DNA from: Thermoproteota archaeon
Lineage (GTDB): Archaea > Thermoproteota > Thermoprotei > Thermoproteales > Thermocladiaceae
DNA: 42,238 nt
NCBI GenBank assembly: GCA_013153275.1
Contig: JAADER010000006.1
Location: 1 to 42,238, forward strand
Reading direction: 5' to 3'
Under the pieces are notes generated by a model, which was given only the letters and a program-made list of their open reading frames with translations, did not search any database and had not been told where the DNA came from. Positions 1 through 42,238 of this stretch are shown in pieces. Position 1 is the stretch's first letter. Every line of letters begins with the position of its first letter. A program made the position numbers and the translations under genes.

Positions 1-399
1 TAGTTTTTGTTTGAGTTTTTGTGTTATTGTTTCTATGTCGTCTCCTATCATGTCGCTTGTACATGTTGTCAAGATGACAATCATGTCAGGACGAAAAACC
101 TCAAAACAAGACAAAACACACTCAAACAACCTACCCTCACCACCAAAAACAACATGAGACTCCGTGAGCCATGTACAGGGAGTCCAATAATGTATCTCTG
201 ACCCCATTATGCTGAACTTTCTCTGCCAGCTACAACCAACAGGACCATGAATGACCGGCAACGTCCTCCTTATCTGAGATATCACCCAGAGAGCTCCTAG
301 AAGCTTGCCATCTATGCAGGACGCGTTGTGGAACGGAAATGCCTCCGTTATCTTGCTTGCAAGAGGCGAGGTATATGGGATCTCTATTACCTTCAGCAT
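1..399 (-). CDS. Nitrogenase component 1-like protein (NifD/NifK family), N-terminal 133 codons; continues past left edge
   Basis: The minus strand is open from an ATG at 399 to base 1. The product carries the three P-cluster-type cysteines of component 1: Cys28 in ASCIDGKLLGA, Cys56 in HGPVGC, and Cys113 in LTTCTSDMIGDD. The spacing of 28 and 57 residues is close to that of NifK. Other family hallmarks are ESHVVFGGE and RPDMIVILTTC. The start overlaps the stop of the NifH-like gene (ATGCTGA), so the two are probably translationally coupled. It is not closely like CfbD as I remember it, whose HGP.GC region reads differently. The true role is unknown: nitrogenase, a tetrapyrrole or F430-type reductase, or a methylthio-alkane reductase-like enzyme are all possible. 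Codons 82-104 are rich in GTT, TTT, GGT and TGT, unlike the neighbours. The C-terminal half is not visible. Confidence 0.85.
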   Translation of the reverse strand, partial: MLKVIEIPYTSPLASKITEAFPFHNASCIDGKLLGALWVISQIRRTLPVIHGPVGCSWQRKFSIMGSEIHYWTPCTWLTESHVVFGGEGRLFECVLSCFEVFRPDMIVILTTCTSDMIGDDIETITQKLKQKL

Positions 400-1268
400 A
401 GTTGACCTACATACTTCACATATAGTTCCTGTAGCTCACCTATTTCTAACGGTCTAGGAATGTCGGCCCTATCGTTCGTTAGCAGCGTATCAGCAAGCTC
501 TCTGAAGACTTGAGCAGCCTTACTACTTGGAGCACATTCTATAACGGTCCTCGCACGGCTCTCAGCCTCAGCTATCTCAGGAAGTTTCGGAATCTTATAT
601 ATGACTGTCGTGTTTACTCTTCTCGCAAACTCCTCAACTATCTCAGGTCGATCTATATGTCCTCTAGCATTATATATTATCCCTCCAAGCTTTGACCCTC
701 CCCTAGACGCGAACCTCCTTATCGCTTTGAGAAGATTATTAGCCGCGTGAAGTGGTAAGTATTCCGAACTTGTTACAACATAGACCTGATCCGCGAAACC
801 CCTTCTCAGAGGCATTGCGAGACCCCCACACACTATATCTCCGGGAACATCGAAGATCACTACATCTGGGCTATATGTATCGAACACGCCTACCTTCTGA
901 AGAATCTCTATCCCAAGTATTATCCCACGACCTGCACACCCTATCCCTGGCTCTGGACCTCCAATCTCTATACATATGGTGTCCCTATATCCTCTCACTA
1001 TGACATTGTTCTCCACTAACCCCTCGATCGTGATCTGTTTTCCTGTAACCACCTCAGTTATATCCATCTCAGCTAACCCTAGATCCCTCATGTATTCAAG
1101 TAGCGGCCTTATCTGTCTGCCTCCATGGAGGTTTCTCGTACAGTCTGTCTTTGGGTCACATCCTATGAGCATGACCTTCAACCCCTTCTCTGCTAGTGCA
1201 GCAGCAACGTTAGTTGAGATCGTTGACTTGCCTATCCCGCCTTTACCATATATGGCTATCTTCCTCAT
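393..1268 (-). CDS. NifH-like iron protein (nitrogenase reductase family)
   Basis: This 291-residue protein is an ATP-driven [4Fe-4S] electron donor of the NifH/BchL/CfbC family. The P-loop GKGGIGKST is at residues 8-16, CDPKTDCTR at 37-45, the first cluster ligand Cys111 in GIGCAGRG, and the second Cys147 in VPGDIVCGG. SSEYLPLHAANN matches the switch region of NifH. Length is normal for the family. It overlaps the component-1-like gene, its expected partner, by 7 nt. A TATA-like stretch near 1285-1297 may give it a promoter of its own downstream of purP. Family and ligands are clear. The substrate of the complex is not, because no nifE, nifN, nifB or chlorophyll gene is visible. Confidence 0.93.
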   Translation of the reverse strand: MRKIAIYGKGGIGKSTISTNVAAALAEKGLKVMLIGCDPKTDCTRNLHGGRQIRPLLEYMRDLGLAEMDITEVVTGKQITIEGLVENNVIVRGYRDTICIEIGGPEPGIGCAGRGIILGIEILQKVGVFDTYSPDVVIFDVPGDIVCGGLAMPLRRGFADQVYVVTSSEYLPLHAANNLLKAIRRFASRGGSKLGGIIYNARGHIDRPEIVEEFARRVNTTVIYKIPKLPEIAEAESRARTVIECAPSSKAAQVFRELADTLLTNDRADIPRPLEIGELQELYVKYVGQLC

Positions 1269-1306
1269 CTCCCATAGTTCCTTCTTGTAGAGATATAAAT
1301 AATTTG

Positions 1307-2374
1307 TTATGTGAGAATTAGCTCGAGACAGGATACTCCCATCTCTGCCGCTATCCTGATCTCTCTAGCTATCCTGCGACCCATGTACATAGGCTCGTTC
1401 CAGTAGAGCCAGCTGTACGGGCTTCCCGAACCAACATATATGTTCGTTCCAGCAACAATTCTTCCACTAAACTCAAAGACTATTATACTGAGATCATCCT
1501 TGACTATGGACTCCAGACAGAAGGGACCGATAGCACCTGGAGGCAGGAGCTCAATGCTCTTTCTAACAAACTTCTTACCATAATCAAGAACAGTCTGAAG
1601 CATCTTCTCTCGAATTACTACAGGTATATTTCCAACAACGACAAAAGATGGTTCAAACATCGAGGCTATCTGCGGTGGAGCTCTCCTTAACCCATCTATA
1701 TTCGTCTCGTATCTGATATCTATGCCAAGTATCTCAACTCTCCGAAATATTGGACTGTAGAAGTAGTGAAAGTACATTGGGACCCCTATAACGTACTCCT
1801 GTACAAGGGCATCCTCTCTACTTCTCAGAACTCCGTTCCTCACATACTCGTCCAGTCTTTTCAGAACCTCTTCACGGCTCGTCGCGAGAAAGAAGAATCT
1901 TCCACCTTTCGCGCCGGGAAGCTTCACTATCACGGGCCTATCTATCTCCTCCTCAAGCGAGTACTCTCGTGGTACTGGTATACCAGAATCCTTGAGGAGT
2001 CTCATCTTAAGCTTCTGATCTCCCTCCCATATCATTAGATCTCTATTACCAAACATGGGTACAGGAAGACTGCGAAATCTCTCAGGACCTACATACTCTA
2101 CAGCGCTCCCATGAGGTACAAATATGGCATTCTCTCTTAACAGCTCCTGGGCAACGTCTAGAGTCTCTGAGAAGTTCTCAACTATTATATACTTGTCTAT
2201 GAGATTTCTGAACTCATCATAGAGCTCGAGCCTCCTCTTCTCAACTATGAGGACTGTTCTTAGACCCTCATCTCTGGCTCCTCTGAGTATCTGAAGAGCG
2301 GAGTGACTTGCAAGCGTTGCTATGGATATGTCTTTCAGGCTGTAGGTCCTAACTATGTCTTTTATAGAGTCCAC
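1307..2374 (-). CDS. purP: 5-formaminoimidazole-4-carboxamide ribotide synthetase PurP
   Basis: PurP is the archaeal ATP-grasp enzyme that formylates AICAR to FAICAR with formate and ATP, the penultimate step of IMP synthesis. The 355-residue product has the family's N-terminal pattern [20 protein letters not shown], followed by an ATP-grasp region ([16 protein letters not shown]) and a C-terminal ATP-binding part with [10 protein letters not shown] and [11 protein letters not shown]. Length agrees with the family. The GTG start at 2374 follows GGAGGT with very short spacing, so the precise start is a little uncertain. It lies 18 nt after the isochorismatase-fold gene and is probably cotranscribed with it. 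No other purine gene is adjacent. Confidence 0.9.
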
Positions 2375-2392
2375 GACCTCCGTTAGGATGCT

Positions 2393-2941
2393 CTATTCTT
2401 TAACTATTTTCAGTATGTCTCTGAAACGTGGATGAGATGCGTCTCTAACTAGCTCGAATATGGTCATATCCGTCGTAGATACGTCTACACCGTTCTTGAG
2501 TAGTCTATGAAGGCAGAGCTCGTAGTCTAGTCTCAATCTTGATGATGTTGCATCATATATCACTACTGGTCTATATCCTCTCGATAAGGCATCAACAGCT
2601 GTCTGATAGACACATATATGTAGCTCAATACCTGTAAGCAGTACATTTCTCCTACCTACCTCGCTGAGCTTTTTCTCGAAGTCTCTGTTTCCAAAACAGC
2701 TGAACGTCGTCTTCTCTATAGGCTTGTAGAGGTCTCCTAGCTCCTCTCTGATCTCTCTGACCGTCTGTCCCATGCCTTTGGGATACTGCTCTGTTATGAT
2801 TATGGGTATGTTAAGGAGCTTGCAGACTCTTATGAGCTTTATGACATTCTTGAGAAGTCTATCCTTATCTAGAACTACGTTGAATAGTTTCTCCTGTATG
2901 TCGACTATGACGAGTACTGAATCATCTATGTTTATCAGCAC
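2393..2941 (-). CDS. Isochorismatase-fold cysteine hydrolase
   Basis: The 182-residue product is an isochorismatase-superfamily hydrolase. The expected Asp-Lys-Cys triad is visible: Asp14 in VIVDIQEK, the Lys in EKTTFSCF, and the Cys in ELHICVYQTA. The nicotinamidase metal motif (D-x-H followed by a second H) is not evident, so the substrate is probably not nicotinamide and cannot be assigned. The start is GTG (2941), about 29 nt below a TATA box at 2965-2975, consistent with a nearly leaderless mRNA. It is the first gene of the run leading into purP and the NifH-like pair. Confidence 0.85.
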   Translation of the reverse strand: MLINIDDSVLVIVDIQEKLFNVVLDKDRLLKNVIKLIRVCKLLNIPIIITEQYPKGMGQTVREIREELGDLYKPIEKTTFSCFGNRDFEKKLSEVGRRNVLLTGIELHICVYQTAVDALSRGYRPVVIYDATSSRLRLDYELCLHRLLKNGVDVSTTDMTIFELVRDASHPRFRDILKIVKE

Positions 2942-2964
2942 GTTCTATCTTGTTCGCTTCCTCG

Positions 2965-2975
2965 TTTAAAATTTT
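2965..2975 (-). promoter_or_regulatory. TATA box for the minus-strand operon starting at 2941
   Basis: The A/T-only stretch TTTAAAATTTT is centred about 29 nt upstream of the GTG start at 2941, the usual archaeal TATA position for a near-leaderless transcript. Confidence 0.55.
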
Positions 2976-3033
2976 GTGCTCATGTGCAAACACTATTGTG
3001 ACTATTCTACAGTTTTTTCATTATAGATTCTGA

Positions 3034-3044
3034 ATATAGTAAAT
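3034..3044 (+). promoter_or_regulatory. TATA box of the acetyl-CoA synthetase gene
   Basis: ATATAGTAAAT is centred about 35 nt upstream of the ATG at 3074. Transcription would start near 3065, leaving a leader of about 9 nt. Confidence 0.5.
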
Positions 3045-3073
3045 AAAGCCGTAAAACGTAGTATGAAGACAAG

Positions 3074-5071
3074 ATGTCGGAGACGGCATTACCCTTCCAC
3101 GAGAGGATAATCCCCCCAAGCTGGAAGGACCGCACGGTAGACATCGAGGAGTTCAAGAAGCTTCGAGAGGAGAGTCTTAGAAATATTGAGGAGTTCTGGG
3201 CAAAGATTGCAGAGGAGCTCCCCTGGTTCAAGAAGTGGGATAAGGTTCTCGACGCAAGCAACCCACCATTCTACAAGTGGTTCGTCGGAGCGGAGACAAA
3301 CATGAGCTACCTCTGCCTCGACTGGCAGCTCCAGAAGGGTAGAAAGAACAAGGTTGCCCTCATATGGGAGGGAGAGCCCGTTAACGAGAAGGGCGAGCCT
3401 ACAGAGGTGAGAAAGCTCACATATTACGACCTCTGGAGAGAGACTAACAGGATAGCATACATGCTCAAGAACAAGCTTGGAGTGAGGAAAGGAGAGATAA
3501 TAACGTTCTACTGCCCAATGCTACCTGAGCTGGCTGCATTCCTTCTCGCAGTAGCTAGACTTGGAGCAGCTCACAGCGTGGTCTTCAGTGGATTCAGCTC
3601 ACAGGCACTAGCAGAGAGAATAAAGGATGCAGAATCTCGAATAGTTGTAACCGCCGACGGTATGTATAGAAGAGGAAAGATACTGAGACTTAAGGACGTA
3701 GTAGACGAGGCAGTAAAGCACTGTCCATCAGTAGAGAAGGTCATTGTCATACGTAGAGTAGGCCTGGAGGATCTGAACATGGTCAAGGGCAGAGACCTGT
3801 TCTTCGACGAGCTCATGGAGGACGTTCCAAAGAACGTCTACGTGGAGCCAGAGAGGATGAAGAGCGAGGACATGCTATTCATACTCTACACCTCGGGAAC
3901 AACAGGCAAGCCTAAGGGAATAGTACATGACATAGGGGGATATGCTGTAGGACTATATGCAACAATGAAGTGGATATTTGATGTACGTGATGACGACATA
4001 TTCTTCAACACTGCAGACATAGGATGGATTACAGGTCACTCATATAACCTGTATGGTCCACTACTTACAGGTCTAACGTTCATATGGTATGAGGGAGCGC
4101 CAGACTATCCAGCGCCGGACAGGTGGTGGTCAATAATTGAGAGATATGGAGTAACAGTGTTCTATACCTCGCCAACAGCTATAAGAATGTTCATGAGATA
4201 TGGAGAGGACTGGATAAAGAAGCATGACTTATCAACTCTAAGGATTGCTCACACTGTTGGGGAGCCAATAAATCCAGAGGCATGGAGATGGTACTTCAAG
4301 AACCTATGTAACGAGGACTGTGCAGCATCATCCACATGGTGGATGACTGAGACAGGAATAATAATGATATCACACACACCAGGCCTCAAGCTCATACCGC
4401 TGAAACCTGGAACAAATGCCATGCCGATACCGGGCGTAGATGCAGATGTAGTGAACGAGAAGGGAGAACCATGTCCGCCAGGAGCGAAGGGATACCTGGT
4501 AATAAAGACTCCATGGCCTGGAATGCTCTTGACAATATATAAGGACCCTGACAGATACATAAAGACCTACTGGAGCAAGTTCCCCATCCTACTATACTAT
4601 AGCGGAGACTTCGCAGTAAAGGACCAGGACGGTTACATATGGGTACTAGGAAGAGCTGACGAGGTACTGAAAGTTGCGGGACACAGAATAGGCACCGCAG
4701 AGATAGAGTCAGCACTGGTGCAGCATCCTGCAGTAGCAGAGGCAGCCGTGGTAGGTAAGCCAGACCCTGTTAAGGGTGAGGTGCCGGTAGCCTTCGTAGT
4801 GCTGAGACAGGGATACTCTCCATCTCCTGACCTAGTGAAGGAGTTGAAAGTATGGGTCAGAAAGAGCATAGGACCTGTAGCAGAGCCAGCAGAGATATAC
4901 TTCGTAACTAAGCTACCAAAGACAAGAAGCGGAAAGATCATGAGAAGACTAATAAAGGCAGTGCTCCTAGCCCAGCCTCTAGGAGACGTATCAACACTAG
5001 AGGACGAGGCTAGCGTTGAAGAGGTAAAGAAGGCCTACGAAGAGTTCAAGAAACTACTAGAGGGCCAGTAA
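3074..5071 (+). CDS. acs: Acetyl-CoA synthetase, AMP-forming
   Basis: Acs activates acetate to acetyl-AMP and then acetyl-CoA in the cytoplasm. At 665 residues the protein is full length. It has the N-terminal Acs region (FHERIIPPSW), the adenylation motif YTSGTTGKPKG, the acetate-pocket motif TWWMTETG containing the Trp that selects a short acyl chain, the hinge GRADEVLKVAGHRIGTAE, and the C-terminal KTRSGKIMRR with the lysine acetylated in other Acs enzymes. It stands alone; the convergent cbf5 gene ends 2 nt away. In a crenarchaeon Acs may serve acetate assimilation or, as in some autotrophs, activation of other short acids. That second role is an inference. Confidence 0.96.
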   Translation: MSETALPFHERIIPPSWKDRTVDIEEFKKLREESLRNIEEFWAKIAEELPWFKKWDKVLDASNPPFYKWFVGAETNMSYLCLDWQLQKGRKNKVALIWEGEPVNEKGEPTEVRKLTYYDLWRETNRIAYMLKNKLGVRKGEIITFYCPMLPELAAFLLAVARLGAAHSVVFSGFSSQALAERIKDAESRIVVTADGMYRRGKILRLKDVVDEAVKHCPSVEKVIVIRRVGLEDLNMVKGRDLFFDELMEDVPKNVYVEPERMKSEDMLFILYTSGTTGKPKGIVHDIGGYAVGLYATMKWIFDVRDDDIFFNTADIGWITGHSYNLYGPLLTGLTFIWYEGAPDYPAPDRWWSIIERYGVTVFYTSPTAIRMFMRYGEDWIKKHDLSTLRIAHTVGEPINPEAWRWYFKNLCNEDCAASSTWWMTETGIIMISHTPGLKLIPLKPGTNAMPIPGVDADVVNEKGEPCPPGAKGYLVIKTPWPGMLLTIYKDPDRYIKTYWSKFPILLYYSGDFAVKDQDGYIWVLGRADEVLKVAGHRIGTAEIESALVQHPAVAEAAVVGKPDPVKGEVPVAFVVLRQGYSPSPDLVKELKVWVRKSIGPVAEPAEIYFVTKLPKTRSGKIMRRLIKAVLLAQPLGDVSTLEDEASVEEVKKAYEEFKKLLEGQ

Positions 5072-5073
5072 AC

Positions 5074-6111
5074 CTAGAACCTTACCTCACCCTTCTCTTT
5101 AGCACTCTTCCACAGCTTAGGATATGTACCCCTCCTCATTACTACTCTAGTTATCTTTGCAACTATTCCCCTACCTGCTGCAAGTATATCCCTAGCAGAC
5201 ATTGTAGCTATCCCAAGCGCTATGAGCTCATCCTTAAGAGTCATCAGCGCAACCATCTTTCCCTTCTCCACGTCGCTCGTAAGCTTGACGACTCCCGGAG
5301 CTGCTAGAGCTGCACCATGACATAATGCGTCTACCGCGGAGTCTCTTACCCATATCTTTGGTAAGTGCTTTACCATGTCCTCGACAGGTCTTATGTACTG
5401 TCTTAAAAGATCCTCATACCCTGTCTCTCTCCATATGAAATATGCCTCTCTCAGCTGGTTAAGTGTCACAGCCTCATTTTCTGTCCATAATCCTGCTCTC
5501 GTTCTTCTGAGCTCTCTCATGTTTGCTCCGCATCCCAGTATCTCTCCTATATCATGTATCAGCTTTCTAGCATATGTTCCTGCCTCGACAACCATCCTTA
5601 TTATACAGTATTTGCCGTTCTTCTCGAGCAGCTCCAATCTATATACCTTCTTTGTCCTGAGCTGTCTCTTTACAGCACATCTGAGAGGAGGCTTCTGATA
5701 TATCTCGCCCTCAAACAGCTTTAGAACCTGTATGAGCTTGTCCTCGGGAACGTCCTCGTGAAGCTTCATTACAGCAACATACTCTTTCACGCTCTGTGAT
5801 ATTGCTTGTAGAGCTTTAGTAGACTCTTCTAGTGCGACAGGTAACACACCTGAGACGCCAGGATCCAGAGTTCCAGCGTGGCCTGCCTTTCGTAGTCCAA
5901 GGAGTCTCTTAAGCCATGCTACTGCCTCATGGCTTGTCGGTCCTCTAGGCTTGTCGAGAACTACGAACCCGTACTTTATGTGAAGATCTATAGGTCTCTT
6001 ATGCGGATAATATCCCCATTCTGGGTTTGTCTCCTCATTTTCGAGCTTATGAAGAACCTCCACATTCCTCTCCTTACCTTCGGCCTCTACCTCTCTAACT
6101 TCTGAGTGCAT
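5074..6111 (-). CDS. cbf5: tRNA/rRNA pseudouridine synthase Cbf5 (H/ACA RNP catalytic subunit)
   Basis: Cbf5 (dyskerin/TruB family) is the catalytic subunit of archaeal H/ACA RNPs and can also act guide-free at tRNA U55. The 345-residue product has the catalytic motif GHAGTLDPGVSGVLP with its Asp, the family motif KPRGPTSHEAVAWLK, EAGTYARKLIHDIG, and a C-terminal PUA domain (from about residue 245, ending with ARDILAAGRGIVAKITRVVM and GTYPKLWK). The ATG at 6111 lies about 23-26 nt below a TATA box, so the transcript should be leaderless. It is divergent from the UPF0179 gene. Confidence 0.97.
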   Translation of the reverse strand: MHSEVREVEAEGKERNVEVLHKLENEETNPEWGYYPHKRPIDLHIKYGFVVLDKPRGPTSHEAVAWLKRLLGLRKAGHAGTLDPGVSGVLPVALEESTKALQAISQSVKEYVAVMKLHEDVPEDKLIQVLKLFEGEIYQKPPLRCAVKRQLRTKKVYRLELLEKNGKYCIIRMVVEAGTYARKLIHDIGEILGCGANMRELRRTRAGLWTENEAVTLNQLREAYFIWRETGYEDLLRQYIRPVEDMVKHLPKIWVRDSAVDALCHGAALAAPGVVKLTSDVEKGKMVALMTLKDELIALGIATMSARDILAAGRGIVAKITRVVMRRGTYPKLWKSAKEKGEVRF

Positions 6112-6129
6112 CGGTGGATTCCTCTTGAA

Positions 6130-6140
6130 AAATACTTAAA
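6130..6140. promoter_or_regulatory. Shared bidirectional TATA region between cbf5 and the UPF0179 gene
   Basis: AAATACTTAAA reads as a TATA box on both strands. It is about 23-26 nt upstream of the cbf5 ATG (6111, minus) and about 30 nt upstream of the GTG at 6165 (plus). Only 53 nt separate the two chosen start codons. Confidence 0.5.
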
Positions 6141-6164
6141 CACTTGTTTAAAAAGAGTAGAAGG

Positions 6165-6626
6165 GTGCAGGTTGAGATTAAGGGAAAAAGATTACTAACA
6201 TTGATCGGCGAAGGACAAGCCCGTGTAGGACACATCTTTAAGATATTCTCGATACCTGACGAGTGTAGACGATGCCCACTATTCCAAGCATGCATGGCCA
6301 AGCTCAAGGTAGGTAGAAGATATAGAGTCGTAGAGGTCAGAAGAGTGAACCTACCAAGAGTTGAGAGATGTCTACTGACAGGAGAGGCCTTAACACCTGT
6401 AATTGTTGAGGAGCTCCCACTAAAGATAGCGATACCGTATACTCCAAACGTTATAGAAGGTGTCGTAACAATGTTCAACGTGATTGATGAGAGATGCCAG
6501 AGAAGGCTCTCAGAGGACTTCAACGCAATAAAACCTGGAACTAAGATAAGAATACTGAAGATACTGGGCTCATCGGTATGTGGCAACAGGAAGTTCATGA
6601 TAGTACTTGTCGAGGCACTAGACTAA
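6165..6626 (+). CDS. UPF0179 family protein
   Basis: The 153-residue protein belongs to the archaeal UPF0179 family, whose function is unknown. It shows the conserved cysteines CRRCPLFQAC near the N-terminus, and further Cys at VERCL, DERCQ and SSVCG, suggesting a zinc or Fe-S site. I chose GTG 6165 over the in-frame TTG at 6144 because the TATA box at 6130-6140 would start transcription near 6160, downstream of the TTG. If the TTG were used the protein would be 7 residues longer. It is convergent with pus10, with 6 nt between stop codons. Confidence 0.85.
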   Translation: MQVEIKGKRLLTLIGEGQARVGHIFKIFSIPDECRRCPLFQACMAKLKVGRRYRVVEVRRVNLPRVERCLLTGEALTPVIVEELPLKIAIPYTPNVIEGVVTMFNVIDERCQRRLSEDFNAIKPGTKIRILKILGSSVCGNRKFMIVLVEALD

Positions 6627-6632
6627 CTAGTA

Positions 6633-7919
6633 CTAGTATGAATCTAAAACATCTAGAACATCAAGCAACAGCGGAACAGCATCTTGTCCTAAGGTATCGC
6701 TCACGCTAGGCGTAGTTCTCCCCTCATCTCCCGTTATTAGCTCCTTCACGTAGAGCCCTCCCTGACACTTTATTATCAGCTCGAGGAGCCTATCGTGGAT
6801 CTTGATGACTCTCATCTCGTATACCATCCTCACCCTACGCTTCTTCGGAGGCTTTCTTCTTATTCTACGCGGAGTGTACTGAATAACTTGCCTGTTCCTG
6901 AAATACTCCTCAAGAGATCTAGCTTCCTCATCCGAGATCTCACGTGCCAGGAGCACTAGAGCCCTATATATCTTGACGTGACGTGAGGCCTCGCTCTTCA
7001 ATCTCTCTATCACTCTCCTGTTAACTATCTTCACGTCACTAGAGAGCTCGAAAGGCTCATCTTGAAGATCTATAATCTCTCTCAGAGACGATTCCTCAGG
7101 TCTTCTCCGAGGCTCTATGAACGCTATCACTAGAGGTCTCCCTCTCCCTAGCATCCTCACGTCAGTATCCTCCCTACCTGAGGCATGTACTATGGCCTCC
7201 CTTGCACGTAGCCTGCTACATATATTATCATTAATAACTTTCTGGAGAGATGTTATCACATTAAGTCTGAGCTGGACCTGAGAAACCCCTCTCAGTATCT
7301 TTCTGTATCGTGTATATACGTATAGAGGCTTGATATCAATCCTAACATCATTGTTAACTATATCTACCACTATCTCAACGTCTGGACTGAACCTCTCGAA
7401 GACCTTATCTCTCAGATAGACCCTCAACTTCTTTCCAATTACCCTGTTGATCTCACGCTTTATGGACTCAGCCCACTCCGATCCAACGTTGGTGACAACC
7501 TCAAGCTCTCTCATAAGTATGTCTCTAGGAATAGTCGTGCCAACATGGTACGTCCTGAACTCAACATCCTCCTCTCTTATCTTGTCCAGGATCATTTTCA
7601 CGATAACATCGACCTTGTTGAACAGATCTCCACCACATATGTAACACCTTTTCACATCCACCTTTGTCCCATGTATCTCCTCTAGATACCTTATCGACGG
7701 CTCATGACCGCTCTCGGCAAGCTTCTCTATGTCGGGCAGAGTGTTCTCCTGCTTAGCTCTACCGTGAAGATAGAGTAGGAGAACATTCTTTATCGATCTC
7801 CCTCTCTCGTCGTTCTCCATTCCATAGCCAAGTCTAGCGAAGATTCTTCCCAGACAGTGATCACAGAGCGGGTATATTCTCAAAGCTTTCAAAGCTTTAT
7901 CAATTATGTTAACCTCCAC
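6633..7919 (-). CDS. pus10: tRNA pseudouridine synthase Pus10 (psi54/psi55)
   Basis: Pus10 makes pseudouridine at positions 54 and 55 of archaeal tRNA. The 428-residue product has the N-terminal CDHCLGRIFARLGYG and CYICGG motifs (a four-Cys zinc site), a THUMP-like region, and the catalytic-Asp motif GREDTDVRMLGRGRP. The C-terminus ends with the GGLYVKELITGDEGRTTPS pattern of the family. The GTG at 7919 is about 28 nt below the TATA box at 7944-7951. TrmY, encoded at 29.9 kb, would methylate the psi54 this enzyme makes. Confidence 0.95.
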   Translation of the reverse strand: MEVNIIDKALKALRIYPLCDHCLGRIFARLGYGMENDERGRSIKNVLLLYLHGRAKQENTLPDIEKLAESGHEPSIRYLEEIHGTKVDVKRCYICGGDLFNKVDVIVKMILDKIREEDVEFRTYHVGTTIPRDILMRELEVVTNVGSEWAESIKREINRVIGKKLRVYLRDKVFERFSPDVEIVVDIVNNDVRIDIKPLYVYTRYRKILRGVSQVQLRLNVITSLQKVINDNICSRLRAREAIVHASGREDTDVRMLGRGRPLVIAFIEPRRRPEESSLREIIDLQDEPFELSSDVKIVNRRVIERLKSEASRHVKIYRALVLLAREISDEEARSLEEYFRNRQVIQYTPRRIRRKPPKKRRVRMVYEMRVIKIHDRLLELIIKCQGGLYVKELITGDEGRTTPSVSDTLGQDAVPLLLDVLDVLDSY

Positions 7920-7943
7920 TTGTGATTATGTGAGGCGTCCGGA

Positions 7944-7951
7944 TTAAAATA
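7944..7951. promoter_or_regulatory. Bidirectional TATA box between pus10 and marC
   Basis: TTAAAATA is centred 28 nt from the pus10 GTG (7919, minus) and about 26 nt from the ATG at 7974 (plus). It can serve two leaderless transcripts, and it argues that marC starts at 7974 rather than at 7956. Confidence 0.55.
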
Positions 7952-7973
7952 TGTTATGCCTATAGTCTCATCT

Positions 7974-8582
7974 ATGTTGGAGAAGGCTCTCATGAATACT
8001 CTGTTCATGGCTATACAGTTATTAGCTATAATAGACCCAACTGGTGCCATACCACTTCTAGCGCCAGTGCTTGCACAGGCTGATGAGAGGACATTAAGGA
8101 AGATAGATAAGCTGGTTGGTCTAGGAGTCCCCTCAATACTGATACTGTTTGCAGTAGCTGGGCAGTTTCTGTTGCAGGTGTTCTCTATAAGGACGCCGGA
8201 TCTTGAGATTGCTGGAGGAATAATACTTCTCATAGTGTCAATAGACATTCTTAGGGAAGGATACCCAAAAACAGCTAGCATAAACGTGGAGGAGTTCGTT
8301 TTCGTACCAATAATAACTCCCATGCTTGTCGGTCCTGGAGCGATAACCGCCGTCCTAGTAATGAGGAGCACATACCCTCTCTGGCAGGTCGTTCTCAGCA
8401 TCCTGATAGCGTCAGGAGTCACGTTCATAGTCATAAAGTTCTCCCAGAAAATACTTAGAAGACTAGGAGAGGACATGCTGAAGTTCATAGGAAGATTCAT
8501 GAGCCTCATAGTGGCTGGATGGTCAGTATCCTTAATAATCCAGGGCATAAGAGAGGTAGTGAGGACATTTCACATGTGCTGA
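7974..8582 (+). CDS. MarC family integral membrane protein
   Basis: The protein is a six-helix membrane protein of the MarC/UPF0056 family, of unknown transport role. It has the family's IDPTGAIPLLAPVLA motif in the first helix region, a later LVGPGAITAVLV repeat in the second half, and hydrophobic helices throughout. I place the start at ATG 7974 (202 residues) because the TATA box at 7944-7951 puts transcription start on that ATG; an in-frame ATG at 7956 would add six residues. Its last bases overlap the C box of a C/D sRNA. Confidence 0.87.
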   Translation: MLEKALMNTLFMAIQLLAIIDPTGAIPLLAPVLAQADERTLRKIDKLVGLGVPSILILFAVAGQFLLQVFSIRTPDLEIAGGIILLIVSIDILREGYPKTASINVEEFVFVPIITPMLVGPGAITAVLVMRSTYPLWQVVLSILIASGVTFIVIKFSQKILRRLGEDMLKFIGRFMSLIVAGWSVSLIIQGIREVVRTFHMC

Positions 8583-8624
8583 GAAGGCATTTGGCTGACA
8601 TGTGATGAGCGCTGGAACATCTGA
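8576..8624 (+). ncRNA. C/D box sRNA overlapping the marC stop codon
   Basis: C box GTGCTGA (8576-8582), 12-nt guide, D' CTGA (8595-8598), 3-nt spacer, C' GTGATGA (8602-8608), 12-nt guide, D CTGA (8621-8624). The marC stop lies inside the C box, so the RNA is probably processed from the marC transcript. The D' guide (8583-8594) is complementary at 11 of 12 positions to CCAAATGCCTT, which I recall following AAGGTAGC in archaeal 23S domain IV; that would place the methyl on the third A. This target is from memory and unchecked. Confidence 0.82.
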
Positions 8625-8636
8625 GACAGCGTCTCA

Positions 8637-9557
8637 CTATACTGCTCTTGGTGCCAGATAGAACTGTAGCTTTCCAACAGAGAACTCATATGTGAGCTTC
8701 AGAGGTTTATTTGTTGCGAGCTCAATAATTATGTACTCACAGATCTGTCTCATCTGCCTGGTACAGTCTAGGATGTACTCTGTAGAGAACGTTGCCTCGC
8801 ATGTCTCCTCAGCCTCTATCTCATATATCGCCTCGTCTGTCCTAGTGTACTCAGCCTCTAGGGCCTTTCCGCCTTCTCCAACCGATCTTATTATGAAGCT
8901 GTCTGGCTTAATTATGAAGGTCACTGCATCGCTTATCTCGTCCGCCGCTGCAACTATGTCGGTGAACGTATCTATGTCCATTCTTACTCTGGCGGGATAT
9001 ACTATGTTTGGCTCAGGTATCTCCTCCTCGGCTACTGTTATTATAGGTAAGCCGAACCTCCTATATATTCCAGCCTCCTTACCCTTCTTACTATATATCG
9101 TAAGGTAGAACCTTCCAGCTCCAGGTCTTATCATGAACTCTATCTTGTCTCTAGCCTTTATTCTCTTGACTATCTTCTTAAGAATGTCGAACACAACTCC
9201 TACCTTTGTCTCTGAGGGTACGTGAACCTCTTCTAGATTTATGCTTGGTATATCTAATATGAGTAGCGAGACCTTTGAGGGATCTATAGACTTCATCTTT
9301 ATGCCATCTGGACTGAAGAGGAGATTTGCCTCGTGTAGCAGGTTTGCGAGCGCTGTGAACAGGTACTTCACATCTTTTCCCTTAGGAAACATCACGTAGC
9401 AGGCCTCTTCCGGCACCTCACGCTCAATAGTCTCCTCAGCTTCAGTGCTCTCTGCCTCCTCTGTGATGGTCTCTGTCTCTTCTGTTTTCGATTCCTCTGT
9501 CTCCTCCTCTACCTCTTCTTCAATTTCTTTTTCGTCCTCCTCATATATCTTCACCAT
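8637..9557 (-). CDS. pcn: DNA sliding clamp PCNA with acidic N-terminal extension
   Basis: PCNA is the processivity clamp for DNA polymerase and other replication proteins. The clamp fold starts near residue 51 (ACYVMFPKGKDVKYLFTAL) and runs to the end, with SIDPSKVSLL, the interdomain region and the C-terminal YEFSVGKLQFYLAPRAV. The first ~50 residues are an extra tail made almost wholly of Glu and Thr, absent from ordinary PCNAs of about 245-250 residues. An in-frame GTG at 9416 would give a normal 259-residue clamp. However, the TATA box at 9586-9596 fits a leaderless start at ATG 9557, and the tail is open and strongly biased, so I keep the longer form. Crenarchaea usually have several PCNA subunits; no other is in this window. 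Confidence 0.93.
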   Translation of the reverse strand: MVKIYEEDEKEIEEEVEEETEESKTEETETITEEAESTEAEETIEREVPEEACYVMFPKGKDVKYLFTALANLLHEANLLFSPDGIKMKSIDPSKVSLLILDIPSINLEEVHVPSETKVGVVFDILKKIVKRIKARDKIEFMIRPGAGRFYLTIYSKKGKEAGIYRRFGLPIITVAEEEIPEPNIVYPARVRMDIDTFTDIVAAADEISDAVTFIIKPDSFIIRSVGEGGKALEAEYTRTDEAIYEIEAEETCEATFSTEYILDCTRQMRQICEYIIIELATNKPLKLTYEFSVGKLQFYLAPRAV

Positions 9558-9585
9558 GTTCTCGAGAGTAATATTGCAGGACTAG

Positions 9586-9596
9586 GATAAAAATAA
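9586..9596 (-). promoter_or_regulatory. TATA box of the PCNA gene
   Basis: The minus strand reads ATTATTTTTAT, centred about 34 nt above the ATG at 9557, giving a leader of a few nucleotides. This supports translation of the acidic extension. Confidence 0.5.
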
Positions 9597-9661
9597 TCTC
9601 GCTTGTTCGAGGTCTATAGTGTCAAGAATATATTAGGACGCTGTACATATCTTACCAGTAG

Positions 9662-9671
9662 GTTTTTAAAC
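9662..9671 (+). promoter_or_regulatory. TATA box of the PadR-ABC operon
   Basis: GTTTTTAAAC is centred about 26 nt upstream of the GTG at 9693, so the first gene is probably leaderless. In-frame start codons further upstream would not be transcribed. Confidence 0.55.
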
Positions 9672-9692
9672 TTTCAAGCCGTGATATCGAAT

Positions 9693-10187
9693 GTGTCTAC
9701 AGACATATCTGCAGAGAAGCTTGCAGAGGCAAGAAGACACATAATGAAGAGGCTTCTCAGGCTTCTCATACTTAAGGTTCTAAGCACTAAAGAAGTACAC
9801 GGATATGCAATAATAAAGGAGCTGGAGAGGATGCTAGGATACAGGGTAAGCAGCGGAGTCGTATATCCACACTTAAAAAAGCTCGTTAAAGAGGGGATAG
9901 TAGACGTTGTAGAGGTATATAGGGGAAGCAAGAAGATAAAAGTATACAAGCTCACAGATAAGGGAAGACAGTACATAGAGAGCAGAGAGAAGGAGATAGA
10001 GGAGGCCTGCTCGATAGCTAGAAAGCTCAGAAAGTTCTTCAACATAGGCGGGAGAGAGCTCGTTAACGTTCTTAAGAGGTTATTCGAGAACATAGATAAG
10101 CTGTCAGAGGACGACCTAGCGAAGATAAGGGACATACTTAGAGAGACATCAAGAGAAATTGAACGTATAGTCGGCAAGTACGTGTGA
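9693..10187 (+). CDS. PadR-family transcriptional regulator
   Basis: This 164-residue protein has a PadR winged helix: LRLLILKVLSTKEVHGYAII, then SSGVVYPHLKKLVKEGIV, then the wing VYRGSKKIKVYKLTDKGRQYI. A helical C-terminal region follows and probably dimerises. An open frame extends back to 9603, but the TATA box at 9662-9671 argues for the GTG at 9693. It is followed after 4 nt by the ABC ATPase gene. PadR proteins often repress an adjacent exporter and release on binding a small ligand, which fits this operon. Confidence 0.88.
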   Translation: MSTDISAEKLAEARRHIMKRLLRLLILKVLSTKEVHGYAIIKELERMLGYRVSSGVVYPHLKKLVKEGIVDVVEVYRGSKKIKVYKLTDKGRQYIESREKEIEEACSIARKLRKFFNIGGRELVNVLKRLFENIDKLSEDDLAKIRDILRETSREIERIVGKYV

Positions 10188-10191
10188 GACC

Positions 10192-11183
<992 letters not shown>

Positions 11184-11187
<4 letters not shown>

Positions 11188-11954
11188 GGTGGATATCAGT
11201 AATAGGAGCAATGGCTATTAGACAGCTGAAGAGATTCTTCAGAGCGAGAGCTAGAGCCCTAAGCACAATAATGATGCCATTAATGTGGCTTCTACTCTTT
11301 GGAATAGGTTTCTCAACCGCGTTTAGAGGAGTAGGATTCAGAAGCATACTAGGTACATCGTATATATCGTTCCTAGTTCCAGGAATAGTATGCATGACAA
11401 TGTTTGTATCATCATTCATGTCAGGAATATCAGTGATATGGGATAGGCAGTTCGGGTTCTTGAAAGAGGTTCTTGTAGCGCCGGCACCAAGAACGTTCAT
11501 AATACTTGGAAGAGTTCTCGGAGACGTCACGACCTCTCTCATCCAGGCACTGCTCATAATGGTTATAGGGATAGCTCTTGCACATTCTCTATATGTCTAT
11601 GGAATACCTGTAGCATTGATATACTGCCTACTTCTAGGCATGATAGGTGCTGGACTAGGCACAATGCTTGCACTATCGATAAACAGCATAGAGGCATTTC
11701 AAGCTCTAGTGAGCTTCATAATACTACCACTCAACTTCATAAGCAACATATTCTACCCGCTCAATCGCATGCCTACATGGTTCAAGATACCGGCTCTCCT
11801 GAACCCAATAACCTACGCGACCGACGCACTGAGAGGACTTCTCATACATAGGTGTGTGATAGGGCTCGGAATAGACTCAATAGTCCTCATAGTGGTTGCA
11901 TGTGTGGTGATAGTCCTCGCAGCTTACATGTTCAGGAGAACGAGTATAGAGTAG
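11184..11954 (+). CDS. ABC-2 type transporter permease
   Basis: This 256-residue membrane protein has six predicted hydrophobic segments and the ABC-2 signature region (ISVIWDRQFGFLKEVLVAPAPRTFIILGRVLGD). The family's C-terminal block is also present (LPLNFISNIFYPLNRMPTWFKIPALLNPITYATDALRGL with breaks). It overlaps the ATPase gene by 4 nt, forming a complete PadR-ATPase-permease export operon. The substrate cannot be told from sequence. Confidence 0.94.
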
Positions 11955-12001
11955 GAGTGAGAGAAGAGTAGAGAAGGTTAAAGGTTATTGTTTTTATGAT
12001 C

Positions 12002-12355
12002 TTACTTGAATAGAGGCTCCTCGTATGCCTTCTTCTTTATCTCCTCAATGTTCTTCCATACCTCGTCTATCACTGATGGATCTAGTCTCTTCAGTCTCAC
12101 TACCGCATCGAATAGTGCGTCCTTAAATGCCTTTGGTAGCTGCTCTATTGTTCCGTGCGGTGTTGTTCTTGCAACTGGGAACACCTCCTGTATCTTCTTC
12201 CACTGCTCAGCTGTGACCTCGACCTCTAGTAGCTTCAGTAGTCCTCCAAATGCCTCCTTGATGTACTGCTTTAGCTCTGGTGCTTCCTTCTCTATTCTCT
12301 CCATTCTCTTCCTATCTAGGGGGAGCTCGATCTTGTATGTCTGGGGGGCGGACAT
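12002..12355 (-). CDS. Small soluble protein downstream of ATP sulfurylase, function unknown
   Basis: I do not recognise this 117-residue protein. It is helical and charged, with no cysteine, and contains TAEQWKKIQEVFPVART and PKAFKDALFDAVVRLKRLDPSVIDEVW. It is not DsrC, which would have C-terminal cysteines. The start is ATG 12355 because GGTGG lies 5 nt before it; the in-frame GTG at 12364 overlaps that ribosome-binding site. It follows sat by 14 nt and is surely cotranscribed, so a role in sulfate activation, APS or pyrophosphate handling, or binding to Sat is a reasonable guess. Confidence 0.75.
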   Translation of the reverse strand: MSAPQTYKIELPLDRKRMERIEKEAPELKQYIKEAFGGLLKLLEVEVTAEQWKKIQEVFPVARTTPHGTIEQLPKAFKDALFDAVVRLKRLDPSVIDEVWKNIEEIKKKAYEEPLFK

Positions 12356-12364
12356 GGTTCCCAC
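12356..12364 (-). promoter_or_regulatory. Ribosome-binding site that decides the start of the sat-associated gene
   Basis: The minus strand reads GGTGGGAACC directly before ATG 12355. GGTGG with 5-nt spacing is a good Shine-Dalgarno match and contains the alternative GTG start. Confidence 0.5.
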
Positions 12365-12369
12365 CTATC

Positions 12370-13755
12370 CTACTTCTTGGGTGAGTACTCCATTGGTTTT
12401 AAGTCGAATGGGGGTATTCTTCTAGTGCTCAGGTACGTCTTATTCACGAATGGCGTTCCTAGCTTCTCCCACCACTTCATTATTACCTGGAACACTTCTG
12501 GCCTCATTATCAGTGGAGGTGGCTCAACGCCCTCAATTATTAGGCTTCTAATGAAGCTGCCGCTGAACTTTGACCACTCGCTCTTGTGGTTGCACCAGCA
12601 TCCTGTGTATACTAGCTCTCCACACTTCCTACAGTAGAGGATCTCTCTCATTAGTACCGGCTTTATGAGTACGCCCTTGTACGTCTCATGTGGTGGCTCT
12701 GGGAATCCTAGTCCCGGTATGCCCTGCCTCCATAGTGTGTGAGCAGCATATGGGTGATAGTAGTCTCCCACTGCTGCATGGTCTCTTCCGAACATGTGGT
12801 GTGTACAGCCCATGTTCTGTCTAATTATTGCGTGTAGGACAGCCTCTACTGGGTGACCATACTTCATGTCCCATAGAGTGAATGTGACCATGTGGTGCTC
12901 TGGCGCTATGTATCCTGCCTTGTTAACCATCTCATGTCCCTCGAGTATGGCCTCGTCTACGTAGTCTCCTAGTCTCTTCACTCCTATTATGGCGTTTACG
13001 AGGACTGCATCACATGGCTCTATGTCTCCATTAAGCATTGCGAACTTCATTAGGTGCTCATGTCCTACGTGTGGGACGTTTCTCGTCTGGTGTGCTATTA
13101 CTAGTCTCCATCCTCTCTTTATCATCTCCTCTCTTGACTTCTTTGGTGGTGTCCAGAGTCTGCTGTATGGTTCCTCGAAGACTGGCTCGTTTATGAGTGT
13201 GACCTTTCCTCCTATGTATGTTCCTGTTGTTGATGCGTACTGTAGCCATCCTGGGTGTTTCGCATCGAAGTCCATCTGTACTATTCCTGGTGCTCCCTCC
13301 TTTGTTCCGAATGTCTTTGTTGCAAGCTCCTTTGGATCGTACTTGAATATCTCATCGACGTCGAGTACTGCAAATGGCTTACCATGTAGCATCAGTAGGA
13401 GCTGGTCTCCCTCCTTTATTCCAAGCTTCTTGAGGTCCTCCTCAGGTATGTCGAAGACTATTGGTAGTGGCCAGAGCCAGCCGTCTGGGAGTCTCCTCTC
13501 CTTAAGGACGCTCTCGACCTCCTCTCTTGTCATGAATCCTTCTAGTGGGCTGAAGAAGCCGTAACATATGCTCACTACCTCGTGACCGACATGTCTTATT
13601 GGTAGTCCAGTCTTCGGATCCTTCGTCGGCTGTAGCTCATATGCTGGGAGTCCCTGTATCATCCTCTCTGCTCTCTCTCTGAACCTGACTACTCGCTCTA
13701 CCAGCTTGCCTCCATGTGGTGGTATTTTACCAGCCACGTGCTTGTCTCTTGGCAT
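12370..13755 (-). CDS. sat: ATP sulfurylase (sulfate adenylyltransferase)
   Basis: Sat makes APS from sulfate and ATP, or works in reverse in sulfur oxidisers. The 461-residue protein has the PUA-like N-terminal domain, the nucleotide-binding QTRNVPHVGHE at about 223-233, GRDHAAVGDYY at about 323-333, and a C-terminal zinc site CRKCGELVYTGCWCNH (375-390) seen in archaeal and thermophile enzymes. There is no APS kinase domain. A TATA-like TATTAAAAA near 13786-13796 precedes the ATG. The small unknown gene downstream shares the operon. No apr or dsr genes are in the window, so the direction of flux is undetermined. A PP-loop protein at 39.1 kb might be related by pathway. Confidence 0.96.
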   Translation of the reverse strand: MPRDKHVAGKIPPHGGKLVERVVRFRERAERMIQGLPAYELQPTKDPKTGLPIRHVGHEVVSICYGFFSPLEGFMTREEVESVLKERRLPDGWLWPLPIVFDIPEEDLKKLGIKEGDQLLLMLHGKPFAVLDVDEIFKYDPKELATKTFGTKEGAPGIVQMDFDAKHPGWLQYASTTGTYIGGKVTLINEPVFEEPYSRLWTPPKKSREEMIKRGWRLVIAHQTRNVPHVGHEHLMKFAMLNGDIEPCDAVLVNAIIGVKRLGDYVDEAILEGHEMVNKAGYIAPEHHMVTFTLWDMKYGHPVEAVLHAIIRQNMGCTHHMFGRDHAAVGDYYHPYAAHTLWRQGIPGLGFPEPPHETYKGVLIKPVLMREILYCRKCGELVYTGCWCNHKSEWSKFSGSFIRSLIIEGVEPPPLIMRPEVFQVIMKWWEKLGTPFVNKTYLSTRRIPPFDLKPMEYSPKK

Positions 13756-13814
13756 ATTCTCTTGGTAATATCTGTTACAAAGCTGTTTTTAATAATCAAG
13801 GCTAGGTGTATTTT

Positions 13815-13830
13815 ATGCTACCGATAGCAT
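13815..13830. other. Short perfect hairpin between the HD gene and sat
   Basis: ATGCTA and TAGCAT flank a 4-nt loop in the 79-nt gap between the two minus-strand genes. It could be a processing site or a chance palindrome; no T-tract follows on the minus strand. Confidence 0.3.
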
Positions 13831-13834
13831 GACT

Positions 13835-14389
13835 CTATAGTCCCAGCACATCAGATATCTCTTTAAGCGCTTCTAACGCAAGAGATAGAAAGTCCTCAAG
13901 AGACATCCCAAGTTTCTCACACTCCAGAATCCTGTCCCTTCTGACCCCTCTAGCAAAGTCCTTCTGCTTAAACTTCCTCAAGAGAGTATCTACACGAACT
14001 TCACTAAGCTTCTTGTTAGGCATCACAAGGGCAGCAGCAACTATGAGGCCCGATGCTGCATCGGCAGCTCTCAACGCTATCCCAAGCCTCGAGTCATCTC
14101 GAACTCCCGTAAGCTCGTTATGTGCTCGTATAGCGTTGAGAGCATTCTCAGGAAGCCTATCTTTCAGAAGCTCAGCTGCAGCTAGACCATGCCTCTCAGG
14201 TTGGTTCTGAGTGAGCTCGTAGTCTATATCATGGAGGAGACCTACAAGCTTCCAGAGCTCTCTATCCTCGCCAAGCTTCTCAGCAAGCTTCTCCATTATC
14301 GCTGCGACAGCTATCATATGTTTGACGAGCCTATCGTTCTTCACGTACCTTCTCACAAGCTCAAGTGCCTCGTCATATGTTAACGCCAC
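13835..14389 (-). CDS. HD-domain metal-dependent phosphohydrolase
   Basis: The 184-residue protein is a small HD-superfamily hydrolase with metal ligands His24, His53-Asp54 (LLHDID), His67 (ERHG), His90 (RAHNE) and Asp110 (RAADAAS). This pattern is the HDIG-type metal site of nucleotide or cyclic-nucleotide phosphohydrolases. The substrate is unknown. The GTG start at 14389 lies about 27 nt below a TATA-like stretch (14411-14421), so the mRNA is probably leaderless. It is divergent from rqcH, with a GC-rich element between them. Confidence 0.85.
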   Translation of the reverse strand: MALTYDEALELVRRYVKNDRLVKHMIAVAAIMEKLAEKLGEDRELWKLVGLLHDIDYELTQNQPERHGLAAAELLKDRLPENALNAIRAHNELTGVRDDSRLGIALRAADAASGLIVAAALVMPNKKLSEVRVDTLLRKFKQKDFARGVRRDRILECEKLGMSLEDFLSLALEALKEISDVLGL

Positions 14390-14427
14390 AGCGTAAAGTA
14401 AATATTTTACCTAATATTTACGTATTC

Positions 14428-14493
14428 TGACCGGTGACGGGGGCGAGCGACCCCTGAATGAGCTGGTCCGTCAGGTCCCCCCTTGTCGACACA
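14428..14493. other. GC-rich structured element, possible ncRNA, between the HD gene and rqcH
   Basis: This patch is far richer in G+C than its flanks. It can fold as a plus-strand hairpin: GGGGG (14439-14443) with CCCCC (14478-14482), GAC with GTC outside, and CCTGA (14453-14457) with TCAGG (14471-14475) inside. An ACA trinucleotide follows at 14489-14491, as in an H/ACA sRNA, and a TATA-like stretch at 14399-14408 lies about 26 nt upstream. The pseudouridylation pocket is not convincing, and the C/D box pattern fails. An alternative fold pairs TGACGG with CCGTCA. Confidence 0.3.
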
Positions 14494-14508
14494 TTATAAC
14501 TTGCAAAC

Positions 14509-14518
14509 CTTTTTAATG
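14509..14518 (+). promoter_or_regulatory. TATA box of rqcH
   Basis: CTTTTTAATG is centred about 30 nt upstream of the GTG at 14544, giving a leader of only a few nucleotides. Confidence 0.5.
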
Positions 14519-14543
14519 CTCGAACCATAAGATACTGAGGGCT

Positions 14544-16589
14544 GTGCCCTCTATAAGACCTAAGAGGAGCCTCAACGTTCTGGACATTATAGCCATAGTT
14601 AGAGAGCTGAGGAACATTATTGTTGGAAGGTTCGTAGACAAGGTGTACAGAGAGGAGAACGGTCTTATACTCCGAGTACGAGGAGAGGTAGAGAAGTACT
14701 ATCTCATATTTACTAGACACCGCGCGGGGCTAACAAAATACGTGGTCGAGACGGAGGGCAGGAAGAGAGAGCCTATACTGAAGAATTTTGTTGAAAGATG
14801 TAGAATAGATGACATATATACGCCTAGAATAGACAGAATAATACATCTCAAGCTGAGCAACAGCATGGAGCTCATATTCGAGCTTATAGAGCCCATGAAC
14901 ATAGTGTTGAGAGACGAAAACAACAAAGTACGATGGTGCCTACATAAGTATGAAGGAAAGGACAGAAAGATACAGATAGGCGTTAGCTATGTCCCCCCAC
15001 CTAGAAACTTTCTAGATCTAATGAACTGCAGCATAGAGGCATATATCTCGGAGATAGAGCGTTCAGGTCTCTCAGACAAGGTCAGAGCGATAGCGAGAGC
15101 TGTAGGTGTACCTTCTGACATAGTTAGAGAGGCATGTGTGAGACTTGGTCTGGGCGAGAACTTGACGAGAGACGACTACGTGAAGGTGCTTGAGGAGCTT
15201 CGCAATATTTTCAGAAGGGTTCTTGAAGGAAATCTTGAGCCGGTGATATATGTTGATAAGGGTACTAGAGCTTTCGTGAACGTCTCTCCTATAAGATTCG
15301 TAATATATGATAGAGATTATGAGAGCATAGGCTTCTCAAGCTTTAACGAGGCAGTTGACGAGTACTTTAGAAGAATAGAGCTCCAGGAGCAGGAGCGTTC
15401 GCAAGTATCGAGACTAGAGGCCGAGCTGAAGAAGCTTGAGAAGAGCATCCTAGATGCGGAGAGGCTAGTATCTCAGTACCTTGAGAAAGCTGAGGAGCTA
15501 CAGAGAAAGGCCAAGCTGATACTTGAGAACAAGTACATTATTGAAGAGCTTGCTCAGAAGCTGAGGAATATATGGCAAAGGAGGAGAGAAAACTTCATTG
15601 AAGAGGCTAGAAGCATCGAGATCGATGGGCTGAGAGTTATAAACTTCATACCTCAGGAGAAGGCTATCATCCTGGAAGTACATGGAGAACCTGTGAAGAT
15701 ACCTCTAACACGAGGCCTCAGAGAAGTCATAGAGGACATGTTCAGCAGAGCAAAAGAGCTTAGAAGAAAGGCAGACAGTGCGAGGAAGGCCTTAGAGGAG
15801 CTGTATAGGAGGAAGACGGAGCTATCTGAGAGCATTGAGAGGCTTTCGAGAGAGTTTCGAGAGAAAGTAACAGAGATAACGTATGGGGCGTTTGAGTGGT
15901 TCGAGAAGTTCAGATGGTTCGTAACGACAGACAACAAGCTTGTGATAGCTGGGAGAGACGCCTCGCAGAACGAGTCCATAGTGAGGAGGTACCTTAGAAA
16001 GAGAGACCTGTTCTTTCACGCAGATATTCCCGGAGGTGCAGTAGTAGTACTAAGATCTCATATGCATGCTGACGTAACCGAGAACGATATATACCAGGCG
16101 GCTAAATACGCTGCCGCTCACTCAAAAGCCTGGACTATAGGAGCATCCTCCATAGACGTCTTCTATGTCTATGGAGAGCAGGTAAGCAAGGAAGCACCAG
16201 CTGGAGAGTATCTTGCTCGTGGAAGCTTCATGATATACGGAGAGAGAAAGTGGATCAGAAACGTGCCGCTAGAGATAGCGATAGGAGTGAGAGTAGACGA
16301 CTTTGAGGACAGGAAGATCATCAGAGTACTCTCAGCACCTCCTGAAGCTATACGTAGACTTGCAGAATTCTATGTCATTCTACGCCCAGGAAGACTAGAT
16401 AAAAACAAGGTAACAAGCATCATAAGAGAGAAGATGACAAACTACGTCAGAGAGAGATATAATGTATCTCCAAAGCTGAGACCAGAGGACATTATAGTAC
16501 ATGTCCCAGGAGACTCCACGATAACTGAAGAAGGAGAGAGTGATGACACGCTTCCATGGGATCGCGTTAGAGAGATTGCACAGACATAG
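14544..16589 (+). CDS. rqcH: Archaeal Rqc2/RqcH homologue (NFACT protein, ribosome quality control)
   Basis: The 681-residue protein is an archaeal member of the Rqc2/NEMF/RqcH/FbpA family, which binds 60S/50S-peptidyl-tRNA complexes and adds C-terminal tails to stalled chains. It has NFACT-N (residues 1 to ~200, starting RSLNVLDIIAIVRELR), an HhH region, a long coiled coil (about 280-345 and 400-450) and the NFACT-R domain (from about 465, with NESIVRRYLRKRDLFFHADI and GASSIDVFYVYGEQVSKEAP). GTG start at 14544 is set by the TATA box. The Mut7-C gene overlaps its 3' end by 50 nt. Confidence 0.93.
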   Translation: MPSIRPKRSLNVLDIIAIVRELRNIIVGRFVDKVYREENGLILRVRGEVEKYYLIFTRHRAGLTKYVVETEGRKREPILKNFVERCRIDDIYTPRIDRIIHLKLSNSMELIFELIEPMNIVLRDENNKVRWCLHKYEGKDRKIQIGVSYVPPPRNFLDLMNCSIEAYISEIERSGLSDKVRAIARAVGVPSDIVREACVRLGLGENLTRDDYVKVLEELRNIFRRVLEGNLEPVIYVDKGTRAFVNVSPIRFVIYDRDYESIGFSSFNEAVDEYFRRIELQEQERSQVSRLEAELKKLEKSILDAERLVSQYLEKAEELQRKAKLILENKYIIEELAQKLRNIWQRRRENFIEEARSIEIDGLRVINFIPQEKAIILEVHGEPVKIPLTRGLREVIEDMFSRAKELRRKADSARKALEELYRRKTELSESIERLSREFREKVTEITYGAFEWFEKFRWFVTTDNKLVIAGRDASQNESIVRRYLRKRDLFFHADIPGGAVVVLRSHMHADVTENDIYQAAKYAAAHSKAWTIGASSIDVFYVYGEQVSKEAPAGEYLARGSFMIYGERKWIRNVPLEIAIGVRVDDFEDRKIIRVLSAPPEAIRRLAEFYVILRPGRLDKNKVTSIIREKMTNYVRERYNVSPKLRPEDIIVHVPGDSTITEEGESDDTLPWDRVREIAQT

Positions 16590-17154
16590 CATAAGCATCA
16601 CATACCCACATGATCTAGCACTATCGGACGATGATACCATAGTAGTTGACTCAATGCTTGGAAAACTATCACAGTGGCTACGTATGGCTGGGATACGTGT
16701 AGAGTTCTCACCATGTTACAGAGATGAGTACCTAGCAGAGATGGGAGATATCGTCGTTACGAGAGATGAGGAGCTGTTCTTAAGAAGACTATCAGGTCAT
16801 AGAAGAACTATCCTACTGCGCTCATCAGATATTCAGCATCAGTTATCGCATATGCTCGATATAATTCGACCATCGCTCACCTATGTCCCAGTGTCGAAGT
16901 ACTGTACCGTCTGTGGAGGTCTGTTGAGAGAGGTCGATGTTAGAGAGGTTATTGAAAGAGTTCCGAGACGGGTCTCTGAGAGGTTCGATAGAGTGCTCAT
17001 CTGTGAGAGATGTGGTAAAATATATTGGAGAGGTTCTCATCATGTTAGAATTAAGGAGAGGTTCGTACGTGCTTTCAAGATGTGCGATCTTATGGATAGA
17101 GTAGTTTTTTCCGTACGTGATCGTGTATGTATGTTGAGGATCCTGAATATTTAG
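16540..17154 (+). CDS. Mut7-C RNase-domain protein (PIN-like fold plus zinc ribbon)
   Basis: This 204-residue protein has the Mut7-C (DUF82) layout. A PIN-like nuclease half starts with IVVDSMLGKLSQWLRMAGI and continues with DIVVTRDEELFLRR and TILLRSSD. It is followed by a zinc ribbon with CTVCGG and CERCGKIYWRGSHH. Acidic residues at the expected PIN positions (the Asp of VVDSML and Asp of TRDEE) are present. The GTG at 16540, immediately followed by ATG 16543, has GGAG upstream; the gene overlaps rqcH by 50 nt and is cotranscribed. A role in RNA turnover, perhaps on stalled ribosomes, fits the context but is inferred. Confidence 0.88.
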   Translation: MMTRFHGIALERLHRHSISITYPHDLALSDDDTIVVDSMLGKLSQWLRMAGIRVEFSPCYRDEYLAEMGDIVVTRDEELFLRRLSGHRRTILLRSSDIQHQLSHMLDIIRPSLTYVPVSKYCTVCGGLLREVDVREVIERVPRRVSERFDRVLICERCGKIYWRGSHHVRIKERFVRAFKMCDLMDRVVFSVRDRVCMLRILNI

Positions 17155-17190
17155 TCTAGTACTATCCTCGTGATGGTGCTGTGACCCGAC

Positions 17191-17199
17191 TTAAATAGC
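17191..17199 (+). promoter_or_regulatory. TATA box of the AMMECR1 gene
   Basis: TTAAATAG(C) is centred about 34 nt upstream of ATG 17229, giving a short leader. Confidence 0.45.
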
Positions 17200-17228
17200 A
17201 TGTGAGGTAGACTATACGTAGGGAGCAC

Positions 17229-17972
17229 ATGATATTTAGACCATTCACTTTAAACGAGGCGAGACACATACTACGACTCTGTAGACAGCTCATCAATAAC
17301 GCATTATCAGGAAAAGAAGAGGAGGACATTACATATATACTCCCTCAAGAGCTTAGAGAAAAGCTAGAGAACACAAATTATGGAGTCTTCGTGACTATAG
17401 AGAAGATAATCAGCTCAAGCATGGATGGAGTATATAAGAGAGTTGTTAGAGGATCGGTTGGAGCATTACCTTCAGACGACTATGCAACTCTAGATCTTCT
17501 GAAACTAGTTGCTCCAGGAGCGGCAACGAAGGATCCAAGAAGAACGCCATTGCATAAGAATGAGCTAGGAAGCTGCGTTATAGAGGTCATGTTCGTGTTT
17601 CCTGAGGGCTCCGTCATGACTGATGATCTTCACGAGATTCTCATACCTGGTTACCATGTTCTTGCCTTTGATGTTGATAACTGTAAGAGGATAATTATGC
17701 CTCACGAGATTATAGAGATCGCCGAGAATCTTCTGAAGGATAGTGACAAAAGTATAGGTGTCGACGAGCTTATAAGTGCTATAGTCTCGAAATATGAGAT
17801 CTCTAGAAGAACACTGATACAGGTGTATGGTTCTCAGATATTTTACGAGGTTCTACCTGACAGCGAGATCATAGAGCGTAAGCTCTATCTGAACAGAGTG
17901 TTCAGGAGAGTAGTAGGCAAGCATCGTCAGTTGCTTGCGCATGCTACATCTCTCAGTAGCAAGCATCGTTGA
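17229..17972 (+). CDS. AMMECR1-domain protein, divergent
   Basis: The 247-residue protein resembles the AMMECR1 family of unknown biochemical function. Matching parts are YGVFVTIEKI, the RGSVGALP motif in place of the usual RGCIG, LVAPGAATKDPRRTPLHKNEL corresponding to AA..DPRF.P...E, and IEVMFVFPE. The family's LRGCIG cysteine is replaced here by Ser, and the C-terminal ~80 residues are an extra helical region. Archaeal AMMECR1 proteins are sometimes linked to radical SAM chemistry, but no such gene is adjacent. Confidence 0.7.
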   Translation: MIFRPFTLNEARHILRLCRQLINNALSGKEEEDITYILPQELREKLENTNYGVFVTIEKIISSSMDGVYKRVVRGSVGALPSDDYATLDLLKLVAPGAATKDPRRTPLHKNELGSCVIEVMFVFPEGSVMTDDLHEILIPGYHVLAFDVDNCKRIIMPHEIIEIAENLLKDSDKSIGVDELISAIVSKYEISRRTLIQVYGSQIFYEVLPDSEIIERKLYLNRVFRRVVGKHRQLLAHATSLSSKHR

Positions 17973-17990
17973 GAGGTAAGTAAGAGGTAA

Positions 17991-18001
17991 AGTTATATAT
18001 T
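17991..18001 (+). promoter_or_regulatory. TATA box upstream of the gene at 18022
   Basis: GTTATATATTC is centred about 26 nt upstream of ATG 18022, indicating a leaderless mRNA. Confidence 0.5.
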
Positions 18002-18021
18002 CACATGCGAGCGAGATATTA

Positions 18022-18714
18022 ATGAGCGTACAGGTAAAGTTTTACACTATTCTAGGAAAGTACGAGGATTTTGAGTACAAGCTCAGAGATCTGATACTAC
18101 GTATAAGAGAGCAAGTGAAAGCGAGAGGTGGAGATCCTGAGAAGATAAATCTCACGATGATAAAGGTCAAGGAGGAGGCTCTAGACCTAATATATAAGTA
18201 CGTTAGAGGAGAGGAGGAGCCACCTGAGTATCTCAGAAGTCTCGTCGAGCATCTTAGACTAGACAATATAGCGACCCTACCAGCAATAGTGATAAACGGT
18301 AAGAAGATCTGTGAAGGAGAGCTTATAGATCTAGCAACGCTGGAGAAGATCCTCATAGATGAGGTCAAGACTAGCCTCGGAATAGATCTGAGAGAGACTC
18401 CTCAAGTTCGAAAGGAGGCGCCTCCGCCGCAGAGAGAGGCTGAGACAAGACCATACGAGATGGAGGAGGTCCAGCGTGTCCAGCCAGTGGAGAGAGGTCG
18501 AGAGGTTGCTTCTCAACAGCAGGTACAGATAGCTAAACCCAGACCAGCACGCGAGACTCGAAAGCCCTCAGTACATGTGACATCTATAAGCCGTGGAATG
18601 CCATCAAACTGTGGCGAGTGTGTGTACTATGGTTTCTCTACTAGGTACTGTTTTCTTCTTGGGAGAAGGGTTGAAGATGTTAATAGACCGCCTTGTCATC
18701 GTGAAAACTTATAA
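18022..18714 (+). CDS. Two-part protein: thioredoxin-fold-like N-terminus, Pro/Arg/Glu linker, C-terminal four-Cys motif
   Basis: I do not recognise this 230-residue protein. The N-terminal ~125 residues read like a thioredoxin-like fold (NIATLPAIVINGKKICEGELIDLATLEKIL with breaks), but without a CxxC active site. A low-complexity linker (about 126-190) is rich in Pro, Arg, Glu and Gln. The C-terminus has Cys in CGECVYYGFSTRYC and a final PPCHRENL, the spacing of a small metal-binding module (Zn or Fe-S). It is followed 23 nt later by the L35Ae gene, which has its own TATA box inside the 3' end of this gene. Confidence 0.7.
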   Translation: MSVQVKFYTILGKYEDFEYKLRDLILRIREQVKARGGDPEKINLTMIKVKEEALDLIYKYVRGEEEPPEYLRSLVEHLRLDNIATLPAIVINGKKICEGELIDLATLEKILIDEVKTSLGIDLRETPQVRKEAPPPQREAETRPYEMEEVQRVQPVERGREVASQQQVQIAKPRPARETRKPSVHVTSISRGMPSNCGECVYYGFSTRYCFLLGRRVEDVNRPPCHRENL

Positions 18715-18716
18715 AC
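18707..18716 (+). promoter_or_regulatory. TATA box of rpl35ae
   Basis: ACTTATAAAC, spanning the stop codon of the previous gene, is centred about 26 nt upstream of ATG 18738. Confidence 0.5.
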
Positions 18717-18737
18717 CGAGCCTTCTCATGCATTCTG

Positions 18738-19046
18738 ATGGCAAAGATTGTAGGACTAATATACTCATTCAGGAGAGGAGCAGACGCATACCCGGACAAC
18801 GTTATCGTAGTTGTTCCAGGAGTTGAAGATAATGCACTACTTCACAGACTGCTAGGCTGTAGAGTAGTGTGGAGAACAAAGACTGGAAAAGAGATAGTTG
18901 GAAGAGTTAGAAAGGTATGGAGCGAGAGAGGTCATCTCCTAGTCATTTTCAGAAGACCACTCCCTGGTCAGGCTCTTGGAACAAGATGCGAGATAGAGGT
19001 TCCAGACGAGAGAATTAAAGACATAACTCTCAGACAGATAGCATAA
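18738..19046 (+). CDS. rpl35ae: 50S ribosomal protein L35Ae
   Basis: The 102-residue protein matches archaeal/eukaryal L35Ae: IVGLIYSFRRGADAYPDNVIV, LLGCRVVWRTKTGKEIVGRV, and the hallmark C-terminal FRRPLPGQALGTRCEIEV. Length is normal. The protein is restricted to eukaryotes and part of the archaea (crenarchaea and Thermococcales, as I recall), which helps place the organism. It is convergent with tldD; the stops are 5 nt apart. Confidence 0.92.
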   Translation: MAKIVGLIYSFRRGADAYPDNVIVVVPGVEDNALLHRLLGCRVVWRTKTGKEIVGRVRKVWSERGHLLVIFRRPLPGQALGTRCEIEVPDERIKDITLRQIA

Positions 19047-19051
19047 GATTC

Positions 19052-20428
19052 CTAGGATAGGAATCCTCCTACCTGAACACCCCTAACCTTTACATGGGGT
19101 CCCCCCGTAGACACGTAGACAAGCTGTCCCTTACCACACATTCCATACTCAATATCGAAGTCCTTACCAACAAGCTCAACGTTTGACAGTATATCTAGAA
19201 CGTTTCCACTTATCGACATGTTTCTTACTGGACTTCCTATCTCTCCATTCACTATCTCATACGCCTCCGATATTCCTACCTGGAAGGTCCCGTCCAGATT
19301 TGCTTCCCCGCCTCTAACGCTCACCAGATAGTATCCTTTATCTATGTCTCTTATCATCTCCTCAACTTTAGCATCCTTAGGTAGCATTATCGTATTTCTC
19401 ATCCTTATGAGAGGCTGTACTCTAAAACTCTCTGCCCTAGCATTTCCAGTTGGATCCTGCTCTAACAGTGCTGCATATGTTCTATCAACCATGAGCTCTC
19501 TGAAGACACCGTTCTCGACGAGTGTTGCTCTCCTAGCTCTTACTCCCTCATCATCGTACCTTATTGTGCCAAATCCATTCTCTAGCTCGCAATCATCTAC
19601 TATAGTTACGAGATCTGAACCTATCTTCACATTTTTCTTATCCTTAACAACACTACCGCTCATCGTTATGTCAGCCTCTGCCAGGTGACCAAACACCTCG
19701 TGAACAAAGACCCCAACCACGTCTGGAGCCATCACCACTGTGAATCTTCCTGGCTCTGGAGACTTTCCTCTGAGTTGCCCCTCTAGTCTTCTTAGGACGG
19801 TCTCCGCTATCTTCTCGTGGCTCCACCTGCTCCATATTGTGTATCCATCTCTGCTTCCCTTAACGTCGTGAGCCATCGACTCTATACCTCTCTCACGTCC
19901 TGTAGCTAGAGATCTCAGATAAGAGTAGTACATCTCCTGTATAAGCTCTCTACCATCACTGCTGACGTACGCTTTGGTGAGCTTGAGATCGATATATCTT
20001 ATCACGTAGGACTTGACATAGTCCTTACTCGCTATAAGCGATGAGAGATGCTCCACATCCCTAACCTTCAACTCTATGTCAACACTCTCAGGAGGGACCT
20101 TGACAGGAAACTTCACATGATCCTCTAGAGGGTCAAGCTCGATTATCTTCAGGTCACCTCCTCTAGACCTAGCTATCTTGACAGCATTCTCGATACATCT
20201 TCTCAAGCTGTCGACGTTGATATCCTGTGTTGAGGAGAATCCCCAGGCCCCGTTAACGAATGCTCTCACTGCAGCTCCCTGGTCCTTACCTTCCACGACT
20301 CTTAGATCCTGTAATGTCTTACTGATCTCTACGGTCCAGTACGTCTCTATCCTGACGTCAATGAACGCCTTCTCTCTGTTAGAGATCTCTTCAACTAGCC
20401 TCTTAATTTTATCTATATCCTGAAACAT
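19052..20428 (-). CDS. tldD: TldD/PmbA family metalloprotease, TldD-like
   Basis: The 458-residue protein is a TldD-type zinc protease. The metal motif HEVFGHLAEAD (HExxxH) is in the middle; the family motifs GSVVKDKKNVKIGSDLVTI, GTIRYDDEGVRARRATLVENG (with breaks) and GGEANLDGTFQVGISEA are all present. An open frame extends back to 20497, but the TATA box at 20457-20468 and GAGGAG just before ATG 20428 set the start there. The usual partner PmbA/TldE is not next to it. TldD/TldE can mature modified peptides or degrade unfolded ones. Confidence 0.92.
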   Translation of the reverse strand: MFQDIDKIKRLVEEISNREKAFIDVRIETYWTVEISKTLQDLRVVEGKDQGAAVRAFVNGAWGFSSTQDINVDSLRRCIENAVKIARSRGGDLKIIELDPLEDHVKFPVKVPPESVDIELKVRDVEHLSSLIASKDYVKSYVIRYIDLKLTKAYVSSDGRELIQEMYYSYLRSLATGRERGIESMAHDVKGSRDGYTIWSRWSHEKIAETVLRRLEGQLRGKSPEPGRFTVVMAPDVVGVFVHEVFGHLAEADITMSGSVVKDKKNVKIGSDLVTIVDDCELENGFGTIRYDDEGVRARRATLVENGVFRELMVDRTYAALLEQDPTGNARAESFRVQPLIRMRNTIMLPKDAKVEEMIRDIDKGYYLVSVRGGEANLDGTFQVGISEAYEIVNGEIGSPVRNMSISGNVLDILSNVELVGKDFDIEYGMCGKGQLVYVSTGGPHVKVRGVQVGGFLS

Positions 20429-20456
20429 CTTCTCCTCTGGCAACACGTGCAGTCGA

Positions 20457-20468
20457 CATAAATTTAGG
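20457..20468 (-). promoter_or_regulatory. TATA box of tldD
   Basis: The minus strand reads CCTAAATTTATG, centred about 34 nt above ATG 20428. A separate TATA-like TATTAAAGG at 20477-20485 faces the ParB-like gene on the plus strand. Confidence 0.45.
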
Positions 20469-20495
20469 CGCGTCAGTATTAAAGGATTAGATGAC

Positions 20496-21014
20496 ATGCC
20501 TCAGCTAAAGTATGAGCAGATGAGTACAAGGGAGTTCTTAGAAAAATGTAAGCTTCCTAGGATACCAACAAGACCAAGAAAATACTACACCATAGAGAAC
20601 ATAGACAGAGACCTGATACAGAGCGTCAAAAGCCTAGGAATACTCATACCCATACTAGTCGATAGAGACCACTACATAATAGATGGAGTAAAAAGATACA
20701 TCATAGTAAGAACGCTGACGGAGAAAGGAGAAACCATACCAGAGCCAGTGCCCGTACTGGTAAAAGAGGACGAAAGTTTCAGAGAGAAACCAGTATCAGC
20801 ACTACACGTAGCATACATAGTAAACAAGTTCAGAGCAGAACCTAGAGACGATGAGTTCAGTGAAGAACTACTCACATATATACAGGACATTGCATACAAA
20901 GTCTGGGAGATCTACAACAAGGACTACGAGAAGACAAGCCAGCACCTAGGAATGAGCATAGAGACCGTCAAGAGACTCATAGAGGAGTACCTGAAAACAC
21001 TATCTACAGGTTAG
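20496..21014 (+). CDS. ParB-like (ParB N-terminal/sulfiredoxin fold) protein
   Basis: The 172-residue protein has a ParB-N domain at about residues 30-95: YTIENIDRDLIQSVKSLGIL, PILVDRDHYIIDGVKRYIIV and VPVLVKEDE. The GVKRY box corresponds to the GERR box of ParB. The C-terminal ~70 residues are helical and end in a possible HTH (NKDYEKTSQHLGMSIETVKRLIEEYL), so it may bind DNA. There is no ParA or parS-like repeat next to it. It may be a stand-alone CTPase-type clamp or a regulator. Its end overlaps the convergent isochorismatase-fold gene by 15 nt. Confidence 0.8.
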   Translation: MPQLKYEQMSTREFLEKCKLPRIPTRPRKYYTIENIDRDLIQSVKSLGILIPILVDRDHYIIDGVKRYIIVRTLTEKGETIPEPVPVLVKEDESFREKPVSALHVAYIVNKFRAEPRDDEFSEELLTYIQDIAYKVWEIYNKDYEKTSQHLGMSIETVKRLIEEYLKTLSTG

Positions 21015-21566
21015 AATGCTTAGAACATCTTCAGTTCTCACGATCTTTGCAGCATACACCTTACTCATATATCTCAAAAACATCTCATGTTCCTTCACAG
21101 GATCCTCAAAGATAACAGGAATAGCAGCAGTTGCGTCAGATACAATAATAACATCAAACCTCTCATATACAGCATCAGAGACAGTATGAAGTACACATAT
21201 GTTCGTTGCAATTCCAGTAACAATGATGCACTTGACATCGAGATCTCTCAGAAGCTGAGCAAGACCCGTACCTCTAAACCCACTGTACCATCTCTTTTCC
21301 AGAACAAACTCTCTCTCAGAACGAGGTTCAAGCTCCGGAATAATCCTAGAATCAGTACTGCCCTTCATAGCGTGAGGTCCCCATATCCTCCTCACCTCAA
21401 TATCAACAGGAAGATGACTATCAACAACATGAATCACGGGAACACCATGTTTGCGAGCCATATCAACTATCTTAACAATATTGGGAACTATGCTTCGACT
21501 GTATGGACTGCTCAGTCTACCATAGACGAACTCGTATAACATGTCGATAACGAGAACACAATACAT
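21000..21566 (-). CDS. Isochorismatase-fold hydrolase, nicotinamidase-like
   Basis: This 188-residue protein is a second isochorismatase-superfamily hydrolase, unlike the one at 2.4 kb. It has the catalytic Asp in CVLVIDMLYEF, Lys in VLEKRWYSGF and Cys in ATNICVLHTVSDA. The metal-site pattern of nicotinamidase is plausible, with VVDSH and then WGPHAMKGS, so it may convert nicotinamide to nicotinate (PncA) in NAD salvage. The start is ATG 21566; the in-frame TTG at 21575 sits at the transcription start predicted from the TATA at 21595-21603. Confidence 0.82.
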   Translation of the reverse strand: MYCVLVIDMLYEFVYGRLSSPYSRSIVPNIVKIVDMARKHGVPVIHVVDSHLPVDIEVRRIWGPHAMKGSTDSRIIPELEPRSEREFVLEKRWYSGFRGTGLAQLLRDLDVKCIIVTGIATNICVLHTVSDAVYERFDVIIVSDATAAIPVIFEDPVKEHEMFLRYMSKVYAAKIVRTEDVLSILTCR

Positions 21567-21594
21567 GACGACCAAAAACAGAAAAAGACGAGTG

Positions 21595-21603
21595 AAAATA
21601 AAA
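21595..21603 (-). promoter_or_regulatory. TATA box of the nicotinamidase-like gene
   Basis: The minus strand reads TTTTATTTT, centred about 33 nt above ATG 21566. Confidence 0.4.
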
Positions 21604-21612
21604 ACAATACCG

Positions 21613-21661
21613 ATGATGATCCTACGACGTTCAGAACCGTGAAGACCGCGGTCAGCACTGA
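21613..21661 (+). ncRNA. C/D box sRNA
   Basis: C ATGATGA (21613-21619), 12-nt guide, D' CAGA (21632-21635), 3-nt spacer, C' GTGAAGA (21639-21645), 12-nt guide, D CTGA (21658-21661). The spacing is identical to the other sRNAs here. The eight guide bases next to D' are complementary to AACGTCGT, which I recall as a conserved 23S domain V stretch (AACGUCGUGAGACAG). That target is tentative and unchecked. Confidence 0.78.
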
Positions 21662-21711
21662 CTCTACCTACATTGAGAGTGATAGCTTTGAGGAACTCTC
21701 TCCTTTTTCGA

Positions 21712-21760
21712 TCAGCCTAGGCTGAACTCTTCACTGATCCGATTCGCCTGGGCTCATCAT
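21712..21760 (-). ncRNA. C/D box sRNA
   Basis: Minus strand: C ATGATGA (21754-21760), 12-nt guide, D' CGGA (21738-21741), spacer TCA, C' GTGAAGA (21728-21734), 12-nt guide, D CTGA (21712-21715). A TATA-like GTTAAAATG at 21787-21795 lies about 30 nt upstream, inside the end of the small zinc-protein gene. The guide targets were not identified. Confidence 0.85.
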
Positions 21761-21776
21761 CCTGATCTAGCAGTAT

Positions 21777-21935
21777 CTAGTCACAGCATTTTAACCAGTA
21801 TCTAGCACTGTACTCTGCTATTCTCTTGTCCGCATATGTTGCTACTATGTTTCCACATTTTCGACATCTAACATGGTAAAATGTTAACTCTCTATCCTCT
21901 ACAGTAACCTTCTCCTCAATAATCTCGAAGCTCAT
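21777..21935 (-). CDS. 52-residue CxxC/CC small protein, probable zinc-binding
   Basis: This short gene encodes MSFEIIEEKV..., with RCRKCGNIVATYADKRIAEY and a final WLKCCD. The pair CRKC plus the terminal CC could hold one zinc ion, as in a rubredoxin-like knuckle. The ATG at 21935 lies 27 nt below a TATA box (21957-21967), giving a leaderless mRNA, and the same TATA box faces the zinc-ribbon gene on the other strand. Promoter position, CxxC content and an open frame ending in TAG make a real gene likely. Function is unknown. Confidence 0.7.
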   Translation of the reverse strand: MSFEIIEEKVTVEDRELTFYHVRCRKCGNIVATYADKRIAEYSARYWLKCCD

Positions 21936-21956
21936 GCACTAAGAGTTATCAATACC

Positions 21957-21967
21957 TTACTTAAAAA
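21957..21967. promoter_or_regulatory. Bidirectional TATA box between two small zinc-protein genes
   Basis: The stretch TTACTTAAAAA is centred 27 nt from ATG 21935 (minus) and 28 nt from GTG 21990 (plus). It can drive two leaderless transcripts. Confidence 0.55.
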
Positions 21968-21989
21968 CATATATGTGACAGAGTACCTC

Positions 21990-22184
21990 GTGATAAGATG
22001 TCCAAAGTGCGGATCGATATCAGCGATGAAGTGTGGCATGAGATCGCACCAGTGCCCATACTGCGGCTACGTTATGAAGATCGAGGAGGCCCAGATAATA
22101 TGTAGGGCCGGCTCTGGTAGAGAGGCTAGAGAGATCATACGTAGGCTGACCACGCCTAAGGGATTGAAGAGGAGTGGCGTGTAG
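21990..22184 (+). CDS. Small zinc-ribbon protein
   Basis: The 64-residue product starts VIRCPKCGSISAMKCGMRSHQCPYCG (shown with the GTG as Val), giving two CxxC knuckles for one zinc ion, followed by a basic tail EAREIIRRLTTPKGLKRSG. It resembles archaeal single-zinc-ribbon proteins such as DUF1922. GTG 21990 is preferred over GTG 21975 because of the TATA box at 21957-21967. It may bind nucleic acid; the function is unknown. Confidence 0.75.
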   Translation: MIRCPKCGSISAMKCGMRSHQCPYCGYVMKIEEAQIICRAGSGREAREIIRRLTTPKGLKRSGV

Positions 22185-22210
22185 CCACATGCTGGATCTA
22201 TGGTTAAACT

Positions 22211-22220
22211 GTTTTAAGGC
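22211..22220 (+). promoter_or_regulatory. TATA-like box upstream of the plus-strand C/D sRNA
   Basis: GTTTTAAGGC is centred about 39 nt before the C box at 22254, so transcription could start near 22241 with a 13-nt 5' flank. Confidence 0.4.
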
Positions 22221-22253
22221 TATACCATGTATTATCTCGCAACGTTGCACCTC

Positions 22254-22304
22254 ATGATGAGCCAGCCCAGTATCTGAATGTATGACGAGTACGACGGGGT
22301 CTGA
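22254..22304 (+). ncRNA. C/D box sRNA
   Basis: C ATGATGA (22254-22260), 13-nt guide, D' CTGA (22274-22277), 4-nt spacer, C' ATGACGA (22282-22288), 12-nt guide, D CTGA (22301-22304). Both D boxes are canonical. It ends only 2 nt from the next sRNA, which is on the opposite strand. The 295-nt gap 22185-22478 holds these two RNAs, their promoters, and otherwise nothing I can identify. Confidence 0.87.
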
Positions 22305-22306
22305 CA

Positions 22307-22355
22307 TCCGCGTATAGCCCTCTCATCACTTCTCAGTGGCCTATCTACTCTTCAT
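22307..22355 (-). ncRNA. C/D box sRNA, convergent with the preceding one
   Basis: Minus strand: C ATGAAGA (22349-22355), 12-nt guide, D' CTGA (22333-22336), spacer GAA, C' GTGATGA (22323-22329), 12-nt guide, D CGGA (22307-22310). A TATA-like CTTTATGAAA at 22381-22390 lies about 30 nt upstream. The D box is degenerate and the C box has one mismatch, but the spacing is exact. Confidence 0.75.
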
Positions 22356-22478
22356 CTCTCGGTAACATGTGGAAAAGCTGTTTCATAAAGTTCACCATCA
22401 TTTTCAGCGTTAAGAAATCTCTTTCTACACGTTTTTCACGTCGCTTTCCTTAAAGCTGAACCGGGGGATATCCCGCAC

Positions 22479-23561
22479 ATGGCGTCGCATACCAGACTGC
22501 TGATCGCTGTAGTGCTGGTTGCTGCGGTAGTTATGGCAGTAACTGTAATATATGCAGTACATGTTAGACCTGTATGCAGGTCTGCAGAGTATCTGATAAA
22601 TACTACAGAGAAGATAATAAAGTATGAGAACGGTGTAGTGGAGAAGCTGAACATAAAGTCTAAATATATACTAGATGGAATAAATAAGAGTAAGACTCTC
22701 ATAACAGAGGCTGAGAATCTGATAAAAGAGAACAAGTGCGCCGCTGCTGTTGACCGTGCCGCTCGCTCTCTAGATATTGCAGAGCATGTATACGCCTCGA
22801 TAGTTAGGAAGGAAGCTGAGAATAGAACGTTCAGGAGAGAGCTAGTTAGAGCAATGTCTATCGCTCTCGCGCATATATATGCCAGGTACATGAGAGAGCT
22901 AGGCATGCATAATGAGACTCTGATAAAAGAATTGAAACAGACGAGCACGTACTGTAGCAGAGCATGCATGAACGTGAGCAATATGAGGAAAGCTCTCGAC
23001 TGTGTATTCAGCTGTTACGAGAAGAAGCTGAGAATAAGCAAGATGTTCAGCATAATGTATGAATATAGTACATATAGGCATATTATGAGAATAATCAACA
23101 AGTATGTGAAGGTTCTGAACAACACAGTTATAAACATAACAGCTCCGTCACTAGTTAACGGGAAGTGTAGCCCAGGAGTGATAGAGGTTAAGATAGGTGG
23201 TAAGATGGTTGTGAGCAAGGTATTCAACTGTAGCAAGCAAGGTGTTGAAGAGTTCTATAACTACACGAGGATGGTGTTGGCAAGATTAAGAAAGATTGAA
23301 AGAAGGGTGAGAGCAATGTACCTAGTACTACCAATGTTCATACATAGTAAGACACTGATAGACAAGGTAAGAACAAAGCTCGAATACCTAGAGAAGAAGA
23401 TAGATTCCCTAAAAAGCATCGTGCTACAGTACGTTAAAGCTGGAGAGCATCATCATAGACCGGCCGAGACAGCTGTGCAGAACAGGGAAAGCATGGTACA
23501 TGGTACCAGTGGGGTTAGAGGTCACGAGAAGCATATGGGTAAGAGTGAGGTAAGGAGGTAA
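22479..23561 (+). CDS. Membrane-anchored, Cys-containing coiled-coil protein, function unknown
   Basis: This 360-residue protein has one N-terminal membrane helix (about residues 7-28, LLIAVVLVAAVVMAVTVIYAV) and then an all-helical external part. That part holds about eight cysteines and many N-x-S/T sequons (for example NTTEK, NETL, NVSN, NNTV, NITA), as in a glycosylated surface protein. A C-terminal tail is rich in His, Arg and Glu. There is no signal-peptidase site that I can see, so it is probably anchored. GGGGGAT lies 9 nt before the ATG. It is convergent with reverse gyrase (stops 5 nt apart). I found no family; a cell-envelope or pseudomurein-independent surface role is a guess. Confidence 0.7.
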   Translation: MASHTRLLIAVVLVAAVVMAVTVIYAVHVRPVCRSAEYLINTTEKIIKYENGVVEKLNIKSKYILDGINKSKTLITEAENLIKENKCAAAVDRAARSLDIAEHVYASIVRKEAENRTFRRELVRAMSIALAHIYARYMRELGMHNETLIKELKQTSTYCSRACMNVSNMRKALDCVFSCYEKKLRISKMFSIMYEYSTYRHIMRIINKYVKVLNNTVINITAPSLVNGKCSPGVIEVKIGGKMVVSKVFNCSKQGVEEFYNYTRMVLARLRKIERRVRAMYLVLPMFIHSKTLIDKVRTKLEYLEKKIDSLKSIVLQYVKAGEHHHRPAETAVQNRESMVHGTSGVRGHEKHMGKSEVRR

Positions 23562-23566
23562 GGTAC

Positions 23567-26500
23567 TTACTCCTCTAAGGTCTCTCTAATTTCCTCCTTT
23601 ATTTCAAATTTCTCAAAAAGATTATATCTTTCTGCCTCCTCGTAGAGCTCGTTCAGGACCTCTAGATAGTCTCTCTCCCCGTGCTCGACATCGTCCATAA
23701 GTTGCTGTACAAGTCTGGTTCTCTCTTCAGACACTAGCTCTCTGAACGCTCCAATATCTTTCAGCTTAGTCAGTATCTCCATTATCCTCTCCTTCTCCTC
23801 CTTGCTTCTTGTCTTCAGGAGTAGCTGTTTAGTGATCTCGTCTCCAGTCAAGTAGAGGTACACCTTTAGACCCTTCTTTGTCGGTACAAGATACTTTGGT
23901 CTTCCTACACATATTGCATATCTTCTCCTCAGGATTACCTCGACTATCCTTGCATATGTTGATGGTCTTCCGATACCTTTCTGCTTCATCTCTGCAACAA
24001 CTTCTCCCTCTGTCATTGGTTTTGTTCTTGGTATTCTGCGTGGAGGTCTCGTTATCTCTTCTATAGAGAACTCGCCGCTTGGTAGCCTACTCTCGAGATC
24101 TACTAGTCTAAGAACCTTTAAGAAGCCTTCCTCAACAATATTTGTTACCTTCTCCACAATTATGCTATGTGACTCTGATCCACCCTCTATAGTTATCTCG
24201 TATCTGGCCTTTCTTATCCTTGCTGGTCTCATCTGGCTCGCTATGAACCTTCTGAATATCATGTCGTACATTGCTAGGTGACGTTGTGTAAGCCTAATTG
24301 AGAGCTGTAGTACGCCACTAATGACTAACGCTCTAAGCTCATCGGCATCTATCGGTCTTGTAGGTCTAATACACTCATGTGCTCCTATATGTCCTCCAAG
24401 TATCCACTGTCTTGGTACAAACTCTTGTTCACCAAAGTTCTTAACTATGTATTCCCGCGCAATAGCTATACCTGCAGGAGATACTCGAGTGCTATCCGTT
24501 CTATGATAGGTTATGAGACCCGACTCGAAGAGCTCCTGAGCTATCTGCATTGCCTCTTCAACACTCATCCTCAGTCTAGTAGCTGCATCTCTGAGTAGAG
24601 TGTCTGTAGTATATGGTGGTGGAGGATTGATCGTCTCCTCAAGGTCCTCAGCTATGGGAAGTATCTTTACTCTGGCAGATCTTGCCTTTATGTCTTTCAG
24701 TAGACTCTTCCTATCTACAGGAATCTCAAGCGCTAGTTCTAGTCCATTGTTAAGTCTTATTGCTAGAGAATATACCTGGTCCTTTCTTGAAAGGTCATAC
24801 CTTCTTATGACCCATCCAAGAACCGGCGTCTGCACTCTCCCTGCCGATAGAGTCTTGTAGAATCTTCCAAAGAGGATCGGAGATACTTTCCAGAGCTTCT
24901 GGCTAAGTCCAAATCCTATCCATCTGTCCTCTATTCTCCTGATCAGCTGAGCCATGACCATTGGAACCCTAACATAGGGTATCGGGTTATTTATAGCGTC
25001 AAGTATGGCCTTTCTCGTCACCTCATGAAACTCTATGCGGTATATGTCTCTAAGGTATGGTCTAAGTATGACATAGATGTCCCACGCTATCTTCTCACCT
25101 TCAGCATCAGGGTCAGTACCTATGAAGACCAGGTCTACCTCTGTTGCTATGTCTCTCAGTGCCGTTATTACAGGTCCAGAGCTCACGAGATCCGTACCGC
25201 ATCTTGGACACTTGTCAACATCATGACTGTACGTCTCTCCGCATCTTGGGCATTTTCTGATTATGTTATATATGGGGACAAAGTAGTTCCCTATCTTCAG
25301 GACACCGAAGTAATCTCTCGGTTGCTCTCCAACAATCTTAGAGTAGTTTTCTTCAACATATCTCACATCTATGTCAGGAGCCTCCGGCACGAGCTCCCAC
25401 ATGTGGCCCTTAGTAGCAGTCACTAGAAGTAGCAGATTACCTATCGAAGTCTCATACACCTGTAGTCCTCCTATGACTCTCGTGCTCGGTCTTCCGAAGA
25501 AGCTTGCGATTGTTCTAGCTTTTGTTGGAGACTCAACTACTATTAACGCAGTCCTCAGTAGCTCTAGACCTGTATCTCCCGGTCTTACTCTTCCGAAGAT
25601 TATGTCGGCAACTCTCTTTCTCTCCTCGTTTATCTCTCTTACCAGACTTTCCAGATCTATCTGAGATAGATGCTTGAACTCGAATCCATCTATCCTGTAC
25701 TTGAGCTCTCTCTCCAGTCCTCTGAAGACCTTCTCATCATCTACAATGACGATTGATAGTCCCTTAGTTACTCCACCAACGTACATTCTTGAGGTTCGTC
25801 CACTCCCCTGTATATACGTCGTAGTGTCAGGAAGCGTGACCACGATCCCCTTCTCATCCCTCTCTATTCTCACGTCCAACTTCTCTATAACGTCTCCCGT
25901 CAGCTTGCTAAGTATCTTAGACGCGAGCTCTATAGATGACTTTATGATCCATGCAACATACTTGTCAAATCCCGTCAGAGAGTCCTCTCTTCCCTGGTTT
26001 ATGGCCTCTATAATCTTGTTCAGCTGTTGCTCAGATATTCCAACTATGTTTCTGAGCTTGGCTACCAGCTTATCTACTTGTAGCCTCTCGTCCTTGTCGA
26101 GCACGTTTCTGACAATCATGAAGAGCGCAATGTATCTCCCAGGTCTGAACTCTGATATGTTAAGTCTGAACCTTATTCTTGGAACTCCAGCAAAAATCAC
26201 GTACTTTACTCTGTGAGGCAGGTCTATCCCTCTCACGAGAGCTGACCTGGACGTTGCCAGACCTATCAGGACATCGAGCTCACCGTTCGAGAACTTCTCG
26301 AGAACTCCTCTCTTCGGTCTCAGGTACGCTAGCGCTTTCACACCGTTCTCCGTGAGCAGTTTCTCAAGCTTCTCTGCAAACTCCTTGCCTAGGTGAGTAG
26401 GTACATATATTATTCCTCCATCACCAATCCTCTTCACCAGTCTGAGAACAGTGTTCTCTATGGTTCTATCGATCTCCGTATATGTATCAACGACGTTACG

Positions 26501-27520
26501 CAGACCTTCAGCTCTTCCCCCAGTCTCGAACCCAAGGAACTCTCTGAATAGCCTCACTCTCGCACTTCTCTTAGCCTTAACTAGCGCTCCTGACGCTATC
26601 AGAATCCCTGTTCTCAAACCTTCGAGTCTTCTCCTGATCTCTTCCTCCAGCTTTCTGATCTCCTCGTATCTTCTCTGTATCTCCTCCTCGTTACCTTCAG
26701 CTCTTCTCAGTCGTCTTATCTCTTTCAATATCTCAACTATCTTTAGTGCTGTCTTCAGCGCGTCCTCCGGTATTCCTAGTAGGAGAAGAAGTCTATCAAC
26801 GTTCCGACTAGATGCCTTAAGTATGCTATCTACATCGTCCACAAATACTAGATCAAACCTGTATCTTCTGAGGACATCCATGTATCTTGGAATAAACATG
26901 TTTGTGACCACGAGAATATTGAACTCACCCTTCTCGACCTGTTCGAGAGCTCTCTGTCTCTCGCTCTTTGTAAGGAGAGTGTTATATGTCAGTGCTGTGA
27001 CTCTGTCCCTCAGATTCAACTTCTCGAGATATGTGACCAGCCTCTTGTACACCTGGTCTGCAAGGACCGATGTTGGGAACACCATCAGTACTCTGCCCTT
27101 TCCCTCATACTTGTAGTATGATACGTATATTGCTGCGACTATGCCAAATGTAGTCTTCCCGCTTCCTGTTGGTGCTATTATTGCAAAGCTTTTTCCCTTT
27201 ATGAGCCTCCTAGCCCATAACCTCTGCGCCCCCCACATTTTTGCTCCTACTGCCCTCTCGAATAGGCTACTGAACCTCTCGTACTCTCTCTGAAAGGTCT
27301 CTAGTATCTCGAGCCCTCTGAGAGTGTTGAGCTCTCTGAGAACTCTTATAAGGTCGAGCGTGGACTTAACACGCCATGCATACTCGTCCGGTAGACACCT
27401 GTGACAGGGAAGTCCAGAGTAGAGGCGATCTGACGTTATGCTGCCACCACAGTTTGGGCAGGCGTTCCTGTACATTACTAGCGGTTGAAAGATTCTTCCC
27501 GTCTCTCTACTAATATTCAT
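23567..27520 (-). CDS. rgy: Reverse gyrase
   Basis: Reverse gyrase introduces positive supercoils and is the hallmark gene of hyperthermophiles. The 1317-residue protein has the N-terminal zinc finger (Cys21, Cys24, Cys39, Cys42), an SF2 helicase domain with Walker A APTGSGKT (116-123), the DDVD box in LVFVDDVDS, and motif VI QGSGRTSRM. The type IA topoisomerase domain follows, with VVESPTKARTIASFFGRP, the second zinc finger CPRCGETYSHDVDKCPRC, GTDPDAEGEKIAWD and the catalytic Tyr in GLITYHRTDSTR. Domain order and length are typical. A TATA-like CCTTATAAGG lies at 27553-27562, upstream of the ATG. Confidence 0.98.
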   Translation of the reverse strand: MNISRETGRIFQPLVMYRNACPNCGGSITSDRLYSGLPCHRCLPDEYAWRVKSTLDLIRVLRELNTLRGLEILETFQREYERFSSLFERAVGAKMWGAQRLWARRLIKGKSFAIIAPTGSGKTTFGIVAAIYVSYYKYEGKGRVLMVFPTSVLADQVYKRLVTYLEKLNLRDRVTALTYNTLLTKSERQRALEQVEKGEFNILVVTNMFIPRYMDVLRRYRFDLVFVDDVDSILKASSRNVDRLLLLLGIPEDALKTALKIVEILKEIRRLRRAEGNEEEIQRRYEEIRKLEEEIRRRLEGLRTGILIASGALVKAKRSARVRLFREFLGFETGGRAEGLRNVVDTYTEIDRTIENTVLRLVKRIGDGGIIYVPTHLGKEFAEKLEKLLTENGVKALAYLRPKRGVLEKFSNGELDVLIGLATSRSALVRGIDLPHRVKYVIFAGVPRIRFRLNISEFRPGRYIALFMIVRNVLDKDERLQVDKLVAKLRNIVGISEQQLNKIIEAINQGREDSLTGFDKYVAWIIKSSIELASKILSKLTGDVIEKLDVRIERDEKGIVVTLPDTTTYIQGSGRTSRMYVGGVTKGLSIVIVDDEKVFRGLERELKYRIDGFEFKHLSQIDLESLVREINEERKRVADIIFGRVRPGDTGLELLRTALIVVESPTKARTIASFFGRPSTRVIGGLQVYETSIGNLLLLVTATKGHMWELVPEAPDIDVRYVEENYSKIVGEQPRDYFGVLKIGNYFVPIYNIIRKCPRCGETYSHDVDKCPRCGTDLVSSGPVITALRDIATEVDLVFIGTDPDAEGEKIAWDIYVILRPYLRDIYRIEFHEVTRKAILDAINNPIPYVRVPMVMAQLIRRIEDRWIGFGLSQKLWKVSPILFGRFYKTLSAGRVQTPVLGWVIRRYDLSRKDQVYSLAIRLNNGLELALEIPVDRKSLLKDIKARSARVKILPIAEDLEETINPPPPYTTDTLLRDAATRLRMSVEEAMQIAQELFESGLITYHRTDSTRVSPAGIAIAREYIVKNFGEQEFVPRQWILGGHIGAHECIRPTRPIDADELRALVISGVLQLSIRLTQRHLAMYDMIFRRFIASQMRPARIRKARYEITIEGGSESHSIIVEKVTNIVEEGFLKVLRLVDLESRLPSGEFSIEEITRPPRRIPRTKPMTEGEVVAEMKQKGIGRPSTYARIVEVILRRRYAICVGRPKYLVPTKKGLKVYLYLTGDEITKQLLLKTRSKEEKERIMEILTKLKDIGAFRELVSEERTRLVQQLMDDVEHGERDYLEVLNELYEEAERYNLFEKFEIKEEIRETLEE

Positions 27521-27640
27521 TAGATCTTACTATAGATCTACAGGCCCACCCCTTATAAGGTCTTAGGACTTGCCCGAAAGTATCACTCTTCAAGCGTAGT
27601 TGTTATAAGGCTCAAACACGCTTTCATACCGGCAAAGAAC

Positions 27641-28003
27641 GTGACCACTGAGACAGAGGTGATGGACTACAAGATAGCAACAGGAAGGCTAGTAGACAAG
27701 ATTGTGACAGCATATAGAGGCTACCTGGTAGAGAAGGTATCGTTCAAGGACGGACTCCGCTACACCATCAGGATAGGACCCATAGGCAAGCCCAGCCTCG
27801 ACATACATATAGTCAACAAGCTCAACAAGCTCTTCGTGGAGTTCTGGCCCATGAACCATGCATCTCCACTGCTAGTTCTCGAGCGAGACCTCAGGAACAG
27901 TATAGAAGACGTCTATAGAGACATATCGTCCATACTCTCGATGCTGTGGAGCGTGAAGAAGGTGAGGAGGAGGAGAGTCAGGATACCTGTAGGTCGATCA
28001 TAA
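27641..28003 (+). CDS. Conserved-looking small protein, function unknown
   Basis: I do not recognise this 120-residue protein. It looks like one alpha/beta domain (YRGYLVEKVSFKDGLRYTIRIG, SLDIHIVNKLNKLFVEFWPM) followed by a helix and a very basic tail (VKKVRRRRVRIPVGR) that could contact nucleic acid. The GTG at 27641 is used; an ATG at 27662 (GGTGATG) is an alternative start. It is divergent from reverse gyrase and just upstream of serS, which has its own TATA box. Confidence 0.65.
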   Translation: MTTETEVMDYKIATGRLVDKIVTAYRGYLVEKVSFKDGLRYTIRIGPIGKPSLDIHIVNKLNKLFVEFWPMNHASPLLVLERDLRNSIEDVYRDISSILSMLWSVKKVRRRRVRIPVGRS

Positions 28004-28004
28004 C

Positions 28005-28014
28005 ATTTATATGA
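28005..28014 (+). promoter_or_regulatory. TATA box of serS
   Basis: ACATTTATAT, just after the stop of the preceding gene, is centred about 35 nt upstream of ATG 28045, for a short leader. Confidence 0.45.
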
Positions 28015-28044
28015 TGTAGATCAACCTACCTAGACTAGTCATAG

Positions 28045-29424
28045 ATGTCTTGGTCAGTCCTCGACGCACTGCTTTCTAGACCGGAGGATGTGAGGAGAAT
28101 GCTGAGAGCCAGAGGCTACAGTACAGATCTGGTTGACGAGTTCCTACGTATCGATAGGGAGTGGAAGGAGCTTAAGAGGAAGGTTGAGGAGCTACGTCAC
28201 GAGCACAATGTCATTACTAGAAGCATCAGACAGGCTAGGGGGGAGGAGGAGCGTAGAGAGCTCATAGAGAAGGCCAGGAGAATAATACAGGAGCTGGAGG
28301 CTCTCGAGAAAAAATTGAAAGAACTCGAGGAACAGAGGACAAGCATCCTCAGAAGATTTCCAAACCTCATAAGACAGGAGGTCTACCAGATATGTCCAGA
28401 AGATGCTGAGGAGATCGCATTAAAGTACTGGGGAAAACCTAGAGTATATAGGGAAGATGTCGACAAGCTTCTAAACGAGGTCAGGAAGACAGGTCACAAC
28501 ATTGAGTATGAGGTCATTAACTGGAAACCTGTAGGACATGCAGACATGCTTGAGAACGTTCTCAAGCTTGGAGACACGGAGAAAGCCGGAGAGGTCGCAG
28601 GAAGCAGGTTCTTCTACATATTTGATGATATAGTCTGGCTCGACCTCGCTCTCGCTCTATACGCTCTCGACTTTCTATCCCAGAGAGGGTTCCGCATAGT
28701 TGTACCACCATACATGCTGAAGCATGAGTACATGACATCCGTGATAGACTTCGACGCTCTGAAAGATGCCATATATAAGATAGAGGATGAGGACCTATAT
28801 CTGATAGGAACGTCAGAGCACCCACTTGCATGCTATCTCGCTAAGAGGGAGCTCCTAGAACAAGATCTCCCAGTACTCTTTGCAGGATACTCACCATGCT
28901 TCAGAAGAGAGGCAAGCGCCGGTAGCAGAGATCTTAAAGGGATCTTCCGCGTCCACCAGTTCCACAAGGTCGAGCAGTTCGTGTTCTGCCTACCTGAGGA
29001 GAGCGATAAGTGGCAGGAGTTCCTCCTAAACAATGCTGAGGAGCTATGGAGAGGACTAGAGATACCCTATAGAGTAGTTCTTGTCTGTCCCAAAGAGATG
29101 GGTAGAACGGCAGCTAAGCAGTACGATCTTGAGGCGTGGATGCCTGCTCAAGCAACCTTCAGAGAGATGGTTTCCTGTAGCAACTGTACTGACTGGCAGT
29201 CATTTAGGCTTCACATCCGTGTCGTGAGGAAGGGCATGAAGAGAGAGTACGTTCATACTCTGAACAGCACTGCTATAGCGACTACTAGAGCGATAACGGC
29301 TATACTTGAGAATCATCAGGAACCTGACGGTGTTGTAAGAGTACCAAAGGTTCTACGAAAGTACCTTGAAGCATTCCCAAACGCGCCGAAGGACTATATT
29401 GTTCCTAGAAACGTCAAGAGATAG
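28045..29424 (+). CDS. serS: Seryl-tRNA synthetase
   Basis: This class II synthetase of 459 residues has the N-terminal tRNA-binding coiled coil (about 30-105), motif 2 FRREASAGSRDLKGIFRVHQF and motif 3 NSTAIATTRAITAILENHQ. The TSEH loop (LIGTSEHPLACY) binds serine. It is of the common bacterial/eukaryal/crenarchaeal type rather than the rare methanogen type. The convergent C/D sRNA begins 3 nt after its stop. Confidence 0.97.
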   Translation: MSWSVLDALLSRPEDVRRMLRARGYSTDLVDEFLRIDREWKELKRKVEELRHEHNVITRSIRQARGEEERRELIEKARRIIQELEALEKKLKELEEQRTSILRRFPNLIRQEVYQICPEDAEEIALKYWGKPRVYREDVDKLLNEVRKTGHNIEYEVINWKPVGHADMLENVLKLGDTEKAGEVAGSRFFYIFDDIVWLDLALALYALDFLSQRGFRIVVPPYMLKHEYMTSVIDFDALKDAIYKIEDEDLYLIGTSEHPLACYLAKRELLEQDLPVLFAGYSPCFRREASAGSRDLKGIFRVHQFHKVEQFVFCLPEESDKWQEFLLNNAEELWRGLEIPYRVVLVCPKEMGRTAAKQYDLEAWMPAQATFREMVSCSNCTDWQSFRLHIRVVRKGMKREYVHTLNSTAIATTRAITAILENHQEPDGVVRVPKVLRKYLEAFPNAPKDYIVPRNVKR

Positions 29425-29427
29425 CTC

Positions 29428-29476
29428 TCAGATTCGGAGTGTATCTTCACTGCTCCGTTGCGAGTCGTGTCATCAC
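29428..29476 (-). ncRNA. C/D box sRNA
   Basis: Minus strand: C GTGATGA (29470-29476), 12-nt guide, D' CGGA (29454-29457), spacer GCA, C' GTGAAGA (29444-29450), 12-nt guide, D CTGA (29428-29431). The TATA box at 29500-29509 lies about 30 nt upstream and also faces rps26e on the plus strand. Confidence 0.87.
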
Positions 29477-29499
29477 CTCTCACTATACATACTCTCGAT

Positions 29500-29509
29500 A
29501 ACTTTTTAA
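29500..29509. promoter_or_regulatory. Bidirectional TATA box: rps26e (+) and C/D sRNA (-)
   Basis: AACTTTTTAA is centred about 28 nt upstream of GTG 29533 and about 28 nt upstream of the sRNA C box at 29476. It fixes the S26e start at GTG 29533 rather than the upstream ATG 29512. Confidence 0.55.
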
Positions 29510-29532
29510 GCATGTCAGATACAAGAGAAGCT

Positions 29533-29889
29533 GTGCCAAAGAAGAGAAAGAACAGGGGACGACACAAGGGAGACAAAGGGAAAGAAGGGCACGTATACTG
29601 TGAGAACTGTGGCAAGCTGGTCCCCAGATCCAAGGCAGTGAGAATAACAATGACGTACTCTCCAGTTCCTCCAGACCTTGCTAAAGAGCTCGAGAAGCAG
29701 GGCGCAATAATACCTAAGTACCAGGTCACTAAGACCTTATGCATAAACTGTGCAATATTCTTCGGAATACTAAAGGTCAGACCAGAGGAGGAGAGAAAGA
29801 AGAAGGAGCCTCTCGGAAAGGCTCCAGCAGCATCCCAGTCATCATCAACATCAGGAGCATCATCGTCATCCTCAGGAACTGGCAAGTAA
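29533..29889 (+). CDS. rps26e: 30S ribosomal protein S26e
   Basis: S26e is a small-subunit protein near the mRNA exit channel, found in eukaryotes and in crenarchaea and relatives. With GTG 29533 as start, the protein begins PKKRKNRGRHKGDKGKEGHV, as in other archaeal S26e. The zinc ligands are in VYCENCGKLVPR and TLCINCAIFFGI. The C-terminus is extended by a Ser/Ala-rich low-complexity tail. The start is fixed by the TATA box at 29500-29509. The trmY gene follows 18 nt later. Confidence 0.94.
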   Translation: MPKKRKNRGRHKGDKGKEGHVYCENCGKLVPRSKAVRITMTYSPVPPDLAKELEKQGAIIPKYQVTKTLCINCAIFFGILKVRPEEERKKKEPLGKAPAASQSSSTSGASSSSSGTGK

Positions 29890-29907
29890 CTCTAAAATCT
29901 CGTTCAC

Positions 29908-30456
29908 GTGCGTGCTCTCATACTCAAGTCCAACACTGCCTGCATAGAGAATATAAACCCGCGATCTCCAGCATCTTCAGGAAGGTTCGACGTTATCCTA
30001 GACTTCGTGCTCGAGTGCCTATATGGGGACAAGTCTGTTCGGAAAGATGTGACGATCTATGCAGTGTTATCTGGATGTGGTAGAACTAGGACTATAGTGT
30101 TTAGAGGCGAGGAACTTCCTTATATAGAGACTGAGGACGATCTTCTCAGACTAGTACTTAGTGGAGATGTCCAGATTCTAGATATGGGCTTTGAGGAGCT
30201 TCTAGAGGATCTCTCTCGAAGAGGCTTTAGACTCTTCTGTCTCATAGAGGATGGAAAAGACGTTGATAAGGTAGAGCTACCATGTAGTAATGTGGGGTTC
30301 ATTATTGGGGATCAGGATGGTTTTACTCCCGATGATGTGATCATAATGAGGCGTAGAAACATAGAATTCATATCTATAGGTCCACTACCCTACCTGAGCT
30401 GGTTCTGCTGTGTATTCATAAATTACGTTCTAGATAGGAGATGTAGAGACTCATGA
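29908..30456 (+). CDS. trmY: tRNA (pseudouridine54-N1)-methyltransferase TrmY
   Basis: TrmY is a SPOUT methyltransferase that makes m1psi54 from psi54 in archaeal tRNA. The 182-residue product shows the family pattern GRFDVILDFVLECLYGDKSVRKD, the GGDxxG-like FIIGDQDGFTPDD SAM-knot motif and ISIGPLPYLSWFCCVFINY at the C-terminus. It would act after Pus10 (6.6 kb). It follows rps26e by 18 nt and is probably cotranscribed. Confidence 0.88.
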   Translation: MRALILKSNTACIENINPRSPASSGRFDVILDFVLECLYGDKSVRKDVTIYAVLSGCGRTRTIVFRGEELPYIETEDDLLRLVLSGDVQILDMGFEELLEDLSRRGFRLFCLIEDGKDVDKVELPCSNVGFIIGDQDGFTPDDVIIMRRRNIEFISIGPLPYLSWFCCVFINYVLDRRCRDS

Positions 30457-30509
30457 TATCTACCATTTAGATAGCTAAGCTTTGAAAAAGTATTAGGAAC
30501 CATCATACT

Positions 30510-31274
30510 GTGAGTATAGTCCAGAAGAGCATTCCATTTCCTCCCATAAAGCTTGAGAAGATAATAAAATATCTATCATATATAAATGAGAGACCTGTAA
30601 ATATAACCGAACTAAAGAACAATAAGATAGACTTTGGCAGAGGAAGAGGCGACATAACGAGATTTCTAGTACAGATAGAGCTTGTAGACGTTGAGAACAG
30701 CAAGGTCAAGCTTACCGATAGAGGTAGGACTCTCCTGAAGTTTGTGAGAGACGACAGGCCGACTTTTCTATTTAAGATTCTTTTCAATAACTACATGATA
30801 GATAAGGTCCTCACGTACAGAGTCCTAATAGATACCATAAGAGAGCTCCAGTCCTCAAATATAAATGAGCTCTACAGCATAGCTAATAGCAGACTTAGAG
30901 AGTTATCACCATCTTTATGGATTAACAAGGTTGCGTACAGATCCCTGATCTCTCTAGCGACAGATCTAGAAGTAATTGAAAGAAGGGGAGAAAGCTTAAC
31001 ATACGTTGGACAGGTTACTAAAATTAGAGAGCTAGTAACCAAGTGTGTTTTCTCTCGTGGAAGAGTAAGATATCTCGACATAGATAAGCTCTGCAACATC
31101 CTAGAACTAGACGATAGAGAGCTTCTCTGTAACATACTTAACAATTGTATAGTGCCAGTAAAGTCACCATCAGCGGTCAAGATATATAGAGTCAGAGATA
31201 TAGAGGCTGTAGTAGAGAAGGTATCTAAGCTTAGTGTTGACTTAGTGATGAAGTTCTCGAGTCCTGAAAGATGA
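30510..31274 (+). CDS. Winged-helix-type protein heading the ESCRT-like cluster
   Basis: I do not recognise this 254-residue protein. Residues 15-75 look like a winged helix: PIKLEKIIKYLSYINERPVNITEL, DITRFLVQIELVDVENSKVKLTDRGRTLLKF. A second possible winged helix ends near RRGESLTYVG (about 155-165). It is soluble, with no membrane segment. The GTG at 30510 lies about 22-26 nt after a weak TATA-like stretch (30484-30492). It precedes the MIT/ESCRT-III/Vps4-like genes on the same strand by 200 nt, with an antisense sRNA between. It may regulate the cluster or be an ESCRT-II-like winged-helix adaptor; both are inference. Confidence 0.6.
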   Translation: MSIVQKSIPFPPIKLEKIIKYLSYINERPVNITELKNNKIDFGRGRGDITRFLVQIELVDVENSKVKLTDRGRTLLKFVRDDRPTFLFKILFNNYMIDKVLTYRVLIDTIRELQSSNINELYSIANSRLRELSPSLWINKVAYRSLISLATDLEVIERRGESLTYVGQVTKIRELVTKCVFSRGRVRYLDIDKLCNILELDDRELLCNILNNCIVPVKSPSAVKIYRVRDIEAVVEKVSKLSVDLVMKFSSPER

Positions 31275-31293
31275 GGAGGGCTCGCATATCTGA

Positions 31294-31341
31294 TCAGCTT
31301 AGCCCAGCTCTTCACTAGTCCGACCTTACAAGCTTCATCAT
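31294..31341 (-). ncRNA. C/D box sRNA
   Basis: Minus strand: C ATGATGA (31335-31341), 12-nt guide, D' CGGA (31319-31322), spacer CTA, C' GTGAAGA (31309-31315), 11-nt guide, D CTGA (31294-31297). A TATA-like CTTAATAG at 31367-31374 lies about 30 nt upstream. The rest of the 201-nt gap holds a short hairpin (31349-31365) and the TATA box of the next gene. Confidence 0.86.
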
Positions 31342-31440
31342 CTATCCTCACCTAGCTGATAGGTGCCTATTAAGGTTGTCCTCATACATGTTCATGTTTC
31401 TAAGTTCGGTAATACTGTTACTCCCCTAGAGTATCAGTAG

Positions 31441-31454
31441 AAATATTTTAAACT
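31441..31454 (+). promoter_or_regulatory. TATA box of the MIT-like / ESCRT-III-like / Vps4-like operon
   Basis: AAATATTTTAAACT is centred about 27 nt upstream of ATG 31476, so the operon should start leaderless. Confidence 0.55.
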
Positions 31455-31475
31455 TGGCTAGCCTTCATAAACCTA

Positions 31476-31688
31476 ATGCTTCGAAATACTTTAATTGACG
31501 AAGTCCTGAAGTATGTGAGAGACCTGAACGCAAAGATACTTGAGGCCATAAGAAATGAAGGATACACAGACAGAGTACGAGTCGCAAGAGAGTACTTTGT
31601 AGACGCTATCCACCTCATGCTAGACAAGAAGCTTGAGGAGGCAGCTCAGAAGCTCAGAAAAGCAAGAGACCTCCTAGAAGGAATATAG
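31476..31688 (+). CDS. Small helical protein, MIT/TPR-like, function unknown
   Basis: The 70-residue protein is two or three amphipathic helices: LIDEVLKYVRDLNAKILEAI, VRVAREYFVDAIHLML and KKLEEAAQKLRKARDLLEG. The last two resemble the helical pairs of a MIT or TPR module (AREYFVDAI...LEEAAQKLRKA), like the N-terminal MIT of the ATPase two genes on. It is 10 nt upstream of the ESCRT-III-like gene and clearly in the same operon. It could be a stand-alone adaptor or regulator that competes for the MIT-binding tail; this is inference. Confidence 0.6.
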   Translation: MLRNTLIDEVLKYVRDLNAKILEAIRNEGYTDRVRVAREYFVDAIHLMLDKKLEEAAQKLRKARDLLEGI

Positions 31689-31698
31689 GTGAGAGAAC

Positions 31699-32568
31699 AT
31701 GAACGAGCTCCCCTATCTTAGACAGATCTTCAACAAGCTTGACAGACTTTACGCAGAGAGAAGGTACCTAGACCTAGAGAGATGTTATGATATACTTGTC
31801 AACAGTATTGAGAAGGCTATAAAAGATAGAAACAAGATCCTAGGAGGAAAAAGCAGAGAGGATGTTGAAAGGGAGCTTTACTCCACTGTAAGAGCTATAA
31901 GTGGAGTTATGGAAGAGATAGAGAACAGAGGTCCTCGTGGCTTGATTAAACGTCTCTCACGTTATAAGGATGTGCTCGAGAAGTCCTTGTCACGTTTAGG
32001 GTCTATCATCGACAGATTAGAGAACAAGAGAAGCACTCTTGAGGCTCAGATTAAGTCTCTAATGAGGCTAGGAAAGATGGGCGAGGCTCAGCAGTACATT
32101 CCTAGGTTAACAGTGCTGGAGAGAAACATAAAGAGCCTACGAGCATATCATGCAAAAATTGACAGGATAAAGAGCCGTATTGAGGGCGTCATAGAGACCC
32201 TATACATACTTGATGAGCTCATACCTATCCTTATTATCGAAGACCTAACGAAGATCGTCCGCGATAAGGAGGAGCTTGCTAAGTATCTAGAAGATATCAG
32301 AATGATCAAGCAGAGACTTGAGGATGCTGAGAACTTCGTGACAGAGCTTGAAGGCGTTCTCGACCTCACCAGAGGAGTACCCTCGATACAGCTGACGGAC
32401 GAGGAGATGACGACGTATAGGAGGTTGCTTGAGGAGGTTCTGCAGGAGGATCTTCCACAGACTATCAGAAAAGAGCTCGAGAACTTTAAGAGCATGCTTG
32501 AGCAGAAAGAGAGGGAGATAGAGGACTATCTAAGGAGGGAGCGTATGAAGGATGAATATAAAACGTGA
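31699..32568 (+). CDS. ESCRT-III-like (Snf7/CdvB-type) coiled-coil protein
   Basis: The 289-residue protein is wholly helical. Residues ~88-165 follow the ESCRT-III alpha1-alpha2 hairpin: a basic helix with RSTLEAQIKSLMRLGKMGEA, a Gly turn, then QQYIPRLTVLERNIKSLRAYHAKIDRIKSRIEGV (given here in two pieces of the family pattern), much as CdvB. An N-terminal MIT-like stretch (1-75) and a C-terminal segment with GVPSIQLTDEEM (about 226-237) that might serve as a MIT-interacting motif complete it. It lies 6 nt before a Vps4-like ATPase gene, its expected partner. The similarity is structural and I cannot prove homology without a profile search. Confidence 0.6.
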   Translation: MNELPYLRQIFNKLDRLYAERRYLDLERCYDILVNSIEKAIKDRNKILGGKSREDVERELYSTVRAISGVMEEIENRGPRGLIKRLSRYKDVLEKSLSRLGSIIDRLENKRSTLEAQIKSLMRLGKMGEAQQYIPRLTVLERNIKSLRAYHAKIDRIKSRIEGVIETLYILDELIPILIIEDLTKIVRDKEELAKYLEDIRMIKQRLEDAENFVTELEGVLDLTRGVPSIQLTDEEMTTYRRLLEEVLQEDLPQTIRKELENFKSMLEQKEREIEDYLRRERMKDEYKT

Positions 32569-32574
32569 TCTATC

Positions 32575-33837
32575 ATGTATCTTATAAAGCTAGGTATGGA
32601 TTACTGTGACCAGGCGCAGAGAGCATATATTAGGGGAGACTTAGAACTTGCATTGCGCCTATATGAGAAAGCGGTCGAATGTTTTAGAAAAGCAGTCACA
32701 TATACTTCAGATGCAGCAACAAGATCGGTTCTTAGCGAGAAGATTAGAGAGATAGAGGATACGATTGAGAAGCTGAGAGCTATTCTTCAAGGAGAGAACA
32801 GAGATCTGAGACCGCGTGCCGCTAGATCACCTAGAGCTACCCTGCCAGAGGTCTCAGAATCGGGTGTTATTCAGAAGGAGAAGGTATCAAGAGGTGGGGC
32901 GCGGCCGGGAACGCGTGAGGTTGAGAGTGACGGGGAGTTTGTTGGACTTGTGGAGACCTTTATCTCTCGAGCAAACGTCACTTGGGACGATATTGCGGAT
33001 CTCTCTGATGTTAAGAGGGAGCTTATGTCCATAATATTCTTCTCCCTAGCTATACCGGAGAAGCCTGTAAAGGTTGACGTTCCTAGACGTATTCTCTTTT
33101 TCGGCCCTCCAGGTACTGGAAAGACAATGATTGCGATGGCTCTATCTAACATGTTGTCTGCCACATTTTTCAATGTCCCTATCTCAGGAGTTTTGTCTAA
33201 ATATGTTGGAGATTCTCCTAAAATCATATCGACCCTCTTCAAGCTTGCACGTGAGAGAGCTCCCTCTGTCGTGTTCATGGACGAGATAGAGGCAATAGCT
33301 GTCAAGAGGGACTCAGACTTTCACCAGGTACCAGGACTTCTACAGACCTTACTGACCGAGCTTGATGGTTTTGGCTCTAAGAACCTGGACAAGCTTGTTC
33401 TCGTCATAGCTGCCACTAATAAGCCTTGGGTTCTTGACGAGGCTATACTCAGCAGATTTGACAGAAAGGTGTATATTCCCCCTCCTGACAAGTCTGCAAG
33501 AATAGAACTATTTAAACTGCATCTAGAGAGGAGAGGCTACGAGCTTGAGGGAATAACATATGAGGAGCTTGCGGACCTGACAGAGGGATATACAGGTAGA
33601 GACATAGCTAACCTATGTAGAAAAGCTATACTTAACATGCTTCAGAGAGCTAATCCAAACATTGAGGTAGTGATGAGAAGCGTTAGAAACGTTGAGGAAT
33701 TGAGAAAAGCAAAATATAGGGTTGATAGAATAACTAGAGAGGACTTTGAGAAAGCTCTCGAGGAGGTTAAACCCACAGTCTCTAAGGACGACCTTAGAAG
33801 ATATGAGGAGTTTCTCAAGAAGAGCATACTATCATGA
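32575..33837 (+). CDS. MIT-AAA ATPase, Vps4/CdvC-like
   Basis: This 420-residue ATPase has an N-terminal MIT domain (1-73, DYCDQAQRAYIRGDLELALRLYEKA with breaks), a linker with Pro/Arg/Ser (74-130), and one AAA domain starting VTWDDIADLSDV at 135. Walker A GPPGTGKT is at 177-184, Walker B FMDEIEA at 234-240, sensor-1 ATN at 280-282, and the arginine fingers in LSRFDRKVY (292-300). It ends in the Vps4-type C-terminal helix DDLRRYEEFLKK. It is the expected disassembly motor for the ESCRT-III-like protein 6 nt upstream. The pore loop and sequence differ enough from CdvC to suggest a paralogue rather than the cell-division enzyme itself. Confidence 0.85.
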   Translation: MYLIKLGMDYCDQAQRAYIRGDLELALRLYEKAVECFRKAVTYTSDAATRSVLSEKIREIEDTIEKLRAILQGENRDLRPRAARSPRATLPEVSESGVIQKEKVSRGGARPGTREVESDGEFVGLVETFISRANVTWDDIADLSDVKRELMSIIFFSLAIPEKPVKVDVPRRILFFGPPGTGKTMIAMALSNMLSATFFNVPISGVLSKYVGDSPKIISTLFKLARERAPSVVFMDEIEAIAVKRDSDFHQVPGLLQTLLTELDGFGSKNLDKLVLVIAATNKPWVLDEAILSRFDRKVYIPPPDKSARIELFKLHLERRGYELEGITYEELADLTEGYTGRDIANLCRKAILNMLQRANPNIEVVMRSVRNVEELRKAKYRVDRITREDFEKALEEVKPTVSKDDLRRYEEFLKKSILS

Positions 33838-34461
33838 TTCTCTTCCTCGAGCCCTAAGAAGAACCTCATAGACCCTGCCAATAATGTTCTCAAGATCTTC
33901 TAGAGCTACTTTCCCCTCGACAATATATCTATCCAGTCCATACATTAGGCTTCTACCAAGATCACGGTTCTGAGGATCGGCCAGTAACTGTTCGATAAAT
34001 GATCTGAAAGATTTTTCGAACTCGCTGTTTCTCGAAACTAAGAAGTCTATAATAGAGAGAAGTTTACAGAGAAGTGTAAGCAGAGCTCTGTCCTGTTTAA
34101 GCACTTTCAACTTACTTAGAAGCATGTTGTCTGAGGTCCCTCTCTCTAGCTGTCTCTCTATGTTTTCTATTTCTCGATCGATCTCAACTATCTCTCCATG
34201 AATGATATCGTACTTATAGTGAGCGTTTAAGCATGATGATAATCGTTTTAAAATTTCTATAAAATACTGATCAGAGCTCTTCATATATGCGATCGCGTAT
34301 AGTCCTAGTGCTGATAAGCAGAAAAGTATGTTCATATGGTATATAGCTGGCTGATGCTGGACTTGTGAGAACATGTTCATGATAATGTCAACTATGTTAG
34401 AATACGATCTAAGCTGATTAAGGATCTCTGTCAGATTTCTCTCAAGATCGTTACTGAACAT
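33832..34461 (-). CDS. All-helical protein of the ESCRT-like cluster, function unknown
   Basis: I do not recognise this 209-residue protein. It is helical throughout. One hydrophobic stretch (IYHMNILFCLSALGLYAIAYM, about 40-60) might associate with membrane, and a coiled coil follows (EIVEIDREIENIERQLERG, about 90-110). It overlaps the end of the ATPase gene by 6 nt in convergent orientation and lies 21 nt downstream of the FHA gene on the same strand, so it is presumably cotranscribed with it. Confidence 0.6.
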   Translation of the reverse strand: MFSNDLERNLTEILNQLRSYSNIVDIIMNMFSQVQHQPAIYHMNILFCLSALGLYAIAYMKSSDQYFIEILKRLSSCLNAHYKYDIIHGEIVEIDREIENIERQLERGTSDNMLLSKLKVLKQDRALLTLLCKLLSIIDFLVSRNSEFEKSFRSFIEQLLADPQNRDLGRSLMYGLDRYIVEGKVALEDLENIIGRVYEVLLRARGRES

Positions 34462-34482
34462 TGTCTCACTCGAACGGTAAGC

Positions 34483-35322
34483 TTACTCTATCTTTTGCAT
34501 TAGGTAGCCTTTAAGCTCGTAGAGACAGTCGAGTAATAGTCTCAGGATCCTGTCCTTCTCTCCATATCTCTGAAGTCTCTCTATCTTCACTATCTCCTCT
34601 AACATCTTCTCTATAGCCTCTATATGTTCTTTAATAAAGACGTTCTCTCCTTCTACTCTCTGAAGCTCATTATAGGACTCTTTTATCACAGATAACGTTG
34701 CAGTAGCGTTAGGTAGATCCTCATGCTTGATATGTTGCAGTAACCTGTCGATCTTAACATACAGCTGGAAATATATTGTTGCAGGTCTCTCTAAGAATGT
34801 GTTAGGAACGAACATCCTACTTTCCTCATTTTCTTCAACTACTACACTACCAAGTGATATCCTTCTGACAAAAGCATCTTCACCTCCTCTATCGGGGGAG
34901 CTCATTACGGCATGGTCCTCAAACATGTTCACAGTAAAGATCGAAGGATCGGGAATATGTATCATCACACCTCTACTGATATCGTTCCTCGAAAGCTCTA
35001 TGCTGTCTCCATGAAGCTTTACGGTCTCACCACATCCAATAGCTACCAGCGTCCCGTTTTTTGATCCTGTTCCTCTAGGGCCATGATCTCTAAGAATGAC
35101 TGTTCTGTCAGATATCACTACGAGGAGGTGCTTCCTACTCACATATATGTTCTGGTGCCCCGAAAAAACCTTGAACCTCTCTGTCTCATCGAAGAAATAT
35201 ATTCTCGGACCGTGAGGATCTATGGGGGTTCTCCCAATGAAGAGCTCGTAAACGCCGAGCTTGACAGGATTGATAGTGCAGTTCTCTCCGTTAGGTTTCC
35301 TCCAGGAAAGTATAAGATCCAT
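34483..35322 (-). CDS. FHA-domain protein
   Basis: This 279-residue protein has an N-terminal FHA domain (about 20-115): GR at 30-31, the phosphothreonine-binding SRKH at 62-65, and SKNGT at 87-91, with the phospho-peptide loop Arg/Ser residues in place. After a ~60-residue linker the C-terminal 110 residues are helical (FQLYVKIDRLLQHI onward), perhaps another MIT-like or coiled-coil module. FHA domains read phosphothreonine, so a kinase must exist elsewhere; none is in the window. The start at 35322 is 27 nt below TATTTATAAAG (35344-35354). Confidence 0.85.
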   Translation of the reverse strand: MDLILSWRKPNGENCTINPVKLGVYELFIGRTPIDPHGPRIYFFDETERFKVFSGHQNIYVSRKHLLVVISDRTVILRDHGPRGTGSKNGTLVAIGCGETVKLHGDSIELSRNDISRGVMIHIPDPSIFTVNMFEDHAVMSSPDRGGEDAFVRRISLGSVVVEENEESRMFVPNTFLERPATIYFQLYVKIDRLLQHIKHEDLPNATATLSVIKESYNELQRVEGENVFIKEHIEAIEKMLEEIVKIERLQRYGEKDRILRLLLDCLYELKGYLMQKIE

Positions 35323-35343
35323 TATCTAAGTATAAAAGTAGTC

Positions 35344-35354
35344 TATTTATAAAG
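35344..35354 (-). promoter_or_regulatory. TATA box of the FHA gene
   Basis: TATTTATAAAG (plus-strand text) is centred 27 nt from ATG 35322 on the minus strand; the transcript should be leaderless. Confidence 0.5.
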
Positions 35355-35366
35355 ATTTAACGTATC

Positions 35367-35375
35367 GCTTAAATC
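35367..35375 (+). promoter_or_regulatory. TATA box of the 647-residue coiled-coil gene
   Basis: GCTTAAATC is centred about 26 nt upstream of ATG 35397. Confidence 0.45.
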
Positions 35376-35396
35376 CTTCGTCGAAGAGTATCTATA

Positions 35397-37340
35397 ATGC
35401 CTAGTTCTTCGATATTTGTCGATATTGGTGTAAGAAGTATAAAATGTATACATTATGGAGAAGAATGTGGTAAAATAGTATCTAAAGGTCTTGTAAATCT
35501 CAGAAGAGAGCCAACAACAACACTCAAGCGATACATAGATACGGTACTCTCATCGTTAGAGAGCTTGGAGAGCGAGTGTCAGGATATAGATAGCGAGACA
35601 TATGAGAAAGAGCTTGGAAAATGTAGATACGCTCTTCTCCTGTTAACGCTTGCTCTCGAGCATCAAGGAGAAGTTCTGCCGCCAGAGCTCAGAGGAAGGT
35701 TCACGGAGCTTGAGAAGAAGATTGCTATAGAGGTAGAGTCCTGCTCTATTCCTGAAGATCCTAAGAAGCTCGCACAGCTGTTTACTGCTGGTAGAAAAGA
35801 TGTGTTAGAGATTTATAGAAAGATCATAGATAGATCATATACGGATATTATTGAGATATTGAGAAAAAGTTCTGAGAGAGGAGAGATAGATAGATATCTT
35901 GCAAGATATATGATGAGTGTCCTAGAGGGTAGACTCCGCATACTTGCGCAGTCTCTCTCCGAGGTTCTGTTGAGCAATCCAGTCTATATCTATAGATTGT
36001 TTAAAGATTATGAGGAGCTGGTTCTGAGAGCCTCAGAGGTTAGGAGAAGCGTTGAGGAGGATCTTGAGAACAGGATAATGAGAGAGCTTGCTAGTCTCAT
36101 TGAGAAGGTGGAGGCTCTAGATGTCAAGTACAGTAGTCTCATGGATAGGTTATCTAGAGTCGTTGTAGAAGGGGGTGATGTTTCAATAGGTGAGCTTAAA
36201 CGTACTATATCTGAGTTAAGTGAAGAAAATAGGAGGTTAATGGAGAAGGTTGAGAACCTTACTAGAGAGCTTGAGAGGAAGAACAGGGAGATCGAAAAAT
36301 TGAAAGAGGAGATAGGTAAGTACATCAGAGAGGTAAGAGACGAGATCACGAGAAAGACTCTCGAGACCCAGCTAGAGTCTCTGAGAACGCTCTCACGCAA
36401 GATAAGAATGGTCTCGAGAAAGCTCAGAAAGCAACGTGAGGCTCTTCAGATACGGGAAGAGGCTGTTAAGGAAAGTGTAAGAGATATCGATGAGGTAAGT
36501 AGAGAGGAGAGAAGAACCATATCGGCGAGTAAGGTGCAGGCATATTATCTAGGAACGATACGTAGAATATGTGAGAAAGCTGACTCCATACCTAGGGAGA
36601 CTATTCTACGACTGCTCAACTGCAGGAGATGGTCCATACTTAAAGTGTCGAAAGCTGTAAAGTGCTCTCCAGAGGAGTCGTCAAGTAAGATCTATTATAG
36701 AGTTCTCTACAAGTTCAGTGTAGCTATACCTCACAGGGTTCTTATGCTCGACATAGTCTACTACGCCCGTAAAGATAGGATAGTAAAGCTCGGATATGAT
36801 GACCTACCATTAACTCCCGTTGAAGTTAATGACCTCATGATGAACGTGTTAAGCGAGAACGAGCTTGAGGACAAGAAGAACATGCTCTACATACTCTTCA
36901 TAGCATCCCCAACAGGATTCTCAAGAAAACTGATAGAGCATGTATGCTCTAGTGATCCAAGGATGTTGATCTCGTCCAGGAACCTCATAGTCATCCTATA
37001 TGACGTAGTCGAGGGCAGATACTACTATAACCATGCGGATCCAAGAGCAGAAGAGATTGTTAAAGTGCTGGAGCCTATCATGGAACCTGAGAAGAGAAGG
37101 ATCATTAGAGACATTGTTCTATCAAGGAAGAATGAGCTTGTTAGGAGCGGTAAAAGAGAGCTTCCTCCTTACCTAACATATGTGACATTGGACGAGATCC
37201 TAGAGGAGGCTTCATCTAAGCTTGGCAGTGTTAATAGTTCGTTAGTGTTGGATGTATTTAGAGAGCTTGAGAACGAGACGTATGGCTCAGTCTGTGTTAG
37301 TCCTAGAAGAGGGATAGTGTTCTTCAGGTTCAGTAGATGA
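35397..37340 (+). CDS. Large coiled-coil protein with winged-helix-like C-terminus
   Basis: The 647-residue protein begins SIFVDIGVRSIKCIHYGEECG, which resembles the phosphate-1 strand of FtsA/PilM/actin-like proteins, but no full ASKHA fold follows. Residues ~15-215 are helical. A long coiled coil spans about 215-375 (ISELSEENRRLMEKVENLTREL and so on), with the charged-heptad pattern of a rod. The C-terminal 250 residues look globular and contain possible winged helices (LKVSKAVKCSPEESSSKIYYRVL, EARS-like repeats not seen). It is the fourth protein-coding unit of the cluster and could be a scaffold or a filament. No family is recognised. Confidence 0.65.
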   Translation: MPSSSIFVDIGVRSIKCIHYGEECGKIVSKGLVNLRREPTTTLKRYIDTVLSSLESLESECQDIDSETYEKELGKCRYALLLLTLALEHQGEVLPPELRGRFTELEKKIAIEVESCSIPEDPKKLAQLFTAGRKDVLEIYRKIIDRSYTDIIEILRKSSERGEIDRYLARYMMSVLEGRLRILAQSLSEVLLSNPVYIYRLFKDYEELVLRASEVRRSVEEDLENRIMRELASLIEKVEALDVKYSSLMDRLSRVVVEGGDVSIGELKRTISELSEENRRLMEKVENLTRELERKNREIEKLKEEIGKYIREVRDEITRKTLETQLESLRTLSRKIRMVSRKLRKQREALQIREEAVKESVRDIDEVSREERRTISASKVQAYYLGTIRRICEKADSIPRETILRLLNCRRWSILKVSKAVKCSPEESSSKIYYRVLYKFSVAIPHRVLMLDIVYYARKDRIVKLGYDDLPLTPVEVNDLMMNVLSENELEDKKNMLYILFIASPTGFSRKLIEHVCSSDPRMLISSRNLIVILYDVVEGRYYYNHADPRAEEIVKVLEPIMEPEKRRIIRDIVLSRKNELVRSGKRELPPYLTYVTLDEILEEASSKLGSVNSSLVLDVFRELENETYGSVCVSPRRGIVFFRFSR

Positions 37341-37343
37341 GTC

Positions 37344-37393
37344 TCAGTTGGGTAGAGGTGTCCTCACTGGTCAGTTGAGGACCACGTCATCAC
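37344..37393 (-). ncRNA. C/D box sRNA
   Basis: Minus strand: C GTGATGA (37387-37393), 12-nt guide, D' CTGA (37371-37374), spacer CCA, C' GTGAGGA (37361-37367), 13-nt guide, D CTGA (37344-37347). Both D boxes are canonical. A TATA-like CTAAAAATAG at 37421-37430 lies about 30 nt upstream. It begins 4 nt after the stop of the convergent coiled-coil gene. Confidence 0.87.
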
Positions 37394-37403
37394 TTACCTA
37401 ACT

Positions 37404-37411
37404 GTTATAAG
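37404..37411 (+). promoter_or_regulatory. TATA box of cysS
   Basis: GTTATAAG is centred about 29 nt upstream of GTG 37437, indicating a leaderless mRNA. Confidence 0.5.
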
Positions 37412-37436
37412 CTGGATCCTCTATTTTTAGCTTGCT

Positions 37437-38903
37437 GTGACGCTAGGCCAGGTACAGGTAAGCATATACAACACCATGAGCAGGAGAATTGAAAAATTTG
37501 TACCCATCCTAGAGAGAGATGTCCGCGGGTACGTCTGTGGACCGACACCATACGACTCCATGCATGTTGGACATGCTAGAACTTACTCATTTTTTGACAC
37601 GTTCGTCAAGTTCTTAAGATACATCGGCTACAATGTTACTCTAGTAATAAACTTCACAGATATTGACGATAAGATAATTAACAGAGCTAGAGAGGAGTTT
37701 GGAAGTGAAGCCTACATAAGATGGAGAGAGATCCCAGAGAGATATATAAGAGAGTTCTTCGAGATCTGTGAGAAGCTAAACATAGGGAGAGCGGACCACT
37801 ATCCTAAGGTGACTGAACATATAGACGACATGATAGCCTCAATAAGGACTCTAATATCTAGAGGATACGCGTACGTAGCGCCTGACGGGTCAGTATACTT
37901 CGAGATAGAGAAGGTGCCAGAGTACGGTAAGCTCTCAGGCCAGGACATCTCTAAGCTCATGGCAGGCGCGAGAGTAGAGCCGGAGCCAGGAAAGAAGAAT
38001 CCACTAGACTTTGCACTATGGAAATCCTGGAAACCAGGTGAACCATGGTGGTCAACTCCCTGGTGTCCTGGAAGACCAGGATGGCATCTCGAATGTGTGG
38101 TCATGGCCTCAAAATATCTTGGAGTACCATTCGACTTTCATGGAGGAGGACTTGACTTAGTGTTTCCACATCACGAGAACGAGCTAGCTATAGGATACGC
38201 ACTCTATGGAAGCTACGAGCTTGCACGATACTGGATACATGTTGGCCTTGTGACGATACATGGAGAGAAGATGAGCAAGTCTCTGAAAAACATAATTCCC
38301 GTTCACGAGGTCTTGAAGAGATATGATGGTGAGGTCCTGAGACTCTACTACTCGATGACGCACTACAGGAAGCCTCTAGACTTCTCCTATGAGGGGCTAT
38401 CAGACGCCGAGCAGCTACTTAGGACACTCTATGCAGCATGTGACTACCTGAGAGAGCTTTATAGAGAGGCAAGAGATGAGGCAGGTCCTGAAGATCCTAG
38501 AGTAGTTGAAGACGTTAGAAAAGTAGAGGAGTCGTTTCTCCTAGCTCTCGCAGACGACATGGACACTCCTAGAGCAGTCTCTGAGCTCATAAGCCTAGCA
38601 AGGATGGTGACCTCCAAGCTCATATACATGCCAGAGAAGATCAGCAAGGACACGGTGTCACATGCCCTACATGTCCTGATATCTCTAGGAAACATACTAG
38701 GCGTGCTCACGAAGACCACGATCGATGAGACGCTCTTCAACATAATAGAGCTCACGATAGAGGTCAGACAGAGACTAAGAAGACAGAGAAACTTCGAGCT
38801 AGCAGACTACATAAGAGAAGAGCTCTCGAGACAGGGAGTGATAGTGACAGATACGAGAGTGAGAACATACTGGACACTAGACAGGTTCAGGCAGTCTACC
38901 TAG
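37437..38903 (+). CDS. cysS: Cysteinyl-tRNA synthetase
   Basis: This class I synthetase of 488 residues has the zinc ligand Cys34 in YVCGPTPYD, the HIGH-type HVGH at 43-46, WHLECVVM with a second zinc Cys, HHENELAIGYA with zinc His/Glu, and the KMSKS loop in GEKMSKSLKN. The C-terminal DALR/anticodon region follows. The start is GTG 37437, set by the TATA box at 37404-37411. Its end overlaps the small convergent membrane-protein gene by 8 nt. Confidence 0.97.
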   Translation: MTLGQVQVSIYNTMSRRIEKFVPILERDVRGYVCGPTPYDSMHVGHARTYSFFDTFVKFLRYIGYNVTLVINFTDIDDKIINRAREEFGSEAYIRWREIPERYIREFFEICEKLNIGRADHYPKVTEHIDDMIASIRTLISRGYAYVAPDGSVYFEIEKVPEYGKLSGQDISKLMAGARVEPEPGKKNPLDFALWKSWKPGEPWWSTPWCPGRPGWHLECVVMASKYLGVPFDFHGGGLDLVFPHHENELAIGYALYGSYELARYWIHVGLVTIHGEKMSKSLKNIIPVHEVLKRYDGEVLRLYYSMTHYRKPLDFSYEGLSDAEQLLRTLYAACDYLRELYREARDEAGPEDPRVVEDVRKVEESFLLALADDMDTPRAVSELISLARMVTSKLIYMPEKISKDTVSHALHVLISLGNILGVLTKTTIDETLFNIIELTIEVRQRLRRQRNFELADYIREELSRQGVIVTDTRVRTYWTLDRFRQST

Positions 38904-39090
38904 ATCCACCACTAAGAAGCTCTCTAATAAGAACAAACACCAGCCCCACTATGATAGCTGCCGCAACTATGAATGCTACTATCAGCAGAATAGGGACGAG
39001 GAAAAATATCACCACAAGCACAATAACCGCAATAGCGACCCCTAACGCAACGTATCTCAGAATCTCAGATGCAGTATACCTACCTCTCAT
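38896..39090 (-). CDS. Small two-helix membrane protein
   Basis: The 64-residue product is one or two hydrophobic helices (ALGVAIAVIVLVVIFFLVPI and LIVAFIVAAAIIVGLVFVLI) with a short basic N-terminus (MRGRY). It has no recognised family. The ATG at 39090 is 27 nt below CTTAAG (39115-39120), so it looks like a real leaderless gene. It is convergent with cysS (8-nt overlap) and divergent from the PP-loop gene. Confidence 0.65.
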   Translation of the reverse strand: MRGRYTASEILRYVALGVAIAVIVLVVIFFLVPILLIVAFIVAAAIIVGLVFVLIRELLSGGSR

Positions 39091-39112
39091 GGAGAAGAGA
39101 CCTTCACAAAGG

Positions 39113-39131
39113 CTCTTAAGACTTATTCAAT
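39113..39131. promoter_or_regulatory. Divergent promoter region, small membrane protein (-) and PP-loop protein (+)
   Basis: CTCTTAAGACTTATTCAAT contains TATA-like boxes for both strands, about 27 nt from ATG 39090 and about 22-26 nt from ATG 39147. Confidence 0.45.
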
Positions 39132-39146
39132 AGAAACAACATAAAA

Positions 39147-40343
39147 ATGGTCGAAGCCATCCCCCTACTAGCAGATTCAGGACAGCCAGGATATGTTGCG
39201 ACAAGTATCGACATGACTCTCATGAAGAGGCCGCTCGAGAAGGCTAGACTCTACCTATGGATGGGGAACGACGCTATAGACATCACAGAGACATGTATAG
39301 AGAATAACTTCATAATAAGAATTAACGACAACGTGTTAGATATTGATAAATGGTTTGAACCAGTAGTAATCGACTTCTATAGAACAATAGACGATATCGA
39401 AGAGATAGTAGAGATAATCCTCAGAACCTGTAGACAGCATATAGAGGGATCCAGGATCCTCCTCTCATATAGTGGCGGAAAGGATAGCACAGCAACACTT
39501 ATAACATTATTAAAATTATCAGAAGTAATAAGCTTTAAACTTCATACATGTTACACATATATTCCATATCTAGATAATACAAAGAACCTAAAATTCATAG
39601 ACGAGGTTTCTAGAAAACTTTCAATAAATATAGACATAGCATCACCTCCTAGACGCATAGTGCTCAGATACTTAAGAAAGTATGGTCTACCATACAGAAG
39701 ATGTAGATGGTGTACCTATCTCAAGGTCAGACCGCTCAGAGAGCTCTCAAAAAAGATAGAAGCATCACTATACGCTGTCGGTGACAGAGCGACAGAATGT
39801 GAGAAAAGATGGAGAAGGCTTCATGATTACATTTTTAGACTGAAGTTCATATCTAAGAGAGAGTTTAGACCAATATATACATTATCTCTCATAGATGTTC
39901 TAAACATATGTAAGAGATATTCACTAGTCAACCCTCAGTATATGAGAGGGCTTCAGAGAGTTTCATGTGTCTTATGTCCATACAAGTCCCTTCCAGAACT
40001 TAACATAGAGGGAATAGACGAGACCGAAGATCCCGGACTTATAGAGAGTATCCTTAGAAGAAGCTTCTACAGATGGTACATTAATCATGTAGACTACAGT
40101 TCATATCTGAGATATAGTTTGTGGAGATTCGTACCTAAAGTAGCTAGACTATTTTATAAATTTAGAAACCACCTCACCAAAAATAGTGAGCTAGTTAGTA
40201 TGAAACTGGAGGACTATGCTAGAACCGTCTCGGATATATGGAGAATAGAAGAATCCAAGAGCAACTTTCCTCGCATCAGATTTGAGGAGCTCATGAACCA
40301 TGTCAAGAAGCATAGGGTATCGGAGCTTCTGCTCTCTGGCTAG
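39147..40343 (+). CDS. PP-loop protein, PAPS reductase/adenine-nucleotide alpha-hydrolase-like
   Basis: This 398-residue protein has the PP-loop SGGKDST at 109-115 in a domain like that of PAPS reductase (CysH) and related alpha-hydrolases. CRWCTYLKVRPL (about 185-196) and RVSCVLCPYKS (about 274-284) add two CxxC pairs, probably one zinc or Fe-S site. The N-terminal ~100 residues and C-terminal ~110 residues are extensions. It may reduce PAPS/APS for sulfur assimilation, with Sat at 12.4 kb, but a nucleic-acid thiolation role (as in DndC-like proteins) cannot be excluded. Its start is set by the divergent promoter at 39113-39131. Confidence 0.75.
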   Translation: MVEAIPLLADSGQPGYVATSIDMTLMKRPLEKARLYLWMGNDAIDITETCIENNFIIRINDNVLDIDKWFEPVVIDFYRTIDDIEEIVEIILRTCRQHIEGSRILLSYSGGKDSTATLITLLKLSEVISFKLHTCYTYIPYLDNTKNLKFIDEVSRKLSINIDIASPPRRIVLRYLRKYGLPYRRCRWCTYLKVRPLRELSKKIEASLYAVGDRATECEKRWRRLHDYIFRLKFISKREFRPIYTLSLIDVLNICKRYSLVNPQYMRGLQRVSCVLCPYKSLPELNIEGIDETEDPGLIESILRRSFYRWYINHVDYSSYLRYSLWRFVPKVARLFYKFRNHLTKNSELVSMKLEDYARTVSDIWRIEESKSNFPRIRFEELMNHVKKHRVSELLLSG

Positions 40344-40347
40344 TAAG

Positions 40348-40357
40348 GGTTAAAAAG
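40348..40357 (+). promoter_or_regulatory. TATA box of the tRNA-Asn gene
   Basis: GGTTAAAAAG is centred about 29 nt upstream of the mature tRNA 5' end. GGGT...ACCC also brackets it, so it could double as a weak terminator hairpin for the preceding gene. Confidence 0.5.
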
Positions 40358-40381
40358 ACCCATAGAACTATCTGAGTGAAA

Positions 40382-40459
40382 GCCGCCGTAGCTCAGCCTG
40401 GTTGGAGCGGCGGGCTGTTAACCCGTAGGTCCCGGGTTCAAATCCCGGCGGCGGCGCCA
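40382..40459 (+). tRNA. tRNA-Asn (anticodon GTT), CCA encoded
   Basis: The cloverleaf is complete: acceptor GCCGCCG with CGGCGGC, D arm around GCTCAGCCTGGTTGGAGC, anticodon stem GCGGG/CCCGT with loop CTGTTAA (anticodon GTT), and T arm CCGGGTTCAAATCCCGG. Discriminator G is followed by an encoded CCA (40457-40459). No intron is present. The G+C richness of the stems is typical of a hyperthermophile. The 112-nt gap before glnK (40460-40571) holds no feature I recognise. Confidence 0.98.
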
Positions 40460-40571
40460 CGTTCTCAAGAAGAACTTATCATCATACATAACGGGCTCTT
40501 AGAATTGTAAAGAAGAAAGATGGGCTGTATGCATGCAGAATTATGTATTGATATGTGGGTTTTTGTGGGTT

Positions 40572-42198
<1,627 letters not shown>

Positions 42199-42217
42199 AG
42201 CGATCTAACTACAACGC

Positions 42218-42229
42218 TTTTTAAAAATA
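42218..42229 (-). promoter_or_regulatory. TATA box of the amt-glnK operon
   Basis: The minus strand reads TATTTTTAAAAA, centred 25 nt above ATG 42198; the transcript should be leaderless. Confidence 0.55.
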
Positions 42230-42238
42230 GGTTTTACA

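Follow-up and report, generated by a model that had tools for sequence, protein, structure and literature searches.

An FHA-bearing ESCRT-like gene island with a non-CdvC Vps4 ATPase in a Thermoproteales archaeon

The window, that is, the whole stretch of DNA analysed here (42,238 nucleotides, positions 1 to 42,238 of contig JAADER010000006.1, assembly GCA_013153275.1; a heat-loving archaeon of the Thermocladiaceae, order Thermoproteales; genome G000 below), carries an island whose protein-coding block of six genes (31476-37340) encodes a Vps4-type ATPase, an ESCRT-III-like protein, an FHA protein, two further helical proteins and a large protein combining a coiled coil with a winged helix (wH). 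Their coordinates are collected in Table 1.

Table 1. Features of the island, in window positions.
Feature	Position	Strand	Basis
ESCRT island, ~6.0 kb	31351..37343		flank alignment to G007 and G008; edges accurate to within several bases
Small helical protein, 70 aa, opening the block	31476..31688	+	G007 homologue; weak MIT profile match
289-aa ESCRT-III-like protein (additional helices at the N-terminus, long hairpin 78-179, further helices)	31699..32568	+	weak searches, AF2, Foldseek
Vps4-type ATPase, 420 aa (MIT, AAA, lid, Vps4 C-terminal helix)	32575..33837	+	Pfam, motifs, trees
hel209, helical protein, 209 aa	33832..34461	-	no Pfam family
FHA protein, 279 aa, helical C-terminal half	34483..35322	-	Pfam FHA, motifs, relatives' neighbourhoods
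647-aa protein (helical N-terminal part followed by a coiled coil, an alpha/beta domain and a winged helix at the C-terminus)	35397..37340	+	homology to ESCRT partners, AF2 of the C-terminal part

The island is an insertion relative to sister species. In both G007 and G008, the winged-helix gene wH254 (30510-31274 in the window) is separated from CysRS by about 205-210 bp and flank alignment leaves no cluster between them, while in G000 about 6 kb (about 31350-37343) sits between the same two genes. Because wH254 adjoins CysRS in two sisters lacking the cluster at this place, it lies outside the cluster as a syntenic SerRS/CysRS neighbour, although the initial annotation had counted it as a member. 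Misbinning of the contig is rejected on two grounds, the synteny of the genes flanking the island and the SerRS encoded on the same contig, whose full-length matches reach 90, 88 and 79% to genus mates versus 58-67% to other genera. No tRNA was found at the island junctions, the sole one detected lying apart from them at 40382, and no terminal repeats stood out at the ends. Genes for a small protein, ESCRT-III, Vps4 and FHA form a related set in G007, in the same order and at a different site, adjoining the gene of a membrane-anchored Ser/Thr kinase; at the equivalent site of G000, the kinase is retained and the cluster is absent.

The ATPase matches the Pfam families AAA (1.7e-35), AAA_lid_3 (7.7e-11) and Vps4_C (6.5e-10), and its MIT domain scores 29.9 bits in the Pfam scan, where the cut-off is 30, and 32 bits, above the cut-off, in another search. 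Walker A (GPPGTGK177), Walker B (FMDE234), ATN280, SRF293 and the pore loop KYVG209 are intact, so that the protein has the MIT, AAA and C-terminal domains, the nucleotide-binding motifs and the arginine finger of a Vps4, as initially read. Both of two Vps4 trees place it outside the CdvC clade, which rules out its identity with canonical CdvC and agrees with the earlier proposal of a system separate from CdvABC. In the second tree, which includes one Thermococcales and two haloarchaeal sequences only and from which the too divergent AAA protein of G083 was removed, the ATPases of the window and G007 group together (support 100/99) and are nested in a non-CdvC clade (100/99) holding the Vps4 of a Thermococcus plasmid. 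The nearest relatives beyond the genus belong to four Acidilobaceae-like genomes (45-57%). When the genome contigs were searched with a profile of the Vps4 alignment, the matches listed were mostly VAT/Cdc48-type proteins.

The protein encoded upstream is ESCRT-III-like by several weak lines of evidence, no search being better than about E 1e-4. Its Snf7 match reaches 20.7 bits (E 3.5e-4) in the Pfam scan, below the curated cut-off of 27.3, and 21.9 bits (E 8.6e-5) in the search of its own genome; in a control with Sulfolobus acidocaldarius, true CdvB proteins likewise fell below the Snf7 cut-off. Its profile aligns collinearly with the solved CdvB2 over 157 residues (E 0.012). The AlphaFold2 model, based on an alignment of two sequences, shows a hairpin at residues 78-179 (pLDDT 72), and in Foldseek the best natural PDB folds include CdvB2, CdvB and Ist1 (probability about 0.75-1.0, E about 0.06 or more), with CdvB2 at probability 1.0 and E 0.06. 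The G007 homologue is 24-32% identical. Polymerisation on membranes and binding to the MIT domain of Vps4 would be expected of an ESCRT-III protein.

The FHA domain encoded on the opposite strand scores 19.5 bits against a cut-off of 20.7; several homologues exceed the cut-off, and the phosphothreonine-binding motifs (GR30, SRKH62, NGT89) conform to the GR, SxxH and NG(T) pattern. In four Acidilobaceae-like loci, the FHA gene comes directly after Vps4; in L190, it stands beside a coiled-coil/wH gene and an ESCRT-III-like gene. In G007, the kinase gene adjoins the FHA gene, and the bin contains two such FHA/kinase pairs. The G000 orthologue of the kinase lies on another contig, unlinked to the block, so that the kinase is tied to the ESCRT system by the loci of relatives only. 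Within Thermoproteales, full-length relatives of this kinase occur in G000 and G007 only, and its divergence between the two is similar to that of Vps4 (52%), its neighbours being 69-89% identical. The phosphothreonine control first read from the FHA protein can thus be restated, on the basis of its motifs and the kinase-FHA adjacency in G007, as a likely phospho-peptide input to the system.

In a phylum-wide search, the 647-residue protein proves homologous to the coiled-coil/winged-helix partners encoded in other ESCRT loci of archaea, including the one in G224; tblastn finds the partners in L019 and L022 (E 9e-15 and 3e-14), and the partner HMM matches the Thermococcus plasmid locus at 7e-49. 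What had been noticed simply as a coiled-coil protein is therefore the counterpart of an arCOG09748-type partner, the number being assigned by description. In G007, only a hint (hhalign probability 13%, Z 2.7) was obtained that hel379 is a degenerate copy of it. The 70-residue protein corresponds in position to a homologue of 83 residues in G007 (Z 9.3). It gives no match to Pfam MIT, and its match to an MIT profile covers 34 columns and one hairpin only (probability 19%); its initial description as MIT-like was not established, and it may possibly be so. For hel209, no recognisable relative was found; G007 carries at its place a 137-residue helical gene (hel137), for which homology was rejected by sequence comparison (Z -0.3).

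A neighbourhood of this general type, about which the initial annotation was uncertain, has already been described in other archaea. The 'Main' clade of archaeal ESCRT systems comprises Vps4, ESCRT-III, arCOG09748, arCOG08177 and a Ser/Thr kinase and phosphatase (Makarova et al. 2024, PMC10936438); on the Thermococcus peptonophilus plasmid, the row consists of a Cas2-like gene, the coiled-coil/wH gene, two ESCRT-III genes, a kinase, Vps4 and PP2C. The block resembles 'Main' systems in its Vps4, which falls outside CdvC together with that of Thermococcus, in its homologous coiled-coil/wH partner and in the membrane kinase of its relatives. It differs in having an FHA protein, a longer ESCRT-III with extra N-terminal helices and a Thermoproteales host, and in lacking a phosphatase and a Cas2-like (arCOG08177-type, by description) gene, a model of which gave no match among the window ORFs at 22-42 kb, in L025 or in G007. 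In the Halo_FHA system, known from haloarchaea, an FHA protein (arCOG13166) with a CdvA-like C-terminal domain accompanies Vps4 and ESCRT-III (PMC10936438); the block is likened to it, by description, through its FHA protein with a helical C-terminal half near Vps4/ESCRT-III and through the kinase link. The loci of G400, G097, G055 and G358 (all Acidilobaceae-like) and of G224 (probable Sulfolobaceae) have the coiled-coil/wH partner in common with the block; the first four also have FHA after Vps4, while most of the five differ by Cas2-like and ~190-residue genes and a shorter ESCRT-III. With CdvABC, the block shares an ESCRT-III-like protein, whose model resembles CdvB2/CdvB when compared with natural PDB chains, and a MIT-bearing Vps4; it differs in the tree position of the ATPase, in the extra FHA and coiled-coil/wH genes, in that no cdvA was found and in that systems of its kind coexist with canonical CdvC in the three crenarchaea checked (G400, G055 and G224). 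Taken together, the block is probably an accessory, non-CdvC ESCRT, an FHA-bearing version of the 'Main' kind, which probably changes genomes or sites and would act under kinase/FHA control on vesicles or cargo rather than in routine division.

It could be supposed instead that the acquired cluster has taken charge of cytokinesis, or helps with it, under the control of kinase and FHA protein, since ESCRT-III and Vps4 divide cells in other crenarchaea (PMC10936438) and canonical cdvA, cdvB and cdvC were not found in G000 (a genome 88.6% complete; CdvA was sought with a Pfam model that would miss the strongly diverged Thermoproteales CdvA reported in the literature). For the same reason, the description as a 'second' Cdv-type system is not supported for G000, while it does hold for G400, G055 and G224. 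However, the cluster is present in only two of 45 Thermoproteales genomes, G000 and G007 (three other members of the genus are 69-87% complete, and absence there could partly reflect missing sequence), while the 43 without it include complete Vulcanisaeta- and Pyrobaculum-like genomes whose owners evidently divide. The conservation of the neighbourhood looked for at the outset extends to G007, with related loci in other lineages and a patchy presence within the order. Moreover, two genus mates are without the cluster at the G000 site, and the block genes diverge much faster between G000 and G007 (Vps4 52%, ESCRT-III 24-32%) than the housekeeping SerRS (90%). A role as the division machine is therefore unlikely; 'checkpoint' control of division, once proposed, found no evidence, and the patchy presence argues against it.

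Patchiness, a changed site and fast divergence, together with the related system on a Thermococcus plasmid and kinase domains resembling those of PADLOC defence families, would also fit a kinase-signalling island that counters virus budding or entry, or that stems from a mobile element. Such an antiviral or virus-related system is quite doubtful, as the PADLOC matches are to general AAA, kinase and coiled-coil proteins, no nuclease, toxin or other effector and no defence neighbours were seen at the site, the coiled-coil protein has no relatives in viral contigs, and viral contigs and phages give only distant AAA matches or nothing, which also speaks against a viral origin of this copy. An alternative in which the ATPase remodels protein complexes instead of membranes, with the ESCRT-III-like protein as a coiled-coil adaptor of unrelated origin, is improbable: the subthreshold Snf7 score, the fold-search E value and a profile-profile probability to CdvB of 17% would allow it, but the gene immediately precedes Vps4, an arrangement shared with other ESCRT loci, the ATPase carries MIT, and two independent methods place CdvB2 among the best natural matches. 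Least probable is a decayed or neutral remnant with ESCRT-III-like and coiled-coil genes under relaxed selection, as suggested by the low identity between the two carriers and the barely recognisable partner gene of G007, since every gene has an open, full-length frame, the catalytic and FHA motifs are intact and the gene order is alike in two species.

The accessory ESCRT system favoured here may work as follows. The membrane-anchored Ser/Thr kinase, encoded apart in G000 and beside FHA in G007, would phosphorylate either itself or a protein of the membrane or cargo. By binding the resulting phosphothreonine, and together with the coiled-coil/winged-helix protein, the FHA protein would bring ESCRT-III to that membrane patch. 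ESCRT-III would then polymerise, so that the membrane is deformed or cut, and the Vps4 ATPase would take the polymer apart. The outcome would most likely be vesicle budding or cargo sorting; the system is probably an accessory membrane tool and not the division engine because close relatives often do without the cluster. It may be suggested more tentatively, with somewhat less than even confidence, that an ESCRT module controlled by kinase and FHA, spreading horizontally and located on a plasmid (without FHA) in Thermococcus and in a chromosomal island here, installs regulated membrane remodelling in archaea, Thermoproteales included, whatever the division mode of the host.

According to the 2024 survey of ESCRT systems (PMC10936438), Thermoproteales were thought to possess no FtsZ and no ESCRT genes, CdvA-like proteins alone having been identified since; the survey also proposes a reduction of ESCRT to a core system in TACK archaea. 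The present locus, with its relatives in Acidilobaceae-like genomes and one probable Sulfolobaceae genome, shows that Thermoproteota contain richer ESCRT systems apart from CdvABC, several of which include FHA and kinase components; the kind of system was already known, and its FHA-bearing variant and the host order Thermoproteales are new. Because some carriers keep CdvABC and close non-carriers divide without the system, these archaea offer a natural test of division versus vesicle or cargo functions of ESCRT, and of gating by phosphorylation.

The contig derives from a draft genome (G000) of 1.39 Mb and 88.6% completeness, and, on sequence comparison, it is authentic for its genus because its SerRS is far closer to those of three genus mates (90, 88, and 79% identity) than to those of other genera (58–67%). 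In the sister species G007 and G008, the genes for reverse gyrase, SerRS, a small ribosomal-type protein, an RNA methyltransferase, a winged-helix protein, CysRS, a PAPS-reductase-like protein, PII, and an ammonium transporter form an unbroken run, with about 205–210 bp between winged-helix and CysRS genes. About 6 kb separate them in G000, and, judged by gene order, the ESCRT cluster is an island at this site. The initial annotation delineated a compact ESCRT-III/Vps4-like cluster including the winged-helix gene; since the sisters keep the winged-helix/CysRS pair without the insert, this gene is a neighbour and not a part, while the Vps4 ATPase is confirmed by gene finding. The island sits between the second and third of a set of three elements resembling C/D-box sRNAs; these are conserved in G007, and Rfam C/D models match them below the gathering score. 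The motif pattern has further matches in the window, where chance matches are possible.

Coordinates of features in the window and in related loci
Feature	Location	Position	Strand
C/D-box motif-pattern match	window	21760	-
C/D-box motif-pattern match	window	22254	+
C/D-box motif-pattern match	window	29476	-
Cluster as initially annotated	window	30510-37340	
Winged-helix gene	window	30510-31274	
C/D-box sRNA-like element, first	window	31245-31293	+
C/D-box sRNA-like element, second	window	31294-31341	-
Island	window	roughly 31350-37343	
ESCRT-III-like gene	window	31699-32568	
Vps4-type ATPase gene	window	32575-33837	
C/D-box sRNA-like element, third	window	37344-37393	-
Second FHA–kinase pair (L208)	G007:C56	3034-5085	
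Second coiled-coil/winged-helix locus (L190)	G097:C7	9815-15539	
'Main'-type ESCRT set (L210)	NZ_CP014751.1	3428-11331	

The proposed MIT-AAA ATPase with a Vps4-type C-terminus is borne out by family searches (AAA, 1.7e-35; Vps4_C, 6.5e-10; MIT, 29.9 bits) and by intact Walker A, Walker B, sensor, and arginine-finger motifs, and the FHA protein by a full set of binding motifs. The helical protein whose gene ends 6 nt upstream of the ATPase gene gives only a weak Snf7 match (20.7 bits), but when it is combined with its relative in a profile, solved CdvB2 is matched collinearly (E 0.012), its AlphaFold2 model contains a long hairpin (residues 78–179), and its best natural fold matches include CdvB2, CdvB, and Ist1 (probability about 0.75–1.0, E about 0.06 or more). 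From these weak signals, the suggested ESCRT-III-like identity is likely, though not proven. The 70-residue protein is indeed encoded there, but only possibly MIT-like.

G007 has a corresponding block (an 83-aa protein, ESCRT-III-like, Vps4, two helical proteins on the opposite strand, and FHA), but at another site (L025), bordered on one side by a small winged-helix gene and on the other by the gene for a membrane-anchored Ser/Thr kinase; neither G007 nor G008 has it at the G000 site. In G000, the second site holds the winged-helix and kinase genes without a block between them. Since each genome's counterpart of the other's site is empty, the position of the block differs between these two species of the genus, through relocation or separate gains. 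Between G000 and G007, Vps4 is 52% identical, ESCRT-III-like 24–32%, the small protein 30–32%, and FHA 30–33%, versus 90% for SerRS, 84% for CysRS, and 86% for reverse gyrase; the 209-aa helical protein of the window and its 137-aa positional counterpart show no likeness in sequence comparison. The kinase is 52% identical and its neighbours 69–89%, as if it changed together with the ESCRT genes. A second FHA–kinase pair in the G007 bin, next to the same neighbours, shares 56% (FHA), 77% (kinase), and 91% (neighbour) identity with L025 and is probably a strain variant.

An ESCRT-III-like or credible MIT-AAA gene occurs in only two of 45 genomes of the order, Thermoproteales, namely G000 and G007, although three other genus members without the block are 69–87% complete, which may affect the absence; an earlier belief that Thermoproteales lack ESCRT genes is recounted by Makarova et al. 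2024 (PMC10936438). The nearest Vps4 proteins elsewhere in the phylum come from G224, which we infer to belong to Sulfolobaceae, and from four genomes of one family, probably Acidilobaceae, because a locus named as Acidilobaceae falls within its CdvC proteins in the tree and one of its genomes is matched by a locus named as Desulfurococcales. An FHA-type gene directly follows Vps4 in all four, with degenerate motifs in two. These loci and G224 also encode a coiled-coil partner, of which the window's 647-aa protein is a homologue (E 9e-15 and 3e-14; also in the phylum search). Canonical CdvC is also carried by G224 and two of the four (G400 and G055); in G224, CdvA-like, CdvB-like, and CdvC genes stand in a row (L187). 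In G000, no CdvA was found with a Pfam model to which the diverged form reported for Thermoproteales is invisible. Another of the four, G097, has a second coiled-coil/winged-helix locus, which also contains ESCRT-III-like and FHA genes and weakly matches a kinase. Homologues of the coiled-coil/winged-helix protein also occur in loci that lack a closely related Vps4 of the group (L188 in G083, L189 in G185, L192, and L193), some with kinases or ankyrin repeats; these may represent additional divergent systems, ESCRT-like or of another type.

In the Vps4 tree, the window and G007 proteins pair as sisters (100/99) and belong to a non-CdvC clade of 11 (100/99), which also includes the Thermococcus protein and two from haloarchaeal plasmids; the CdvC proteins fall on the opposite side. 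A 49-kb Thermococcus peptonophilus plasmid carries a complete 'Main'-type set: consecutive genes, with model matches, for Cas2-like, coiled-coil/winged-helix, two ESCRT-III, Ser/Thr kinase, Vps4, and PP2C phosphatase proteins. For all loci, arCOG labels were assigned by description. The plasmid set is the one described for the 'Main' archaeal ESCRT clade in the 2024 survey (PMC10936438), where haloarchaeal FHA-bearing ESCRT systems are also described, phosphorylated proteins are proposed as recognised cargo, and some of the crenarchaeal loci found here may already be listed.

Cell division is unlikely as the main role of the block, since nearly all relatives divide without it and other carriers keep CdvABC. 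Most likely, a membrane kinase would mark a protein and the FHA protein would read the mark, a step supported by the kinase adjoining the FHA gene in G007 (twice in its bin), by kinases in the Thermococcus, Acidilobaceae-like, and G224 neighbourhoods, and by the FHA motifs. The FHA and coiled-coil/winged-helix proteins would then bring ESCRT-III to the membrane and Vps4 would recycle it, yielding vesicles or sorted cargo.
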